64,000 bases of DNA from Gammaproteobacteria bacterium (lineage in GTDB: Bacteria; Pseudomonadota; Gammaproteobacteria; Burkholderiales; Rhodocyclaceae), in contig JARFTX010000011.1 in the NCBI GenBank assembly GCA_029289265.1, positions 1 to 64,000 of the forward strand, given 5' to 3'. Of this stretch, positions 1-64,000 are shown one piece after another. The notes beneath the pieces are model-generated. The model searched no databases, was not told the origin of the DNA, and saw only the letters and a program-made list of their open reading frames with translations. How positions within the stretch are numbered: the first letter of the stretch is position 1; each line of letters begins with the position of its first letter. The position numbers and the translations under genes were made by a program.

Positions 1-274
1 GCACCTTGACGAGCATCAGCTCGCGCTCGATGTGGGCCGACTCGGAGATGTCGACGACCTTGATGACCTCGACGAGCTTGTTCAGCTGCTTGGTGATCTG
101 CTCGATGATGTCGTCCGAACCGGTCGTCACGATCGTCATGCGCGACATCGATGCGTCCTCGGTCGGCGCGACGGTGAGCGATTCGATGTTGTAGCCGCGC
201 GCGGAAAACAGCCCCGACACGCGCGACAGCGCTCCGGATTCGTTTTCGATCAGCAGGGAGATGACATGTCTCAT
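1..274 (-). CDS. ilvN: Acetolactate synthase small (regulatory) subunit, 3' part missing
   Basis: Regulatory subunit of acetohydroxyacid synthase, the first common enzyme of valine, leucine and isoleucine synthesis. The visible N-terminal 91 codons begin [19 protein letters not shown] and form an ACT domain, the valine-sensing fold, with the family pattern [20 protein letters not shown]. The gene reads leftwards off the window edge, so its C-terminal half is not seen. It lies 145 bp downstream of the large-subunit gene on the same strand, the usual ilvI/ilvB-ilvH/ilvN order, so co-transcription is likely. Start is the ATG at 274-272. Family identity is very secure; whether it is called ilvH or ilvN is convention. 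Confidence 0.95.
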
Positions 275-320
275 ATTCAGCTCTTGCGAGAGTCGTTGTG
301 AGCCGCCCGTCGCGCCGGTG

Positions 321-338
321 CGAACCCGCCCGGGTTCG
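321..338. repeat. Perfect inverted repeat between ilv genes
   Basis: CGAACCCG, two bases, then CGGGTTCG: an 8-bp perfect inverted repeat in the 145-bp gap between the two acetolactate synthase genes. No T-run follows on the minus strand, so it is not a standard terminator. It could be an mRNA processing or stability hairpin that sets the subunit ratio, which is inference only. Confidence 0.4.
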
Positions 339-419
339 GCATCCGCGGACGACGGGGCCGACAGGCGCCCGTCCGGCGGTGCGGCGGCGAGGCCATCGCG
401 CGCCGCGGAATTGTCAGGG

Positions 420-2132
420 CTAGAGATCCTCGGCCGACAGGATCATCTGCGTCAGGCCTTGTCCGCCTCGAACCATGGGATAGACGTTCTCGGTCTGGTC
501 TACCTGAAAGTCGAGGAATACCAGGTCGTTCTTGCGGGCAAAGGCTTCGCGCAGCGCACCCTCGACGTCGCCGGGCTTATCCACGCGCAGGCCGACGTGT
601 CCGTAGGCCTCGGCGAGCCGGGCGAAATCCGGCAGCGAATCCATGTAGGACTCGGAGTAGCGGCCGCCATGGAACATTTCCTGCCACTGGCGGACCATGC
701 CGAGGTAGCGGTTGTTCAGGTTGCAGATCTTCAGCGGCAGGCGGAACTGCTTGCAGGTGGAGAGTTCCTGGATACACATCTGGATCGAGGCCTCGCCCGT
801 CACGCAGGCGACCGGGGCGCCCGGATTGGCGAGCTGCGCGCCCATCGCGTAGGGCAGCCCCACGCCCATGGTGCCCAGGCCACCGGAGTTCAGCCAGCGA
901 CGCGGCTTGTCGAAGCGGTAGTACTGGGCCGCCCACATCTGGTGCTGGCCGACGTCGGAGGTGATGAAGGCGTCGCCCCCGGTCACTTCCCACAGCTTTT
1001 CGATCACGTACTGCGGCTTGATGATCTCGTCGGAGTTGCGGTACTTCATGCAGTCCCGGGCGCGCCACTCTTCGACCTGCTTCCACCAGCCGGCGAGCGC
1101 ACCGGCATCGGGTCGCGTTGGCATCGCCTCGAGCTGACGGATCATCTCGTCGAGCACCTCGCGGACGTCGCCGACGATGGGCACGTCGACCTTGACGCGC
1201 TTGGAGATCGACGAGGGATCCACGTCGATGTGGATGATCTTGCGGGGTTCCTCGGCGAAGTGCGCCGGGTTGCCGATCACGCGGTCGTCGAAGCGGGCAC
1301 CCACGGCGAGCAGCACGTCGCAGTAGTGCATCGACATGTTGGCCTCGTAGGTGCCGTGCATCCCCGGCATGCCGAGGAACTGCCGGTCGGAGGCCGGGTA
1401 GGCACCGAGGCCCATCAGCGTGTTGGTGATCGGGAATCCGAGCATGCGCGTGAGCTTGGCGAGCTGTTCGGACGCATCCGACAGGATGACTCCGCCGCCG
1501 CTGTAGATCATCGGGCGCTTCGCTTCGAGCAGCAGCTGGATGGCCTTGCGGATCTGACCCTGGTGGCCGCGGACCACCGGGTTGTAGGAGCGCATCGGAA
1601 CCGCCTGCGGGTACTCGAACTCGCACTGCTGGATGGTGATGTCCTTGGGGATGTCGACCAGCACCGGACCGGGGCGTCCGGTGCGGGCGAGGTGGAAGGC
1701 CTTCTTGATCGTCGGCGCGATGTCTTGCACGTTCTTCACCAGGAAGTTGTGCTTGACGCACGGCCGAGTGATGCCGACGGTGTCGACTTCCTGAAAGGCG
1801 TCCTGGCCGATCGCCGCCGTCGGGACCTGGCCGGAGATGATGACCATCGGAATCGAATCGCAATAGGCCGTCGCGATGCCGGTGACGGCGTTGGTTGCAC
1901 CCGGGCCGGAGGTCACCAGCGCCACGCCGACGGCCTGACTCGAGCGGGCGTAGCCGTCGGCCGCATGCACGGCGGCCTGCTCGTGCCGGACAAGCACGTG
2001 CCGGACCTGATCCTGGTTGAACAGCGCGTCGTAGATGAAGAGAACCGCGCCACCGGGATAGCCGAAGACGTACTCAACCTTTTCTTCCTGCAGGCACCTG
2101 ATTACAATTTCGGCTCCGGACAGCGCCATCAC
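420..2132 (-). CDS. ilvI: Acetolactate synthase large (catalytic) subunit
   Basis: Thiamine diphosphate enzyme that condenses two pyruvates to acetolactate, or pyruvate with 2-ketobutyrate, for branched-chain amino acid synthesis. It has the full three-domain length (570 aa). The N-terminal pyrimidine-binding domain carries FGYPGGA and the catalytic glutamate in [15 protein letters not shown] (E51). The C-terminal cofactor domain carries [11 protein letters not shown] and the downstream [12 protein letters not shown]. The usual GDG that opens the ThDP/Mg motif reads Gly-Glu-Ala here (residues 446-448), see findings. Start is GTG at 2132 or the adjacent ATG at 2129; the ATG is equally plausible. 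Probable operon with ilvN downstream. Confidence 0.96.
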
Positions 2133-2164
2133 ATACTCGCTTTCAAAAAGATTCCAAACGACGA

Positions 2165-2193
2165 ACGTTACCGTCCGGGGGCTTTCAGGTCAA
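2165..2193 (-). promoter_or_regulatory. Candidate sigma-70 promoter for ilvI
   Basis: On the minus strand TTGACC (2193-2188), a 17-bp spacer and TAACGT (2170-2165) precede the ilvI start by about 33 bp. The -35 box is 5/6 and the -10 box keeps the important T-A-T positions. It is a sequence match only. Confidence 0.4.
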
Positions 2194-2242
2194 GGCTGTC
2201 GCCGTCCCGGAATGTGCCCGCCGCCCGCGGATTCACAAGGAA

Positions 2243-2812
2243 TTGCCACTGGCCTCCCGTGCAGAACTCTCCAGCTTTCTCGAAGATGTCGAAAAGCGTG
2301 CGTTCAAGCAGGCCGTCTACGCGCTGAGAAACGAGGAGGCCGCACTCGATGCGGTGCAGGATGCGATGCTGAAGCTCTCCGCGAGCTACGGCGACCGCCC
2401 GTGCGACGAGTTCCCGATGCTGTTCCAGCGCATCCTGCGCAACGTGATCTACGACGCGATGCGCCGGCGCAAGGTCCGCAACACCTGGGTCAGCCTGTTC
2501 TCGGCCTTGACCGGCGCGGATGATCCGGATGCCGATCCCCTCGAGATGCTCGGCGCCGGCACCGATCCGGACGGCCGGGACACGCCCCATGGCAGGCTCG
2601 AGCAGGCGCGGACGCTCCAAGTCATCGAGCGCGAGATCGCGCGATTGCCCGCCCGTCAACGCGAGGCCTTCCTGATGCGTTACTGGGAAGAGATGGACAT
2701 TGCCGAGACTGCTGCGGCGATGGGATGTTCGGAAGGCAGCGTCAAGACGCACTGCTCGCGCGCGACGCAAACGCTTGCGGCAGCACTCAAGGCCAGAGGG
2801 GTCGAGCTATGA
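2243..2812 (+). CDS. ECF-type RNA polymerase sigma factor
   Basis: Alternative sigma factor of the sigma-70 family (189 aa). Region 2 lies at about residues 25-80 (ALDAVQDAMLKL through LRNVIYDAMRRRKVRNTW), and region 4 at about 130-185 with LPARQREAFLMRYWEEM and the helix-turn-helix AAAMGCSEGSVKTHCSRA. The start is TTG at 2243 with AAGGA a few bases upstream. It overlaps the next gene by ATGA, so the membrane protein behind it is translationally coupled. That places it as the likely anti-sigma partner, although it has no recognised anti-sigma fold. It diverges from ilvI. Target genes are not visible. Confidence 0.9.
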   Translation: MPLASRAELSSFLEDVEKRAFKQAVYALRNEEAALDAVQDAMLKLSASYGDRPCDEFPMLFQRILRNVIYDAMRRRKVRNTWVSLFSALTGADDPDADPLEMLGAGTDPDGRDTPHGRLEQARTLQVIEREIARLPARQREAFLMRYWEEMDIAETAAAMGCSEGSVKTHCSRATQTLAAALKARGVEL

Positions 2813-3189
2813 ACGAAGTCGTCGTTGGGCGTCGGATTGCCATGCGGCTGTCGGCATCGGCGCGCGAACTCGACCCGGTCGTGGTCGAGCACCTGCGTGC
2901 CGCGCGAGCCCGGGCGCTCGAGCGGCAGCGGCCGCAGGGGTGGCTTGCCGTGCTGGCGACGGGCGTGGGCGCCCTCGGCGCGGGCTTCGCCCTGACGCCC
3001 GCAACGCGTTCCGCTGTCATGGCGGGACTGATCCTGGCGGTGTTCTTCGCCGGCAATCAGTGGGTCTCGGATTCGCGTCAGAGCGAGATCCTGCAGGTCG
3101 ACGCGGCGCTGCTGATGGACGACCTGCCCATCGACGCCTATCTCGATCCGGATTTCAAGACATGGTTGCTGCAAGGCTCGCGGTCCTGA
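2809..3189 (+). CDS. DUF3619 family membrane protein, possible anti-sigma factor
   Basis: A 126-aa protein resembling the DUF3619 family, which has no assigned function. Residues 1-42 are a charged cytoplasmic part (MNEVVVGRRIAMRLSASARE). Two hydrophobic segments follow at about 44-64 (GWLAVLATGVGALGAGFALTP) and 68-86, then a short acidic tail rich in Asp. The ATG at 2809 sits inside the stop of the sigma factor gene, and its 3' end overlaps the next gene by 28 bp, so the three genes form one tightly coupled unit. The size, topology and coupling to a sigma factor are what one expects of an anti-sigma factor. That function is inference. Confidence 0.75.
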   Translation: MNEVVVGRRIAMRLSASARELDPVVVEHLRAARARALERQRPQGWLAVLATGVGALGAGFALTPATRSAVMAGLILAVFFAGNQWVSDSRQSEILQVDAALLMDDLPIDAYLDPDFKTWLLQGSRS

Positions 3190-3605
3190 TCGTCGGGCTC
3201 GCGCTGGTCGGTACGGCCTGCGCCCAAGCGGCGGCGTCGGGGACCGATTGGCGCAGTCTCAGCCCCGCTCAGCGCGAGGTGCTGGCACCGCTCGCGGGCG
3301 ATTGGGCGGAGATGGGCGATGCGGGTCGGCGCCAGTGGATCGGCATTGCCGATCGTTTCGGCGGTCTGACCCCAGAGGAACAGCAGCGCATCCGCATGCG
3401 CATGAAAGACTGGGCAGACCTCACCCCGGAAGAGCGCGAGCGTGCCCGCGACCAATACCGCGCCTTGCGCAACGTCCCGCCCGAGCAGCGCGAAGCCTTG
3501 CGCGAGCAGTGGCAGCAGTATCGCAACCTTCCCCCCGAAGAGCGCCAGGTCCGCAAGGACACGCGCGGCGCTCGGGGCGGCACCAATCCTCCCGCGAGAG
3601 ACTGA
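3162..3605 (+). CDS. Exported DUF3106 protein with five 18-residue repeats
   Basis: A 147-aa protein with an N-terminal signal peptide (MVAARLAVLIVGLALVGTAC, cleavage probably near residue 25). Residues 33-122 are five consecutive units of exactly 18 residues. Three of the unit starts are LTPEEQQR, LTPEERER and VPPEQREA, and a sixth partial unit, LPPEERQ, follows. The units are rich in Arg, Glu, Gln and Trp and should be helical. DUF3106 is of unknown function. The composition and export recall Spy/CpxP-like periplasmic stress proteins, but homology is not claimed. It overlaps the upstream membrane protein gene, so it probably responds to the same sigma factor. Confidence 0.8.
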   Translation: MVAARLAVLIVGLALVGTACAQAAASGTDWRSLSPAQREVLAPLAGDWAEMGDAGRRQWIGIADRFGGLTPEEQQRIRMRMKDWADLTPEERERARDQYRALRNVPPEQREALREQWQQYRNLPPEERQVRKDTRGARGGTNPPARD

Positions 3606-3611
3606 TCACAG

Positions 3612-4103
3612 ATGGGGAAAAAATCCTCGGCAGGGCCCGCCATGCGGCCGGCCCCGGCGCCGCAGCGCGTTGTCGTCGAACTGGCCGGGTTGCGCCGCCG
3701 ACTGGCGAGCATGCTCTACGAGTCGCTCCTGCTGCTCGGTATCCTGGCGCTGACCTTTCTCGTGCCCTACCTGTTCCTCGGCGTGGGGTTCGGCGTGACG
3801 CTGCCGGGCTGGGTGCTGTGGCTTCACGTCTTCGGGGTGCTCGGCGCGTATTTTGTCTGGTACTGGACCCGACACGGCCAGACGCTGGCCATGCAGACCT
3901 GGAACCTCAAGCTGGTGCGCGAGCTCGACGGACTGCCGCCGCCGCCGGGCGTCGGCTGGGTCCGCTACGCGCTCGCCTGGCCGTCGGTGCTGTGCTTTGG
4001 CCTTGGGCTCGCCTGGGCCCTGATCGACCGCGATCGGCAGTTCCTGCACGACCGCTTGGCGGGTACCCGCATCGTCTTTCTTCCGCGCAAGCCGGCGGGC
4101 TGA
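3612..4103 (+). CDS. RDD family inner-membrane protein
   Basis: A 163-aa protein with an RDD domain. The Arg of the first helix is in LRRRLASMLYESLLLLGILA, and the family's Asp-rich end appears as LIDRDRQFLHDRLAGTRIV. Three membrane segments are visible (about residues 33-58, 62-86 and 118-137). RDD proteins are poorly characterised; some are linked to ion exchange or membrane stress. It starts six bases after the DUF3106 stop and closes the sigma factor cluster. The ATG at 3612 has no strong Shine-Dalgarno, consistent with coupling. A GC-rich hairpin follows the stop. Confidence 0.85.
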   Translation: MGKKSSAGPAMRPAPAPQRVVVELAGLRRRLASMLYESLLLLGILALTFLVPYLFLGVGFGVTLPGWVLWLHVFGVLGAYFVWYWTRHGQTLAMQTWNLKLVRELDGLPPPPGVGWVRYALAWPSVLCFGLGLAWALIDRDRQFLHDRLAGTRIVFLPRKPAG

Positions 4104-4108
4104 CCGGT

Positions 4109-4139
4109 GTTGCGCGCCGGGGCGATGAGCCGGCGCAAC
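4109..4139 (+). other. GC-rich hairpin after the RDD gene
   Basis: Arms GTTGCGCGCCGG and GCCGGCGCAAC pair with a two-base bulge around an 8-base loop just after the RDD stop codon. There is no T-run, so intrinsic termination is doubtful; it may only stabilise the 3' end of the sigma cluster mRNA. Confidence 0.3.
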
Positions 4140-4270
4140 CGCTTCCACCGGTCGGGAATCGTGCGTCGTCCCGGCGCGCGCGTCCTGGCCGGGCTGTACA
4201 TAGTGCAGTGCAGCGATGGGCCTCGCCATGGGGTAACATTGACTGGCCACTCACGACATTTCTATACGCC

Positions 4271-7138
4271 ATGCAGATCACCCGGGCAGCCGTAGATGAA
4301 TCCGACATGGGCCCAGGCGTCGCGAACGGCGGGGCGACCCGCCCATTTCACGCTCGCGATGCCGCCGAGGTACTGGCCGAATTCGAGGTCACCCGCGCTC
4401 GCGGACTGAGCAGCGACGAGGCGCGCGCGCGGCTCGAGCGCCACGGCCCGAATCTGCTGCCGGCGCCTCGCCGGCGCGGGCCGGTGCAGCGATTCCTGCT
4501 GCAGTTCCACAACGTGCTGATCTACGTCCTGATCGCGGCCGGCATCATCACGGCGCTGCTCGGCCACTGGATCGACAGCGGCGTCATCTTCGGGGTGGTC
4601 GTCATCAACGCCATCATCGGCTTCGTCCAGGAGGGCAAGGCCGAACGTGCGCTGGATGCGATCCGCAACATGCTGTCGCTGCACGCGCAAGTGCTGCGCG
4701 ACGGCCACCGCAAGGAGATCGCCGCGGAGGACCTCGTCCCGGGGGACATCGTGTTCCTGGCCTCCGGCGACAAGGTGCCGGCCGACCTGCGCCTCGTCGA
4801 CGTGCGCAGCCTGAGGATCGAGGAGGCGGCGCTGACCGGTGAATCGGTCGCGGTCGAGAAGGCGGTCGCCCCGGTCGCGGCCGACACGCAGTTGGGCGAT
4901 CGCAGCCCGATGGCCTTCTCCGGCACCCTGGTGACCTACGGCCAGGGGGCCGGCGTGGTCGTCGCGACCGGTGCCGGCACCGAGATCGGCCGGATCAGCG
5001 CGATGCTGAGTGAGGTCGAGGAACTGACGACGCCGCTGCTGCGCCAGTTGGGTGTGTTCGGTCGGTGGCTGACCTGGGCCATCCTGGCGGTGTCGGCGGT
5101 CGCCTTCGCCTTCGGCATCCTGCTGCGGGGCTACGGCGCCGACGAGATGTTCCTCGCGGCGGTGGGTCTCGCCGTCGCGGCGATTCCCGAGGGCCTGCCG
5201 GCGATCATGACGATCACGCTGGCGATCGGCGTGCAGCGCATGGCGCAGCGCAACGCGATCATCCGTCGCCTCCCCTCGGTCGAGGCGCTCGGTTCGGTGA
5301 CGGTGATCTGCTCGGACAAGACCGGCACGCTCACGCGCAACCAAATGACCGTGCAGCGGGTGCTGGCCGGCGATGGCGCCTATCGCGTGACTGGCGTCGG
5401 CTATGCCCCGCACGGGTCGTTCGAGCGTATCGGCACGCAGGACGATGATGGGGGCGTGCTGTTCGCCGCCCTCTTCGGCGAGGCGATCAGCCCAGCTGAA
5501 CGGGCGGGGCCGGCCGATGCGGCGATGGGAGAAGTCGACGCCGATCGAACCCCATCCTTGCAGGAGGCCTGCCGGGCAGGGCTGCTCTGCAACGATGCCG
5601 CCATCGTTCAGGAAGGTGAAGAATGGCGGCTGCGCGGTGATCCGACCGAGGGCGCGCTGATCTCCCTCGCAGGCAAGGCCGGGCTCGAGGCGCATTTCGA
5701 AGGCGAGGCGCTGCCCCGCACCGACGTGATCCCGTTCGAGTCCGAGCACCGATTCATGGCGACGCTGCATCACGACCACAAGGGGCGCGGGCTCATCTAT
5801 CTGAAAGGGGCGCCCGAGCGCGTGTTCGAACTGTGCTCGCATCAGCGCACTGACGAAGGCGACGTCGAACTCGATCCGGGCGCCTGGCAGAAGGCAATGG
5901 AAGCCACCGCGGCTGACGGCATGCGGCTGCTGGCGGTCGCGGTGCGCGAGGGCGAGGAAAGCCTCAAGGCGCTCGAGTTCGACGACGTCGAGCGCGGCGG
6001 CTTCACGCTGCTTGCGGTGTTCGGCTTGTCCGATCCCCCCCGCGACGAGGCGATCGAGGCGGTCGCGAACTGTCTCTCGGCCGGGATCCGGGTCAAGATG
6101 ATCACCGGCGACCATGCCGCGACGGCGCGCGCGATCGGGCAGCAGCTCGGCCTGGGGCGCGAGGTCAAGGCAGTCACCGGCGCCGAGATCGAGCGCCTGA
6201 GCGACGAGGAACTCGCGCGCATCGTCGTCGATACGGAGATCTTTGCGCGTGCCAGCCCCGAGCACAAGCTGCGGCTGGTCACGGCGCTGCAGGCCTGCGG
6301 CGAGGTCGTCGCGATGACGGGCGACGGCGTCAACGACGCACCCGCGCTCAAGCGCGCCGACGTCGGTGTCGCGATGGGCAACAAGGGCACCGAGGCGGCC
6401 AAGGAGGCCGCGGAGATGGTGCTCGCCGACGACAATTTTGCCTCGGTCGCGGCGGCCGTCGAGGAAGGGCGCACGGTCTACGACAACCTCAAGAAGGCGA
6501 TCGTGTTCATCCTGCCGACCAATGTAGGCCAGGCCGGCATCGTCTTCTTCGCGATCCTGCTGGGCATGACCATGCCGATCACGCCGGCCCAGATCCTGTG
6601 GGTGAACATGATCACGGCGGTCACGCTGGCGCTCGCGCTGGCGTTCGAGCGCTCCGAGCGCGACATCATGCGACGGCCGCCGCGCTCGCCCTCGGAGCCG
6701 ATCCTCGGCAGCTTTCTGATGTGGCGGGTGGTCTTCGTCGGGGTGTTGCTGGTGGCCGGGGGCATGGGCTTCTTCGTCTGGGAGCTCGATCGCGGTGCGA
6801 GCCTCGAAGTCGCCCGGACCATGGCGGTGAATGCGCTTCTGATGGGCGAGGTCTTTTACCTCTTCAACGTACGCAGCTTCACCGATCCGGTGCTCAACCG
6901 CCAGGGACTCACCGGAAACCGCTACGTGCTCGGCGCGATCGCCTTGCTGCTGGTGGCGCAGGGGCTCTTCACCTATGTGCCCTTCATGCAGACGCTGTTC
7001 GGTACGGCTGCCCTGGACGGAGCAGCCTGGTTGCGCATCGTCGGCTTCGGTGTCATCGTGCTGCTCGTGGTCGAAGCCGAGAAGGCCGTCCTGAAGCGCC
7101 TGATGGCGCCGCCAACCGAAGTGCGCACCACCTCCTGA
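4271..7138 (+). CDS. P2-type cation-transporting ATPase
   Basis: A 955-aa P-type ATPase of the Ca-ATPase-like (P2) group. It has an N-terminal cation ATPase domain (residues 20-90), an actuator domain with TGES (LTGESVAVEK), and a phosphorylation site DKTGTLTRNQMTV (D349). The M4 motif is AAIPEGLPAIMT, the hinge is MTGDGVNDAPALKRADVGVAMG, and the C-terminal membrane domain is complete. In M6 the sequence is ILWVNMITAVTLALAL: Asn779 and Thr782 match SERCA ligands, but the SERCA Asp800 position is Ala783. Calcium specificity is therefore doubtful and the ion cannot be named. Start is ATG at 4271; ATG 4307 is an in-frame alternative and neither has a strong ribosome site. Confidence 0.93.
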   Translation: MQITRAAVDESDMGPGVANGGATRPFHARDAAEVLAEFEVTRARGLSSDEARARLERHGPNLLPAPRRRGPVQRFLLQFHNVLIYVLIAAGIITALLGHWIDSGVIFGVVVINAIIGFVQEGKAERALDAIRNMLSLHAQVLRDGHRKEIAAEDLVPGDIVFLASGDKVPADLRLVDVRSLRIEEAALTGESVAVEKAVAPVAADTQLGDRSPMAFSGTLVTYGQGAGVVVATGAGTEIGRISAMLSEVEELTTPLLRQLGVFGRWLTWAILAVSAVAFAFGILLRGYGADEMFLAAVGLAVAAIPEGLPAIMTITLAIGVQRMAQRNAIIRRLPSVEALGSVTVICSDKTGTLTRNQMTVQRVLAGDGAYRVTGVGYAPHGSFERIGTQDDDGGVLFAALFGEAISPAERAGPADAAMGEVDADRTPSLQEACRAGLLCNDAAIVQEGEEWRLRGDPTEGALISLAGKAGLEAHFEGEALPRTDVIPFESEHRFMATLHHDHKGRGLIYLKGAPERVFELCSHQRTDEGDVELDPGAWQKAMEATAADGMRLLAVAVREGEESLKALEFDDVERGGFTLLAVFGLSDPPRDEAIEAVANCLSAGIRVKMITGDHAATARAIGQQLGLGREVKAVTGAEIERLSDEELARIVVDTEIFARASPEHKLRLVTALQACGEVVAMTGDGVNDAPALKRADVGVAMGNKGTEAAKEAAEMVLADDNFASVAAAVEEGRTVYDNLKKAIVFILPTNVGQAGIVFFAILLGMTMPITPAQILWVNMITAVTLALALAFERSERDIMRRPPRSPSEPILGSFLMWRVVFVGVLLVAGGMGFFVWELDRGASLEVARTMAVNALLMGEVFYLFNVRSFTDPVLNRQGLTGNRYVLGAIALLLVAQGLFTYVPFMQTLFGTAALDGAAWLRIVGFGVIVLLVVEAEKAVLKRLMAPPTEVRTTS

Positions 7139-7325
7139 CGGGCGCCGCGCGTACCGCCGAGGTCCGCGCGGCCCGCAAGCATCGGGGCACGAGGGTGCGT
7201 AGTTGCGCCCGGGCGCGCGGCACGGCCGGGTGGCCACGCTTCGCAGCGCGCCTTTCAGCACGAGCCGGTTTCGCCACGCCCCGACGAATTCACGATACGA
7301 GCGGCTGAAAAGACCGCCTTGAGCC

Positions 7326-10013
7326 ATGGAAAACAAGACGACCCCAACGATTCACCGCACGGATTACGCGCCGCTCGCCTGGACGGTGGAGCGCGTTGCG
7401 TTGCACTTTGCCCTCGCCCCCGACCAGACCGTGGTGACGAGCCGCCTCGAGTGCGTGCGCATGCCCGGTGTGCCCGACGCGCCCTTGCCTCTGCACGGCG
7501 AGGCGCTCGAGCGGGTGAGCCTGACGATCGACGGTGCGCCGCCGGCGCCCGGCCAGATCCACGAGACGGCCGCGGGCCTGGAGGTCCGCTTGGGCGGCGA
7601 GCGCGCCGTCCTCGAGATCGCGACCCGGATTGCGCCGCAGGCCAACACGACGCTCTCCGGCCTCTACATGTCGCACGGCGGCTACTTCACCCAGTGCGAG
7701 GCCGAGGGTTTTCGCCGCATCACCTACTTTCCCGATCGGCCGGACGTCATGGCGCGCTACACCGTCACGCTCGAGGCCGACCGTGAAAGCTGCCCGGTGC
7801 TGCTGTCCAACGGCAACCTGGTCGCCGCCGGCGAACTCGACGATGGCCGCCATTTCGCCCGCTGGGAGGATCCGCATCCCAAGCCCAGCTACCTGTTCGC
7901 GCTGGTCGCGGCCCGGCTGGTCGCGCTCGAGCGGACCCTCACGACGGGCTCGGGCCGGGAGGCGCTGCTGCAGGTGTGGGTCGAGGAGGGGAATCTCGAC
8001 CGTACTGCGCATGCGATGGATTCGCTGGTCGAGGCGCTGCGCTGGGACGAGGAGGCGTTCGGCCTCGAGCTCGATCTGGAGCGCTACATGATCGTCGCGG
8101 TAAGCGATTTCAACATGGGCGCGATGGAGAACAAGGGGCTCAACCTGTTCAACGCGAAATACGTGCTGGCGAAGCCGGACACCGCGACCGACGCCGACTA
8201 CGAACATATCGAGAGCGTGGTCGCGCACGAGTACTTCCACAATTGGACGGGCAATCGCGTGACCTGCCGCGACTGGTTCCAGCTCACGCTCAAGGAGGGC
8301 CTGACGGTCTTCCGCGACCAGCAGTTCAGTGCCGATCTGCTCGCCCGCGCGGCCGGCGAGGCGGCGGCGTCGGCGCGCGCGGTCAAGCGGATCGACGACG
8401 TGCGGGTGCTGCGCGCCGTGCAATTCGCCGAGGACGCCGGGCCGATGGCACATCCGATCCGACCGGACAGCTATCGCCAGATCGACAATTTCTACACCGC
8501 CACCGTCTACGAGAAAGGCGCCGAAGTGATCCGCATGCTGCACACGCTGCTCGGACACGAAGGCTTCCGCAACGGGATGGACTTGTACTTCAGCTACTAC
8601 GACGGCCAGGCGGTCACCTGCGACGATTTCGTCGAATGCATGGCCGAGGCGAACGGGCTCGATCTCGACCAGTTCATGCGCTGGTACGGCCAGGCCGGCA
8701 CGCCGGTGGTCGAGGCCAGTGGGGAGTGGGATGCGGCGCAATCGCGCTATCGGCTCACGCTCGCTCAGCGCACACCGCCGACCTCGGGCCAGTCCGAGGG
8801 GTCCGATCCGTTGCCGCTGGTGATTCCCGTCGCGGTCGGCCTGATCGGCCCTGACGGCGTGGACGTGCCGCTGCGTTTCGAGGGCGAGTCCCACGGCGGG
8901 GCGACCACTCGGGTGCTGGAGTTGACCAAACCACGGCAGAGCTGGACCTTCGTCGAGGTGCCCTGCGAGCCGGTGCCGTCGCTCCTGCGCGGTTTTTCCG
9001 CCCCGGTCAGGCTCGAACTCGACGAGTCGGACGAGCGGCTCGCCTTCCGCATGGCGCACGACGCCGACCCCTTCAATCGGTGGGATGCGGCCCAGCGCTA
9101 CGCCGAGCGGGTCGTGTTGGCGGCGACCGGGCAGGCCGAGGGGGCCGGCCTCCCCGAGCTATTCGTCGCCGCCTACCGGAAGTTGCTCACCGACGAAGCG
9201 CTCGATCCCGCCTTTCGTGCCCAGGCCTGCGCGTTGCCGGCCGAGAGCTACCTGCTCGAGCGCATGCATCCGGCCGATCCGGTTCGGCTGCGCGCCGCGC
9301 TGATGAGGTCGATGCGCGAACTCGGCGGGCGACTCGAGGACGACTGGTTGCGTCTCTACCTGGCACTGGAGGTGCCGGGCGCCTACCGCTACCACCCGTC
9401 GGACGCCGGTCGGCGCGCGCTGCGCAATCTGGCGCTGCGCTATCTCGCCGCGGCGGGCAGCGAAGAGGGATTGCGCCGCGCCCGGATCCAGTTCGAGTAC
9501 GGTGAGAACATGACCGAGTGCTTCGGCGCGCTCGCCGCCGTCGTTCAGAGCGAGAGCCCCGAGGCTGAAGGTGCGCTCGAGGTTTTTCATGCCCGATTCC
9601 GCGAGGACGATCTGGTGCTCGACAAGTGGCTGGCGCTGCAGGCCGGGACGTGGCGTTGGGCGGCGGCCGCACCGCCGGTGCTCGAGCGCGTGCGCGCATT
9701 GATGGCGAGCCCGGCCTACGTCGCGACCAATCCCAACAAGGTTTATGCCTTGCTCGGCACCTTCTTCAAGGCCAATCAGGCCGAGTTCCACGCCGCAGAC
9801 GGCAGCGGCCATGCCTTCTGGGCCGATCAGGTGATCGCGCTCGACCAAAGCAATCCGCAGGTCGCGGCCCGGCTCGTGCGCGCGGTCGAGAACTGGCGGC
9901 GTTATACGCCGGAGCTGCAGGCTTCGATCGCTCCCCAGCTCGAGCGCGTGCGCAAGGCAGGGCCTTCGGCCAACGTCGCGGAGATCGTCGACAAGGCGCT
10001 GGCGGGCGCGTAG
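7326..10013 (+). CDS. pepN: Aminopeptidase N (M1 family zinc metallopeptidase)
   Basis: Cytoplasmic broad-specificity aminopeptidase that trims peptides from protein turnover. The 895 aa fit the bacterial PepN length (E. coli about 870). The exopeptidase signature GAMENKGLNLFN is followed by the zinc site HEYFHNWTGNRVTC and the third ligand Glu in LTLKEGLTVFRDQ. After it come the Ig-like domain and the long helical C-terminal domain ending ANVAEIVDKALAGA. It stands alone 187 bp after the ATPase gene and is closed by a strong hairpin shared with the convergent CBS gene. Confidence 0.97.
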   Translation: MENKTTPTIHRTDYAPLAWTVERVALHFALAPDQTVVTSRLECVRMPGVPDAPLPLHGEALERVSLTIDGAPPAPGQIHETAAGLEVRLGGERAVLEIATRIAPQANTTLSGLYMSHGGYFTQCEAEGFRRITYFPDRPDVMARYTVTLEADRESCPVLLSNGNLVAAGELDDGRHFARWEDPHPKPSYLFALVAARLVALERTLTTGSGREALLQVWVEEGNLDRTAHAMDSLVEALRWDEEAFGLELDLERYMIVAVSDFNMGAMENKGLNLFNAKYVLAKPDTATDADYEHIESVVAHEYFHNWTGNRVTCRDWFQLTLKEGLTVFRDQQFSADLLARAAGEAAASARAVKRIDDVRVLRAVQFAEDAGPMAHPIRPDSYRQIDNFYTATVYEKGAEVIRMLHTLLGHEGFRNGMDLYFSYYDGQAVTCDDFVECMAEANGLDLDQFMRWYGQAGTPVVEASGEWDAAQSRYRLTLAQRTPPTSGQSEGSDPLPLVIPVAVGLIGPDGVDVPLRFEGESHGGATTRVLELTKPRQSWTFVEVPCEPVPSLLRGFSAPVRLELDESDERLAFRMAHDADPFNRWDAAQRYAERVVLAATGQAEGAGLPELFVAAYRKLLTDEALDPAFRAQACALPAESYLLERMHPADPVRLRAALMRSMRELGGRLEDDWLRLYLALEVPGAYRYHPSDAGRRALRNLALRYLAAAGSEEGLRRARIQFEYGENMTECFGALAAVVQSESPEAEGALEVFHARFREDDLVLDKWLALQAGTWRWAAAAPPVLERVRALMASPAYVATNPNKVYALLGTFFKANQAEFHAADGSGHAFWADQVIALDQSNPQVAARLVRAVENWRRYTPELQASIAPQLERVRKAGPSANVAEIVDKALAGA

Positions 10014-10052
10014 TCCCAAAGGACCAGACTGCCCGGTCCCCCGCGAAAACAG

Positions 10053-10080
10053 CGAAGGCCGGAGGGGACTCCGGCCTTCG
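10053..10080. terminator. Bidirectional hairpin terminator between pepN and the CBS gene
   Basis: A perfect 12-bp stem, CGAAGGCCGGAG with GGGA loop and CTCCGGCCTTCG, lies between two convergent genes. Flanking A and T tracts are weak, so it probably serves both directions as a GC-strong terminator. Confidence 0.8.
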
Positions 10081-10120
10081 TCATGGTTCGCCCCGGCGAG
10101 TTGCCGGGCGGCGATCTGGC

Positions 10121-10624
10121 TTACTTTTCGCTGCCAGCGGCGACGTGCGTGCCGGAATCGCCGGGCGGCGGATAGGTGGTCAGATCGCCGGCGATGTAGC
10201 TCGAGAGCTGGTGGATGGTCGACTCCTGCTCCTGGATGATCGCTTTGACCACGTCGCCGATCGAGATGATGCCGAGCAACTCGCCATCTTGCAGAACCGG
10301 CAGGTGACGGAAGCGGCGGTTGGTCATGGTCTGCATGACGGCTGCGAGCTGTTCGGTGGGCGCGGCGGTGACGACATTGCGGGTCATCACCTCGCCGACC
10401 TTGAGTTCGCGCGAATGCAAGCCCTTCAGCGCGACGTTGCGGGAGTAGTCGCGTTCGCTGAAGATCCCGACCAGTTTTCCGTCGTCGATGACCAGCAGGG
10501 CCCCGACGTTGTGCTTGGCCATCACTCCCAGCGCCTCGAAGACGCTGACCCCCGACGTGACCGAGTAGGCCGCGCCGCCCTTCTGGTCAAGCACTTGCTT
10601 GACGGTGATCGATACCGCTGTCAT
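10121..10624 (-). CDS. CBS-domain pair protein
   Basis: A 167-aa cytoplasmic protein made of two CBS motifs (about residues 10-65 and 75-135), for example VFEALGVMAKHNVGALLVID and FRHLPVLQDGELLGIISIGD. Stand-alone CBS pairs bind adenosine nucleotides and act as energy sensors; the partner of this one is unknown. The start is ATG at 10624, chosen because AGGAGG lies eight bases upstream on the minus strand. An in-frame upstream ATG at 10705 would add 27 residues without such a site. The tail after residue 140 is short and polar. Confidence 0.92.
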   Translation of the reverse strand: MTAVSITVKQVLDQKGGAAYSVTSGVSVFEALGVMAKHNVGALLVIDDGKLVGIFSERDYSRNVALKGLHSRELKVGEVMTRNVVTAAPTEQLAAVMQTMTNRRFRHLPVLQDGELLGIISIGDVVKAIIQEQESTIHQLSSYIAGDLTTYPPPGDSGTHVAAGSEK

Positions 10625-10752
10625 CGTTTCTCTCCCTCCTTGCTCTTGTCGCTCGTGGCCGGCATGACGTTGCATTCTCTCACAGCTTGTAACGATTATT
10701 GACACGCAGGGCGTTGCCGTCGTTCCCGCCGGTTCGCGCCGGCGTGCCCGGT

Positions 10753-11631
<879 letters not shown>

Positions 11632-12447
11632 TCAGTAAGCGTGTTCCGGTCCGGGGAAGCTGCCGTCCTTGACCGCCGCGACGTAGCGCGCGACCGCTTC
11701 CTCGATGCTCTGCGCACCGTTCATGAAGTTTCTGACGAAGCGCGCCGTCTTTCCGGGATAGACGCCCAGCATGTCGTGCAGCACGAGTACCTGACCATCG
11801 CAATCGGCGCCTGCGCCGATTCCTATGGTCGCCATCGACGTCAGGCTGGCGGTGATCTCGGCGGCGAGCACGGCCGGCACCATCTCCATGACCATGAGCG
11901 CGGCGCCGGCCTGTTCGAGCGCGAGCGCATCGCTGCGCAGCTGTGCGGCGCCGCTCTCACTGCGCCCCTGCACGCGGTAGCCGCCGAGCTGGTGTACGGA
12001 TTGAGGGGTAAGTCCGATGTGGGCACAGACCGGCACTCCGCGCTCGACCAGGAAGCGCACCGTCTCGGCCATGGCGGTGCCGCCTTCGAGCTTGACCATT
12101 TGCGCGCCGGCGGCCATCAGGCGGCCGGCATTGCGCAGGGCAACCGCCGGGCTCTCCTGGTAGGTGCCGAATGGCATGTCGGCGACGATGAAGGCGCGGG
12201 CGCTGCCGCGCGCGACGCATTCAGTGTGATAGACCATGTGCTCGATCGTCACGGGCAGCGTCGATTTCTGCCCCTGCAGCACATTGCCCAACGAATCGCC
12301 GATCAACAGCACGTCCACGCCGGCCCGCTCGAGCAGCGCCGCGAAGCTCGCGTCGTAACAAGTGAGCATCGCGATCTTGCGCTTCTCGGCGCGCATCTTG
12401 CCGAGCTCGAAGAGGGTGATCGGCTTCTGGTCCTGAAGATAGCTCAT
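11632..12447 (-). CDS. panB: 3-methyl-2-oxobutanoate hydroxymethyltransferase
   Basis: Transfers a hydroxymethyl group from methylene-tetrahydrofolate to 2-ketoisovalerate to make ketopantoate. The 271-aa TIM-barrel protein has the metal-site DSLGNVLQG, the [12 protein letters not shown] loop, [16 protein letters not shown], and [20 protein letters not shown] precedes the ATG. It is upstream of panC and downstream of the kinase gene on the same strand, so one transcript from pcnB through panC is possible, although there is a 138-bp gap before panB. Confidence 0.97.
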
Positions 12448-12585
12448 GGGATCTTCCTAGTGGGCAGGCGGGAGACCGCGCCGGCCGCTGCAAACGCGCG
12501 ACTCTCGGGGAAATCGGGGCTGATTTCAAGCATGTTTGCAAAAATGTATCGCGTCGCCGCTCCGGAGTGTTTCCCTGCCGGCGCT

Positions 12586-13227
12586 TCAGGCCGCGTAGCC
12601 AAAGAACTCCCGATAGCTGCGCATGCTGCGCAGACGCTCCAGCAACAACTCGAAGTCGTCGTCCAGGTCGACCGGGTTGAGAACCTCCGCATCGACGATG
12701 AAAAGGGGCGCGGCGTCGTATTGGTAGAAGAAGCGGGCGTAGCGCTCGGCCACGCGTTCGAGGTAACCCTCGGTGATGCCGCGCTCCTGCGCGAGCCCGC
12801 GCTGGCGAACGCGGCCGATCAGCGTCTCGGGCTTGGCCTGCAGATAGATGACGAGGTCGGGCGTGCGCGGCTGCGCGGGTTTCATCGCCTCGAAGATGCG
12901 CTGGTAGATCGGCATCTCGTCGCTCGACAGGTTGAGTGCAGCGAAGAGCGGATCCTTGTCGAGGATGAAATCGGAGACGAAGCGCTCGCCGACCCGGTAC
13001 GGGGCTTCGAGCGGTGCCAGTAAGTCCATGCGCTGGAACAGGAAGGCGAGTTGCGTTGCCAGCGCCCAACGCTCGGGGTTGTCGTAGAAGCGACCGAGGA
13101 AGGGGTTGCGCTCCGGTTGTTCCATGACGGAGCGGGCATCCAGGCGTTGGGCAAGGCGGCGCGCGAGCGAGGTCTTGCCGGCGCCGATCGGGCCTTCGAC
13201 GACGATGTAAGCCGCCTTCTCGAGCAT
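12586..13227 (-). CDS. Deoxynucleoside kinase family protein
   Basis: A 213-aa kinase of the deoxyguanosine/deoxycytidine kinase family that phosphorylates a deoxynucleoside for salvage; substrate is not predictable. The P-loop is VVEGPIGAGKTSLARRLA at residues 9-26. The family's hydrophobic FLFQRMD segment, ERFVSDFILDKD (acidic-Arg pair) and the LID RVRQRGLAQERG follow. The start is ATG at 13227, which places the P-loop at the usual N-terminal position; an upstream in-frame start would add 26 residues of unrelated sequence. In many betaproteobacteria folK lies between this gene and pcnB; here there is only a 74-bp gap. Confidence 0.92.
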   Translation of the reverse strand: MLEKAAYIVVEGPIGAGKTSLARRLAQRLDARSVMEQPERNPFLGRFYDNPERWALATQLAFLFQRMDLLAPLEAPYRVGERFVSDFILDKDPLFAALNLSSDEMPIYQRIFEAMKPAQPRTPDLVIYLQAKPETLIGRVRQRGLAQERGITEGYLERVAERYARFFYQYDAAPLFIVDAEVLNPVDLDDDFELLLERLRSMRSYREFFGYAA

Positions 13228-13301
13228 GGGCGATGTCCTGGTCGGGGCTGGAAGGAAAGGGTGATCCAGCGGGTCTACGCGGCTAGCATGCCGCGCCCGC
13301 G

Positions 13302-14675
13302 TCAATCCTGCAACCGCGCCAGGCTCTGGTCGTCAGCGCTGTCGGGCTGGGCGGCCTGGGGTTTGCGCCGGCGCTTGCGGCGCTTGGGTCCGGTGGCCTC
13401 GCCCCGCGGTGCAGCGGCGAGCAGGCGTTCGCGCTCGTCGTGACCGGCGTGGGCGTAGTCGTCCCACCACTGGGCGAGCTCCATCGGCACCTCGCCGGAC
13501 TCGGCGCGCAGCCGCAGGAAATCCCAGGCGGCCCGGAAGCGGGGCTGCTCGATCAGGCGCGGGGCGAAGCGGCTGCTTCGCCGATCGAAGCGCGGCTGCA
13601 GCGCCCAGATTTCCTTGATGTCGCCGACGATGCGCCGGGTGATCGCGAGCTTGCGGGCCTGCGAGTCGAGGACGTCGTCCATCGCTTCGAAGAGCGCCGG
13701 CTGCGAGGGCTCGCCCGCCTGCTTGCGCTTCTCCCAGCCGGCGAGCACCTGGTGCCAGAGCAGCGTCGCGAACAGGAAGCCGGGCGAGACGGGCTTGTCG
13801 GCGCGCACGCGCTCGTCGGTGTTGGCGAGCGACAGCCACACGAAGCGCTCGCCCATCGGTTGCTCCAGGATTACGTCGAGCAGCGGCAGCAGGCCGTGGT
13901 GCAGTCCTTCTTCGCGCAGCTGTCTCAGGCACTGGACCGCATAGCCGGAGAACAGCAGCTTCAGCATCTCGTCGAAAAGCCTCGCTGCCGGGACGTTTTC
14001 GAGCAGCTCGGCCATCTCGCGGATCGGCGTGCGCGCGGCCGGGTCGATCGCCAGGCCCAGCTTCGCGCCGAGGCGCACGGCGCGCAGCATGCGCACCGGA
14101 TCCTCGCGGTAGCGCGCGCGCGGGTCGCCGATCATGCGCAGCGTCTTCTGCCGGATGTCGGCGACGCCGTGGTGATAGTCGACGATGGTTTCGTTCGCCG
14201 GGTCGTAGTAGAGCGCGTTCGCCGTGAAATCACGCCGGGTGGCGTCTTCCGCCTGGGAGCCGAAGACGTTGTCGTGCAGCACGCGGCCGTGTTCGTCGGT
14301 TTCGGCGGCCTCCGCATCGTGGCTTGCGCGGAAGGTGGAAACCTCGATCGTTTCGCGCCCGCTCATGACGTGCACGATCTTGAAGCGTCGGCCGATGATG
14401 CGCGAGCGGCGGAACAGCGCGCGGACCTGCTCGGGGGTCGCGCTGGTGGCGACGTCGTAGTCCTTGGGCGGGTGTCCGATCAGCAGATCGCGCACGGCGC
14501 CGCCGACGACGAAGGCCTTGTGGCCGCCTTCCTGCAACACGTCGCAGACCTTGGCAGCCGCCGGAGAGATCTGGGCGCGGCGGATGCCGTGCTGTTCGAG
14601 CGGGATCGTCGCGGGTTCGTTGTGGGCGGCGGCCGCCGTGCGGCGAAAGACCTTGCGCAGCAGCTTGCGGATCAT
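13302..14675 (-). CDS. pcnB: Poly(A) polymerase I
   Basis: Adds 3' poly(A) tails to RNA and so promotes decay. The 457-aa protein has the class II nucleotidyltransferase head: FVVGGAVRDLLIGHPPKDYD near residue 60 with the catalytic Asp pair, then TRRDFTANALYYDP and the RNA-binding region RYREDPVRMLRAVRL. The C-terminus is strongly basic (GPKRRKRRRKPQ), as in PcnB proteins, which distinguishes it from the CCA-adding enzyme. The ATG at 14675 lacks a Shine-Dalgarno; a TTG 15 codons upstream is a weaker alternative. A 200-bp gap separates it from the HAD gene. Confidence 0.94.
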   Translation of the reverse strand: MIRKLLRKVFRRTAAAAHNEPATIPLEQHGIRRAQISPAAAKVCDVLQEGGHKAFVVGGAVRDLLIGHPPKDYDVATSATPEQVRALFRRSRIIGRRFKIVHVMSGRETIEVSTFRASHDAEAAETDEHGRVLHDNVFGSQAEDATRRDFTANALYYDPANETIVDYHHGVADIRQKTLRMIGDPRARYREDPVRMLRAVRLGAKLGLAIDPAARTPIREMAELLENVPAARLFDEMLKLLFSGYAVQCLRQLREEGLHHGLLPLLDVILEQPMGERFVWLSLANTDERVRADKPVSPGFLFATLLWHQVLAGWEKRKQAGEPSQPALFEAMDDVLDSQARKLAITRRIVGDIKEIWALQPRFDRRSSRFAPRLIEQPRFRAAWDFLRLRAESGEVPMELAQWWDDYAHAGHDERERLLAAAPRGEATGPKRRKRRRKPQAAQPDSADDQSLARLQD

Positions 14676-14875
14676 CGGAGGAGAGTGGGGTATGCGTTCA
14701 TAGGCGCGCAATGATAACCGATGCCCGCCGGCAATGGCGCGCGCGCCCGGGTCCGGGCGGATTCGATGCCCGCCGCGGTCATGTGCGCACGCAGCACGGT
14801 CCGCGCAGCGGGCCCCTCCTGCCGCCGCTCGCGCGGTAGCCTTGCAGGGCGGCGTCTGGCGCCATCGGAGCGTGC

Positions 14876-15538
14876 TCAGCGCAGCGACAGCACGGGCCAG
14901 CCGTGCGTCTGCGCGTGGGCGTGGAGCTTCTCGTCGGGATCCACCGCGACCGGGTTGGAGACCAGTCGGAGGAGCGGCAAGTCGTTGTGGGAGTCGCTGT
15001 AGAACCAGCTTCGCTCGAAGCTGCCCAGGTAAAGGCCCAGGGTTTCGAGCCAGGCCTCGACCCGCTCGATCTTGCCGGCCTTGAAGGCGGGCATGCCGCG
15101 TGGCTTGCCGGTGAAGGCGCCGCCCTCCTGGGCGGGGATGGTCGCCACGAGGTGGGGAATGCCCAGTTCGCGCACGATCGGTCCGGTGACGAAGCTGTTG
15201 GTCGCGGTGACGACGGCGACGATCGCGTCGCGCGCGAGCTGCTCGCGCACCAGGGCGCGGGCCTTGTCGGTGATCATGGGCTGGATGCAGGTCGCCATGA
15301 ACTCGCGGTGCCAGGCGTCGAGTTGCGCCCGCGGATGGCGGGCGAGGGGGGCGAGCTGGAAGTCGAGGAACTCGAAGATGTCGAGCGTGCCGGCCTTGTA
15401 GTGCTCGAAGAAGGCGGCGTTGCGTGCCTCCTGCACTTCCCGGTCGAGGACTCCCTTGGCGATCAGGAACTGGGCCCACTCGAAGTCCGAGTCGCCGGCG
15501 AGCAGGGTGTTGTCGAGGTCGAAGAGTACGAGATCCAC
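14876..15538 (-). CDS. HAD-IB family phosphatase
   Basis: A 220-aa hydrolase of the SerB-like HAD-IB subfamily. Motif I is LVLFDLDNTLLAGDSDFEW with the catalytic Asp pair, motif II is VVTATNSFVTGPI, the conserved Lys lies in FTGKPRGMPAFKAGK, and motif IV is FYSDSHNDLPLL. The start is GTG at 15538, supported by AAGGA eight bases upstream. Relatives next to hda in betaproteobacteria are often annotated as phosphoserine phosphatase-like; the substrate is unproven and histidinol-phosphate is another possibility. Confidence 0.9.
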   Translation of the reverse strand: MDLVLFDLDNTLLAGDSDFEWAQFLIAKGVLDREVQEARNAAFFEHYKAGTLDIFEFLDFQLAPLARHPRAQLDAWHREFMATCIQPMITDKARALVREQLARDAIVAVVTATNSFVTGPIVRELGIPHLVATIPAQEGGAFTGKPRGMPAFKAGKIERVEAWLETLGLYLGSFERSWFYSDSHNDLPLLRLVSNPVAVDPDEKLHAHAQTHGWPVLSLR

Positions 15539-15666
15539 GGGAGTGTCCTTGTCGTGTCGATGGGTCGATCGCGGCGGCTTCTTGCCGGGGCGTCGGCGAT
15601 GCGGCGGTCGTTGGTGTGAATGACCGTGCGGTACGGGTCGATTGCGGTCGATTTCCTGGGGCACGC

Positions 15667-16338
15667 TCAGATGTCGAGGCCGGCCTGCATCATCTCGCGC
15701 AGGAGCGGCAGCGTGACCGGGCGCTTGCGTTCGAGCGAGGCGCGATCGAGCGCATCGAGCACTGCCGCGAGGCTCGCGAGGTCGCGCCGGCCGTGGCGCA
15801 GCAGGAACTCGGTGACCTCGTCGCCGAGCCGCAGGCCGCGCCGCTCGGCGAGCGTCGCGAGGATCGCGCGGCGCGTGTCGTCGTCGAGCGGGCGCACCTC
15901 GAAGATCAGGCACTGGCCGATGCGGGTGCGCAGGTCCTCGCGCAGCGCGAGCTCGCGCGGCGGGCAAGGGCCGGCCAGCAGCAGCGTCTGGCTGCTCTCG
16001 CGGGCGCGGTTGAAACTGTTGAAGAGGGCGATCTGCGCCTCCGGCGCAAGGGCCGCGACGTCGTCCATGGCGATAAGCAGGTGCGGCTCGGACGGCAATG
16101 CAGCGCCGGCATCGGCGCTGTCGACGTACTGTGCGGGCCGCCCTGCGGCGCGGGATTCGGCCACCGCGGCGCGCAGCAGATGGGTACGGCCGCTGCCGCC
16201 CGGACCCCACAGGTAGACATGCTGCGTGCCGAGGATGGCGTCGCGCAGCGCCCGCAGCAACTCGCCATTGGCGCCGGTGACGAAATTGGCGAACTCCGGC
16301 GGCGCGTCCGGCCGGACGTCGAGCACCATCTGCCTCAT
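15667..16338 (-). CDS. hda: DnaA regulatory inactivator Hda
   Basis: DnaA-like AAA+ protein (223 aa) that, with the DNA-loaded beta clamp, promotes hydrolysis of DnaA-bound ATP to stop re-initiation of replication. The Walker A region reads GPGGSGRTHLLRA with Arg in place of the usual Lys, as in E. coli Hda; Walker B is LLIAMDDVAAL and sensor-like segments follow. It lacks the DNA-binding domain of DnaA. The N-terminus [11 protein letters not shown] resembles the short clamp-binding region (QxxLxL-type). Its ATG overlaps the stop of the permease gene as ATGA, so the two are coupled. Confidence 0.93.
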   Translation of the reverse strand: MRQMVLDVRPDAPPEFANFVTGANGELLRALRDAILGTQHVYLWGPGGSGRTHLLRAAVAESRAAGRPAQYVDSADAGAALPSEPHLLIAMDDVAALAPEAQIALFNSFNRARESSQTLLLAGPCPPRELALREDLRTRIGQCLIFEVRPLDDDTRRAILATLAERRGLRLGDEVTEFLLRHGRRDLASLAAVLDALDRASLERKRPVTLPLLREMMQAGLDI

Positions 16339-17429
16339 TGCCGATCGCGCTCGGCGCTGCCCGCCTCGCCCAGGTAGAGGTGGCTCGCGAGCCAGGCTCC
16401 ACGGACCTCGCGCAGGCCGACCAGTATTGCGGCGCTTGCCGGCAGCGCGACCAGCATGCCGACGAAGCCGAAGAGCTGGCCGAAGGCCATCAGCGCGAAG
16501 ATCACCGCGAGCGGATGCAGGCCGATGCGCTCGCCGACGAGGTAGGGGGTGAGGGCGTAGCTCTCGAGCACCTGGCCGATGGCATAGACGATGCCGACCC
16601 CGGCGAGCAGCGCCAAACCCTCGCCCTGCAGGAGCGCGGCGAGGATCGCGAGCAGCAGGCCGCCGCCGAAGCCGACGAAGGGGATGAAGGCGAGGAGCCC
16701 CGTCAGCACGCCGACCGGCAGAGCGAACTTGAGCCCCGCGAGCCACAGGCCGACGCTGTAGAAGATCGCCAGGATCAGCATCACCGAGAGCTGGCCGCGC
16801 AGGAACTCCGACATCACCGAGTCGATGTCGCCGAGGATGCGCAGCGTGCGCGGCAGGATCGGGCGCGGAATCACGCTCTGCAGCCCGCTCATGAAGCGCG
16901 GCCACTCCTGCAGCAGATAGAACATCGCGATCGGGATCAGCACCAGGTTGGCGACCACCGCAATGAGCGCCATGCCGCCTTCACGAGCGTGCGTGAGCAG
17001 GGTCGGCAGCAGGTCGCGGGCGGTGTCGCGGTGTTCGGCAGCCCAGGCCTTGAGCGAGGCGACGTCGAACTGCAGCTCGATGTCGAAGCTCGCCCGTAGC
17101 CACGGCGCGATCCGCGTCTCCAGCAGTTCGATGAGCTCGGGCAGGCGGCCGAACAGGATCACCGCCTCGCGGTAGATCATCGGCGCAAAGATCAGCACGA
17201 GCAGCAGCAGGAAGCCGCCCATCGCGGCGATCACCGCGAGCACGGCCGCCGCGCGCGGCACGCGCCTCGCGACCATCCAATTGACGGCGGGGTCGCAGAT
17301 GTATGCGAACACCGCCGCGACGGCGAACGGGGTGAGGATGGGGGCGAGCAGCCAGAACAGCACCAGCAGCCCGACACCCGCGGCGGCCCAGAGCACGGTT
17401 TGCAGACGGTCGGCGCGGGGAGAGGTCAT
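16335..17429 (-). CDS. AI-2E / PerM family transporter
   Basis: A 364-aa inner-membrane permease of the AI-2E transporter superfamily with about eight membrane segments. The N-terminal pair begins [20 protein letters not shown], a large soluble loop follows (about residues 75-145), and the conserved C-terminal block contains [19 protein letters not shown] and [19 protein letters not shown]. The family includes putative exporters and Na/H antiporters; the substrate cannot be read. The perM-like gene followed by hda is a common betaproteobacterial arrangement. It diverges from purM. Confidence 0.92.
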
Positions 17430-17578
17430 TTCGAGTAAAATTGGCGCCCTTGAACGGTGGCATGAGGCGGATGGCGCGGACCGCGCAAGCCGTAAATGTA
17501 GCCACTTGGCCAGACGTGCTCAAGTTTTGCACCGCAGCGCGCTGCCCTCCAGATCGAACCGAACGGATAGGAACGACT

Positions 17579-18613
17579 TTGACCTCCCTGACTTATCGTG
17601 ATGCCGGCGTGGACATCGACGCCGGAGACGCGCTGGTGGACCGCATCAAGCCGCTGGCGAAACGCACCCTGCGTCCCGAGGTAATGGGCGGCATCGGCGG
17701 CTTCGGCGCGCTGTTCGAGCTGTCGAAGAAATACCGCGAGCCGGTGCTGGTCTCGGGCACCGACGGGGTCGGCACCAAGCTCAAGCTCGCCTTCCAGCTC
17801 GATCGCCACGACACCGTCGGCCAGGATCTGGTCGCGATGAGCGTGAACGACATCCTGGTACAGGGCGCCGAACCGCTGTTCTTCCTCGACTACTTCGCCT
17901 GCGGCCGGCTTGACGTCGACGTCGCGGCCGATGTCGTCGCCGGTATCGCCCGCGGCTGCGAGCTCGCCGGCTGCGCGCTGATCGGCGGCGAAACGGCCGA
18001 GATGCCGGGCATGTACCCGGACGGCGAGTACGACCTGGCCGGCTTCGCGGTCGGCGCGGTGGAGAAGTCCGAGATCATCGACGGTTCGAGCATCGGTCCC
18101 GGCGACGTCGTGCTCGGCCTCGCCTCGAGCGGGGCGCACTCCAACGGCTACTCGCTGATCCGCAAGGTGATCGAACTCGCCAGTCCCGACATGGACGCCG
18201 ACTTTCACGGGCGGCCGCTGCGCGACGTGGTGCTCGAGCCGACCCGCATCTACGTCAAGCCGCTGCTTGCGTTGATGCGTGAGATGCCCGGCGTGGTCAA
18301 GGGCATGGCTCACATCACCGGCGGCGGTATCACCGAGAACGTGCCGCGCATCCTGCGCGACGGGCTCGCGGCGCGCATCGACGCGTCGAGCTGGACGATG
18401 CCCGCGCTGTTCCAGTGGCTGCGCGAGGCCGGCAACGTGGCCGATCAGGAGATGTATCGCGTCTTCAACTGCGGCATCGGCATGGTCGTCATCGTCGCGG
18501 CGGCCGACGCCGAGGCGGCGGCGAAACATCTGCGTGAGGCCGGCGAGACCGTATATCCGATCGGGCGCATCGAAGCCTGTGCCGCCGGGGACGCGCAAAC
18601 GACCGTCGGTTGA
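17579..18613 (+). CDS. purM: Phosphoribosylformylglycinamidine cyclo-ligase
   Basis: Fifth step of de novo purine synthesis: ATP-dependent ring closure of FGAM to AIR. The 344 aa match the E. coli length (345). Motifs are [15 protein letters not shown], the glycine-rich [35 protein letters not shown] and [15 protein letters not shown]. The start is TTG at 17579 ([10 protein letters not shown]), preceded by AGGAAC five bases upstream; an upstream in-frame ATG at 17441 would add 46 unrelated residues. It diverges from the AI-2E permease. Confidence 0.95.
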
Positions 18614-18820
18614 GCGCGATCCGGTTGCGGCCCGGCCCCGTCGTGATGCGGTGGCCGGTTCCGTGCTACCGGGTCGGGGCTGCCGACGGCAAGTGGTCCC
18701 GACTGATTGCCGCCCAGGCGGGCCCGGCCGGCTTGCAACTTGCCGGGCCTTGCAGTGTCAGCTCTCTGTTCCAGGCACGCCTCGCCGTGGCGCGCCTGGA
18801 ACTTCTCTATCGGGGCGCCG

Positions 18821-19951
18821 ATGTCGTCTAGCCGAAAGTTCGTCGTGATGGTCGCCATGGCCGGGCTTGCCGGGCTGGGCGGCTACGCCTGGTATGCACA
18901 GCGCGGCCCCGGTGTGGCCAGCGCCCCGACCGCCGCTCCGGCGGCACCCGCGACTATGGCCGTGGCGGTCGAAACCGCCGAGGTCGCGGTGCAGGCCATG
19001 CCCGACGAGGTGAGCGCGGTCGGCACGCTGCGCTCGAACGAGTCGGTGGTGTTGCGCCCGGAAGTCTCGGGGCGGATCAGCGCGATCCGCTTCGAGGAAG
19101 GTCAGCCGGTTGCCCGGGGCGCGGTGCTGATCGAACTCGATGCGGCGGTCGAGCGTGCGGAGTTGCAGCAGGCGCGCGCCAACCTCGATCTGGCGCGCTC
19201 CAACTACCGTCGCACCGAAGAGCTGTTCGGGCGTGAGTTCGTCAGCCGCACCGCCCGCGACGAGGCCGCGAGCCGGCTCGCCGTGGCGCGAGCGGCCGAA
19301 CAACTCGCCCAGGCGCGGCTCGAGCGCATGCGCATCCTGGCGCCCTTCGACGGCATCGTCGGCATTCGCAATGTCAGCGTCGGCGATTACGTCAAGGACG
19401 GGGCGGAGCTGGTCAATCTGGAGGACATCTCCTCGCTCAAGGTCGATTTCCGCCTGCCCGAGATCCATCTGCAGCAGTTGCGCACCGGGCAATCGCTCGA
19501 GGTCGGCACCGACACCTTGCCGGGCGAGCGTTTCGCCGCGACGGTCAGGGCGATCGACCCGCTGGTCGATGCCCAGGGGCGCGCGGTACTGGTGCGTGCC
19601 GCCCTCGCGAATCCCGATGGGCGGCTGCGTCCGGGCGTGTTCGCGCGGGTGCGGCTGACGCTCGCCGAGCGCTCGGAGGTCGTCGTGGTGCCGGAGGAGG
19701 CGCTGATGCCGATGCCCGGCGGCGACACCTTCGTCTATCGCGTCGTCGACGGGCTCGCGCAGCGCGTCGCGGTGCGCATCGGCGTGCGCCGCGACGCCCG
19801 CGTCGAGATCGTCGAGGGCCTGCAGGCGGGCGACGTGGTCGTCACCGCCGGACAGCTCAAGCTGCGCGAGGGCGTGCCGGTGCGGCCGGTGGAGGCGGCC
19901 GGTGCGCCGGCCGGCGGCGCCAAGGCGAGCGGCCCGGCGCGCGCCGGCTGA
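18821..19951 (+). CDS. RND efflux periplasmic adaptor (membrane fusion protein)
   Basis: A 376-aa HlyD/AcrA-type adaptor linking an inner-membrane RND pump to an outer-membrane channel. An N-terminal signal anchor (residues 5-25, VVMVAMAGLAGLGGYAWYA) precedes the lipoyl half-motif VVLRPEVSGRISAIRFEEGQ. An alpha-hairpin (about 105-165), the second lipoyl half LAPFDGIVGIRNVSVGDYV, and the beta-barrel and membrane-proximal domains follow. There is no lipobox cysteine, so it is membrane-anchored rather than a lipoprotein. The pump gene starts 13 bp downstream; no outer-membrane factor gene is present. Confidence 0.93.
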   Translation: MSSSRKFVVMVAMAGLAGLGGYAWYAQRGPGVASAPTAAPAAPATMAVAVETAEVAVQAMPDEVSAVGTLRSNESVVLRPEVSGRISAIRFEEGQPVARGAVLIELDAAVERAELQQARANLDLARSNYRRTEELFGREFVSRTARDEAASRLAVARAAEQLAQARLERMRILAPFDGIVGIRNVSVGDYVKDGAELVNLEDISSLKVDFRLPEIHLQQLRTGQSLEVGTDTLPGERFAATVRAIDPLVDAQGRAVLVRAALANPDGRLRPGVFARVRLTLAERSEVVVVPEEALMPMPGGDTFVYRVVDGLAQRVAVRIGVRRDARVEIVEGLQAGDVVVTAGQLKLREGVPVRPVEAAGAPAGGAKASGPARAG

Positions 19952-19964
19952 GCGGAGAGGCAGC

Positions 19965-22900
19965 GTGGTCATCTCCGACCTCTGCATCAAGCGGCCGGTC
20001 TTCGCGACCGTGCTGTCGCTGCTGGTCGTGCTGATCGGGCTGGTGTCCTACACCAAGCTCACGGTGCGCGAGTATCCCAACATCGATGAGCCGGTCGTCA
20101 CCGTCGAGACCAACTATCGCGGGGCGAGCGCCGACATCGTCGAGTCGCGCGTCACCAAGCCGCTCGAGGATTCGCTCGCCGGAATCGAGGGCGTGGACGT
20201 GATCTCGTCGATCAGCCGCACCGAGCGCAGCCAGATCTCGGTGCGCTTCCGTCTCGAGCGCGATGCCGACGACGCGGCCTCGGATGTGCGCGACCGGGTC
20301 GCACGGGTGCGCCGCGCGCTGCCCGACGACATCGACGAACCGGTGGTCGCCAAGGTCGAGGCCGACGCCAACCCGATCATCTGGCTCGCGTTCTCGTCCG
20401 ACCGGCATTCTCCGCTCGAAGTCACCGACATCGCCAACCGCATCGTCAAGCCGCGCCTGCAGACGCTCCCCGGTGCAGCCGATGCGCGCGTCTTCGGCGA
20501 GCGCAAGTACTCGATGCGGATCTGGCTGGACCGCGACCGGCTGGCCGCCTACGGGCTCACCGCCCAGGACATCGAGGATGCGCTGCGGCGCCAGAACGTC
20601 GAGCTGCCGGCCGGGCGCATCGAGGGGCAGCGGCGCGAGTTCTCGGTGGTGGCGCAGACCAATCTGGTCGAGCGCGAGGAGTTCGAATCGGTCGTCGTGC
20701 GCGAGCCCGGCAGCGCCGACGGACTGCCGATCCGCATCCGCGACGTCGGGCGTGTCGAGATCGCGGCCGAATCCGAGCGCACCTCGGTGCGCTTTGGCGG
20801 GCGTGCCGCGGTCGCGATCGGCCTCATCAAGCAATCGACGGCGAATCCGCTCGACCTCTCCAAGGCGTTGCGGGCCGAGTTGCCGAGGATCGCCGAGCAG
20901 CTGCCGGCGGGCATGAGGGTCGACCTCTCCTACGACTCGACGGTGTTCATCGAACGCTCGATCCAGGCCGTGTTCTGGACCATCGGCGAGGCGGTGCTGC
21001 TGGTCGCCGGCGTGTGTTTCTTCTTCCTCCGCAACTGGCGCTCGATGCTGGTGCCGCTGGTGACCATCCCGGTCTCGCTGATCGGCGCCTTCTCGCTGAT
21101 GCTCGTCTTCGGCTTCTCGATCAACACGCTGACGCTGCTCGCGCTGGTGCTCGCGATCGGCCTGGTCGTCGACGATGCGATTGTGATGCTCGAGAACATC
21201 TACCGGCACGTCGAGGAGGGCATGGATCCGGTGCGCGCCGCCTTCGTCGGCTCGCGCGAGATCGCCTTCGCCGTGGTGGCGATGACGCTCACGCTCGCTG
21301 CGGTGTATGCGCCGGTCGCCTTCATGACCGGGCGCACCGGCAAGCTCTTCATCGAGTTCGCGCTGACGCTCGCCGGCGCCGTGATCGTGTCGGGCTTCGT
21401 CGCGCTGACGCTCTCCCCGATGATGTGCTCGAAGCTCCTGCGCCACGAGAAGCGCCACGGCCGGCTCTACAACGCGATCGAGGGCTTCCTCGGCTGGCTC
21501 ACGCAGGGCTACCGGCGCGTGCTGACCCGCCTGCTCGGCCTGCGCTGGCTGGTGATGCTGGCGTTCGCGCTGGTCGCGGGCGGCTCGGTGGTGCTGCTCG
21601 GCAGCCTGCGCTCGGAGCTCGCGCCGGTCGAGGACCGCGGCATCGTCATCGGCATCTTCAGCGGCCCCGAGGGCGCGACGCTCGACTACATGGAGCGTTA
21701 CGCGCGCCAGCTCGAGGCGATCTATGCGCGCACGCCGGATGTCGAGCGCTACTTCGTGGTGTCCGGCAATCCGACGGTGAGCCAGGGCATCTCCTTCGTC
21801 GGCCTCACCGACTGGGACGCGCGCGCCCGACACTCGAGCGAGATCGCGCGCAGCCTGTTCCCCGAGTTCGCGGCGGTGCCGGGCGTGCTCGCCTTTCCGG
21901 TGACGCCGCCCTCGCTCGGCCAGAGCCCGCGCGAGCGGCCGGTCAGCTTCGTCATCGTCACCTCCGAGTCGTATGCCGAGCTCGCCCGCCAGACCGAGCT
22001 GATCATGGACGCAGTGCGCGCCAACCCCGGCTTCATCGCCGCCGACACCGATCTCAAGCTGACCCGGCCGGAGCTTGCGGTGCAGGTCGATCGCGACCGC
22101 GCGGCCGACGTCGGGGTCTCGGTCGACGTCATCGGCCGCACGCTCGAGACCATGCTGGGCGGCCGGCCCGTGACGCGCTTCAAGCGCGAGGCCGAGCAGT
22201 ACGACGTGATCGTGCAGGTCGAGGCGCAGGAGCGCGCCGCGCCGAGCGACATCCGCAACATCTTCGTGCGCGGTAAGGGCGGCGAGATGATTCCGCTGGC
22301 GAGCCTGGTCGCGGTGAGCGAGACGGTGGCGCCGCGCGAGCTCAACCATTTCGCCCAGCGCCGGGCGGTGACGATCAGCGCCAACCTCGCGCCGGGTTAC
22401 TCGCTGGGCGAGGCGCTCGAGTTTCTCGAGCAGACCGCCGAGCGCATCCTGCCGGCCGGCTACGCGGTCGACTACAGCGGCCAGTCGCGCGAGTTCAAGA
22501 CCAGCTCGGCGGGGCTTGCGCTTACCTTCGTGCTGGCGCTCGCCTTCATCTACCTCGTGCTGGCGGCGCAGTTCGAGAGCTTCCGCGACCCCTTCATCAT
22601 CATGCTGACGGTGCCGCTGTCGATGACCGGTGCGCTCGGCGCCTTGTACCTCACCGGCGGCACGCTCAACGTCTACAGCCAGATCGGACTGGTCACCCTG
22701 GTCGGGCTCATCACCAAGCACGGCATCCTGATCGTCGAATTCTCGAACCAGTTGCGCGACCGGGGGATGCAACTCCGCGAGGCGGTGATCGAGGCGTCGA
22801 CCCTGCGCCTGCGCCCGATCCTGATGACCACCGGGGCGATGGTGCTCGGCGCGGTACCGCTGGCGCTTGCCACGGGCGCCGGGGCCGAGAGCCGTCAGCA

Positions 22901-23039
22901 GATCGGCTGGGTGATCGTCGGGGGCTTGCTGCTCGGCACCTTCTTCACGCTGTTCGTCGTGCCGACCGTCTATACGCTGCTCGCTCGGCGCGAGCGCGCC
23001 ACCATCGAGGATCCGGACGCCGTTCCGCGCGCTGTATAG
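19965..23039 (+). CDS. RND multidrug efflux pump (AcrB/HAE1-like)
   Basis: A 1024-aa proton-driven inner-membrane exporter. The N-terminus ISDLCIKRPVFATVLSLLVVL is typical of the family. The proton relay is intact: LVVDDAIVMLENIYRHVE in TM4 has both Asp residues, and LITKHGILIVEFSNQLRD in TM10 has the Lys. The two large periplasmic loops are present. Start is GTG at 19965 with GGAGAGG just upstream. It closely follows its adaptor. Substrates are unknown; the presence of only one pump gene argues against an MdtBC-type system. Its 3' end contains half of a duplicated 30-bp element, see the repeat entry. Confidence 0.95.
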   Translation: MVISDLCIKRPVFATVLSLLVVLIGLVSYTKLTVREYPNIDEPVVTVETNYRGASADIVESRVTKPLEDSLAGIEGVDVISSISRTERSQISVRFRLERDADDAASDVRDRVARVRRALPDDIDEPVVAKVEADANPIIWLAFSSDRHSPLEVTDIANRIVKPRLQTLPGAADARVFGERKYSMRIWLDRDRLAAYGLTAQDIEDALRRQNVELPAGRIEGQRREFSVVAQTNLVEREEFESVVVREPGSADGLPIRIRDVGRVEIAAESERTSVRFGGRAAVAIGLIKQSTANPLDLSKALRAELPRIAEQLPAGMRVDLSYDSTVFIERSIQAVFWTIGEAVLLVAGVCFFFLRNWRSMLVPLVTIPVSLIGAFSLMLVFGFSINTLTLLALVLAIGLVVDDAIVMLENIYRHVEEGMDPVRAAFVGSREIAFAVVAMTLTLAAVYAPVAFMTGRTGKLFIEFALTLAGAVIVSGFVALTLSPMMCSKLLRHEKRHGRLYNAIEGFLGWLTQGYRRVLTRLLGLRWLVMLAFALVAGGSVVLLGSLRSELAPVEDRGIVIGIFSGPEGATLDYMERYARQLEAIYARTPDVERYFVVSGNPTVSQGISFVGLTDWDARARHSSEIARSLFPEFAAVPGVLAFPVTPPSLGQSPRERPVSFVIVTSESYAELARQTELIMDAVRANPGFIAADTDLKLTRPELAVQVDRDRAADVGVSVDVIGRTLETMLGGRPVTRFKREAEQYDVIVQVEAQERAAPSDIRNIFVRGKGGEMIPLASLVAVSETVAPRELNHFAQRRAVTISANLAPGYSLGEALEFLEQTAERILPAGYAVDYSGQSREFKTSSAGLALTFVLALAFIYLVLAAQFESFRDPFIIMLTVPLSMTGALGALYLTGGTLNVYSQIGLVTLVGLITKHGILIVEFSNQLRDRGMQLREAVIEASTLRLRPILMTTGAMVLGAVPLALATGAGAESRQQIGWVIVGGLLLGTFFTLFVVPTVYTLLARRERATIEDPDAVPRAV

Positions 23040-23072
23040 AGTCTGGACACCGTTCCGCGCGCCTTATAGAGA
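23013..23072 (+). repeat. 30-bp tandem duplication across the RND pump stop codon
   Basis: Two adjacent 30-bp units (23013-23042 and 23043-23072) match at 25 of 30 positions and share the core CCGTTCCGCGCGC and then TATAGAG. Unit 1 encodes the last residues and TAG stop of the pump; unit 2 is its decayed copy just downstream, containing the same out-of-use stop. It looks like an old in-frame slippage duplication of the C-terminus. Confidence 0.8.
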
Positions 23073-23144
23073 TCGTCGGCCGGTTGCGTGTACGCCGACG
23101 CGGTCGTCCGGCGCTCGCCTGGCGAGGCGCGGCCGGTTGCCGGG

Positions 23145-23393
23145 TCAGCGGCTGGCTTGCTTGTCGCCGGGGAGGCGTTGCGCGGCTTCGCGCTCCTGCC
23201 TGGCTCGCCGCGTGGCGACGAACAGGCGCGCCGCGGCGACGATGTTCACGGCTCCCACCAGCAAAGCCTGCCAGATCGGCACGGGTTCGCCGACGACGAA
23301 GGCGTAGTAGATGAACAGGGCGCCCAGCAGGACGCCTCCAATCAGTACGCCGATGATGCTTCCGTTCAAGGTGCCGCTCTCCTGTGCTGTCAT
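23145..23393 (-). CDS. Small two-helix membrane protein
   Basis: An 82-aa protein with two hydrophobic segments, about residues 12-33 (GSIIGVLIGGVLLGALFIYY) and 40-61 (WQALLVGAVNIVAAARLFVA), and a basic C-terminal tail (RRARQEREAAQRLPGDK). I do not recognise the family. The ATG at 23393 has a moderate CAGGAG upstream on the minus strand. It lies between the convergent RND pump gene and miaA; miaA is 234 bp upstream on the same strand, so co-transcription is uncertain. Confidence 0.65.
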   Translation of the reverse strand: MTAQESGTLNGSIIGVLIGGVLLGALFIYYAFVVGEPVPIWQALLVGAVNIVAAARLFVATRRARQEREAAQRLPGDKQASR

Positions 23394-23627
23394 GAGTCGA
23401 GCCGCAGCCGCGCGGGGCCGGGGCGGGTCGCCGCGCCGCAAGCCCGGATGTCGACCGGGCGCAGCGACGGCGCGGGGTGGATTGTAACGCCTGGAGGGGC
23501 CGCGGGCGCCTATGCGCCGGTTCGCGTGATGCAGCCGAGGTCGGCGTCCTCATGCCCGGCGGATGATCGGGGCGAGTCCTCGGGAACGGGCGGCGGCCCG
23601 TGCGGAGTGCCTGCCCTGCCGGGCGGA

Positions 23628-24593
23628 TCAGGCTCGAAGGCCGCGCCGGGCGGCGGCGAGCACATCCTCGGCCAGTCGCTCGCTCAGGCAGTCGAGTTCG
23701 ACGAGCTCCGGCCAGCGCTCGCGAAACTGTCGCTGCCAAGTGAGCTGGCGCTTGGCAAGCTGACGGGTCGCGGCGATCGCCCTGAAGCGCAAGGTGTCGC
23801 GGTCGAATTTGCCATCCAGGTATTCCCAGGCCTGGCGGTAGCCGACGCAACGCATCGACGGCATGCCGAGATCGAGGCGGTAGCGGGAGCGCAGACGCTC
23901 GACTTCCTCGATGAAGCCCGCGACCAGCATCTGGTCGAAACGCCGTTCGATCCGGCCATGCAGCACGTGGCGGTCGGAGGGTGCCAGCGCGATCGGGACC
24001 AGACGGTGGCCGAGCGGTGAGTCGTCGCGGCGTGCGTAGCTTTCCGCCAGCGGCCGACCGCTCAGGCGCACGATCTCGAGCGCACGCTGGATGCGCTGCG
24101 CGTCGGTCGGTTCGAGTTGGGCGGCGGCCTGCGGATCGAGCCGGGCGAGCTCGGCGTGCAACGCCGGCCAGCCCAGGCGGGCCGCATCGGCGTCGATCGT
24201 GCGGCGCAACGCCGGGTCGGCGGGAGGCAGGTCGGAGAGTCCGTCGCGCAGCGCCTTGAAGTAGAGCATCGTGCCGCCCGCGAGCAAGGGAATGCGGCCA
24301 CGCGCGCCGATCTCGTCCATCAGTCGCAGTGCATCGGCCCGAAACGCCGCGGCCGAGTAGCTCTGCTCCGGCGAGACAATGTCGATCAGGTGGTGAGGAC
24401 AGGCGGCGCGCTCGGCCGGCGTCGGCTTGGCCGTGCCGATGTCCATGTCGCGATAGACCAGAGCGGAGTCCACGCTCACGATCTCGACCGGCAGTGTCGC
24501 CGCGAGCGCGAGCGCCGCAGCGGTCTTGCCGCTCGCGGTCGGGCCGAGCAGCAGGATTGCCGGGGGGCGGGTTTCGGGCTGGTCAGTCGTCAT
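23628..24593 (-). CDS. miaA: tRNA dimethylallyltransferase
   Basis: Attaches a dimethylallyl group to A37 of tRNAs that read UNN codons. The 321 aa show the P-loop [17 protein letters not shown] at residues 15-31, the substrate motif [37 protein letters not shown], and the C-terminal [17 protein letters not shown] tRNA-contact helix. It does not have mutL or hfq beside it here. It diverges from the YqaA-like gene. Confidence 0.96.
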
Positions 24594-24756
24594 GCCGCCG
24601 CATTGTAGCGGCTCGTGCCACGCCGTGCGGGGCGGCGCGCTGCCGTTTTGGCGCGTGCGGGGCCGGCCGCCTCGCCCCGCCGGCGTCCCACATGCTGCGC
24701 CGCAGCGTTTATGATGTCGCCTTTCGGTTCGCGGCGCGGCGCCAGGACACCCTACG

Positions 24757-25341
24757 TTGAAGATCTTCTCGAAACTCTACGAGCGGGCGATGCACTGGGC
24801 ACGGCATCGCCACGCTCCGTGGTATCTGGGCGGCCTGAGCTTCGCCGAGTCGTCGTTCTTCCCGATTCCGCCCGACGTCATGCTCGCCCCGATGAGCCTG
24901 GCCAATCCGTCCAGGGCCTTGTGGTTCGCGCTGATCACCACGCTCGCGTCGGTCGCCGGCGGCGTGTTCGGCTACATGATCGGGCTGTTCGCCTTCGATC
25001 TCGTCGAGCCGCTGATTCGCGAGGGCGGCCATTGGGACAAGTACCTGCTGGCCCAGGAATGGTTCGCCCGCTGGGGCTTCTGGGCGATCTTCATCGCCGG
25101 TTTCTCGCCGATTCCCTACAAGGTGTTCACCATCGCCGCAGGCGTTGCGGCGATGCCGCTGGCGCCGTTCGTCGTCGCCTCGCTGGTCGGGCGCGGCGCG
25201 CGCTTCTTTCTGGTGGCGGGGCTGATGGCCTTGGGCGGACCGCGCATGGAAACGGCGCTGCACCGCTATGTCGATCGGCTCGGCTGGGCGATGGTGGTGC
25301 TGATCGGCGTCGCGGTTGTGTGGCTGCACGGAGGAGATTGA
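24757..25341 (+). CDS. YqaA/DedA-like membrane protein
   Basis: A 194-aa inner-membrane protein of the SNARE-associated (VTT/DedA) group, nearest in layout to YqaA. The signature is [20 protein letters not shown] near residue 27, and the conserved Arg/Pro segment is [17 protein letters not shown]. DedA relatives flip lipids or support the proton-motive force; the role of YqaA-like members is unknown. The start is TTG at 24757 after CAGGACA. Its stop abuts the GTG of the CobD-like gene, forming an operon. Confidence 0.85.
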
Positions 25342-26277
25342 GTGGTGCTGACATCGCTGCTGGCAATCGTCGTGGCGTTGGTGATCGAGCAGCTTCGTCC
25401 GCTCGATGCCCGCCGGCTGGTGCAGGAACCGCTGCAGCGCCTCTCCGCCCGGGTGATCGCACAGTATTGCGATGGACAGGCGTCCACCGGGCGATTCGTC
25501 TGGCTGGCGCTGGTGATCGGCGCCTGCGTGGCGGCCCTGGTGGTCGATGCGCTGTTGTCGGCCGTGCATGGGCTTTTCGGCTTTGCCTTCACGGTCGCGG
25601 TCCTCTACTTCTGCATCGGATTCCGCGACCACAACCGCAGCTTCTCCGACATCCATGTCGCGCTGCGCACCGACGAGCCGGACCGCGCGCGGGCGCTGCT
25701 GTCCGGGTGGCGCGGCGCCGATCACCGCGACGCGAGCCCGGGCGAGATCGTCCGCCTGGCGATCGAGCAGGCGCTGGTCGCGTCGCACCGCAGCTTCTTC
25801 GGCACGGCCTTCTGGTTCATCGTCTTGCCCGGTCCGGTCGGCGCGGTGATGTACCGGCTCGCCTGCTTTCTTGCCGAGGACTGGGGCCGTCGGCGCGGCG
25901 AGGAGTTCGGGCGCTTCGGCGAGTTCGCGCAGCGCGCCTTCGAGTGGGTGGATTGGGTGCCGGTGCGGCTCACCGCCATCGCCTTCTCTGTGGTCGGAAA
26001 CTTCGAGGACGCGCTCTTCTGCTGGCGCTCTCAATCGATGCTCTGGCCCGACAAGCACTCCGGTATACTCATCGCTTCAGGTGCCGGCGCACTCGGAGCA
26101 AGGCTCGGGATGCCGGTGCACGAATCGGGCACGATCGTCGAAAGGCCCGAGATGGGCGTGGGCGACGAGGCAAACGCCGATCACATGCAGAGCGCCTTGG
26201 GGCTCGTCTGGCGGGCCCTGATGCTGTATCTGCTCGCGCTGGGCCTTGTAGGCATTGCCGCCTGGGTCGGCCGATGA
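25342..26277 (+). CDS. CobD/CbiB family membrane protein
   Basis: A 311-aa membrane protein with sequence like the CobD/CbiB family, whose studied members attach an aminopropanol arm to adenosylcobyric acid. Visible blocks are VVALVIEQLRPLD, the charged EIVRLAIEQALVASHRSFFG segment, and FWFIVLPGPVGAVMYRLACF. No other cobalamin gene is near, and betaproteobacterial stand-alone members may instead be AmpE-like, so B12 synthesis is not claimed. GTG start with GGAGGAG five bases upstream, one base after the YqaA-like stop. The thiolase gene starts 23 bp after its stop. Confidence 0.8.
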   Translation: MVLTSLLAIVVALVIEQLRPLDARRLVQEPLQRLSARVIAQYCDGQASTGRFVWLALVIGACVAALVVDALLSAVHGLFGFAFTVAVLYFCIGFRDHNRSFSDIHVALRTDEPDRARALLSGWRGADHRDASPGEIVRLAIEQALVASHRSFFGTAFWFIVLPGPVGAVMYRLACFLAEDWGRRRGEEFGRFGEFAQRAFEWVDWVPVRLTAIAFSVVGNFEDALFCWRSQSMLWPDKHSGILIASGAGALGARLGMPVHESGTIVERPEMGVGDEANADHMQSALGLVWRALMLYLLALGLVGIAAWVGR

Positions 26278-26300
26278 CAACCTTGATGGAGGGAGCACAG

Positions 26301-27482
26301 ATGGCAAATCGTGAAGTGGTGGTACTGAGTGCGGTGCGTTCTGCGATCGGCGGTTTCGGCGGATCGTTGAAGGACATGGAGCCGTCCGAGCTGGGCGGTG
26401 TGGTGGTCAAGGAAGCGATCGCCCGTGCCGGCGTCGACCCCAATCAGGTCACGTTCGCGACGGTCGGCAACTGCATCCCGACCGAGTCGCGCTACGCCTA
26501 TGTCGCCCGGGTGGCGACGATCCAGGGCGGCATGCCGATGAACTCGGTCGCATTCGCGGTGAACCGCCTGTGCGGTTCGGCCCAGCAGGCGATCGTGAAC
26601 TCGGCCCAGGCGATCATGCTGGGTGACGCAGACTACGCGGTCGGCGGCGGCGTCGAAGTGATGTCGCGCGGCGCCTACCTGATGCCGGCGCTGCGTTCGG
26701 GCGCTCGCATGGGCGACGCCAAGGCGATCGACGCGATGGTGGCGGTGCTGACCGACCCGTTTGGTGTCGGCCATATGGGCATCACCGCCGAGAACCTGGC
26801 CTCGAAGTGGGGTATCACCCGCGCCGACCAGGACGCGTTCGCGCTGGAGTCGCAGAACCGCGCTGCCAAGGCGATCGCCGAAGGCCTCTTCAAGAGCCAG
26901 ATCGTCCCGATCACCTTCGAGACCCGCAAGGGTCCGGTCGTGTTCGACACCGACGAGCATCCGCGCGCGACCACGATGGAAGCGCTCGGCAAGATGAAGC
27001 CGGCGTTCAAGAAGGATGGTTCGGTCACCGCGGGCAACGCCTCGGGCATCAACGACGCGGCGGCCTTCCTGGTTCTCGCCGATGCGGCCAAGGCCGCCGC
27101 CGACGGCCACAAGCCGATCGCGCGCCTGGTCTCCTACGCGATCGCCGGCGTGCCCAACGACGTGATGGGCGAAGGCCCGATCCCGGCCTCCAAGATTGCG
27201 CTCCAGCGTGCCGGCCTGACCCTCGACAAGATCGACCTGATCGAATCGAACGAAGCCTTCGCCGCCCAGTCGCTGGCGGTGGTCAAGGGCCTCGAACTCG
27301 ACCCGGCCAAGACCAACCCGAACGGCGGTGCAATCGCCCTCGGCCACCCGGTCGGCGCGACCGGCTCGGTCATCGTCACCAAGCTGCTGCACGAACTGCA
27401 ACGCGTCGGCGGCCGCTACGGCATGGCGACCATGTGCATCGGCGGCGGCCAGGGCATCACGACGATCTGGGAACGTCTCTGA
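26301..27482 (+). CDS. Acetyl-CoA acetyltransferase (thiolase)
   Basis: A 393-aa biosynthetic-type thiolase that condenses two acetyl-CoA or cleaves acetoacetyl-CoA. The nucleophile Cys91 is in VNRLCGSAQQAI, His349 in GGAIALGHPVGATG and Cys379 in MCIGGGQG. The length and SNEAFAAQSL motif fit PhaA/AtoB-type enzymes used in PHB or ketone metabolism. The start at 26301 has GGAGG seven bases upstream; an ATG at 26274 in the same frame is less likely. A strong terminator follows. phaB and phaC are not in the window, so the pathway is open. Confidence 0.95.
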   Translation: MANREVVVLSAVRSAIGGFGGSLKDMEPSELGGVVVKEAIARAGVDPNQVTFATVGNCIPTESRYAYVARVATIQGGMPMNSVAFAVNRLCGSAQQAIVNSAQAIMLGDADYAVGGGVEVMSRGAYLMPALRSGARMGDAKAIDAMVAVLTDPFGVGHMGITAENLASKWGITRADQDAFALESQNRAAKAIAEGLFKSQIVPITFETRKGPVVFDTDEHPRATTMEALGKMKPAFKKDGSVTAGNASGINDAAAFLVLADAAKAAADGHKPIARLVSYAIAGVPNDVMGEGPIPASKIALQRAGLTLDKIDLIESNEAFAAQSLAVVKGLELDPAKTNPNGGAIALGHPVGATGSVIVTKLLHELQRVGGRYGMATMCIGGGQGITTIWERL

Positions 27483-27544
27483 TCGAACACGACTGACCGG
27501 CAGCGGACCCGCCTTGCGGCGGAGCCCTGACCAGCAGGACCGCG

Positions 27545-27583
27545 AATCCCCGCGGGGCGGTAACGCCCGGCGGGGATTTTCTT
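27545..27583 (+). terminator. Intrinsic terminator after the thiolase gene
   Basis: AATCCCCGC with GGGGCG, loop GTAA, and CGCCC with GCGGGGATT form a 15-bp stem with one mismatch, followed by TTTTCTTT. This ends the thiolase transcript about 60 bp after the stop. Confidence 0.88.
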
Positions 27584-27656
27584 TCTGGGGAACCCCCCCG
27601 GTCGTGCGCTCGCCCGGCCTTCGGGGCCGCGAGCCGGTCCGCCGTGCGTCTGGGGT

Positions 27657-27706
27657 ATGCACCATCAACGCATGGGCGGGTTCTCGCTCGCCCCATCACG
27701 GTGCAT
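27657..27706 (+). other. Imperfect hairpin in the 336-bp gap before the ATP-grasp gene
   Basis: The gap 27483-27818 holds the thiolase terminator and this imperfect hairpin: outer arms ATGCACC and GGTGCAT, inner arms GGGCG and CGCCC, 11-base loop. No clear sigma-70 promoter was seen. It may be a leader structure for the downstream pair; no known riboswitch is recognised. Confidence 0.3.
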
Positions 27707-27818
27707 CTGAGCGCCCATTCGCCCGCGGCGAGGCCCTTTTCGCGGGTGCAAGCGTTGGCACACTTCTCGCTGTCGTACTCGGTGAGATCCCTCACCACAG
27801 GCGGGCGGGCCCAACGCG

Positions 27819-29237
27819 ATGACGACGACCGGGTTTTACGATGAGATGCGTGACGGCGCGGGGCGGGTCCGCGAGCACTACAAGGCCTACCAGTCGTGGC
27901 TGGAAGAAATGCCGGCCGACCGCCTTTCCCAGAAGCGGACCGAGGCCGACACGCTGTTTCGCCGCTATGGCATCACCTTCGCGGTCTATGGCGAGGATGC
28001 GGGCAAGGAGCGCCTGATTCCCTTCGACGTCATTCCGCGCATCATCCCGGCCGGCGAGTGGCAACTGCTCGCCACCGGCCTGCGTCAGCGCGTCAGGGCG
28101 CTGAACGCCTTCATCGCGGATATCTATCACGACCAGAACATCCTGGCGGAGGGGCGCATCCCGCGCGAACAGGTGTTCGACAACGCCCAGTACCGCCCGA
28201 TCATGAAGGGCGTCAAGGTCGCAGGCGACATCTATGCCCACATCGCCGGGGTCGATGTGGTGCGCGCCGGGGAGGGCGAGTACTACGTTCTCGAGGACAA
28301 CCTGCGCGTGCCCTCGGGCGTCTCCTACATGCTCGAGAACCGCAAGATGATGATGCGGCTCTTCCCGCGGCTGTTTTCGCGCTACCGCGTCGCACCCGTC
28401 GACCACTATCCCGACATGCTGCTGAACATGTTGCGCAGTGTGGCGCCCGTCGGGGTCACGGACCCCACGGTGGTGGTGCTGACCCCAGGCGTCTACAACA
28501 GCGCCTACTTCGAACACTCATTCCTCGCGCAGCAGATGGGGGTGGAGCTGGTCGAGGGGCAGGACCTGTTCGTCGAAGGCGAGCACGTTTTCATGCGCAC
28601 CACGCGCGGACCGCAGCGGGTGGACGTGATCTACCGGCGGGTCGACGACGATTTTCTCGATCCGCTCGCCTTCCGGCCCGACTCCGCCCTCGGTGTGCCC
28701 GGGCTGATCGACGCCTATCGGGCCGGCCGGGTGACGCTGTCCAACGCGGTCGGCAGCGGCGTGGCCGACGACAAGTCGATCTACCCCTACGTGCCGGACA
28801 TGGTCCGCTTCTATCTCGGCGAGGAACCGATCCTGCACAACGTGCCGACCTGGATGTGCCGCAAACCGGACGATCTCGCCCACGTGCTGGCGCACCTGCC
28901 GGAGCTGGTAGTCAAGGAAGTGCATGGCGCCGGTGGCTACGGGATGCTGGTCGGGCCGGCTGCGACGCGCGAGGAGATCGCCGACTTCCGGGCGCGCCTG
29001 GAGGCGCACCCCGAGCGCTACATCGCGCAGCCCACCTTGGCGCTGTCGACCTGCCCGACCTTCGTCGACGCTGGCATCGCGCCGCGGCACGTCGATCTGC
29101 GCCCGTTCGTGCTCTCGGGCGAGGAGGTGCAGATCGTGGCCGGTGGGCTCACGCGGGTTGCGCTGCGCGAGGGCTCGCTGGTGGTGAACTCGTCGCAGGG
29201 CGGCGGGACCAAGGACACTTGGGTGCTCGAGGCTTAG
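27819..29237 (+). CDS. Circularly permuted type 2 ATP-grasp protein (DUF404/407)
   Basis: A 472-aa member of the circularly permuted ATP-grasp family, whose members are thought to make peptide-like bonds on unknown substrates. Visible motifs are FDVIPRIIPAGEWQLLATGL, EGEYYVLEDNLRVPSGVSYM (acidic ligand region), LVVKEVHGAGGYGMLVGP and the end GGGTKDTWVLEA. The start is ATG at 27819. The alpha-E gene follows after 11 bp. In many bacteria the pair is joined by a transglutaminase-like protease gene; that partner is not here. Confidence 0.92.
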   Translation: MTTTGFYDEMRDGAGRVREHYKAYQSWLEEMPADRLSQKRTEADTLFRRYGITFAVYGEDAGKERLIPFDVIPRIIPAGEWQLLATGLRQRVRALNAFIADIYHDQNILAEGRIPREQVFDNAQYRPIMKGVKVAGDIYAHIAGVDVVRAGEGEYYVLEDNLRVPSGVSYMLENRKMMMRLFPRLFSRYRVAPVDHYPDMLLNMLRSVAPVGVTDPTVVVLTPGVYNSAYFEHSFLAQQMGVELVEGQDLFVEGEHVFMRTTRGPQRVDVIYRRVDDDFLDPLAFRPDSALGVPGLIDAYRAGRVTLSNAVGSGVADDKSIYPYVPDMVRFYLGEEPILHNVPTWMCRKPDDLAHVLAHLPELVVKEVHGAGGYGMLVGPAATREEIADFRARLEAHPERYIAQPTLALSTCPTFVDAGIAPRHVDLRPFVLSGEEVQIVAGGLTRVALREGSLVVNSSQGGGTKDTWVLEA

Positions 29238-29248
29238 GAGAGACGACC

Positions 29249-30202
29249 ATGTTGAGCCGTACTGCCGACCATCTCTACTGGATGGCCCGCTACATGGAAC
29301 GGGCCGAGAACATCGCCCGCATCCTCGACGTGAACCACCGCATGTCGCTGATGCCGCAATCTCAGGCCCAGGCCGAGCAGGCGTGGGGCGCCACCTTGCG
29401 CATCATGGGGCTGGAAAAGGCCTTCGGCCAGGATCACGCCGAGGTCAGCGCCGATGCCGTGCTCGATTTCATGGTGTTCGGCAAGAACAACCCGGCCAGC
29501 ATCCGCAACTGCCTGCATGCCGTGCGCGAGAACGCTCACGCGGTGCGCGGCACGCTCACGTCCGAGCTGTGGGAGACCGCCAACAGCACCTGGATCAAGA
29601 TGAGCGCCTACACGCTCGAGCAGATCCACGATGCCGGCGTCAGCGATTTCTTCGAGTGGGTCAAGTTCCGCTCCCACCTCTCGCGCGGCGTCACCATCGG
29701 GACCATGCTGCAGGACGAGGCCCTGCGCTTCATCCGCATCGGCACCTTCCTCGAGCGGGCCGACAACACCTTGCGCATCCTCGACGTGAAGTACCAGCTC
29801 CTGTTGCCGGCCGGCGAAGTCGAGGGCGGTGCGGCCGACTACCACCAATGGAGCGCACTGCTGCGTTCGGTCTCGGCCTTCGAGGTGTATCGCCGCGTCT
29901 ATCGCGACGTGATCACCCCGTCGCGGGTCGCCGAGCTGATGCTGCTGCGGGCCGACATGCCGCGTTCGCTGGCGCGCTGCATGAAGGAGGTGCATGCCAA
30001 TCTGCGGCTCGTCTCCAACGACCAGTCGGCCGAGACCGAGCGCCGCGCCGGACTGATGGAGGCGATGCTGCGTTTCGGGCGCATCGACGCGATCGTGCGC
30101 GAGGGCCTGCACAACTACGTGGTCCAGGCCCTCGCACAGATCCAGGATCTGGGCAACCGGATCGCCGACGACTTCCTGTTACCCGTGTCCAGCGCGCGGT
30201 GA
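29249..30202 (+). CDS. Alpha-E domain protein (DUF403)
   Basis: A 317-aa all-helical protein of the alpha-E family, beginning MLSRTADHLYWMARYMERAE, which is the family signature. Other conserved segments are NNPASIRNCLHAVRENAHAV and RIGTFLERADNTLRILDVKY. It is almost always encoded directly after a circularly permuted ATP-grasp gene, as here, and presumably acts with it. TAGGAG precedes the ATG. Biochemical function is unknown. It converges with the GGDEF-EAL gene 110 bp downstream. Confidence 0.93.
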   Translation: MLSRTADHLYWMARYMERAENIARILDVNHRMSLMPQSQAQAEQAWGATLRIMGLEKAFGQDHAEVSADAVLDFMVFGKNNPASIRNCLHAVRENAHAVRGTLTSELWETANSTWIKMSAYTLEQIHDAGVSDFFEWVKFRSHLSRGVTIGTMLQDEALRFIRIGTFLERADNTLRILDVKYQLLLPAGEVEGGAADYHQWSALLRSVSAFEVYRRVYRDVITPSRVAELMLLRADMPRSLARCMKEVHANLRLVSNDQSAETERRAGLMEAMLRFGRIDAIVREGLHNYVVQALAQIQDLGNRIADDFLLPVSSAR

Positions 30203-30312
30203 TTGTCCGGACCGGCGGCCAACCCGGCGCCCGTCATCGGGCTTGCCGGATCTCGGCGTGGTCAACCGGATGAAGAACGGGGACGGGCCCGGTTGCACTC
30301 AACGTCGCCGTG

Positions 30313-32982
30313 CTACGACGTCGGAACTGAGCCCGCTTCGGCCTTGAAGTCGGCCATGAAGACTTCGAAATCGCCTGCCGGCAAGGGCTTGCTGAAGTAG
30401 TAGCCTTGCACCTGCTCGCAGCCCTTGTCACGCAACATCTGCAACTGCTCGGCGGTTTCGACGCCTTCGGCGATGATGCCGAGATTGAGGCCGAGGCCGA
30501 GCTGTATCACCGCCTGGACGATGGCCGCATCCTCCGGATTGCTGCACAGATCGCGCACGAACGACTGGTCGATCTTGAGTTTGTCGACGTTGAAGCGCTT
30601 GAGGTAGGACAGGCTGGAGTAGCCAGTGCCGAAGTCGTCGATGGCCAGTTTCAACCCAAGGGCCTTGAGTTCGCGGACGGTCTGGAGCACTTCCTGCGCG
30701 TCGTGCACCAGAATCGACTCGGTCAATTCCAGCTCCAGATAACGCGCGTCGAGCCGGTGCTGGTCCAGCACTTCCGATACCCGCGCCACCAGTCCCGGGC
30801 GGCGGAACTGCAGCCCGGAGAGGTTGATCGATACCACCATGGGGGGGTGCCCCGCATCCTGCCAGGCGCGGGCCTGGCGGCAGACCTCGCACAGCACCCA
30901 GTCGCCGATCGGGACGATGAGCCCGGTCTCCTCGGCCACCGGAATGAACAGCCCGGGCGGGATCAGGCCTTTTTCCGGATGCCGCCAGCGCACCAGCGCC
31001 TCGGCGCCGATCACCTCGCCCGTGGCCAGATCGATCTGAGGCTGGTAGTGCAGGATGAATTCGCGCCGATCGATCGCGCGCGCCAGCTCCGCTTCCAGCT
31101 GCATGCGCTTGCTGGCTTCGGCATTGAGATCCTCGGTGAAGAAGCGATAGGTGGCACGCCCGCTTTGTTTGGCGTGGTACATCGCGATATCGCAGCGCTT
31201 GAGCAAGGTCTCGAGGTCGCCCGCATCGTCCGGGTACACCGCAATGCCGATGCTCGAGGTCACCCGGATCTCGTGGCCATCGATGACGAACGGCGTGGCC
31301 AGACAATCCTGAATCTTTTGTGCCACTTTCGATGCGGCCGACAGCACGGCATCGTCCTGCAGCGCGATGATGAACTCGTCGCCACCCGGGCGGCCAATGG
31401 TGTCGGCGCTGCGCACGATGGATCGGAGCCGGGCCACGACTTCGACCAGAAGACGGTCACCCATCTGATGGCCCAGGCTTTCATTGACCAGTTTGAAGCG
31501 GTCCAGATCTAGCGACAACAACGACACCTTCGACCCATTGAGATCAGCCGACAACATCGCCTGATGCACGCGGTCCTGCAGCAGCGTGCGGTTGGGCAGG
31601 CCGGTCAGGGTGTCGTAGTGGAAGAGGAAGTCGATCCGCTCTTCGGACGCCTTGAGCGCGGTGATGTCGGATGAGATCGATACATATTGGGTGATCCGGC
31701 CGTCTTCGTCCTTGACGACGCTGATCCCCTGCCACTGCGGGAAGATCTCGCCGTCCTTGCGCCGATTCCAGATCTCGCCCTGCCAGTGGCCGTGCTGACT
31801 CAGCGAACGGTGCATCGCCGCGAAAAACTCGGGGTCATGCCGGCCCGAGGCGAGAACGCTCGGCGTCTTCCCCAATACCTCTTCGGCCGTGTAGCCCGTC
31901 ATGTGGGTGAAGGATTCATTGACCGAGAGGATGTGGTGGGATGCGTCGGTGATCATGATCGCCTCGGCACTGGAGCGAAACACCTGGGCGGCCAGCTTCA
32001 GCTCGACTTCGGCCGCCCGGCGGACCCGAACTTCGTCCTTCAACTCGGCCGTGCGCAAGGCCACTTTCCGGCTCAGCAATGCCGGTTGGCGTCGCATCAC
32101 GAAAACGATCGCGGCCACCAGTGTGGCGAAAATGAGTGCCAGGCCGATGCCCCAGGTGGCGCTGGACAGATCGTCGGTCAGCCACCCGCTCACGGGCGCG
32201 ACGCTCAAGGTCCATTCTCCGTTGGGGACCGGGAACTGCACGTCGACCGTGCGCTGAAGGGGGTGGTCTGCGGAGCCGGCAAACACCTGGCGATCACCGC
32301 TGTCCGGATGCATGCGCCACAACCTGTACTCGTAGCCGCTGGTCGCCAGGCGGTCGAGTTCGGCCGAAGCGACCAGCTCGGGCACCCTGATCAGGGCCGT
32401 AGCAAACCCCCAGAACGGACCGGGTTTGCCGTCGACGTCGGGCCTGAAGATCGGCAAACGTCCGGCAGCCCCGATCCCGCCCTGGCGCAATTCGAAGGGG
32501 CCGGCCAGGGTCAACTGACGCGATTCGACCGCCTGCAAGGCCTCCTTGTTTCGGTCGATGCGCGCCAGCAGATTGTGACCCACGGCAGCTTCGTTGCCGG
32601 CCATGGGCGCGATGAAGGTGGTGACGCCGTCCGGGCCGTACTGAAGGCTGCTGATCCCGGGGTGATAGTGCATCAATTCGCGGGCAAGATCGTTGAACGA
32701 CTCGGTATCGACCACGTAGTCGTTCTGGCGCAGCACTGCGGCCAGCGCGTAAGTCGCCGAGAGCGCGGAGTCCAGTCGCTGCTTGAGCAAGGTCGCCTGC
32801 ACGCTGGCGACTGAAATGGCCTCGGCGCGTTGAGCCTGTTCCTGAGTCTGCATGTTGAGCCAGGCCACCCACAGGCCGGAGGTCAGCGCAATGACGAACG
32901 CGACTCCGGCCCACACGGCCGGCGTGCCCAGCACGGGGATGCGATTCGGGTCGGTCCTTCGGTGCGGAATTGCCGAGTTCAA
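30313..32982 (-). CDS. CHASE-like-PAS-GGDEF-EAL cyclic di-GMP signalling protein
   Basis: An 889-aa membrane sensor. TM1 lies at about residues 20-42, followed by a periplasmic CHASE-like domain (45-270) and TM2 (about 275-298). After TM2 come a PAS domain (about 330-450), GGDEF (about 455-615) and EAL (about 625-880). The diguanylate cyclase site GRPGGDEFIIAL is intact and has an RxxD inhibitory site (RSADT). The phosphodiesterase domain keeps GAEALVRW, the DDFGTGYSSL loop and KIDQSFV. Either or both activities are possible. The start is TTG at 32982 with GGAG eight bases upstream; no in-frame ATG precedes TM1. It is monocistronic. Confidence 0.93.
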   Translation of the reverse strand: MNSAIPHRRTDPNRIPVLGTPAVWAGVAFVIALTSGLWVAWLNMQTQEQAQRAEAISVASVQATLLKQRLDSALSATYALAAVLRQNDYVVDTESFNDLARELMHYHPGISSLQYGPDGVTTFIAPMAGNEAAVGHNLLARIDRNKEALQAVESRQLTLAGPFELRQGGIGAAGRLPIFRPDVDGKPGPFWGFATALIRVPELVASAELDRLATSGYEYRLWRMHPDSGDRQVFAGSADHPLQRTVDVQFPVPNGEWTLSVAPVSGWLTDDLSSATWGIGLALIFATLVAAIVFVMRRQPALLSRKVALRTAELKDEVRVRRAAEVELKLAAQVFRSSAEAIMITDASHHILSVNESFTHMTGYTAEEVLGKTPSVLASGRHDPEFFAAMHRSLSQHGHWQGEIWNRRKDGEIFPQWQGISVVKDEDGRITQYVSISSDITALKASEERIDFLFHYDTLTGLPNRTLLQDRVHQAMLSADLNGSKVSLLSLDLDRFKLVNESLGHQMGDRLLVEVVARLRSIVRSADTIGRPGGDEFIIALQDDAVLSAASKVAQKIQDCLATPFVIDGHEIRVTSSIGIAVYPDDAGDLETLLKRCDIAMYHAKQSGRATYRFFTEDLNAEASKRMQLEAELARAIDRREFILHYQPQIDLATGEVIGAEALVRWRHPEKGLIPPGLFIPVAEETGLIVPIGDWVLCEVCRQARAWQDAGHPPMVVSINLSGLQFRRPGLVARVSEVLDQHRLDARYLELELTESILVHDAQEVLQTVRELKALGLKLAIDDFGTGYSSLSYLKRFNVDKLKIDQSFVRDLCSNPEDAAIVQAVIQLGLGLNLGIIAEGVETAEQLQMLRDKGCEQVQGYYFSKPLPAGDFEVFMADFKAEAGSVPTS

Positions 32983-33113
32983 ATCAGCGCTCCATACACC
33001 GGGCAGTGCAGGCTTGCAGCGGAAGACCGGCTTGCAGTCGAAGTGAGGGCATGGGTGCGTCGATGAAACCCGAATCGGTGGGAGTCTATCACTTAGTTAG
33101 TAGGCGCGCATAA

Positions 33114-33147
33114 CCCGGGCAATGGCGCCCCCCGGGCAATGGCGCCC
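33114..33147. repeat. Perfect 17-bp tandem repeat (two copies)
   Basis: CCCGGGCAATGGCGCCC occurs twice back to back, 33114-33130 and 33131-33147. It lies in the 310-bp gap between the GGDEF-EAL gene start and the rsgA end. The rest of the gap holds nothing I recognise. Confidence 0.85.
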
Positions 33148-33292
33148 ATTCACGATGACGCGGCCATGACCGGCCCGGCGATGATCGAGGCGAAAATCGG
33201 AGCGCCGACTTGCTCGATTCATCATCCGGGCACCCGCATGGCCGAGGGTTGCCTGTTGCCCGTGTCCGCCTCGCCGTGATCGGCTGGCCGGG

Positions 33293-34222
33293 CTACCAAC
33301 CCTGCGCCTGACGTCGCGCTTCCTGGATCTCCGCGCGGATCAGCCTGAAATGCTCGAACCGGCGTGCTTCGACCGCGCCGGCATCGACGGCTGCGCGCAG
33401 GGCGCAGCCGGGTTCGGCGTCGTGGCGGCAGTCGCGAAAACGGCATCGGCCCAGGTGGTCGTGGAACTCGACGAACTGCAAGGGCAGCTCCGCGGGGTCC
33501 AGGTGCGCCAGCCCGAAGGCCTGCAAGCCTGGGCTGTCGATCAGCCAGCCGCCACCGTCGAGGCGATAGAGCCGGGTCAGCGTGGTCGTGTGCTTGCCCG
33601 AGTCGAGCACCGCCGAGATCTCGCGCGTCGCCGCGCGGGCCTCGGGCACCAGTGCATTGGTGAGCGTGGACTTGCCCATGCCCGATTGACCGACCAGGAT
33701 GCTTCGATGCCCGGCGAGCAGGGGACGCAGCGCATCGACGCCGGCATGTGCGCTGATTTCGACGATGGGGTAGCCGAGTCGCGCGAACGGCGCGAGCGCC
33801 TCGCGTGCGGCCGGAAGCTTGTCGGGCAGATCGGCCTTGTTGAGCACGATCAGCGTCTCGAGGTGCTGGCTCTCGGCGGCGGCGATGCAGCGCGAGATCA
33901 GCAGATCGGAGAAGCCGGGCTCGGTCGCGACCACGACCACGACCTGGCTGAGATTGGACGCGATCAGCTTCTCGCGGAAGGCATCCGAGCGCCACAAGAG
34001 GCTGCCGCGTGGCTGCAGGCGCGCGATGACCCCTTGGTCGGGGGCGGTGCGCGTCACCTCGACCACGTCGCCGCAGGCGTAGGCACTGCGCTTGCCGCGC
34101 GGATAGCAGTGCAGAAGCTGCAGGGACGGCGTTTGCGGGTCGGCCGGGTCGCCGGACAGGTCGACCTCGTAGTGCCGTCCGAACGCGGCCGTGACGACAC
34201 CGGTGAGCGGGGCGACGCTCAT
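33293..34222 (-). CDS. rsgA: Ribosome small subunit-dependent GTPase RsgA
   Basis: A 309-aa 30S assembly GTPase. It has an N-terminal OB fold and then a circularly permuted GTPase: G4 (VLNKADLPDK) comes before G1 (GQSGMGKSTLTN) and G3 (LIDSPGLQAFG). The C-terminal zinc knuckle is C-x4-C-x-H-x5-C in RCRFRDCRHDAEPGC. The start is ATG at 34222 without a clear Shine-Dalgarno. It lies downstream of the M48 protease gene on the same strand with a 118-bp gap, a common betaproteobacterial neighbourhood together with orn. Confidence 0.96.
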   Translation of the reverse strand: MSVAPLTGVVTAAFGRHYEVDLSGDPADPQTPSLQLLHCYPRGKRSAYACGDVVEVTRTAPDQGVIARLQPRGSLLWRSDAFREKLIASNLSQVVVVVATEPGFSDLLISRCIAAAESQHLETLIVLNKADLPDKLPAAREALAPFARLGYPIVEISAHAGVDALRPLLAGHRSILVGQSGMGKSTLTNALVPEARAATREISAVLDSGKHTTTLTRLYRLDGGGWLIDSPGLQAFGLAHLDPAELPLQFVEFHDHLGRCRFRDCRHDAEPGCALRAAVDAGAVEARRFEHFRLIRAEIQEARRQAQGW

Positions 34223-34340
34223 GCGGAAATGGCGGGAACAGAGACCGGCGCGATGCCTGGGCGGGCAGCGGTCGGATAGGCTGCTAACGAATGGCCCGTA
34301 AGGGGCGTGCGGCGGTCCAGGCGGGTTGCGGGCACGACTA

Positions 34341-35591
34341 TCAAACCTGATCGCGCAGGCGCGCGACCCGCAGTGCCGCGGGCGGGTGCGAGTCGAAGAA
34401 ACGCGAGAAGAGCGGGTCCGGGGTGAGCGTCGAGGCATTGTCCCGGTAGAGCTTGACCAGCGCTCCGATCAGATCCTCGGCGCGGGTCTGGCGCGCGGCG
34501 TAGCGGTCGGCTTCATACTCGTGCACGCGCGACCAATGGCTCATCAGCGGCGCCAGCGGAAACAGGAAGACCGGCAGCGCCAGCGAGAACAGGGCGAGCG
34601 CCGGGGCTGTGCCGGCATGGGCCACGCCGAGTCCGGCGAAGAACCAGTCCTGGGTCATCAGCCAGCCGAGGAGCCACAACAGGGCAAGACTCATCGCCGC
34701 GGTCGCCGTGAGCCGTTTCCAGATGTGGCCGTGATGGAAGTGGCCGAGCTCGTGCGCGAGCACCGCCTCGATCTCGGGCGGATCGAGTTTCTCCAGCAGG
34801 GTGTCGAAGAACACGATGCGCCGGGCCGAGCCGAAGCCGGTGAAATAGGCATTGCCGTGCGCCGAACGGCGTGAGCCGTCCATCACGAACAGGCCCTTGG
34901 CGCGAAAGCCGCAACGGGCGAGCAGGCGTTCGACGCGATCCTTCAGCGACGGGTCGGCGAGCGGCGTGAAGGTGTTGAAGAGCGGCGCAATCCAGGTCGG
35001 CCAGACGAAAATTGCGACCAGGTTGAAGCCGAGCCAGAACAGCCACACCCATAACCACCAGCGCTCGCCCATCGCGCCCATCAGCCATAGCACCACGGCG
35101 AGCACAGGCAGGCCGATGGTTGCACCGAGCGCCGCCCCCCGCGCCAGATCGGCGGCGAACAGGCCCGGCGTCATGCGGTTGAAGCCGAAGCGCCGCTCGA
35201 TGATGAACGTTCGCACGACCGCGAAGGGCAATCCGATCGTCCAGCCGATCACGCCCAGTGCGGCAAGCAGGGCGACGCCGTGGGCGAGTGCGTTCGTCTC
35301 GACCCAGGCGCCGAGCCCGGCATTGATCGCATCGAGCCCGCCGCCCAAGGTCATCGCCAGCACGAAGGCGGTGCCGATGAAGACGTCGACGAGGCCCAGT
35401 CGCATCCGGGCGCGGGTGTAGTCGGCTGCCTTATGGTGCGCTTCGAGGCTGATCGCCCCGGCGAAGGCCGCGGGCACGCGCTCGCGCCACGCCAGCACGT
35501 GGCGCATCTGGCGTACGAGCAACGTGACCTTGGCGAGCAGGGTCAGCACGACGGCGGCAACGAAGAGGAGGGAGAAGGTCTCGGCGGTCAT
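34341..35591 (-). CDS. M48 family membrane metallopeptidase (Ste24-like)
   Basis: A 416-aa inner-membrane zinc protease related to CAAX prenyl protease 1. The N-terminal membrane domain has about five segments. The zinc site is [12 protein letters not shown] (HExxH) and the third ligand is in [13 protein letters not shown]. The family's N-terminal [13 protein letters not shown] motif is present. In bacteria it probably acts in membrane protein quality control. Start ATG at 35591 is 12 residues into a longer open frame; it is chosen because the upstream part is uncharged promoter-like sequence. It diverges from orn with 75 bp between. Confidence 0.93.
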
Positions 35592-35666
35592 CGGGGGGTG
35601 TTCGCGAAGCCACTTCGATCTGTGACACAATCGCCGCCTGAGTGGTTTCGCGTATCGCGGAGGATT

Positions 35667-36215
35667 ATGTCACAGGATCAGAATCATCTCATCTGGCTCG
35701 ACCTGGAAATGACCGGGCTCGAGCCCGACACCGATCGCATCATCGAGATCGCCATCGTCATCACCGATGCGCAACTCGAGACCATCGCGGAAGGGCCGGT
35801 CATCGCAGTGTATCAGCCCGACGAGGTGCTCGACGCGATGGACGAATGGAACCGCAACACCCACGGCAAGTCCGGTCTGATCGAGCGGGTCAGACGCTCG
35901 ACGGTTGCCGAGGCCGAGGCCGAGGCGCGCATGCTGGCCTTCGTGCAGCAGTACGTGCCGGCGCGCACCTCGCCCATGTGCGGCAATTCCGTGTGCCAGG
36001 ACCGGCGCTTTCTCGCCCGATACATGCCAGCGCTCGAAGCCTGGTTCCACTACCGCAATCTGGACGTGTCCACGCTCAAGGAACTTGCGCGGCGCTGGCG
36101 GCCCGAGGTTTATCAAGGCGTGAAGAAGAGCGAACGCCATGAGGCGCTCTCCGACATCCACGAGTCGATCGCCGAGCTGCGCCACTACCGCGACCACTTC
36201 CTGCGGCTGGCTTAG
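35667..36215 (+). CDS. orn: Oligoribonuclease
   Basis: A 182-aa 3'-5' exonuclease that degrades the last 2-5 nucleotides of RNA and pGpG. The DEDDh residues are visible: [20 protein letters not shown] (D, E), [15 protein letters not shown] (D), and [18 protein letters not shown] (H, D). GGAGG lies five bases before the ATG. It is essential in many gamma- and betaproteobacteria and links to the cyclic di-GMP protein above because pGpG is a product of EAL enzymes. Confidence 0.97.
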
Positions 36216-36223
36216 CCTGCGGG

Positions 36224-37831
36224 CTAGCGGCGCATCGCCTCCGCCGCGGCGAGCAGTGCGCGGGTCGATGGGTCACCGGCACTGGCGTTGCCCGCAGCGA
36301 GTGCGCGTGCCATCTCCTTGCCGAGCTCGACGCCGTACTGGTCGAAGCTGGCAATGCCCCAGATCCAGCCCTGCACGAAGACCTTGTGCTCGTATAGCGC
36401 GAGCAGGGCGCCGAGCGACACGGGATCGAGATCGGGCAGCAGCAGCGTGGTGCTGGGCTGATTTCCCGGGGATACGAGGTGCGGAGCGAGGCGGGATGCC
36501 TCGGCTTCCGCAAGGCCCCGCGCGAGGAGCGACCTTGTGGCCGTCTCGAAATCCCGCCCAGCCATCAGCGCTGCCGCCTGGGCCAGCGCGTTCTCGACCA
36601 GTGCGCGGCTCGCGGAGTCGTGGCCTCGCACCGGCACGATGAAGTCCAGCGCGACACGTCGCGTGCCCTGGTAGAGCAACTGGTGGAACGCGTGCTGTCC
36701 GGGTGTCCCGGCCCCTCCCCAGACGACGGGCGCGGTCGGCACCGGGCTCGTGCTGCCGTCACGCCGGCAGCGCTTGCCGTTGCTTTCCATCTCGAGCTGT
36801 TGCAACCAGGCCGGTAAGCTTCGCAGGCGGTGCGCGTAGGGCAGCGCCGCGAGCGTCTCGATACCCAGGAGATCCGTGTTCCAGATGCCGGTGAGCGCCA
36901 TGCGCACGGGCAGATTGAGCGCGAGCGGCGCGTCGCGGAAATGCGCGTCCATCGCGCGGGCGCCGGCCAGCAAGGCATCGAAGGCGGCGGTGCCGACGGC
37001 GATCATCAGCGGCAGCCCGATCGCGGACCAGAGCGAGAAGCGCCCGCCGACCCATGGCGGGATGGCGAAGATCCGCTCGCGCGCGATGCCGAACGCCTCG
37101 GCTGCGCCGGTGGCGTTGCTGACCGCGGCGAAGTGCGCGACCGTGTCGGCCCCTTCGCCGAGTCCTGCGCGGAGCCAAGTGCGGGCGAGTTCCGCGTTCG
37201 CGAGCGTCTCCGCCGTGGTGAAACTCTTCGACGAGACGATGAAGAGCGTCGTCGCCTGTTCGGCGTCGCGAACGGCCTCGTCGAACTCCGCCGGGTCGAT
37301 GTTGGCGACGAAACGGACTTCGGGCGCGGCCCCCCGGTTCGATTCGGCGAGCGCCTCGACCGCCATGCGCGGGCCGAGATCGGAGCCGCCGATGCCCAGG
37401 TTGACGACGGTGCGGATCGCGCGGCCGGTGCGCCCCGTCAGTGCCCCCGCACGCAAGGCTTCGGCCAACTGCCGGGCGCGCCCCATCGCTTCCGCGAGCG
37501 CCGCTTCATCGCCGGCAGGGGGGGCGCAGCTGCCGCGCAGGGCCATGTGCAGGGCCGGTCGGCGCTCGGTGAAATTGACCGCCTCGCCGCCGAACAGCGC
37601 ATCGATCGCGGCGGGGAGGGCGGCTTCGTGCCCGAGCGCGTCGAGCGCATCCCATGCGGCGGCGTCGATCGCCTGCTTGGAGAAGTCGGCAACGAGCCCG
37701 CAGGTACGCAGGGTCATCCGCGCCGGGCGTTGCCGTTCGACCTCGAACAGTCGCGCAATGCGCGCCTCACGCAGGCGAGGTGCGAGCCCCGAGAGCGTCG
37801 CCCAGCCGCTCAACTCGGTCGAATAGGGCAT
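36224..37831 (-). CDS. pgi: Glucose-6-phosphate isomerase
   Basis: Interconverts glucose-6-phosphate and fructose-6-phosphate. The 535-aa protein has SIS-domain motifs NLGIGGSDLGPRMAVEAL and FIVSSKSFTTAETL. The PGI signatures are GGAGTPGQHAFHQLLYQG and, near the active site, LQQLEMESNGKRC; the C-terminal Lys is in WIWGIASFDQYGVELGKE. It begins four bases after the glycosyltransferase stop, so the two form an operon. It converges with orn. Confidence 0.96.
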   Translation of the reverse strand: MPYSTELSGWATLSGLAPRLREARIARLFEVERQRPARMTLRTCGLVADFSKQAIDAAAWDALDALGHEAALPAAIDALFGGEAVNFTERRPALHMALRGSCAPPAGDEAALAEAMGRARQLAEALRAGALTGRTGRAIRTVVNLGIGGSDLGPRMAVEALAESNRGAAPEVRFVANIDPAEFDEAVRDAEQATTLFIVSSKSFTTAETLANAELARTWLRAGLGEGADTVAHFAAVSNATGAAEAFGIARERIFAIPPWVGGRFSLWSAIGLPLMIAVGTAAFDALLAGARAMDAHFRDAPLALNLPVRMALTGIWNTDLLGIETLAALPYAHRLRSLPAWLQQLEMESNGKRCRRDGSTSPVPTAPVVWGGAGTPGQHAFHQLLYQGTRRVALDFIVPVRGHDSASRALVENALAQAAALMAGRDFETATRSLLARGLAEAEASRLAPHLVSPGNQPSTTLLLPDLDPVSLGALLALYEHKVFVQGWIWGIASFDQYGVELGKEMARALAAGNASAGDPSTRALLAAAEAMRR

Positions 37832-37835
37832 CGGG

Positions 37836-39476
37836 TCACTCCCGTCGATAGAGTCTGAACAGTTCCAGCCGCTTGCCCCCGGCGTGGCGGTCTTCCCAGA
37901 TCTGCTGCCAGGGCGTATCGGGCTCGATGTCGGCCGGCAGGCGGTCGTCGTGGGCCAGCAGATAGGGGCAAAGCGTCTCGTTTCCGGTGATCGGCACGGT
38001 CCTCTGGGCCGCGAAGTACTCGAGCGAGACTCGATGACTGGTGTTGAGGCCGAGCGAGGCGACACAGCCCGGCGGCTCTCCGGCCAGCGCGATCGCCAGC
38101 GACTCGGCGACCGGCCGGTAGCTGCGGTCGTGGTTGAACCAGGGCAACAGAAGCGCCACGGTCAGGCACCACAGCATGGTCATGCCCATCGCCCAGTTGG
38201 CCGGGCCGCGATGGGGCGAGTGCGGCAGCTTCCAGACCAGCAACAGCCACACGATGCAGATCGCCACACCGATCGCGGCGAGCGTGAGACTGCCCTCCAG
38301 CACGAACTCGGGCGCAGTACGGGCCAGGCTTCGGGCGAGGCCGGGTGGCCAGAAGAAGGCTTGAGCGCTCCAGGCGAGCCAGACCAGGATCGCGAACACG
38401 GCAAAGGTCATCAGCGCGAACCAGTCGAAGGCGTTGGCCGCGCCGCGCCGCAGGGTCGGGACGCCGGCGGCGGCGAGCAGCGCGAGCGGTGCAATCAGCG
38501 GCAGCATGCGCGCCGGACTGAGGTTGCCGCCGGTGTGGATGGCCGCGAAGGCGAGCAGCACGGCTGTCAGCGGCAACAGCCACGGCAGGCGCAGCATCTG
38601 CCGCCTTGCCCGCCATAGTGCCCACAAGGCGATCGGCCACAGCGGCCACAGGAACCAGCCCAGCAATTCGGCGAGCCGCGGCAGGCTGGCACTGCGCAGC
38701 GGCGTGGCGCCGAAGCCGGCCCAGGCCTCCTTCCACCACAGCGCGAGTACATCGGGCGCCTGCAGCGCCAGCGCGATCGGCCACAATGCTGAGGCGCCGA
38801 GGGCGAGGCTCAGGCCCAGGATCAGTGCGCCGCTGGCGCGCGGATTGCGGCACTCCGGGCAGGCGGTGGCGACCACGACGATGAGCGGCAAGGTCAGCAG
38901 CAGGCCGGTCGGACCGCCGGCCAACCCGGCAAGCGCCACCCCCGCGGCCGCCTGCAGGCTGCCCTTGACCGGCCGAGTCGGCACAAGGGCGAGGCCTGCG
39001 AGCGTCATCGCCTGCATCGCCATCAGCGCGACCATGGGCTGCATCTCGTGGGCATGGATGACGAGCCCCAGCGTGCCGAGGGTCAGCAGCACGGCCGGGA
39101 TGCGGGTATGGCGTCCGTAGAGTCGCGTCGCGGCCCGGGACATCCAGAACATCGCCAGCGCCGCGAACAGCGGGGTGGCGAGACGGGCTGCGTCGTGGAG
39201 CGGCAGCCAGGCGCCCAGGAGCAGCGCAAAAGCGGCCCCAGCCCAGTAATAGAGCGGCGGATAGGTGAGGTCGGGCTCGCCCGCGATCGACGGATAAAGC
39301 CATGTTTCGCCGCCCAGCATCTCCAGGACCGCGCCGAAGTGGCGAATGTCCTCGCCGCGCCACGGATCGTGTCCGATCGTGCCCGGCAGCAGATAGAGCA
39401 GGCACAGCAGCGCAAGGCCGATCCGGCCGTACAGATGGCCGAGCAGCGAGGGAGGCGATTGCGGGTAAGCGGGCAT
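37836..39476 (-). CDS. ArnT-like GT-C glycosyltransferase
   Basis: A 546-aa polytopic inner-membrane protein with about eleven hydrophobic helices. The first periplasmic loop has the acidic GT-C motif GHDPWRGEDIRHFG, and YPPLYYWAGAAFALLLGAW follows, as in ArnT and PMT enzymes that use polyprenyl-phosphate sugars. The C-terminal soluble domain (about residues 430-546) is short. The sugar and acceptor are unknown; lipid A modification or protein glycosylation are options. It is upstream of pgi in the same operon, which supplies hexose phosphates. Confidence 0.88.
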   Translation of the reverse strand: MPAYPQSPPSLLGHLYGRIGLALLCLLYLLPGTIGHDPWRGEDIRHFGAVLEMLGGETWLYPSIAGEPDLTYPPLYYWAGAAFALLLGAWLPLHDAARLATPLFAALAMFWMSRAATRLYGRHTRIPAVLLTLGTLGLVIHAHEMQPMVALMAMQAMTLAGLALVPTRPVKGSLQAAAGVALAGLAGGPTGLLLTLPLIVVVATACPECRNPRASGALILGLSLALGASALWPIALALQAPDVLALWWKEAWAGFGATPLRSASLPRLAELLGWFLWPLWPIALWALWRARRQMLRLPWLLPLTAVLLAFAAIHTGGNLSPARMLPLIAPLALLAAAGVPTLRRGAANAFDWFALMTFAVFAILVWLAWSAQAFFWPPGLARSLARTAPEFVLEGSLTLAAIGVAICIVWLLLVWKLPHSPHRGPANWAMGMTMLWCLTVALLLPWFNHDRSYRPVAESLAIALAGEPPGCVASLGLNTSHRVSLEYFAAQRTVPITGNETLCPYLLAHDDRLPADIEPDTPWQQIWEDRHAGGKRLELFRLYRRE

Positions 39477-39686
39477 GGGTGCGTGGGCGGGGTGCTGCGG
39501 ATGACAAAAAGTTGAATTCTAGCCGGCATTCCGCGCAGCGTCGCGTGGCGCCGGGGCGCCGCACGGCCGTGGCGCCGGTGTCTTCGCGGGCAAGTCCCTC
39601 GGGCAAGCGTGACGCACTCGGGCAGCGGAAGCGCTCGATGCCTCCCGTGCGGGGCCGGGTCTGTGGGCGAACTCGTGCGGGGAACG

Positions 39687-39714
39687 AAAAAGGCAGCCGA
39701 AGCTGCCTTTTTCC
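39687..39714. terminator. Strong bidirectional terminator after rpmE
   Basis: A perfect 12-bp stem GAAAAAGGCAGC, loop CGAA, GCTGCCTTTTTC. It supplies a T-run on both strands and ends rpmE on the minus strand 60 bp after its stop. Confidence 0.9.
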
Positions 39715-39774
39715 ATCGACGGACGCGGTCCTGCGTCGGGACGTCCGACGCCGGCCGCTTCCCGCGGCGCGTGA

Positions 39775-39993
39775 TCAGCCCAGGCGCTGCACGTTGCCGT
39801 ACTTCTGACGGAAGCGCTCGACGCGGCCTGCCGTATCGACGATCTTCTGCTTGCCGGTGTAAAAGGGGTGGCACTCGGAGCACACTTCGACGTGCATCTC
39901 GCGCTTGGTCATCGCGGAGCGGGTCGTGAAGGTGTTGCCGCAGGAGCAGGTGATCTGCACTTCGGCGTACTTGGGATGGATGTCGGCTTTCAT
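39775..39993 (-). CDS. rpmE: Ribosomal protein L31 (zinc-binding type)
   Basis: A 72-aa 50S protein. It has the four zinc-ligand positions of the C+ form: ITCSCGNTF (two Cys) and [16 protein letters not shown] (two Cys plus the HPFYTGK signature). No C- paralog is in the window; the Zn-free form would replace it in zinc shortage. AAGGATT lies just upstream of the start. It is monocistronic with promoter and terminator both visible. Confidence 0.97.
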
Positions 39994-40058
39994 CTTGAAT
40001 CCTTGGGTTCTGGCGGACGGCGATTGTGACCGTCCCGGGTGCTGATGGGAAACGTGTT

Positions 40059-40087
40059 ATTATCCGCGACGCCCTGGACGAACGCAA
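40059..40087 (-). promoter_or_regulatory. Sigma-70 promoter for rpmE
   Basis: Minus strand TTGCGT (40087-40082), 17-bp spacer and GATAAT (40064-40059) lie 66 bp before the rpmE start, in a 190-bp gap that also serves the divergent methyltransferase gene. Confidence 0.65.
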
Positions 40088-40183
40088 GCCTATCGGCTGC
40101 CCGTGACGCTGACGCGGTGCCTGCCCCGGTCCCGCAGCCCTTCGCCGTCGCGCGCCATCGCGTCGTGATTCGCCGATCTCGCA

Positions 40184-40882
40184 ATGACCTACGCCAACTC
40201 CCGCATTCCGATCAGCGCACAGCAGGGCGCACACACGAATCTCGCACGTCGCCTCGAGCGCCACCTCGCCGCGCCGTTCCGCAAGCCGTACGCCGAATGC
40301 AATGTCCGCGCCTTCGAGGCGAGCCTCGAAGGCTGGGATCGTTCCGCGCCCCTGATCCTCGATGCCGGCTGCGGTGTCGGGCACAGCACGATCCAGCTGG
40401 CCCGAGCGAATCCCGATCACTGGGTGATCGGCGTCGACCAGTCCGAGGACCGGCTGCAGCGCCGCAAGCCGTATCCGGAAGCCATGATGCCGCGCAACCT
40501 GGTGTTCGTGCGCGCCGATCTGGTGGACTACTGGCGATTGTGGTGCGAAGCCGGCCTGCGGGCGGCCCGTCATTACATCCTCTACCCGAACCCGTGGCCC
40601 AAGATCGGACACCTCGCCCGGCGCTGGCATGGCCATCCGGTATTCCCTTTCATCGCTCGGGTGGGCGGCGTGCTCGAATGCCGCAGCAACTGGAGCGTGT
40701 ATATCGACGAGTTTGCGTGCGCGCTGGAGGCGACGACGGGGCGGGCGGTCGCTTGGTCGAGTTTTGAGCCGGGCGAGCCACTCACGCCCTTCGAGCGCAA
40801 GTACCGGGATTCGGGCCAGGTGCTTTACCGGGTCGTCTGCGATCTCGATGCAGCCGACGATCGCGACGGGCTCGCGGCGTGA
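40184..40882 (+). CDS. TrmB-like SAM-dependent methyltransferase
   Basis: A 232-aa Rossmann-fold methyltransferase. The SAM site is LILDAGCGVGHSTIQLAR at residues 57-74 with the acidic IGVDQSEDRL strand after it. The segment HYILYPNPWPKIGHLARRWH corresponds to the tRNA m7G46 enzyme TrmB's active-site motif, but its usual PDPW Asp is Asn136 here. The last third is not typical of TrmB. Its stop overlaps the start of a cysteine-cluster gene (GTGA), so they are co-translated. It is a paralog of TrmB by motif, and the substrate is unknown. Confidence 0.8.
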   Translation: MTYANSRIPISAQQGAHTNLARRLERHLAAPFRKPYAECNVRAFEASLEGWDRSAPLILDAGCGVGHSTIQLARANPDHWVIGVDQSEDRLQRRKPYPEAMMPRNLVFVRADLVDYWRLWCEAGLRAARHYILYPNPWPKIGHLARRWHGHPVFPFIARVGGVLECRSNWSVYIDEFACALEATTGRAVAWSSFEPGEPLTPFERKYRDSGQVLYRVVCDLDAADDRDGLAA

Positions 40883-41208
40883 GAGAGGATCCCTGCACCG
40901 GCTGCGGCGCGTGCTGCGCGGCATTCCGTGTCGATTTCCATTGTTCCGAGCTCGATGGCGGTCGCGGCGAGGGCGTTCCGGACGCGCTCGCGGTGCCGGT
41001 CACGGCCCGCCTCGTGCGAATGCGCGGAACCGACGCCGCGCCGCCGCGCTGTGTCGCGCTCGACGGCGAGATCGGCGTGCGGGTGCGTTGCACGATCTAC
41101 GCCCAGCGGCCCGGCCCATGCCGGGATTTCGCCCCGTATGCACCGCTGGGCATCGGCGACGATGCCTGCGCCCGGGCGCGCTTGCGGCACGGCCTGCGCC
41201 CGCTCTGA
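40879..41208 (+). CDS. YkgJ family cysteine-cluster protein (first copy)
   Basis: A 109-aa member of the YkgJ/CxxCxxCC family. The N-terminal CTGCGACCAAF holds four cysteines; the later conserved part VRCTIYAQRPGPCRDFAPY adds two. The pattern suggests an iron-sulfur or zinc cluster. GTG start overlaps the stop of the methyltransferase gene. The family has no proven function. The second copy lies 365 bp downstream. Confidence 0.87.
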   Translation: MREDPCTGCGACCAAFRVDFHCSELDGGRGEGVPDALAVPVTARLVRMRGTDAAPPRCVALDGEIGVRVRCTIYAQRPGPCRDFAPYAPLGIGDDACARARLRHGLRPL

Positions 41209-41316
41209 GCGCTCGTCGATCGTTCCCACGCCTCACTCCCGACCGAAAAGCCGGCAGGTGCAGGTCGAGGTGCGCAGCTGGGCCGGAAGACACTGATTCG
41301 GAAGCGATAATTTGTC

Positions 41317-41344
41317 TTGCTTTCAATCGCGGAAGCGCTAGAAT
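41317..41344 (+). promoter_or_regulatory. Candidate promoter for the second YkgJ gene
   Basis: TTGCTT (41317-41322), 16-bp spacer and TAGAAT (41339-41344), in the 365-bp gap 41209-41573. This would give a leader of about 220 bases that includes a direct repeat. Confidence 0.5.
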
Positions 41345-41357
41345 CCGCTCGCTGCGA

Positions 41358-41444
41358 TCGATCGGGTGGTTCCCGTAGTCCGAAGCGCGTTCCTGCGACC
41401 GACGTTCGTCGGGCCGGCGCGCTTCCCGTCGATCGGGTGGTTCC
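41358..41444 (+). repeat. Two copies of a 16-bp direct repeat
   Basis: TCGATCGGGTGGTTCC occurs at 41358-41373 and exactly again at 41429-41444, separated by 55 bp, just behind the candidate promoter for the second YkgJ gene. The arrangement fits two regulatory binding sites or an old duplication. Only two copies exist, so it is not a CRISPR array. Confidence 0.75.
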
Positions 41445-41573
41445 GCCCGTGGGCGGGGCCTGCGCATGACCCGTCCCGGTTTCTCATCGGCCCGATCGAA
41501 CCGCCGTATCCCTCAGGGGAGCGGCGGACTGTCGTGCCTGCGGCCCGGGGCCGAACTTCGGTATTCGTCGACC

Positions 41574-41936
41574 ATGAGCGAAGCCAGTCCCTGCCTCGGC
41601 TGCGGCATCTGCTGCACGCACTTTCGCATCTCCTTCTACTGGGCCGAGGCTGACGATGTGCCCGGCGGCTTCGTGCCCGCGCACATGACGGAGAAGCTCA
41701 ATCACCACCTGCGCTGCATGAAGGGCAGCAACGACGTGCCACGCCGCTGCGCAGCCCTGCAGGGCGTGCCGGGCGAGGGCGTCTTCTGCACCATCTACGA
41801 GAATCGGCCGACGCCATGCCGGGAGTTTCCGGTGTATTTCGAGGACGGCTCGCCCAACCCCAAGTGCGACGAACTGCGCGCGACGATCGGCTTGCCGTCG
41901 CTGGGGCCGCTGGTGCCGTTGCCACAGGCGGCTTGA
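41574..41936 (+). CDS. YkgJ family cysteine-cluster protein (second copy)
   Basis: A 120-aa paralog of the gene at 40879. It has CLGCGICCTHFRISFYW and VFCTIYENRPTPCREFPVYF, the same cysteine spacing, plus an acidic insert with NPKCDELRA. The start ATG at 41574 gives MSEASPCLG; an upstream in-frame start at 41466 would add 36 non-conserved residues. No Shine-Dalgarno is obvious. It lies in its own transcription unit after a candidate promoter and a repeated element. Confidence 0.88.
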   Translation: MSEASPCLGCGICCTHFRISFYWAEADDVPGGFVPAHMTEKLNHHLRCMKGSNDVPRRCAALQGVPGEGVFCTIYENRPTPCREFPVYFEDGSPNPKCDELRATIGLPSLGPLVPLPQAA

Positions 41937-42002
41937 CACTCGCCGACGGGGTTTCGGCGCGCCCGGCCGCATGCCGGAAGGCAGCAGTTCGGTAGGCGCA
42001 GG

Positions 42003-42863
42003 CTACGGGCATGCCACGGCCGCGAGCAGGCCGAGCGGGCCGATGCGGCGCACGGTCTCGATCTGCTCGGGCCGGCGCACGAACAGCGAGCCGGCGAATC
42101 CCAGCGCATTCACCGAAATCTCGGCGAAGTGTTCCTGGCTCCGCGGCAGGAGATAGAGCCAGCGGGCGTCGACCAGCAGGTTGTAGGGAGGCATGGGGTC
42201 GTCGTCGGGATCCATTCCCACCGCCTCGCAGGCGATCCTGAAGGCTCTGTAGAGGTCTTCACCCGGCTTGCCGGTGCCTGTGGGCTCCGGCAGTGCGACG
42301 AAACGGTGCCGCCAGGCCAGTCCGGGGTGCGTGGCGACGCTCAAGGGGGGCGCGTTGCCGGGCAACGCCGCCGTGATGGCCGTCATGTCGACGCTGAGCG
42401 GAGAGGCCGGTATCCACTGCAGATGCTTGTGGCGCTGGCTCGCGCCGGCAAGCGTCCCGCCGTTGTAGAAGCCCAGCCCGCCCAACCGCGACATCACCGT
42501 GCCGAGCGCGTCGAAGTCGGCTGCCGTGAGCGGCGCCGTCTGCTCGACGAACGCGCGCGTGACGATCAGCAGGTGATTGGGGATGACCGGATACTTGTTC
42601 AGCACGGCGAGATGGTGCTGCCCCAGCGGTCCGACCGTGAGATCGGGCTCGGGCGGCAGGAAGGGGTTGAAGTCCGGATCGCGGCGGCCGGCTGCGCTGA
42701 CCCGCGCCGCGTCCTTGTGCGCCAGCGACGACACCCAGCGGACCAGAAACCCGATGCCCGACTGCGTGACCGTGGTCTGTTCGGTGCGGATCGACTGAAG
42801 CGCGCCGCGGGCCGTCGCGCGGGTCACGGTCTGGTCGAGCTGTTGCTGAAAATCCGAGCACAT
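42003..42863 (-). CDS. ATP adenylyltransferase / Ap4A phosphorylase-like protein
   Basis: A 286-aa protein of the HIT-like superfamily, similar to the APA1/APA2 phosphorylases that split diadenosine tetraphosphate with phosphate to ATP and ADP. The active site is ASQRHKHLQWIP (His-x-His-x-Gln). The upstream PDFNPFLPPEPDL and NKYPVIPNHLLIVTRAF blocks are typical. The start is ATG at 42863. It diverges from the S4 gene with a 119-bp gap. Function fits a nucleotide-alarmone scavenger; substrate is inferred. Confidence 0.88.
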   Translation of the reverse strand: MCSDFQQQLDQTVTRATARGALQSIRTEQTTVTQSGIGFLVRWVSSLAHKDAARVSAAGRRDPDFNPFLPPEPDLTVGPLGQHHLAVLNKYPVIPNHLLIVTRAFVEQTAPLTAADFDALGTVMSRLGGLGFYNGGTLAGASQRHKHLQWIPASPLSVDMTAITAALPGNAPPLSVATHPGLAWRHRFVALPEPTGTGKPGEDLYRAFRIACEAVGMDPDDDPMPPYNLLVDARWLYLLPRSQEHFAEISVNALGFAGSLFVRRPEQIETVRRIGPLGLLAAVACP

Positions 42864-42982
42864 GAGCCTGCCGTCGATAAAATGCCTCGTCGCCAATTGT
42901 AGCGGGGTGCGCCGGTCGGCGCGGCGAGGTGGCGACGCCGGCCGGGCCGGCGACCGAAGGAACGCAAACGAGGAACCGCAAG

Positions 42983-43207
42983 GTGAAGACCACGATTGCC
43001 GTGCGCGGCGAATACATCCAGCTCGACCAGTTGCTGAAGCTTGCCGGCCTGGTCGACTCCGGAGGCCAGGCTCACGCGGCGGTCGAGGCCGGGCTCGTCC
43101 GCGTGGATGGCCAGGTCGAGTCGCGCAAGCGGGCGAAGCTTCGCCCCGGCCAGCGCATCGCCTACTCGGGTGAGGAGATCGAGCTCGTGGCCGGCGCGCC
43201 CGACTGA
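42983..43207 (+). CDS. S4-domain RNA-binding protein (YbcJ-like)
   Basis: A 74-aa protein consisting of a single S4 RNA-binding domain, with YIQLDQLLKLAGLVDSGGQA and GLVRVDGQVESRKRAKLRPG. The start is GTG at 42983 with GAGGAA upstream. Such small S4 proteins, related to YbcJ, are thought to bind structured RNA, possibly in translation. It is alone; the convergent channel gene ends 98 bp downstream. Confidence 0.88.
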   Translation: MKTTIAVRGEYIQLDQLLKLAGLVDSGGQAHAAVEAGLVRVDGQVESRKRAKLRPGQRIAYSGEEIELVAGAPD

Positions 43208-43304
43208 GCACCCGTCGCCAGGCAGGCGTGGCGCGGCCGGGATGAAGGTCGAATCCGCGTGAGGACGAGCGCCGCGCGGCCCGTCCGGGAGGATGCGGGG
43301 CGGG

Positions 43305-45035
43305 TCAGCCTCGCTCCGCCTCGGCCCGACGCCGGGTCAGCCATTTCCAGACGCGCCCGCGCGGCAGTTCCTCGCCGGTGAGCACATAGTGGCTGGCGTA
43401 CTCGTTGCTCAGGGTCAGTGCGAATTCACTACGCGCCTGCAAGGTCCCGACCAGCAGCAACTCGTCGCCGGCGCGGATCTCGGTCGAAGGCGAAGGCAGG
43501 ATCAGGTGAGCGTCGTCGTCACGGTCGATGAACAGCACTTCGCAGTCGAGCGCCTCGTCGCGCCGGTGCGGCGCGCGCAGCAAGTCCTCGAGGCGCACGC
43601 TCGCGCCCCGCATCAGACGGCGATAAATGGCCGGTGCGCGCGACACATTGACCCGCTCGCTCCAGACGGTGGGCACGCCCCAGCCGAAACGGCCGGTCAG
43701 GCGCTGCAGCAGCTCCTGGCACCACCGTTCGTCGCGGGTCTTCATTTCCGCGAGGAATGGCACCAGCATCGGCGTGTTGAGAATCGCCAGGCATTCGTGC
43801 GCGATGATCTCGCTCGGCACCATGGTCACGTCCGCGTCGAAGGCATCGAACAACGCATGGTTGGCGAACTGGTTCTGGCGCAGGATGACGAAAAGGTTGC
43901 GGTTGAGTTGCCGCGCGGTGATGGCGATCGAGAGGTTGTCGACATCGCTGCCGGTTGCCGCGATGAGTCCTACCGCTCGGCCGATGCCGGCGGCCTGGAG
44001 CGCCGGCGCACCGGTGCCGTCGCCCTGGATCCAGCGGTGCTCGAAGTCGTCCGGCGCTTCGCGGTCGATGATGGTGACTGGCATCTGCTCGCGCTCCATC
44101 GCCTCGACGACATGGCGGCCGAAGCGGCCGTGGCCGCACAGCACCCAGTCGCCGCGCGGCGGGTCGCGGTGGCGCTCGACGGTGGTGCCGGGTAGGCCGG
44201 TGAGCCAGATCAGGAGCTGCCACGCGGCCGGCGAATGCAGGGCGAGCGCGAAGTACTCGCTGAACTTCTCGAACGGGTCGATGATGTGGCGGGTGCCGAA
44301 GGAGGCCATGTTGGCCGCCGCCTCGCGCGACTCGGCGCGGCACAGCGCCGGCACCCTGGGTGCGAGCAGATGCGCCGCGATGGCGATCGCGAGATTGGCG
44401 CCGTCGTCGTTGGTGAGCGCGAGCACCCCGGCGCACTGAGGGTGCGTGAGCCCGGCGAACTTCAGGATTTCGGGGTTGCGGGCATCGGCGCACAGTGCCG
44501 GCACGTCGGCGAAATAGTTCTGCAACTCGGTTTCGCCGATCTTGTCGTCGTCGATCTCGACCACCACCACCCGGTAGTGCAGCCGGTCGAGCGCGCCGCA
44601 GATGAGTCGCCCCGTCTCGCCGTAGCCGCACACGAGATAGAAGGGCTCGCTCAGGTGGCGCACCGCGCGCAGGAATCGCTGCGTATTGATCGCCTGGCGC
44701 AGGCTGCGGTCGGAGAGGATCGCGAACACCGTGCCCAAGGTATAGGCCCAGCCAATCACGGAAAGATAGATGCAGACGATCACCCACAGCCGTTGCTGGT
44801 TGGAGAAGTCGAACGGAATCTCGCCGAAACCGATCGTCGTGGCTGTGTAGCTGATGAAGTAGAGGGCGTGGAAAAAGCTCAGGCTGGTCGCGCGCCCCTG
44901 CTCGTCGGGCAGACCCGGCGCGAGGGTGAGTCCCAGCACCGACACCGCCATGATCACGACGAGCAGGATCAGCGGCGTGCGCAGGCGCCGCAGGATCAGG
45001 AAGATGATGCTGTGGTGGCGCGGCAGCGGCCTCAT
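43305..45035 (-). CDS. Potassium channel with two RCK (TrkA-N) domains
   Basis: A 576-aa inner-membrane channel. The N-terminal part has two TMs (about residues 20-40 and 85-106) flanking a pore loop with TATTIGFGEIP as filter, close to the TVGYG consensus. Two RCK_N Rossmann domains follow: LVCGYGETGRLICGALD and VLCGHGRFGRHVVEAME, each with the Gly-rich loop. A C-terminal TrkA-C-like part contains IRAGDELLLVGT. The ion choice is inferred, and the TIGFGE filter could reduce selectivity. It lies 19 bp downstream of the DUF6394 gene on the same strand. Confidence 0.9.
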   Translation of the reverse strand: MRPLPRHHSIIFLILRRLRTPLILLVVIMAVSVLGLTLAPGLPDEQGRATSLSFFHALYFISYTATTIGFGEIPFDFSNQQRLWVIVCIYLSVIGWAYTLGTVFAILSDRSLRQAINTQRFLRAVRHLSEPFYLVCGYGETGRLICGALDRLHYRVVVVEIDDDKIGETELQNYFADVPALCADARNPEILKFAGLTHPQCAGVLALTNDDGANLAIAIAAHLLAPRVPALCRAESREAAANMASFGTRHIIDPFEKFSEYFALALHSPAAWQLLIWLTGLPGTTVERHRDPPRGDWVLCGHGRFGRHVVEAMEREQMPVTIIDREAPDDFEHRWIQGDGTGAPALQAAGIGRAVGLIAATGSDVDNLSIAITARQLNRNLFVILRQNQFANHALFDAFDADVTMVPSEIIAHECLAILNTPMLVPFLAEMKTRDERWCQELLQRLTGRFGWGVPTVWSERVNVSRAPAIYRRLMRGASVRLEDLLRAPHRRDEALDCEVLFIDRDDDAHLILPSPSTEIRAGDELLLVGTLQARSEFALTLSNEYASHYVLTGEELPRGRVWKWLTRRRAEAERG

Positions 45036-45054
45036 CTCCGGGCCCGCCTGCCGC

Positions 45055-45438
45055 TCAGCGGCGCTGCATGATGGTCTCGGAGATCAGGAAGACCACCGAT
45101 ACCACGTTGGCGAACAGCGCGCCGCCGGAGAGCGAGACGATGCGCGCGGTCATCTCCGGGGTGAGGCCGGCGGGCGAGACATGCACCGCATAGCCCCAGA
45201 CCATCGCCGCGGTGATGAGCTGCAGGTCGGCGGCGAGACTCGTCGAGAGCTGGACCGCGCCGATCTGGGTGCGGTCGCCGAACTTGAGCACGGTGGCGAT
45301 CAGGCTCACCACGATGGCGGCGAACAGCTCGTAGATGTCGTGATGCGCCGGGTTGTCGATGTCGCCGACGAAGAAGCCGAAGTTCAGCGTCGCCGCCAGC
45401 ACGATGAAGAAGCCGAAGATGACCTTCTCGAGATTCAT
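45055..45438 (-). CDS. DUF6394-like membrane protein
   Basis: A 127-aa protein with four hydrophobic segments: residues 5-24, 37-53, 66-86 and 97-122 approximately. I recognise it as the uncharacterised family often labelled DUF6394. The start is ATG at 45438. It is directly upstream of the RCK channel gene, close enough for one operon, which hints at an accessory role to the channel. That is a neighbourhood inference. Confidence 0.7.
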   Translation of the reverse strand: MNLEKVIFGFFIVLAATLNFGFFVGDIDNPAHHDIYELFAAIVVSLIATVLKFGDRTQIGAVQLSTSLAADLQLITAAMVWGYAVHVSPAGLTPEMTARIVSLSGGALFANVVSVVFLISETIMQRR

Positions 45439-45538
45439 GCGGAATGCACTCCCTGCTCGCCGCGATTGTGGCGCGATTATAGACGCAGGCTAAACTGGTG
45501 GCTCGTAAGGCCACACTGGACGTCGGGGATGTTCGCGC

Positions 45539-45563
45539 AGGGGCGACCCGGCGGGTCGCCCCT
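45539..45563. repeat. REP-like palindrome upstream of the DUF502 gene
   Basis: AGGGGCGACCCG, one base, CGGGTCGCCCCT: a perfect 12-bp-arm palindrome 24 bp before the DUF502 start codon. It resembles the GGGGCGACCC-type palindromic repeats scattered in many bacterial genomes. Only one copy is in this window. Confidence 0.7.
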
Positions 45564-45587
45564 ACGGAGGACATCGGGGACGCACGC

Positions 45588-46304
45588 ATGAAGCCCGAAA
45601 CGGAAAAACGCGTCAAGAACACTCCGCGCTATCTGGTGGTCGGCGTGCTGACGGCCGCGCCGCTGCTCGTCACCTGGCTGGTTTTCGACTTCATCTTCAC
45701 GCGCCTGTCGAAGATGGGCGAGCCGTGGGTGGTCGGGTTGGCGCGGGCGAGCCGCCGCAACTACCCCGCGCTCGCCGACTTCCTGCTGCAACCGTGGTTC
45801 CAGTCGACGCTCGGGGTGGTCATTACCCTCGTCGTCTTCTACCTGATCGGCTGGATGGCGACCAACGTGTTCGGCCAGCGCCTGATCCACCGCATCGAGC
45901 GCATGCTGCTCAACATCCCGCTGGTGACCGCGATCTACTCGGCGACCAAGCGCTTTCTGTCGGTGATGAACGAGAAGCCGGCCGGCGTGCAGCGCGTTGT
46001 GCTGATCGAGTTTCCGTCCTCGCAGATGAAGGCCGTGGGTCTGGTGACGCGGGTCATCCGCGACACCGACAGCGGCGAGGAACTCGCCGCCGTGTACGTG
46101 CCGACCTCGCCCAATCCGACCTCCGGCTACATCGAGATCGTGCCGGTCGCGCAACTGGTGTCGACCGACTGGACCATGGACGAGGCGATGAGCTTCGTCA
46201 TGACGGGCGGCGCGACGGCGCCGGACCGGATCCGCTTCGGCCGCGGCGGGGCTCCGGGCGCAGCGGTGGCGACGCCGTCGCCGCCGGCCGGCGATCGTCC
46301 CTGA
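45588..46304 (+). CDS. DUF502 family membrane protein
   Basis: A 238-aa protein with two TMs (about residues 17-40 and 72-97) and a C-terminal soluble domain with VVLIEFPSSQMKAVGLVTR and VYVPTSPNPTSGYIEIVPV, both DUF502 signatures. The family is widespread and uncharacterised. The tail after residue 215 is a low-complexity Ala/Pro/Gly stretch. The start is ATG at 45588. It diverges from the DUF6394 gene; the 149-bp gap contains the REP-like palindrome. Confidence 0.92.
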   Translation: MKPETEKRVKNTPRYLVVGVLTAAPLLVTWLVFDFIFTRLSKMGEPWVVGLARASRRNYPALADFLLQPWFQSTLGVVITLVVFYLIGWMATNVFGQRLIHRIERMLLNIPLVTAIYSATKRFLSVMNEKPAGVQRVVLIEFPSSQMKAVGLVTRVIRDTDSGEELAAVYVPTSPNPTSGYIEIVPVAQLVSTDWTMDEAMSFVMTGGATAPDRIRFGRGGAPGAAVATPSPPAGDRP

Positions 46305-46457
46305 CCGCGCTTCGCCCGGCGCGACACGCGCGAGACTGCGCGCCCTGACCCACTGCGTGGCGGTCCTCCGCACCGCCCCACGGGGCCGAGGCCGCGCGCC
46401 ACTGACCCCGCTACCCGACGCGCCACTCAGCCGGCGACCTGCCGCGCCGGCCGCCCG

Positions 46458-49175
<2,718 letters not shown>

Positions 49176-49411
49176 CGAGAACCTCCTTGTTGCGGGTTGC
49201 CGACCCGTGGGTGGCGCTGCGAGAGGGAAGCTCGATCCGGGCTCGGGCGGGGACGGGCACCAAGGACCCGAGCGACCGGAGACCAGTGGTCAGACAGGCT
49301 TGCCGCAATGGGGTTCAAGAGCGCAGGCTGGCAGGAGTAGAATCCACCCGCCCCTCCATCGGGGTGATCGCGCAGGCACGGTGGCTTCCATTGTGCTGCG
49401 GCGCACATCAA

Positions 49412-49432
49412 GTCTTATAAAAGACATATAAT
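49412..49432 (+). promoter_or_regulatory. Predicted operator and acnB -10 box in the acnA-acnB gap
   Basis: GTCTTATAAAAGAC (49412-49425) is an inverted repeat with perfect GTCTT and AAGAC arms, directly followed by TATAAT (49427-49432), the likely acnB -10 box. No good -35 box is visible, so the motif would lie where a repressor blocks polymerase. It matches the site at the mdh/gntR region at 12 of 14 positions. The rest of the 320-bp gap (49176-49495) holds no gene. Confidence 0.6.
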
Positions 49433-49495
49433 CTACGCCGTCGCTCGGGCAGCTGTCCGGGCGCCCAGCCACTTCAACAATGGAAGGAATCCGCC

Positions 49496-52093
49496 GTGCT
49501 TGAAGCCTACCGTGCCCATGTCGCCGAGCGCGCTGCCCTCGGCATCCCGCCCCTGCCCCTGTCCAAGCAGCAGACCGAGGAGCTGGTTGCGCTGCTGAAG
49601 AATCCCCCGGCCGGCGAGGAGGCCTTTCTCGTCGAGCTGCTTACCCACCGCGTGCCCGCCGGCGTCGACGACGCGGCCAAGGTCAAGGCGGAGTTTCTGG
49701 CGAAGGTCGCGAAGGGCACCGAGCCGTGTGCGCTCGTCTCGCGCGCCAAGGCAACCGAACTGCTCGGCACCATGCTGGGCGGCTTCAACATCAAGCCGCT
49801 GATCGACCTGCTCGGCGATGCCGAGGTCGGCACGGTCGCGGCCGAAGGGCTGAAGAAGACCCTGCTGATGTTCGACTACTTCCACGACGTCAAGGAAGCG
49901 GCCGACAAGGGCTGCGCCAACGCCAAGGCGGTGCTGCAGTCGTGGGCCGACGCCGAGTGGTTCACCAGTCGTCCCGAAGTGCCGGCCTCGATGAAGCTCA
50001 CCGTGTTCAAGGTCTCGGGCGAAACCAACACCGACGACCTGTCGCCGGCGCCGGACGCCTGGAGCCGCCCCGACATCCCGCTGCACGCGCTGGCGATGCT
50101 GAAGAACCCGCGCCCCGGCATCACCCCGGAGGAGCCCGGCGTGCGCGGCCCGGTCAAGTTCCTCGAGGACCTCAAGGCCCGGGGCAATCTCGTCGCCTAC
50201 GTCGGCGACGTCGTCGGCACCGGCTCGTCGCGCAAGTCGGCGACCAACTCGGTGCTGTGGTTCACCGGCGAGGACATCCCGTTCGTGCCGAACAAGCGCT
50301 TCGGCGGCGTGTGCCTGGGCTCGAAGATTGCGCCGATCTTCTTCAACACCATGGAAGACGCCGGCGCGCTGCCGATCGAGCTCGACGTCGGGCAGATGGA
50401 GATGGGCGACGAGATCGAGCTGCGCGTCGACGCAGCGACCGCCCAGGTCACGGCGCTCAAGAACGGCGCGGTGATCGCCGAATCCCAGCTCAAGACCCCG
50501 GTGATCCTCGACGAGGTGCGCGCCGGCGGGCGCATCCCGCTGATCATCGGCCGCGGCCTCACCGCCAAGGCGCGCGAGGCGCTCGGGCTGCCCGCATCGA
50601 CGCTGTTCCGCCTGCCGCAGAACCCGGCCGACTCCGGCAAAGGCTTCTCGCTCGCGCAGAAGATGGTCGGCCGCGCCTGCGGGCTGCCGGAAGGGCAGGG
50701 CATCCGTCCGGGTACCTACTGCGAGCCCAGAATGACCACCGTCGGCTCCCAGGACACCACCGGCCCGATGACCCGCGACGAGCTGAAGGACCTCGCCTGC
50801 CTCGGCTTCTCGGCCGACCTGGTGATGCAGTCCTTCTGCCACACCGCAGCCTACCCGAAGCTCGTCGACGTGCGCATGCACCGCGAGCTGCCGAGCTTTA
50901 TCTCGACCCGCGGCGGGGTGAGCCTGCGCCCCGGTGACGGCGTGATCCACTCGTGGCTCAACCGCCTGCTGCTGCCCGACACGGTCGGCACCGGCGGCGA
51001 CTCGCACACCCGCTTCCCGATCGGCATCTCGTTCCCGGCCGGCTCGGGGCTCGTCGCCTTCGCCGCCGCCACCGGCGTGATGCCGCTCGACATGCCGGAA
51101 TCGGTGCTGGTGCGCTTCAAGGGCAAGATGCAGCCCGGCGTGACCCTGCGCGACCTGGTGAACGCGATCCCCTACTACGCCATCAACCAGGGCCTGCTCA
51201 CGGTCGAGAAGAAGGGCAAGAAGAACATCTTCTCCGGTCGCATCCTCGAGATCGAAGGGCTGCCCGAGCTCAAGGTCGAGCAGGCGTTCGAACTCTCCGA
51301 CGCCTCGGCCGAACGCTCCGCCGCGGGCTGCACGGTGCATCTCGACAAGGCGCCGATCGTCGAGTACATGCGCTCGAACATCACGCTGATGAAGTGGATG
51401 ATCGCCAACGGCTACGAGGACAAGCGCACGCTCGGCCGCCGCATCAAGGCGATGGAGGAGTGGATCGCCAACGGCACGCTGCTCGCCCCCGATGCCGACG
51501 CCGAGTACGCGGCAGTGATCGAGATCGATCTCGCCGACATCAAGGAGCCGATCGTCGCCTGCCCGAACGACCCGGACGACGTGAAGCTGCTATCCGAAGT
51601 CGCCGGCGACAAGATCGACGAGGTCTTCATCGGCTCGTGCATGACCAACATCGGCCACTTCCGCGCCGCCGGCAAGGTGCTCGACGGCAAGAGCGACATC
51701 CCGACCCGCCTGTGGATCGCCCCGCCGACCAAGATGGACGCGATGATCCTCAACGAGGAAGGCTACTATTCGGTGCTCGGCAAGTCAGGTGCCCGCATGG
51801 AGATGCCCGGCTGCTCGCTGTGCATGGGCAACCAGGCGCAGATCCGCAAGGGCTCGACGGCGATGTCCACCTCGACGCGCAACTTCCCGAACCGGCTCGG
51901 CATCGACACCCGCGTCTATCTCGGCTCGGCCGAACTCGCCGCGGTGTGCGCGCTGATGGGCAAGATCCCGACCGTCGCCGAGTATCTGGAGCAGGTCCAG
52001 GCGGTGAATGCCAAGGCGGGCGAGGTCTATCGCTACATGAACTTCGACCAGATCGACGAGTTCAGGAGCGTCGCGGACACCGTCGTAGTCTGA
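49496..52093 (+). CDS. acnB: Bifunctional aconitate hydratase 2 / 2-methylisocitrate dehydratase
   Basis: Main housekeeping aconitase type (865 aa). It has the AcnB-specific N-terminal HEAT-like domain (residues 1-155), the swivel domain [18 protein letters not shown] with [19 protein letters not shown], and then the core domains. The cluster cysteines are in [13 protein letters not shown] and [13 protein letters not shown]. The start is GTG at 49496 with AAGGAA seven bases upstream. Two GC hairpins follow the gene, the second with a 7-T run. Confidence 0.97.
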
Positions 52094-52107
52094 CGCCTCA
52101 CGCGCAT

Positions 52108-52173
52108 CGGCGGGCCGTTGCGGCCCGCCGCGCTCACGGCTGCAACCTCTCCGGTCTCCGGGGAGGTTTTTTT
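52108..52173 (+). terminator. Two hairpins ending acnB, the second an intrinsic terminator
   Basis: The first is a 10-bp stem CGGCGGGCCG/CGGCCCGCCG at 52108-52130. The second, at 52145-52173, has a 10-bp stem ACCTCTCCGG/CCGGGGAGGT including one G-U pair, followed by seven T. The second is a textbook intrinsic terminator and also lies beyond the end of the convergent cyclase gene. Confidence 0.9.
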
Positions 52174-52179
52174 CGCCCG

Positions 52180-53073
52180 TCAGACGCAGACGAATTTGAT
52201 TGCGTAAGGATTGTCGGCGCAGGGGCCGCCGAGCGCGATCAGCCCGCGCCCGTGGAGCACCGCCTCCTCGCGCGACAGGAAGAACTCCTTCTCGCCCTCG
52301 ATCGCGACGTAGGTGCCGTTGCTGCTGTGGTCGACCAGCACGAACTTGTCGCCGCGCAGCTCGATGTCGGCGTGGCGGCGCGAGGCGCGGCTGTCGCCGA
52401 CCTTGAGGTCGGCCGAGCTTTCCCTGCCCACGTGGGCGATGGGCGTGGCGGCGTTGAGGACCAGCCGCTGCTGGTTGAGATAGAGCCGGATCTCCAGCTG
52501 CCCTTCGGCCTCGGGCGGCACGTTCTGCAGCACCGTGACGTCGCCGACCGATTCGCACTTGAGTTCGTAGATCTGCGTGGCCCGCGAGGCGCCGCGCAGC
52601 ACCCGCGGCGAAAGGCGATTGAGGAGCCCTTTCCATTCCTGGCCGAGACAGTCCATGGTCTCCCCCGAGGTCAGCGCACGCCCCGGTGACGCGAGCTCCG
52701 CCAGCCGCGAGGCCTGATTGACGGTCTCGCCGAAGACATCTTCACCGCTTTCGATGACCGGGCCGGTGTGGAAACCGACCTTGATGCCCATCTGCTCCGA
52801 GTCGGGATTGACGCGCTCGCGCATCTTCAAGTGCATATTGATCGCAGCCTCGGCAGCCCCCTCTGCTTGCTCGAAAACGGCCATGAGCCCGTCGCCGGTA
52901 TGCTTGACGACCCGCCCCCCCCTGCTTTCGACCACGTCCCGCATCTTCTGGACGAAGGCGTCGACGATCTCGAATGCGGACTCGTCGCCGGCACGCTCGT
53001 AAAGCTGCGTGCTGCCGACCAGGTCGGCAAACAGGACAGTGCATTCGCGTGGCGTCGCAGACTTTTCGGGCAT
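52180..53073 (-). CDS. Class III adenylate/guanylate cyclase with FHA domain
   Basis: A 297-aa soluble signalling protein. A class III nucleotidyl cyclase domain (residues 8-180) carries the first metal Asp in CTVLFADLVGST and the second in VVKHTGDGLMAVFEQ; FGETVNQASRLAELA is the conserved C-terminal part. An FHA domain (about 200-290) has HVGRESSADL, DSRASRRHADIEL and VDHSSNGTYV. FHA binds phosphothreonine, which suggests control by a Ser/Thr kinase, none of which is in the window. The product nucleotide is uncertain. The start ATG at 53073 coincides with the expected transcription start, see the promoter entry. Confidence 0.92.
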   Translation of the reverse strand: MPEKSATPRECTVLFADLVGSTQLYERAGDESAFEIVDAFVQKMRDVVESRGGRVVKHTGDGLMAVFEQAEGAAEAAINMHLKMRERVNPDSEQMGIKVGFHTGPVIESGEDVFGETVNQASRLAELASPGRALTSGETMDCLGQEWKGLLNRLSPRVLRGASRATQIYELKCESVGDVTVLQNVPPEAEGQLEIRLYLNQQRLVLNAATPIAHVGRESSADLKVGDSRASRRHADIELRGDKFVLVDHSSNGTYVAIEGEKEFFLSREEAVLHGRGLIALGGPCADNPYAIKFVCV

Positions 53074-53078
53074 CCCTA

Positions 53079-53108
53079 ATTATAGGGAATGCGGCGAATT
53101 CTGGACAA
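53079..53108 (-). promoter_or_regulatory. Promoter placing the cyclase transcript start at its start codon
   Basis: Minus strand TTGTCC (53108-53103), 18-bp spacer and consensus TATAAT (53084-53079). The ATG begins six bases after the -10 box, so the mRNA should be leaderless. The box lies in a small inverted repeat TCCCTAATTATAGGGA (53073-53088). Confidence 0.6.
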
Positions 53109-53188
53109 TCGGCGCGGCTCGTTGGAGCGCACGTCGTGTCGTTTAGAGGGCGTTGCCGGCGGCGTCGGCCGGGCGCCGCGAATGTCGT

Positions 53189-53527
53189 GTATAATCTCCC
53201 TCGATCGTATTTTCAGCACGGGCCGGGCGGCATCGATCGATTGTTTGTCCGGTTCGTCGGCCTCTTGCGGTCCGGGCCTGCACGCCGATGCATGGCTACG
53301 GCACGTCCTCCCTATTGCCCCCGTTGCCTGCGTCGGACTCAGCGGGTTGACTGCTCGCCGGTAGTGCTCTTGCTCGCGCCTGATGGCGGCGTGGCTTCCG
53401 CAAACGGATCCCACGACCCGTCTTGCCGGTGCCTGTGGCTCGGTATCCGCGGATCGCACGGTTCTGCGGTGTGGCAGAGGGATCGGCCGGTTGAGGCGCC
53501 GTATCAACGAACACCGAGGAGTTCACG
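53189..53527 (+). promoter_or_regulatory. infA promoter and long leader
   Basis: TATAAT at 53189-53194 preceded by GTG is a good -10 box; no clear -35 is visible. If it drives infA, the 5' leader is about 325 bases, unusually long. The gap 53074-53527 (454 bp) holds no recognised gene; a tiny open frame with ATG near 53289 is unsupported. A cold-shock-type or structured leader is possible. Confidence 0.4.
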
Positions 53528-53746
53528 ATGGCAAAGGAAGAGTTGTTGGAGATGGAAGGCGTGGTCGCCGAAGTGCTGCCCGACACGCGTTTTCGGGTGA
53601 CGCTGGAGAACGGCGTCGAGGTGGCGGCCTATGCTTCAGGGAAGATGCGCAAGCACCGCATTCGCGTGCTGGCCGGCGATCGTGTCAGCGTGGAGATGTC
53701 GCCCTACGATCTCACCAAGGCGCGGATCCGCTTCCGTCACAAGTGA
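53528..53746 (+). CDS. infA: Translation initiation factor IF-1
   Basis: A 72-aa OB-fold factor that binds the 30S A site. The sequence [20 protein letters not shown] through [20 protein letters not shown] and KARIRFRHK is full-length IF-1. GAGGAG lies just upstream. Betaproteobacteria often carry more than one infA; this one is not in the ribosomal protein spc operon, so it may be the stand-alone paralog. Confidence 0.96.
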
Positions 53747-53838
53747 GGCAAGCGCCGGGGTGGGCGCCGCCTCGGCCACGAGGGTGCGAAGGCGCTTCGC
53801 TTGGCGGGGCGTGCCGGGTTGGGCCGCCCCGTCGGGCC

Positions 53839-54837
53839 TCAGCTTGCCGGCGAGAAGAAGCGCGCCCGCGCTTCGCCCGGCAGGTCCATCCCGGTTGTCC
53901 GGGCTCGCGAAAGCAACTCCCAGTAGTACCGATACGAGGCGCGGTCGTGCAAGCGCCCAGCGTGGCGGATGGGGCCCCAGCCCGCGTCCTGGGCGGCAGC
54001 CAGAATTTCCGTCGCCTCGTCGACCTCGGAGAAGTCCGGGCGCATGGCCTCGATGATCGGGGCGATCTGGTTCGGATGGATGCTCCACATTCGCAGGTAG
54101 CCGAAGTCCCGCGCTGCGCGTGCGTCGGTGCGGATGACGTCGAGGTCCCCGAGCTCGGTGGTGACGTTGTGCGATGGCACGACGCCGTTGCCCAGCGCCG
54201 CCGCGGCAATCTCGGCCTTTGCCCGGACCACGAGCGGATGGGCGAACTGCCCCGGACTCTTCATGGCTACGCCGGGAATCGCGCCGTGGTGGGCGGAGAC
54301 GAAGTCCATCAGTCCGAAGTCGAGCGACTCCACCCCTTCGAGTTCTGCGATCTGCCAGCTTTCACGCAGGGCGCCGTGGGTCTCGATCAATACGTGCACC
54401 GGGATGGGGCGCCCGATCCCGTGATGGCGCTCCAGGTCGCGCAACTGTTCGATCTGCGCCCTCGCATCGGCGACTCCGCGCACCTTGGGGAGCGTCAAGA
54501 AGGCCAGGCGGGCGCCCGCGGTGCCGACCAGGATCTCGAGATCCTGTTGCCAGTGCGTATGGGTGATGTCATGGATACGCGCCCCGACGCGGCCGTGCGC
54601 GTTCTCGCCGCTCATCACCAGTTCGGCCGCCATCCGGGCGTGCTCGGCCTCGGCGCCGGCATGCGCGCCATCCTCGCAGTCGCAGGTCACATCGAAGATC
54701 GGACCGAGTTGCTGCTGCAGGGCGAGGGCCTTTCTCATCAGCTTTTCCGACCCCGCGTAGTGGTCCACGACGGGCAGGATGGGGAAGGGGCGCTCGCCGG
54801 CGAACAACACGTCGCCGGGCAGGAGAGGGGTGGTCAT
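53839..54837 (-). CDS. HpcH/HpaI aldolase family CoA ester lyase (CitE-like)
   Basis: A 332-aa TIM-barrel lyase. Conserved blocks are ILPVVDHYAGSEKLMRKAL, the metal/CoA region DVTCDCEDGAHAGAEAEH with Glu/Asp, VHVLIETHGALRE (metal Glu) and ESLDFGLMDFVSAHHG (metal Asp). Such proteins cleave malyl-CoA, citramalyl-CoA or related esters; no citF or citD is nearby, so it is not the citrate lyase complex. It lies behind mdh on the same strand, but a terminator separates them and a 189-bp gap is present, so it is probably transcribed separately. The start ATG at 54837 is preferred over a longer frame. Confidence 0.88.
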   Translation of the reverse strand: MTTPLLPGDVLFAGERPFPILPVVDHYAGSEKLMRKALALQQQLGPIFDVTCDCEDGAHAGAEAEHARMAAELVMSGENAHGRVGARIHDITHTHWQQDLEILVGTAGARLAFLTLPKVRGVADARAQIEQLRDLERHHGIGRPIPVHVLIETHGALRESWQIAELEGVESLDFGLMDFVSAHHGAIPGVAMKSPGQFAHPLVVRAKAEIAAAALGNGVVPSHNVTTELGDLDVIRTDARAARDFGYLRMWSIHPNQIAPIIEAMRPDFSEVDEATEILAAAQDAGWGPIRHAGRLHDRASYRYYWELLSRARTTGMDLPGEARARFFSPAS

Positions 54838-54972
54838 GGATGCACGAATTCCGTGAAGATCAGGCAGGCGCAAGGATAGCAAACCGGCGTGCGGCGATGA
54901 CGCCTGCGAGCACGGTTCGCGCGTGCCGAAGACAAGCGGTCGGCGGCGGTTCGCGCCACGCGGGCGTCCACG

Positions 54973-54999
54973 AAAAAGCGCACGGCTTTCGCCGTGCGC
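54973..54999 (-). terminator. Intrinsic terminator of mdh
   Basis: On the minus strand GCGCACGGC, loop GAAA, GCCGTGCGC and then TTTTT. A perfect 9-bp stem with tetraloop about 28 bp after the mdh stop. Confidence 0.92.
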
Positions 55000-55026
55000 C
55001 CGTCGATCCGAACGATTCGAAAAAGC

Positions 55027-56019
55027 TTAGCTCAGAAGATCCTTCACGCCGTCGCGCTCTTCGAGGAGTTCGTTCAGCGTGACCGTCATGCGCTCGCGCG
55101 AGAACGCGTCGATGTCGAGGCCCTGGACGATGGTGTACTCGCCATTGGCGGTCGTGCAGGGGAAGCCGTAGATGATGCCTTCCGGGATGCCGTACGAGCC
55201 GTCCGAGGGCACGCCCATCGTGACCCACTCGCCGTTCGAGCCCAGTACCCAGTCACGGATGTGGTCGATCGCGGCGTTGGCCGCGGAAGCGGCCGAGGAC
55301 AGGCCGCGCGCTTCGATGATGGCGGCGCCGCGCTTGCCCACGGTGGGCAGGAAGACGTCGCGGTTCCAGGCGTCGTCGTTGATCATGCCCTTGACGTTGT
55401 CGCCGTTCGAGGTCACGAAACGGTAGTCCGCGTACATCGTCGGGGAGTGGTTGCCCCACACCACCAGCTTTTTCAGGCTGGAGACGGCGCGGCCGCTCTT
55501 GGTCGCGAGCTGGGACAGCGCACGGTTGTGGTCCAGGCGAAGCATGCCAGTGAAGTTCTTCGACGATACCCGACCGAACTTCTCGGCGGTCTTCATTGCG
55601 ATGTAGGCGTTGGTGTTGCACGGGTTGCCGACGACGAGCACCTTGCAGTCGGGGGCGGCGTGCTGGCCGATCGCGGCGCCCTGGACCGTAAAGATCTTGG
55701 CGTTCTCGGTGAGCAGGTCCTTGCGCTCCATGCCGGGACCGCGGGGACGGGCGCCGACCAGCAGCGCGACCTGGGCGTCCTTGAACGCGACATTGGGATC
55801 GTCGGTGGCGATCATGCCGGCGAGCAGCGGAAACGCGCAGTCCTCGAGCTCCATCATCACACCCTTGACCGCCTTCTGGGCCTGGGGCAGGTCGAGCAAC
55901 TGGAGGATGACCGGCTGGTCCTTGCCCAGCATCTCACCACTGGCAATGCGGAACAGCAGGCTGTAACCGATTTGACCGGCTGCGCCGGTTACGGCAACGC
56001 GAACGGGGGACTTGCTCAT
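55027..56019 (-). CDS. mdh: Malate dehydrogenase
   Basis: NAD-dependent TCA-cycle enzyme (330 aa), of the type with the cytosolic-like N-terminus [20 protein letters not shown]. The substrate Arg lies in [17 protein letters not shown], the [10 protein letters not shown] strand binds NAD, and the catalytic His is in [15 protein letters not shown]. It is divergent from the GntR regulator across 209 bp with a strong promoter on each side of an operator. It is terminated by its own hairpin. Confidence 0.97.
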
Positions 56020-56124
56020 GTGTTTACTCCCTCAAGGCGAGTGGGTGGCGTTGAATCCAATAGTGTAATCCTCCCCGCGGGGTTGTGCTCCGGGGGCGGC
56101 CGAAACCTGAATCGAGGCGCCGAG

Positions 56125-56153
56125 ATGGTAAGAGCAAGCGGCTTGAGTGTCAA
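56125..56153 (-). promoter_or_regulatory. Sigma-70 promoter for mdh
   Basis: Minus strand consensus TTGACA (56153-56148), 17-bp spacer and TACCAT (56130-56125), about 105 bp before the start. The inverted repeat at 56159-56179 sits just upstream of the -35 box, a position suited to activation of mdh and repression of gntR. Confidence 0.7.
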
Positions 56154-56158
56154 ATCAT

Positions 56159-56179
56159 GTCTTTTATCTTATATAAGAC
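56159..56179. promoter_or_regulatory. Predicted GntR operator between mdh and the regulator gene
   Basis: GTCTTTTATCTTATATAAGAC. Outer arms GTCTT and AAGAC pair; inside it TCTTATATAAGA is a perfect 12-bp palindrome (56167-56178). It lies in the divergent gap beside the gene of a GntR protein, and a matching copy sits in the acnA-acnB gap, so it is a good candidate for that protein's binding site. Confidence 0.65.
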
Positions 56180-56228
56180 AAGAGATGGTTGATGGACGTC
56201 TCCAAAATTTTGTGCTGAAATAGCGCCC

Positions 56229-56957
56229 ATGTCACAGGACTCCCCGACCTATAGCCCGCTTTACCGGCAAATCAAGGGCCTGATGTTGCAGGCGCTCGAG
56301 GCCGGCGAATGGCGTCCCGGTCAGGTGATCCCCAGCGAGCAGGAGCTTGCCGCACGGTTCAACGTCTCGCAAGGGACGGTGCGCAAGGCCATCGATGAAA
56401 TGGCGGCGGACAATCTGCTGGTTCGCAAACAGGGGAAGGGCACCTTCGTCGCGTCGCACAACGATCCGCGCGCGCTGTTTCGCTTTCTGCGCCTCGTGCC
56501 GTTGGATGGGGAAATCAGCCATCCCGAGAGCGTGCCGCTGGAGTGCTGGCGGGCCCGCGCCGGCCAGGAAGCCTCGCGCATGCTCGGGATCAAGCCCGGC
56601 GATCCGATCATCATCGTCAGGCGCTTGCTCAAGTTCGCGCAGAAGCCGGTCGTCATCGACGAAATCTATCTTCCCGGCGAGATCTTCCAGGGGCTGACTC
56701 TGGAGGTGCTGCAGGGTTGGCAAGGATCGATCTACAGCCTGTTCGAGACGCGCTTCGGCCTGCGCATGATCCGCGCCCAGGAGAGCATTCGCGCCGTGGC
56801 GGCAGACCGGGGCACGGCCGAGGTGCTCAGGGTGCCCGAGGGCAAACCGCTGCTGTCGGTCGAGCGCGTCACCTACACCTACGGGGACAAGCCGGTCGAG
56901 TGGCGGCGCGGACTCTACCTCACCGACGAACATTTCTACCTGAATGAACTGAGCTGA
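56229..56957 (+). CDS. GntR family transcriptional regulator (HutC/UTRA subfamily)
   Basis: A 242-aa regulator. A winged helix-turn-helix (residues 10-78) with IPSEQELAARFNVSQGTVRK and VRKQGKGTFVA precedes a UTRA ligand-binding domain (about 95-240) ending GLYLTDEHFYLNELS. The ligand is unknown; its place between mdh and the sdh operon points to a TCA intermediate. It has no clear Shine-Dalgarno before the ATG at 56229. The sdh genes follow 105 bp downstream with their own -10 box. Most likely the local regulator of the TCA block. Confidence 0.93.
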   Translation: MSQDSPTYSPLYRQIKGLMLQALEAGEWRPGQVIPSEQELAARFNVSQGTVRKAIDEMAADNLLVRKQGKGTFVASHNDPRALFRFLRLVPLDGEISHPESVPLECWRARAGQEASRMLGIKPGDPIIIVRRLLKFAQKPVVIDEIYLPGEIFQGLTLEVLQGWQGSIYSLFETRFGLRMIRAQESIRAVAADRGTAEVLRVPEGKPLLSVERVTYTYGDKPVEWRRGLYLTDEHFYLNELS

Positions 56958-56990
56958 AACGCAGAGCGACAGTGCGTTGCGATTCGCACT

Positions 56991-56996
56991 TATAAT
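56991..56996 (+). promoter_or_regulatory. Candidate -10 box for the sdh operon
   Basis: TATAAT at 56991-56996 lies 67 bp before sdhC, in the gap after gntR. No good -35 box at 16-18 bp is visible, suggesting an activator or read-through. No copy of the GTCTT...AAGAC motif was found here. Confidence 0.45.
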
Positions 56997-57062
56997 CACG
57001 CAGTTTTTTCGGTTGGGAGAAAACGCGGTGGGCAACCGCCGCTAATCAAGGGGTAAAACAAT

Positions 57063-57452
57063 ATGCCAGAAGCCACTGTGCGAAAGCCGAGGCCCAAGTT
57101 TCTCGCGCTGCATGAGATACGCCTGCCCTTGCCGGGCATCGTGTCGATCTTTCACCGCGTCAGCGGAGCGGGGCTGTTCCTGCTGCTGCCGTTCCTGATC
57201 TACCTGTTCGACCTGAGTCTGGGTTCGCCCGAGACCTTCGCGACCTACAAGGCGATCGTCGCCAATCCGCTGGTCAAGCTCGTGCTGCTCGGCCTGCTGT
57301 GGGCCTACCTGCATCACTTCTGCGCCGGCATCCGCTTCCTGCTGCTCGACCTGCATCAGGGCGTCGAGCTGGAGGCCGCCCGCAAGAGCTCGCAGCTCGT
57401 GCTCATCGTCAGCCTCGCGCTGACCGTCGTCATCGGGGTGATGCTATGGTGA
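57063..57452 (+). CDS. sdhC: Succinate dehydrogenase cytochrome b556 subunit
   Basis: A 129-aa three-helix membrane anchor of complex II that binds heme b and ubiquinone with SdhD. Conserved LPLPGIVSIFHRVSGAGLF (quinone-site Ser and Arg) is followed by the heme-ligand region LWAYLHHFCAGIRFLLLD. AAGGGG precedes the ATG. It overlaps sdhD by 7 bp. First gene of sdhCDAB. Confidence 0.96.
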   Translation: MPEATVRKPRPKFLALHEIRLPLPGIVSIFHRVSGAGLFLLLPFLIYLFDLSLGSPETFATYKAIVANPLVKLVLLGLLWAYLHHFCAGIRFLLLDLHQGVELEAARKSSQLVLIVSLALTVVIGVMLW

Positions 57453-57793
57453 AGCGTATCGTCGTCGGCGCCCATTACGGGCTGCGCGACTGGATTGCCC
57501 AGCGCGCGACGGCCGTCTACATGGCGGTCTACACGATCCTGTTCGCGGCAGCCGCGCTCGGTCTGCCGGAGATGTCCTATCCGGCCTGGCACGGACTGTT
57601 CAGCAACGGTCTGGTCCGTTTCCTGACCCTGCTCTTCTTCTTCGCGCTGATCTACCACGCCTGGATCGGCGTGCGTGACATCTACATGGACTACATCAAG
57701 CCGGTCGGCATTCGCCTTGCGCTGCATGTGGTCACGATCTTCGTGCTGGTCGGCTACGCCGGCTGGGCGGCCCAGATTCTGTGGAGGCTTTGA
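57446..57793 (+). CDS. sdhD: Succinate dehydrogenase hydrophobic membrane anchor
   Basis: A 115-aa three-helix anchor. GLRDWIAQRATAVYMAVYT and the later FALIYHAWIGVRDIYMDYIK are typical of betaproteobacterial SdhD; the heme ligand lies in the His of the YHAWIG motif. It starts inside the sdhC 3' end, ATG at 57446. A GGAGG inside its last codons serves as the ribosome site for sdhA. Confidence 0.95.
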   Translation: MVKRIVVGAHYGLRDWIAQRATAVYMAVYTILFAAAALGLPEMSYPAWHGLFSNGLVRFLTLLFFFALIYHAWIGVRDIYMDYIKPVGIRLALHVVTIFVLVGYAGWAAQILWRL

Positions 57794-57795
57794 GC

Positions 57796-59589
57796 GTGAG
57801 CGTCGCGAAACGTACTTTTGATGCGGTCATCGTGGGGGCCGGCGGTGCCGGTCTGCGCGCGGCCCTGCAACTCTCCGAGGCGGGCCTGAAGACCGCCGTC
57901 CTGACCAAGGTGTTCCCGACCCGCTCGCACACCGTCGCCGCCCAGGGCGGCGTGGCGGCCTCGCTCGGCAACTCGACCGAGGACAACTGGCACTGGCACA
58001 TGTACGACACCGTCAAGGGGTCGGACTGGCTGGGCGATCAGGACGCGATCGAGTTCATGTGCCGCAAGGCCAACGAGGTCGTGGTCGAGCTCGAGCACTA
58101 CGGCATGCCGTTCGACCGCACCGACAACGGCAAGATCTACCAGCGCCCCTTCGGCGGCCACTCGCAGAACTACGGCCAGGCGCCGGTCTCGCGCTCGTGC
58201 GCCGCGGCCGACCGCACCGGCCACGCGATGCTGCACGCGCTCTACCAGCGCAACGTGCGGGCCAACACGCAGTTCTTCGTCGAGTGGATGGCGCTCGACC
58301 TGATCCGGGACGCCGATGGCGACGTGCTGGGCGTCACCGCGCTCGAGATGGAAACCGGCGAAGTGTGCATCTTCCACGCCAAGGCGACGATCTTTGCGAC
58401 CGGCGGGGCGGGCCGCATCTACTACAGCTCCACCAACGCCTTCATCAACACCGGTGACGGCGTCGGCATGGCCGCGCGGGCCGGCATTCCGCTCGAGGAC
58501 ATGGAGTTCTGGCAGTTCCACCCGACCGGCGTGGCCGGCGCGGGCGTGCTGATCACCGAAGGGGTGCGAGGCGAAGGCGGCATCCTCAGGAATGCCAGCG
58601 GCGAGCGCTTCATGGAGCGCTACGCGCCCAACCTCAAGGACCTCGCCTCGCGCGACGTCGTCTCGCGCGCGATGACCACCGAGATCAACGAGGGCCGTGG
58701 CTGCGGGCCGGACAAGGACTACGTGCTGCTCGACATCACGCACCTCGCGCCCGAGACCATCATGAAGCGGCTGCCCGGCATCCGCGAGATCTCGATCCAG
58801 TTTGCCGGCGTCGACCCGATCAAGGAGCCGATCCCGGTGGTGCCGACCTGCCACTACCAGATGGGCGGCATCCCGACCAACTACAAGGGTCAGGTGGTCG
58901 TGCCCAAGGACGGCGAGCCGAACAGCCCGGTGGCCGGCTTTTACGCCGCCGGCGAATGCGCCTGCGCGTCTGTGCACGGCGCGAACCGCCTCGGCACCAA
59001 CTCGCTGCTCGACCTGCTGGTGTTCGGCAAGTCGGCCGGTGAAACCGTGGTCGAGGACATCGCGGTCGGCAATCTGTCGCTCAAGCCGCTGCCGGCCGAC
59101 GCGGCCGACGCCTCGCTCGCGCGTATTGCCCGCCTCGAAGGCCAGACCAACGGCGAGAGCGTGCACGAGGTCGGCCTCGCGATGCGCCGCACCATGCAGA
59201 AGCACGCCGGCGTGTTCCGCTTCGACGGCCTGCTGAAGGAAGGCGTGACCGCAATCCTCGAAGTTGCCGAACGCGCCCAGCGCACCGAGATCAAGGACAA
59301 GTCCAAGGTCTGGAACACGGCCCGGGTCGAGGCGCTCGAGCTCGACAACCTGATCGAGGTTGCCAAGGCGACGATGATCTCGGCGGAGGCCCGCAAGGAA
59401 TCGCGCGGCGCCCACGTGCGCGACGACGCCCCGGATACACCGGAATTCCCCAACGGTCGCAACGACAACGAGTGGCTCAAGCACACGCTGTGGTACCGCG
59501 ACGGCAATCGCCTCGACTACAAGCCGGTGACGCTCAAGCCGCTGTCGCACGACGTCGATCCGATCGCGCTGGCCAAGCGCACCTATTGA
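57796..59589 (+). CDS. sdhA: Succinate dehydrogenase flavoprotein subunit
   Basis: A 597-aa FAD-linked catalytic subunit, succinate to fumarate. The FAD fold starts AVIVGAGGAGLRAALQL; the covalent FAD attachment His45 is in TRSHTVAAQGG; active-site segments are HPTGVAGAGVLITEGVRGEG and GANRLGTNSLLDLLVFG. The start is GTG at 57796, eight bases after GGAGG; GTG at 57781 and TTG at 57790 are in frame but less well placed. It follows sdhD by two bases. Maturation probably needs SdhE at the end of the operon. Confidence 0.97.
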   Translation: MSVAKRTFDAVIVGAGGAGLRAALQLSEAGLKTAVLTKVFPTRSHTVAAQGGVAASLGNSTEDNWHWHMYDTVKGSDWLGDQDAIEFMCRKANEVVVELEHYGMPFDRTDNGKIYQRPFGGHSQNYGQAPVSRSCAAADRTGHAMLHALYQRNVRANTQFFVEWMALDLIRDADGDVLGVTALEMETGEVCIFHAKATIFATGGAGRIYYSSTNAFINTGDGVGMAARAGIPLEDMEFWQFHPTGVAGAGVLITEGVRGEGGILRNASGERFMERYAPNLKDLASRDVVSRAMTTEINEGRGCGPDKDYVLLDITHLAPETIMKRLPGIREISIQFAGVDPIKEPIPVVPTCHYQMGGIPTNYKGQVVVPKDGEPNSPVAGFYAAGECACASVHGANRLGTNSLLDLLVFGKSAGETVVEDIAVGNLSLKPLPADAADASLARIARLEGQTNGESVHEVGLAMRRTMQKHAGVFRFDGLLKEGVTAILEVAERAQRTEIKDKSKVWNTARVEALELDNLIEVAKATMISAEARKESRGAHVRDDAPDTPEFPNGRNDNEWLKHTLWYRDGNRLDYKPVTLKPLSHDVDPIALAKRTY

Positions 59590-59608
59590 GCGCCGGAGAA
59601 ATCACGAA

Positions 59609-60319
59609 ATGACCAAGCGTACCGTTCAATTCAAGATCTACCGTTACGACCCCGATCGCGACGAAAAGCCCTACATGCAGGACATCTCGGTCGAGCTCGA
59701 GGCTTCCGACAAGAAGCTGCTCGACGCGCTGGTGCGGCTCAAGGCCAAGGACGACTCGCTGTCGTTCCGGCGCTCGTGCCGCGAGGGCGTGTGTGGCTCG
59801 GACGCGATGAACATCAACGGCAAGAACGGCCTGGCGTGCCTGACCGACATCGACAAGGTCGCCCAGCCCATCGTGCTGCGTCCGCTGCCCGGGCTGCCGG
59901 TCATCCGCGACCTGATCGTCGACATGACCCAGTTCTTCAAGCAGTACCACTCGATCAAGCCGTATCTGATCAACAACGATCCGCCGCCGGAGCGCGAGCG
60001 GCTGCAGTCGCCCGACGACCGTGAGGAGCTCAACGGCCTCTACGAGTGCATCCTGTGCGCCTGCTGCTCGACCTCGTGCCCGTCGTTCTGGTGGAACCCG
60101 GACAAGTTCGTCGGTCCGGCGGGGCTGCTCGCGGCCTACCGCTTCCTGGCGGATACGCGCGACCAGGCGACCAACGAGCGCCTCGACAATCTCGAGGACC
60201 CGTATCGCCTGTTCCGCTGCCACAGCATCATGAACTGCGTCGACGTCTGTCCGAAGAGCCTGAACCCGACGCGGGCGATCGGCAAGATCAAGGACATGAT
60301 GGTGGCGCGGGCGGTATGA
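59609..60319 (+). CDS. sdhB: Succinate dehydrogenase iron-sulfur subunit
   Basis: A 236-aa electron-transfer subunit. The [2Fe-2S] cysteines are in CREGVCGSDAMNINGKNGLAC-like spacing near residue 55, and the [4Fe-4S] and [3Fe-4S] cysteines in CILCACCSTSCPSFWW, CHSIMNCVDVCPK. It ends KIKDMMVARAV, and its stop overlaps sdhE as ATGA. Confidence 0.97.
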   Translation: MTKRTVQFKIYRYDPDRDEKPYMQDISVELEASDKKLLDALVRLKAKDDSLSFRRSCREGVCGSDAMNINGKNGLACLTDIDKVAQPIVLRPLPGLPVIRDLIVDMTQFFKQYHSIKPYLINNDPPPERERLQSPDDREELNGLYECILCACCSTSCPSFWWNPDKFVGPAGLLAAYRFLADTRDQATNERLDNLEDPYRLFRCHSIMNCVDVCPKSLNPTRAIGKIKDMMVARAV

Positions 60320-60552
60320 CGATTGACCGGAAGCGCGTGCTCTGGCAGTGCCGCAGGGCCCTGCTGGAGCTCGACCTGGTGCTTGCGCGCTTCCTCGAGC
60401 GGGACTTCGATCGGCTGGACGAGGAGACACTGGCCGATCTCGAGGATCTGCTGCGCTGTGAGGACCACGAGCTGTGGGCGATGGTCAATGGGAGTGCTCC
60501 ATGCGCGAAGGAGCGCTGGCGCGGGGTGCTCGGGCTGCTGCGGCAGTCCTGA
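60316..60552 (+). CDS. sdhE: Succinate dehydrogenase assembly factor (FAD attachment)
   Basis: A 78-aa helical protein that promotes covalent flavin attachment to SdhA in related bacteria. The family block is LWQCRRALLELDLVLARFLE; the RGxxE motif reads RALLE here (Arg14, Ala15, Glu18). The rest, DEETLADLEDLLRCEDHELW, matches the family well. ATG overlaps the sdhB stop, so it is made with the enzyme. It is placed between sdhB and gltA, as in other betaproteobacteria. Confidence 0.93.
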   Translation: MTIDRKRVLWQCRRALLELDLVLARFLERDFDRLDEETLADLEDLLRCEDHELWAMVNGSAPCAKERWRGVLGLLRQS

Positions 60553-60616
60553 GCAGGCCGCGCGGGCAGGGCAGGGAGCTGTTAGTTGAAACAGGCAAGC
60601 AAACAAGGGATGACCT

Positions 60617-61912
60617 ATGAGCACTGAACGTACTGCAACGCTTACGCTGGATGGCAAGTCGTACGAGTTTCCGGTGATGACCGGAACCCACGGCAACGAC
60701 GTCATCGATATTCGCACCCTGGGCGCCAAGACCGGCCTGTTCACCTACGACTCCGGCTTCCTGTCGACCGCGAGCTGCAAGTCGTCGATCACCTTTATCG
60801 ACGGCGACAAGGGCGAGCTGCTCTATCGCGGCTATCCGATCGAGCAACTCGCCGAGAAGTGCAGCTTCCTCGAAGTGGCCTACCTGCTGAAGAACGGCGA
60901 GTTGCCCAACCGCCAGCAGAAGACCGAGTTCGAGTCGGTGATCAAGAATCACACGATGTTGCACGACCAGATCAACAAGTTCTATTCGGGCTTCCGCCGC
61001 GACGCGCACCCGATGGCGGTGATGGTCGGGGTGGTCGGCGCGCTGTCGGCGTTCTACCACGAGGCCATGGACTTCTCCGACGCCGAGCACCGCAATATCT
61101 CGATCAACCGGCTGATCGCCAAGCTGCCGACGATCGTCGCAATGGCCTACAAGTACAACATGGGCCAGCCGTTCATGTACCCGAGGAACGACCTCGACTA
61201 CACGGCGAACTTCATGCACATGATGTTCGGCACCCCGTGCGAGGAGTACAAGCCCAATCCGGTGCTGGTGCGCGCGCTCGACGTGATCTTCACCCTGCAC
61301 GCCGACCACGAGCAGAATGCCTCGACCTCGACGGTGCGGCTTGCCGGCTCGTCCGGTGCCAACCCGTTCGCCTGCATCTCGGCCGGCATTGCCTGCCTGT
61401 GGGGCCCGGCGCACGGCGGCGCGAACGAGGCCTGCCTCAACATGCTGGAAGAGATCGGCGACGTCTCGCGCGTCGGCGAGTACATCAAGCGCGCCAAGGA
61501 CAAGAACGACAGCTTCAAGCTGATGGGCTTCGGCCATCGCGTCTACAAGAACTTCGACCCGCGCGCCAAGCTCATGGGCAAGGTGTGCACCGAAGTGCTC
61601 GGCGAACTGGGCCTGGAAAACGACCGGCTGTTCAAGCTTGCGAAGGAACTCGAGAAGATCGCCCTCGAGGATCCGTACTTCGTCGAGAAGAAGCTCTACC
61701 CGAACGTCGACTTCTATTCGGGCATCGTGCAGAAGGCGCTGGGCATCCCGACCTCGATGTTCACCTGCATCTTCGCGCTCGCGCGCACGGTCGGCTGGAT
61801 CACCCAGTGGGAGGAGATGATCACCGATCCCGAGTACAAGATCGGGCGTCCGCGCCAGCTCTACACGGGCGCGGCTCGCCGTGACGTTCCGGCGCTGTCG
61901 GCGCGCGCGTAA
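60617..61912 (+). CDS. gltA: Citrate synthase (type II, hexameric)
   Basis: A 431-aa TCA entry enzyme. Catalytic motifs are [19 protein letters not shown] (His) and [19 protein letters not shown] (His), with [18 protein letters not shown] containing the Asp. It also has the N-terminal allosteric domain with [20 protein letters not shown], typical of NADH-inhibited Gram-negative enzymes. A 64-bp gap from sdhE with AGGGATGACC before the ATG. A hairpin follows the stop. Confidence 0.97.
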
Positions 61913-61960
61913 CGCTTCCATGCCGGAGACGGGCCGGGAGCGGATCGTAGCGTAAGCGCC

Positions 61961-61994
61961 GCGGGATGATCGCAAGTCGCGGTCATCCCGCTTT
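61961..61994 (+). terminator. Hairpin terminator after gltA
   Basis: Stem GCGGGATGATCGC / GCGGTCATCCCGC (13 bp, one G-T pair) with a 5-base loop, followed by TTT. The T-run is short, so some read-through into sucA is likely. Confidence 0.65.
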
Positions 61995-62074
61995 CGCATC
62001 CGTTGCCGGCCTCCCCCGATTCAGCTCCGCCCATTGCCGATAGCCTTGACGAAACGCCTATAGGTGGCACCGCC

Positions 62075-64000
62075 ATGATGAAAGAAAAGATGTCCACATC
62101 CTACCTGTTCGGCAGCAACGCGCCGTTCGTGGAGGAGCTCTACGAGAACTATCTCGCCGACCCGGCCTCGGTGCCCGAGGCCTGGCGCGCCTATTTCGAC
62201 AACCTGCAGAATCAGGCCGGTGCTGCGGTGCGCGACGTGGCGCACGGTCCGGTCATCGAGGCGTTTGCCCAGATGGCGAAGCAAGGGCGCGTGCGCACGG
62301 CCCCCGGCGACGACGATCGCCGTCAGGTCAGCACGCTGCAGTTGATCAATGCCTACCGCTTTCTCGGCAACCGCTGGGCCAACCTCGATCCGCTCAAGCG
62401 CACCGAGCGTCCGGAGATCGCCGAACTCGAGCCCTCGTTCTACGGTTTCACCGAAGCGGATCTCAACAAGCGCTTCAACGTCGGCTCCTTCCACGCCTTC
62501 TCCGACAGCCACGCCACGCTGCGCGAGATCCTCGAAGCTCTGCGTCAGACCTACTGCGGCTCGATCGGCTCCGAATACATGTACATGTCGGACATCGGCC
62601 AGAAGCGCTGGATCCAGAGCCGCCTCGAGAGCATCCGCGCGACCCCGCGTTTCTCGGCCGAGACCAAGAAGCGCATCCTCGAGCGCGCCACGGCGGCCGA
62701 GACGCTGGAACGTTACCTGCACACCCGCTACGTCGGCCAGAAGCGCTTCTCGCTCGAAGGCGGCGAGTCGGCGATCGTCGCGATGGATGAAGTCATCCGC
62801 GTGGCGGGCAGCCTCGGCACCCAGGAAGTCGTGATCGGCATGGCGCACCGCGGCCGCCTCAACGTCCTCGTCAACACGCTCGGGAAATCGCCCCAGATGC
62901 TGTTCTCCGAGTTCGAGGGCAAGGCTGCCTCCGACCTCTCGGCCGGCGACGTCAAGTACCACATGGGCTTCTCCAGCGACGTGATGACCCCGGGCGGGCC
63001 GATGCACCTCACGCTCGCGTTCAACCCGTCTCACCTCGAGATCATCAACCCGGTCGTCGCGGGCTCCGTCTTCGCCCGGCAGGTTCGCCGCGAAGATACC
63101 AACAAGGATCAGGTCCTCGCTGTGCTGATTCACGGTGACGCCGCGGTCGCCGGGCAGGGCGTCAATCAGGAGATGCTGAACTTCTCGCAGACGCGCGGCT
63201 ACGGCACCGGCGGCACCGTGCACATCGTCGTGAACAACCAGATCGGCTTCACGACCTCGGATCCGCGCGACTACCGCTCCTCGCTCTACTGCACCGACAT
63301 CTTCAAGATGGTCGAGGCGCCGATCTTCCACGTCAATGGCGACGACCCCGAGGCGGTCGCGCTGGTTACGGCGCTCGCGGTCGAGTTCCGCAAGGAGTTC
63401 AAGAAGGACGTGGTGATCGACCTGATCTGCTACCGCAAGCTCGGCCACAACGAGCAGGACGAGCCGATGGTCACGCAGCCGCTGATGTACAGCAAGATCG
63501 CCAAGCATCCAGGCACCCGCAAGATCTACGCCGACCGCCTGGTGGCCGAGGGCACGATTGGCACCGACGAGCCGGATACGATGATCAAGGAGTACCGCGA
63601 GCATCTGGACCGCGGCGAGTTGCTCTACAACCCGGTCCTGTCCGGCCACAGCAGCAAGTACGCGGTGGACTGGAGCCCGTACATCGGCCAGCCCTACACG
63701 GATCAAGCCGACACCCGCATTCCGGTGCAGGAGATCGCTCGGCTTTCCGAGCGACTCACCGACATTCCCGAGAACTTCACCCTGCATCCGCGCGTGAAGA
63801 AGATCATCGACGACCGCGTCGCCATGGGTCGGGGCGATCTGCCGCTCGACTGGGGCATGGGCGAGAACCTGGCCTATGCGAGCCTCGTTGCCCAAGGCTA
63901 CGGCGTGCGCATCTCGGGTGAGGACGTCGGCCGTGGCACCTTCTTCCATCGCCATGCGGTGCTGCACGACCAGAAGCGCGAGCGCTGGGACCACGGCATC
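62075..64000 (+). CDS. sucA: 2-oxoglutarate dehydrogenase E1 component, 3' end beyond window
   Basis: Thiamine diphosphate-dependent first subunit of the 2-oxoglutarate dehydrogenase complex. 642 codons are present of a protein usually about 940-960 aa. The N-terminus has SYLFGSNAPFVEELYENYL (E2-binding region) and then SDIGQKRWIQSRLE. The ThDP site is HGDAAVAGQGVNQEMLNFSQ with VNNQIGFTT; GMAHRGRLNVLVN is the substrate region. The last part ISGEDVGRGTFFHRHAV starts the pyrimidine domain. Start ATG 62075 has GGTGG eight bases upstream; ATG 62078 and 62090 are alternatives. It follows gltA across a 162-bp gap. Confidence 0.97.
   Translation, partial: MMKEKMSTSYLFGSNAPFVEELYENYLADPASVPEAWRAYFDNLQNQAGAAVRDVAHGPVIEAFAQMAKQGRVRTAPGDDDRRQVSTLQLINAYRFLGNRWANLDPLKRTERPEIAELEPSFYGFTEADLNKRFNVGSFHAFSDSHATLREILEALRQTYCGSIGSEYMYMSDIGQKRWIQSRLESIRATPRFSAETKKRILERATAAETLERYLHTRYVGQKRFSLEGGESAIVAMDEVIRVAGSLGTQEVVIGMAHRGRLNVLVNTLGKSPQMLFSEFEGKAASDLSAGDVKYHMGFSSDVMTPGGPMHLTLAFNPSHLEIINPVVAGSVFARQVRREDTNKDQVLAVLIHGDAAVAGQGVNQEMLNFSQTRGYGTGGTVHIVVNNQIGFTTSDPRDYRSSLYCTDIFKMVEAPIFHVNGDDPEAVALVTALAVEFRKEFKKDVVIDLICYRKLGHNEQDEPMVTQPLMYSKIAKHPGTRKIYADRLVAEGTIGTDEPDTMIKEYREHLDRGELLYNPVLSGHSSKYAVDWSPYIGQPYTDQADTRIPVQEIARLSERLTDIPENFTLHPRVKKIIDDRVAMGRGDLPLDWGMGENLAYASLVAQGYGVRISGEDVGRGTFFHRHAVLHDQKRERWDHGI

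Follow-up and report, generated by a model that had tools for sequence, protein, structure and literature searches.

A conserved operon of beta- and gammaproteobacteria encodes an ECF sigma factor with an apparent CTG start codon and two candidate regulatory partners, DUF3619 and DUF3106

Introduction

The CnrH-CnrY-CnrX system of Cupriavidus consists of an ECF sigma factor, a small single-pass anti-sigma factor with a short cytosolic part, and a periplasmic helical sensor. In Pseudomonas aeruginosa, the ECF sigma/anti-sigma pair SbrI-SbrR is described as tied to envelope stress (PMC10418997). A case of unusual translational control is sigR of Streptomyces, which starts at GTC behind a strong ribosome-binding site, had been misannotated at a GTG inside that site, and is repressed through IF3; replacement of the GTC by ATG, GTG, or TTG is described as giving excess SigR, and sigR is coupled by an ATGA overlap to rsrA, which has a ribosome-binding site of its own (PMC5472188). 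A structural study of CUG initiation puts the shares of AUG, GUG, and UUG among the starts of 69 genomes at 82, 14, and 4% (PMC11497404). CTG is a codon rarely used as a bacterial start.

The window analyzed here, a 64,000-nucleotide stretch of a Rhodocyclaceae genome (contig JARFTX010000011.1), carries at 2249-4103, all on the plus strand, genes for an ECF sigma factor (NF006550), DUF3619, DUF3106, and an RDD protein. The proposed layout of this module resembles that of CnrH-CnrY-CnrX; DUF3106 has no detected similarity to solved folds. Set side by side by description, the module also resembles SbrI-SbrR as a proposed ECF sigma/anti-sigma pair with a presumed envelope link (PMC10418997). With SigR-RsrA, as described, it has in common an ECF-type sigma factor, an apparent noncanonical start, a strong ribosome-binding site, a canonical codon misannotated as the start at that site, an ATGA overlap with the known or proposed anti-sigma gene, and a separate ribosome-binding site for that gene; it differs in using CTG where sigR uses GTC, and in range, since conservation of SigR is described for Streptomyces only and the CTG recurs across 49 coded families (PMC5472188). 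The protein set beside DUF3619 in this comparison, RsrA, is described as a zinc-containing, redox-sensitive anti-sigma factor, and the IF3 repression demonstrated for Streptomyces sigR may apply to the present module by analogy (PMC5472188). Taken as a whole, the module is a conserved ECF switch; its general kind is known, and its partners are unnamed.

Gene layout in the window

The features of the locus are collected in Table 1. A preliminary description had proposed a cluster of four genes, the first three overlapping and the fourth close behind, and direct reading of the sequence bore out these overlaps and the gap: the sigma stop codon TGA (2810-2812) and the DUF3619 ATG (2809-2811) form a 4-bp ATGA overlap, DUF3619 ends at 3189, 28 bp into DUF3106 (ATG at 3162), and a gap of 6 bp separates the end of DUF3106 (3605) from the RDD ATG (3612). 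Among the Pfam regions of the sigma factor, region 4 scored 63.3 bits (cutoff, 25.7) and region 2 alone scored 23.0, just below its cutoff of 24. No Rfam match was obtained at gathering scores in positions 1 to 12000 of the window, and a sigma-70 promoter scan gave hits at chance level only.

Table 1. Features of the sigma factor locus and its neighbors in the window
Feature	Position	Strand	Basis or remark
Acetolactate-synthase-like TPP enzyme (ilvB type)	420..2132	-	Pfam TPP_enzyme N/M/C; divergent neighbor, outside the module
GGTCAAG (minus strand, CTTGACC), a probable -35 box for the ilvB-type gene upstream	2188..2194	-	In 47/134 representative upstream regions; inferred ilvB -35 reading
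Shine-Dalgarno-like AAGGA for sigma	2237..2241	+	7 nt before CTG 2249, 1 nt before TTG 2243
CTG proposed as the sigma start codon	2249..2251	+	Start-codon pattern across aligned loci
ECF sigma factor, PRK09047/NF006550 family	2249..2812	+	NF006550, 264.4 bits (cutoff, 173)
DUF3619, proposed anti-sigma factor: two helices at the N-terminus, a membrane span, and an acidic tail at the C-terminus	2809..3189	+	PF12279, 93.5 bits (gathering, 22.2)
DUF3106, exported protein of helical repeats, candidate sensor or partner in the periplasm	3162..3605	+	PF11304, 122.4 bits (gathering, 24.3)
Membrane protein of the RDD family, the fourth gene in loci of the Burkholderiales side	3612..4103	+	PF06271, 57 bits, over cutoff; RDD in 124/216 loci
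P-type cation ATPase, neighbor only, outside the module	4307..7138 (start 4271 or 4307)	+	Pfam

Conservation of the gene order

Loci were gathered in three sets: 80 named loci by the sigma factor, 60 by DUF3106 alone (the stronger matches, from genomes not already covered), and 40 by DUF3619 alone. After exclusion of duplicates, of three loci with a weak sigma score (L011, L125, and L175), and of three without the anchor motif (L196, L217, and L251), there remained 216 distinct loci from beta- and gammaproteobacteria, 78 of them named. The order sigma-DUF3619-DUF3106 was found in 210 of these, with RDD following in 124 and without it in 86; the other six comprised three loci that kept sigma and RDD and lacked both DUF3619 and DUF3106 (L041, L043, and L049), two without a recognized DUF3619 (L210 and L214), and one that was cut short (L100). 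The DUF3619 start overlapped the sigma stop by exactly 4 bases (-4) in 178/211 loci. Taken together, the order and the overlap indicate that the cluster is not a chance arrangement, and linkage of the genes in other genomes, on which the preliminary description had made its proposal depend, was very strong.

The sets anchored on the partner genes gave the same picture. Sigma and DUF3106 accompanied DUF3619 in 40/40 loci, and both sigma and a DUF3619-like gene accompanied DUF3106 in 54/60; one or both were missing in L206, L208, L210, L211, L214, and L216, three of which are short stretches at contig ends. DUF3619 was present in 85/120 sampled genomes of the order and in 20/229 genomes of the class, 18 of these 20 being weak, mostly N-terminal matches; DUF3106 was present in 101/369 genomes of the class.

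Neighbors outside the core varied across lineages, and sigma, DUF3619, and DUF3106 were conserved together over very distant ones. RDD was seen in no gamma locus, the gamma stretches ending about 0.6 to 1.5 kb past DUF3106. Between DUF3619 and DUF3106, 22/67 gamma loci encoded a further small protein, acidic and exported, that bears an LLEFLGxWE-like motif. An ilvB-type gene adjoined sigma divergently in 79/80 named loci. The cation ATPase, once suggested as a target, was found 3' of the module in 2 of the 80 named loci, a set in which some loci end early at contig ends, and it is rejected as a linked target on this count; in the window it begins 167 or 203 bp past RDD, depending on the start chosen, so that the tight cluster does not continue into it.

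Start codon of the sigma gene

In aligned sigma N-termini, CTG recurred at a fixed position nine codons ahead of a conserved Phe. The codon at this position in the 216 loci was CTG in 122, ATG in 46, TTG in 10, and another codon in 38. Leucine codons there numbered 133 (CTG, 122; TTG, 10; CTT, 1), and CTC, CTA, and TTA never occurred. Elsewhere in the sigma gene, CTG made up about 47% of leucine codons, and at two nearby conserved Leu positions it was found in 57/199 and 76/208 cases. An ordinary internal leucine would show other Leu codons as well, and the excess of CTG (122/133 versus about 47%) therefore speaks against the position being internal.

It is accordingly very improbable, in our estimate, that sigma starts at some other ATG, GTG, or TTG, which in the window would be TTG 2243, and that the CTG simply encodes a leucine inside the protein. 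Such a start could be accommodated in the 55/122 CTG loci that have a canonical codon upstream in the open frame, and 9 of the 67 remaining loci have one within six codons downstream. In those 67 loci, however, an in-frame stop occurs upstream ahead of any ATG, GTG, or TTG (within two codons in 11), and in 58 of them the first canonical codon downstream lies past the conserved Phe, so that starting there would remove conserved residues. Also contrary to an internal leucine, the position is otherwise mostly occupied by ATG. No in-frame stop before the conserved Phe was found in any of the 122 CTG or 46 ATG loci. In L220, which is among the 10 TTG loci, the TTG is followed immediately by an in-frame stop and is not a start.

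Ribosome-binding signals also argue for initiation at the CTG. Shine-Dalgarno cores preceded it in 83/122 loci, mostly at a correct spacing of 6 to 9 nt, compared with 41/122 and 8/122 in two control windows. The median predicted anti-Shine-Dalgarno pairing energy was -5.7 before CTG and 0.0 before ATG, and the Shine-Dalgarno sequences of DUF3619 did not differ clearly between CTG and ATG loci (means, -6.5 and -5.6; P = 0.13). The next gene served for comparison: at the 4-base overlap with the sigma TGA, its codon was ATG in 166 cases, GTG in 24, CTG in 6, and TTG in 4 (n = 200). In the window, TTG 2243, previously taken as the start, stands 1 nt from AAGGA (Table 1), and the sigma start appears from these comparisons to be CTG 2249, the conserved position. 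A noncanonical start behind a strong ribosome-binding site is the SigR-type arrangement, and the sequence pattern conforms to it.

CTG loci were distributed over 49/82 coded families, plus the named Rhodocyclales and Sterolibacteriaceae, and the tree called for no fewer than 13 switches between CTG, ATG, and TTG. The link between codon and Shine-Dalgarno strength is largely confounded by ancestry, with one starred independent pair, or five on the best tree; the ATG loci without a strong Shine-Dalgarno sequence were drawn from several family codes. Among the 38 loci with another codon, a canonical start lay within a few codons in 18, lay further off in 17, and was lacking in 3. A few of these 38 resemble ATA, ACG, or shifted CTG starts.

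By analogy with sigR, the CTG start may limit sigma relative to DUF3619. More tentatively, and with less than even confidence, we suggest that the CUG start is ancient in beta- and gammaproteobacteria and regulatory: IF3-dependent discrimination would hold sigma below its membrane anti-sigma factor, the switch would read initiation fidelity in addition to envelope state, and the AUG lineages would have kept sigma low by giving up the Shine-Dalgarno sequence. A literature search, whose reach mostly excluded subscription papers, returned no CTG or CUG start on an ECF sigma factor among the matches listed.

DUF3619 as a candidate anti-sigma factor

The preliminary description had portrayed DUF3619 as a membrane protein with two helices. 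By simple hydropathy, 208 relatives had one hydrophobic span in 188 cases, none in 16, and two in 4, and the extra hydrophobic stretch is a trait of the copy in the window. Conserved residues lie before the span (ExxF...L...LD..T..RL..AR..AL) and after it (DxxLLxDxLPxxAYxDxxFxxWL), and the last 30 residues carry a mean net charge of -5.5 (n = 208). An AF2 model (pLDDT, 82.5; pTM, 0.36) contained helices at 3-18, 23-39, 45-57, 64-103 (long), and 114-124 (the tail); given the pTM, the arrangement of these helices is not trusted.

The impression that none of the usual anti-sigma folds is visible was supported at the level of family cutoffs. DUF3619 matched no known anti-sigma family in Pfam and none at cutoff, profile comparison with the anti-sigma factors in the PDB gave no match, and Foldseek returned no fold match at an E value of ≤10. 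Resemblance to the NCBIfam anti-sigma model NF052375, below cutoff and partly through the span, was detected in 13/89 members (best E value, 3.5e-6) and is a hint of anti-sigma kinship, no more. As is characteristic of transmembrane anti-sigma factors, the DUF3619 gene lies directly 3' of the sigma gene and overlaps it. We read DUF3619 as a probable anti-sigma factor that holds sigma back.

A different role is conceivable, in which DUF3619, DUF3106, and RDD are co-transcribed effectors of sigma, which would itself be controlled at the transcriptional level or by a protein encoded elsewhere. The failure of DUF3619 to match a known anti-sigma fold or family at cutoff would suit effectors, as would the three loci in which sigma occurs without DUF3619 and DUF3106. 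We nevertheless judge this unlikely: the tight -4 overlap in most loci, the way in which precisely sigma, DUF3619, and DUF3106 stay together across very distant lineages as the outer neighbors vary, and the transmembrane anti-sigma topology of DUF3619 all speak against it. The resemblance to sigma/anti-sigma/periplasmic systems noted earlier stands as a conserved ECF-type sigma/membrane/exported helical module, and the two-helix topology does not stand as a feature of the family.

DUF3106 and the Acinetobacter operon

An AF2 model of DUF3106 (pLDDT, 87.8; pTM, 0.62) showed a signal-like first helix followed by repeated short helices. The mean net charge of the family was +13.6 (n = 199), although that of the copy in the window was only +3, signal peptide included. 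Two of 87 members matched PF07813, the LTXXQ/CpxP periplasmic family, at an E value of ≤0.01 (best, 0.0031), and a fold search with DUF3106 gave no match at an E value of ≤0.001. A parent fold for DUF3619 or DUF3106 was also sought among PDB entries by sequence and fold searches, and none emerged from the families listed there.

In Acinetobacter baumannii (L362), sigma, a 106-amino-acid protein, and DUF3106 (38 bits) are encoded in the same order and with the same overlaps, and the promoter TGTCAACC-N16-CGTTATA lies 5' of sigma. The operon differs from that in the window in that the middle protein has no PF12279 match and no significant profile similarity to DUF3619, the sigma factor (37.6% identity) is annotated with an ATG start, and RDD is absent among the annotated neighbors. 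An A. baumannii ECF sigma factor, SigAb, has reportedly been published together with the anti-sigma proteins AabA and AabB, and we presume that the L362 operon may be this system. Thus, the word "uncharacterized," applied earlier to the pathway, holds insofar as no paper naming DUF3619 or DUF3106 was found in a literature search with subscription papers mostly outside its reach, and it may not hold for the same arrangement in A. baumannii.

Two anti-sigma proteins, as reported for Acinetobacter, would fit a variant in which DUF3619 and DUF3106 form a two-part inhibitor, both being required against sigma, rather than an inhibitor and a sensor. Their joint absence from L041, L043, and L049 and their adjacency in 210/216 loci are compatible with such a pair. 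We find this variant possible but doubtful; DUF3106 looks exported and hence would be able to act only through DUF3619.

A promoter motif of gammaproteobacterial loci and its predicted targets

An ECF-like promoter, TGTCAACC-N15/16-CGTT, was present upstream of many gamma sigma operons, amounting to about half of the gamma representatives. It was the best dyad, with 34/134 representatives; none of five shuffles gave more than 14. A matrix trained on 27 loci, two of them from Burkholderiales (L252 and L254), scored ≥10 in 8/37 non-training gamma loci versus 0/37 shuffled ones; on the beta side the promoter was found in few loci, 1/70 non-training ones together with L252 and L254 of the training set. 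Neither the sigma upstream region of the window nor the lineage of the window yielded the promoter.

An exact-pattern scan of 20 gamma genomes, chosen for TGTCAAC in their sigma regions, yielded 40 sites, of which 19 belong to the sigma operon, versus 15 for the reversed control; the corresponding numbers in 20 genomes without a DUF3106 match were 3 and 14. The 21 non-sigma sites are by themselves not far above the 15 of the control, and support for them is the recurrence of their targets. These second sites preceded genes for long DUF4382 lipoproteins, for exported proteins with RLDxRGDRI repeats (four genomes: G327, G197, G345, and G167), and for a repeat protein with a sub-cutoff DUF3106 match (L276), among others. 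Several second sites had no likely target.

The DUF4382 association was followed with a PF14321 search and 49 scored loci (in one of its searches, 30 of 35 matches were scored as loci). In the subfamily with the FxQYxDMxEFL signature, the promoter preceded 8/8 loci, all scoring 20.8 or more; six of the eight were new and two were already known from the pattern search, the signature itself having been derived from pattern-found members. Outside the subfamily, where a site was counted at a score of ≥14 or, in L334 at a short contig end, as the exact pattern, it was found in 5/23 other DUF4382 loci of sigma-positive genomes (L321, L334, L343, L344, and L349), in 1/15 loci of DUF3106-lacking genomes, and in 0/3 of Burkholderiales. 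No DUF4382 was found in genome G000. One genome (G064; L378) had a DUF4382 target gene with the promoter and no close sigma factor that could be found.

The gamma operons and the DUF4382 lipoprotein subfamily together constitute the predicted sigma regulon. Most of the predicted gamma targets are exported or lipid anchored, which fits an envelope response and agrees with the envelope-stress idea of the preliminary description. Two candidates on the beta side were rejected: upstream GGTCAAG as a sigma promoter, which reads as a -35 element belonging to the divergent ilvB-type gene, and a Burkholderiales regulon based on TGTCAACN15-17GCGTT, which gave more sites than the reversed control in 50 Burkholderiales genomes, many of them sharing a recurring TGTCAACGCxTGGGTxTGCC.. 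that looks like a conserved coding stretch.

Discussion

We consider it likely that the operon is an ECF sigma switch made up of a CTG-limited sigma factor, an inhibitor, DUF3619, and a protein that reads the tail of the inhibitor, DUF3106. The CTG start, placed behind a strong Shine-Dalgarno sequence, would set a low and tuned rate of sigma synthesis, and translation of DUF3619 would be coupled to that of sigma through the ATGA overlap and would also draw on its own ribosome-binding site. As a single-pass inner-membrane protein, DUF3619 would hold sigma with its cytoplasmic two-helix N-terminus, and its short acidic periplasmic tail would be read by the exported, mostly basic DUF3106. An envelope signal, the presumed input, would pass through DUF3106 and the DUF3619 tail and lead to release of sigma, control being presumed to run in this direction. 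On the gamma side, the freed sigma factor would transcribe its own operon and the exported lipoprotein and repeat-protein genes from TGTCAACC-N15/16-CGTT promoters.

Such a switch would explain what DUF3619 and DUF3106, two families whose role is unknown, do in the cell, and it would provide a promoter code together with the first regulon for it. Of all its features, the start codon is likeliest to come as a surprise. Gene finders expect ATG, GTG, or TTG, so that starts of this kind are easily misannotated, and the CTG would show that the noncanonical sigma-gene start of Streptomyces sigR is a wide and old device.

Additional genes and variant forms of the operon

Genes for exported RLDxRGDRI-type repeat proteins lay upstream of the sigma factor gene in 7 of the 69 gammaproteobacterial loci, and in four genomes the ECF-like promoter pair found upstream of sigma also preceded genes of this type. 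In 22 of 67 gammaproteobacterial loci (L004, L020, and 20 more), the DUF3619 and DUF3106 genes were separated by a gene for a small, acidic, exported protein carrying an LLEFLGxWE-like motif.

Features at the compared loci
Locus	Positions	Feature	Remarks
L004	123-863	exported RLDxRGDRI-type repeat protein	
L020	80-841	exported RLDxRGDRI-type repeat protein	
L264, L273, L286, L355		exported RLDxRGDRI-type repeat proteins	further loci
L004	1820-2092	small exported acidic LLEFLGxWE-like protein	
L020	1775-2029	small exported acidic LLEFLGxWE-like protein	
L362	4847-7516	CSLREA-domain protein and rhombotarget A	Acinetobacter baumannii; opposite strand, after the operon

Three metagenome-assembled genomes (loci L041, L043, and L049) retained the sigma factor gene, with its proposed CTG start, and the RDD gene, with both DUF3619 and DUF3106 absent 3' of sigma; in L043, the beginning of DUF3619 seems to survive as a remnant. 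At other loci (L182, L188, and L197; L186 and L187), ATA and ACG codons preceded by SD-like sequences are possible starts of the sigma gene.

The TGTCAAC-containing sequence TGTCAACGCxTGGGTxTGCCxxGGCGTT recurred at G000:C37:71533-71560 and in about a dozen Burkholderiales genomes, and it is probably a conserved coding stretch.
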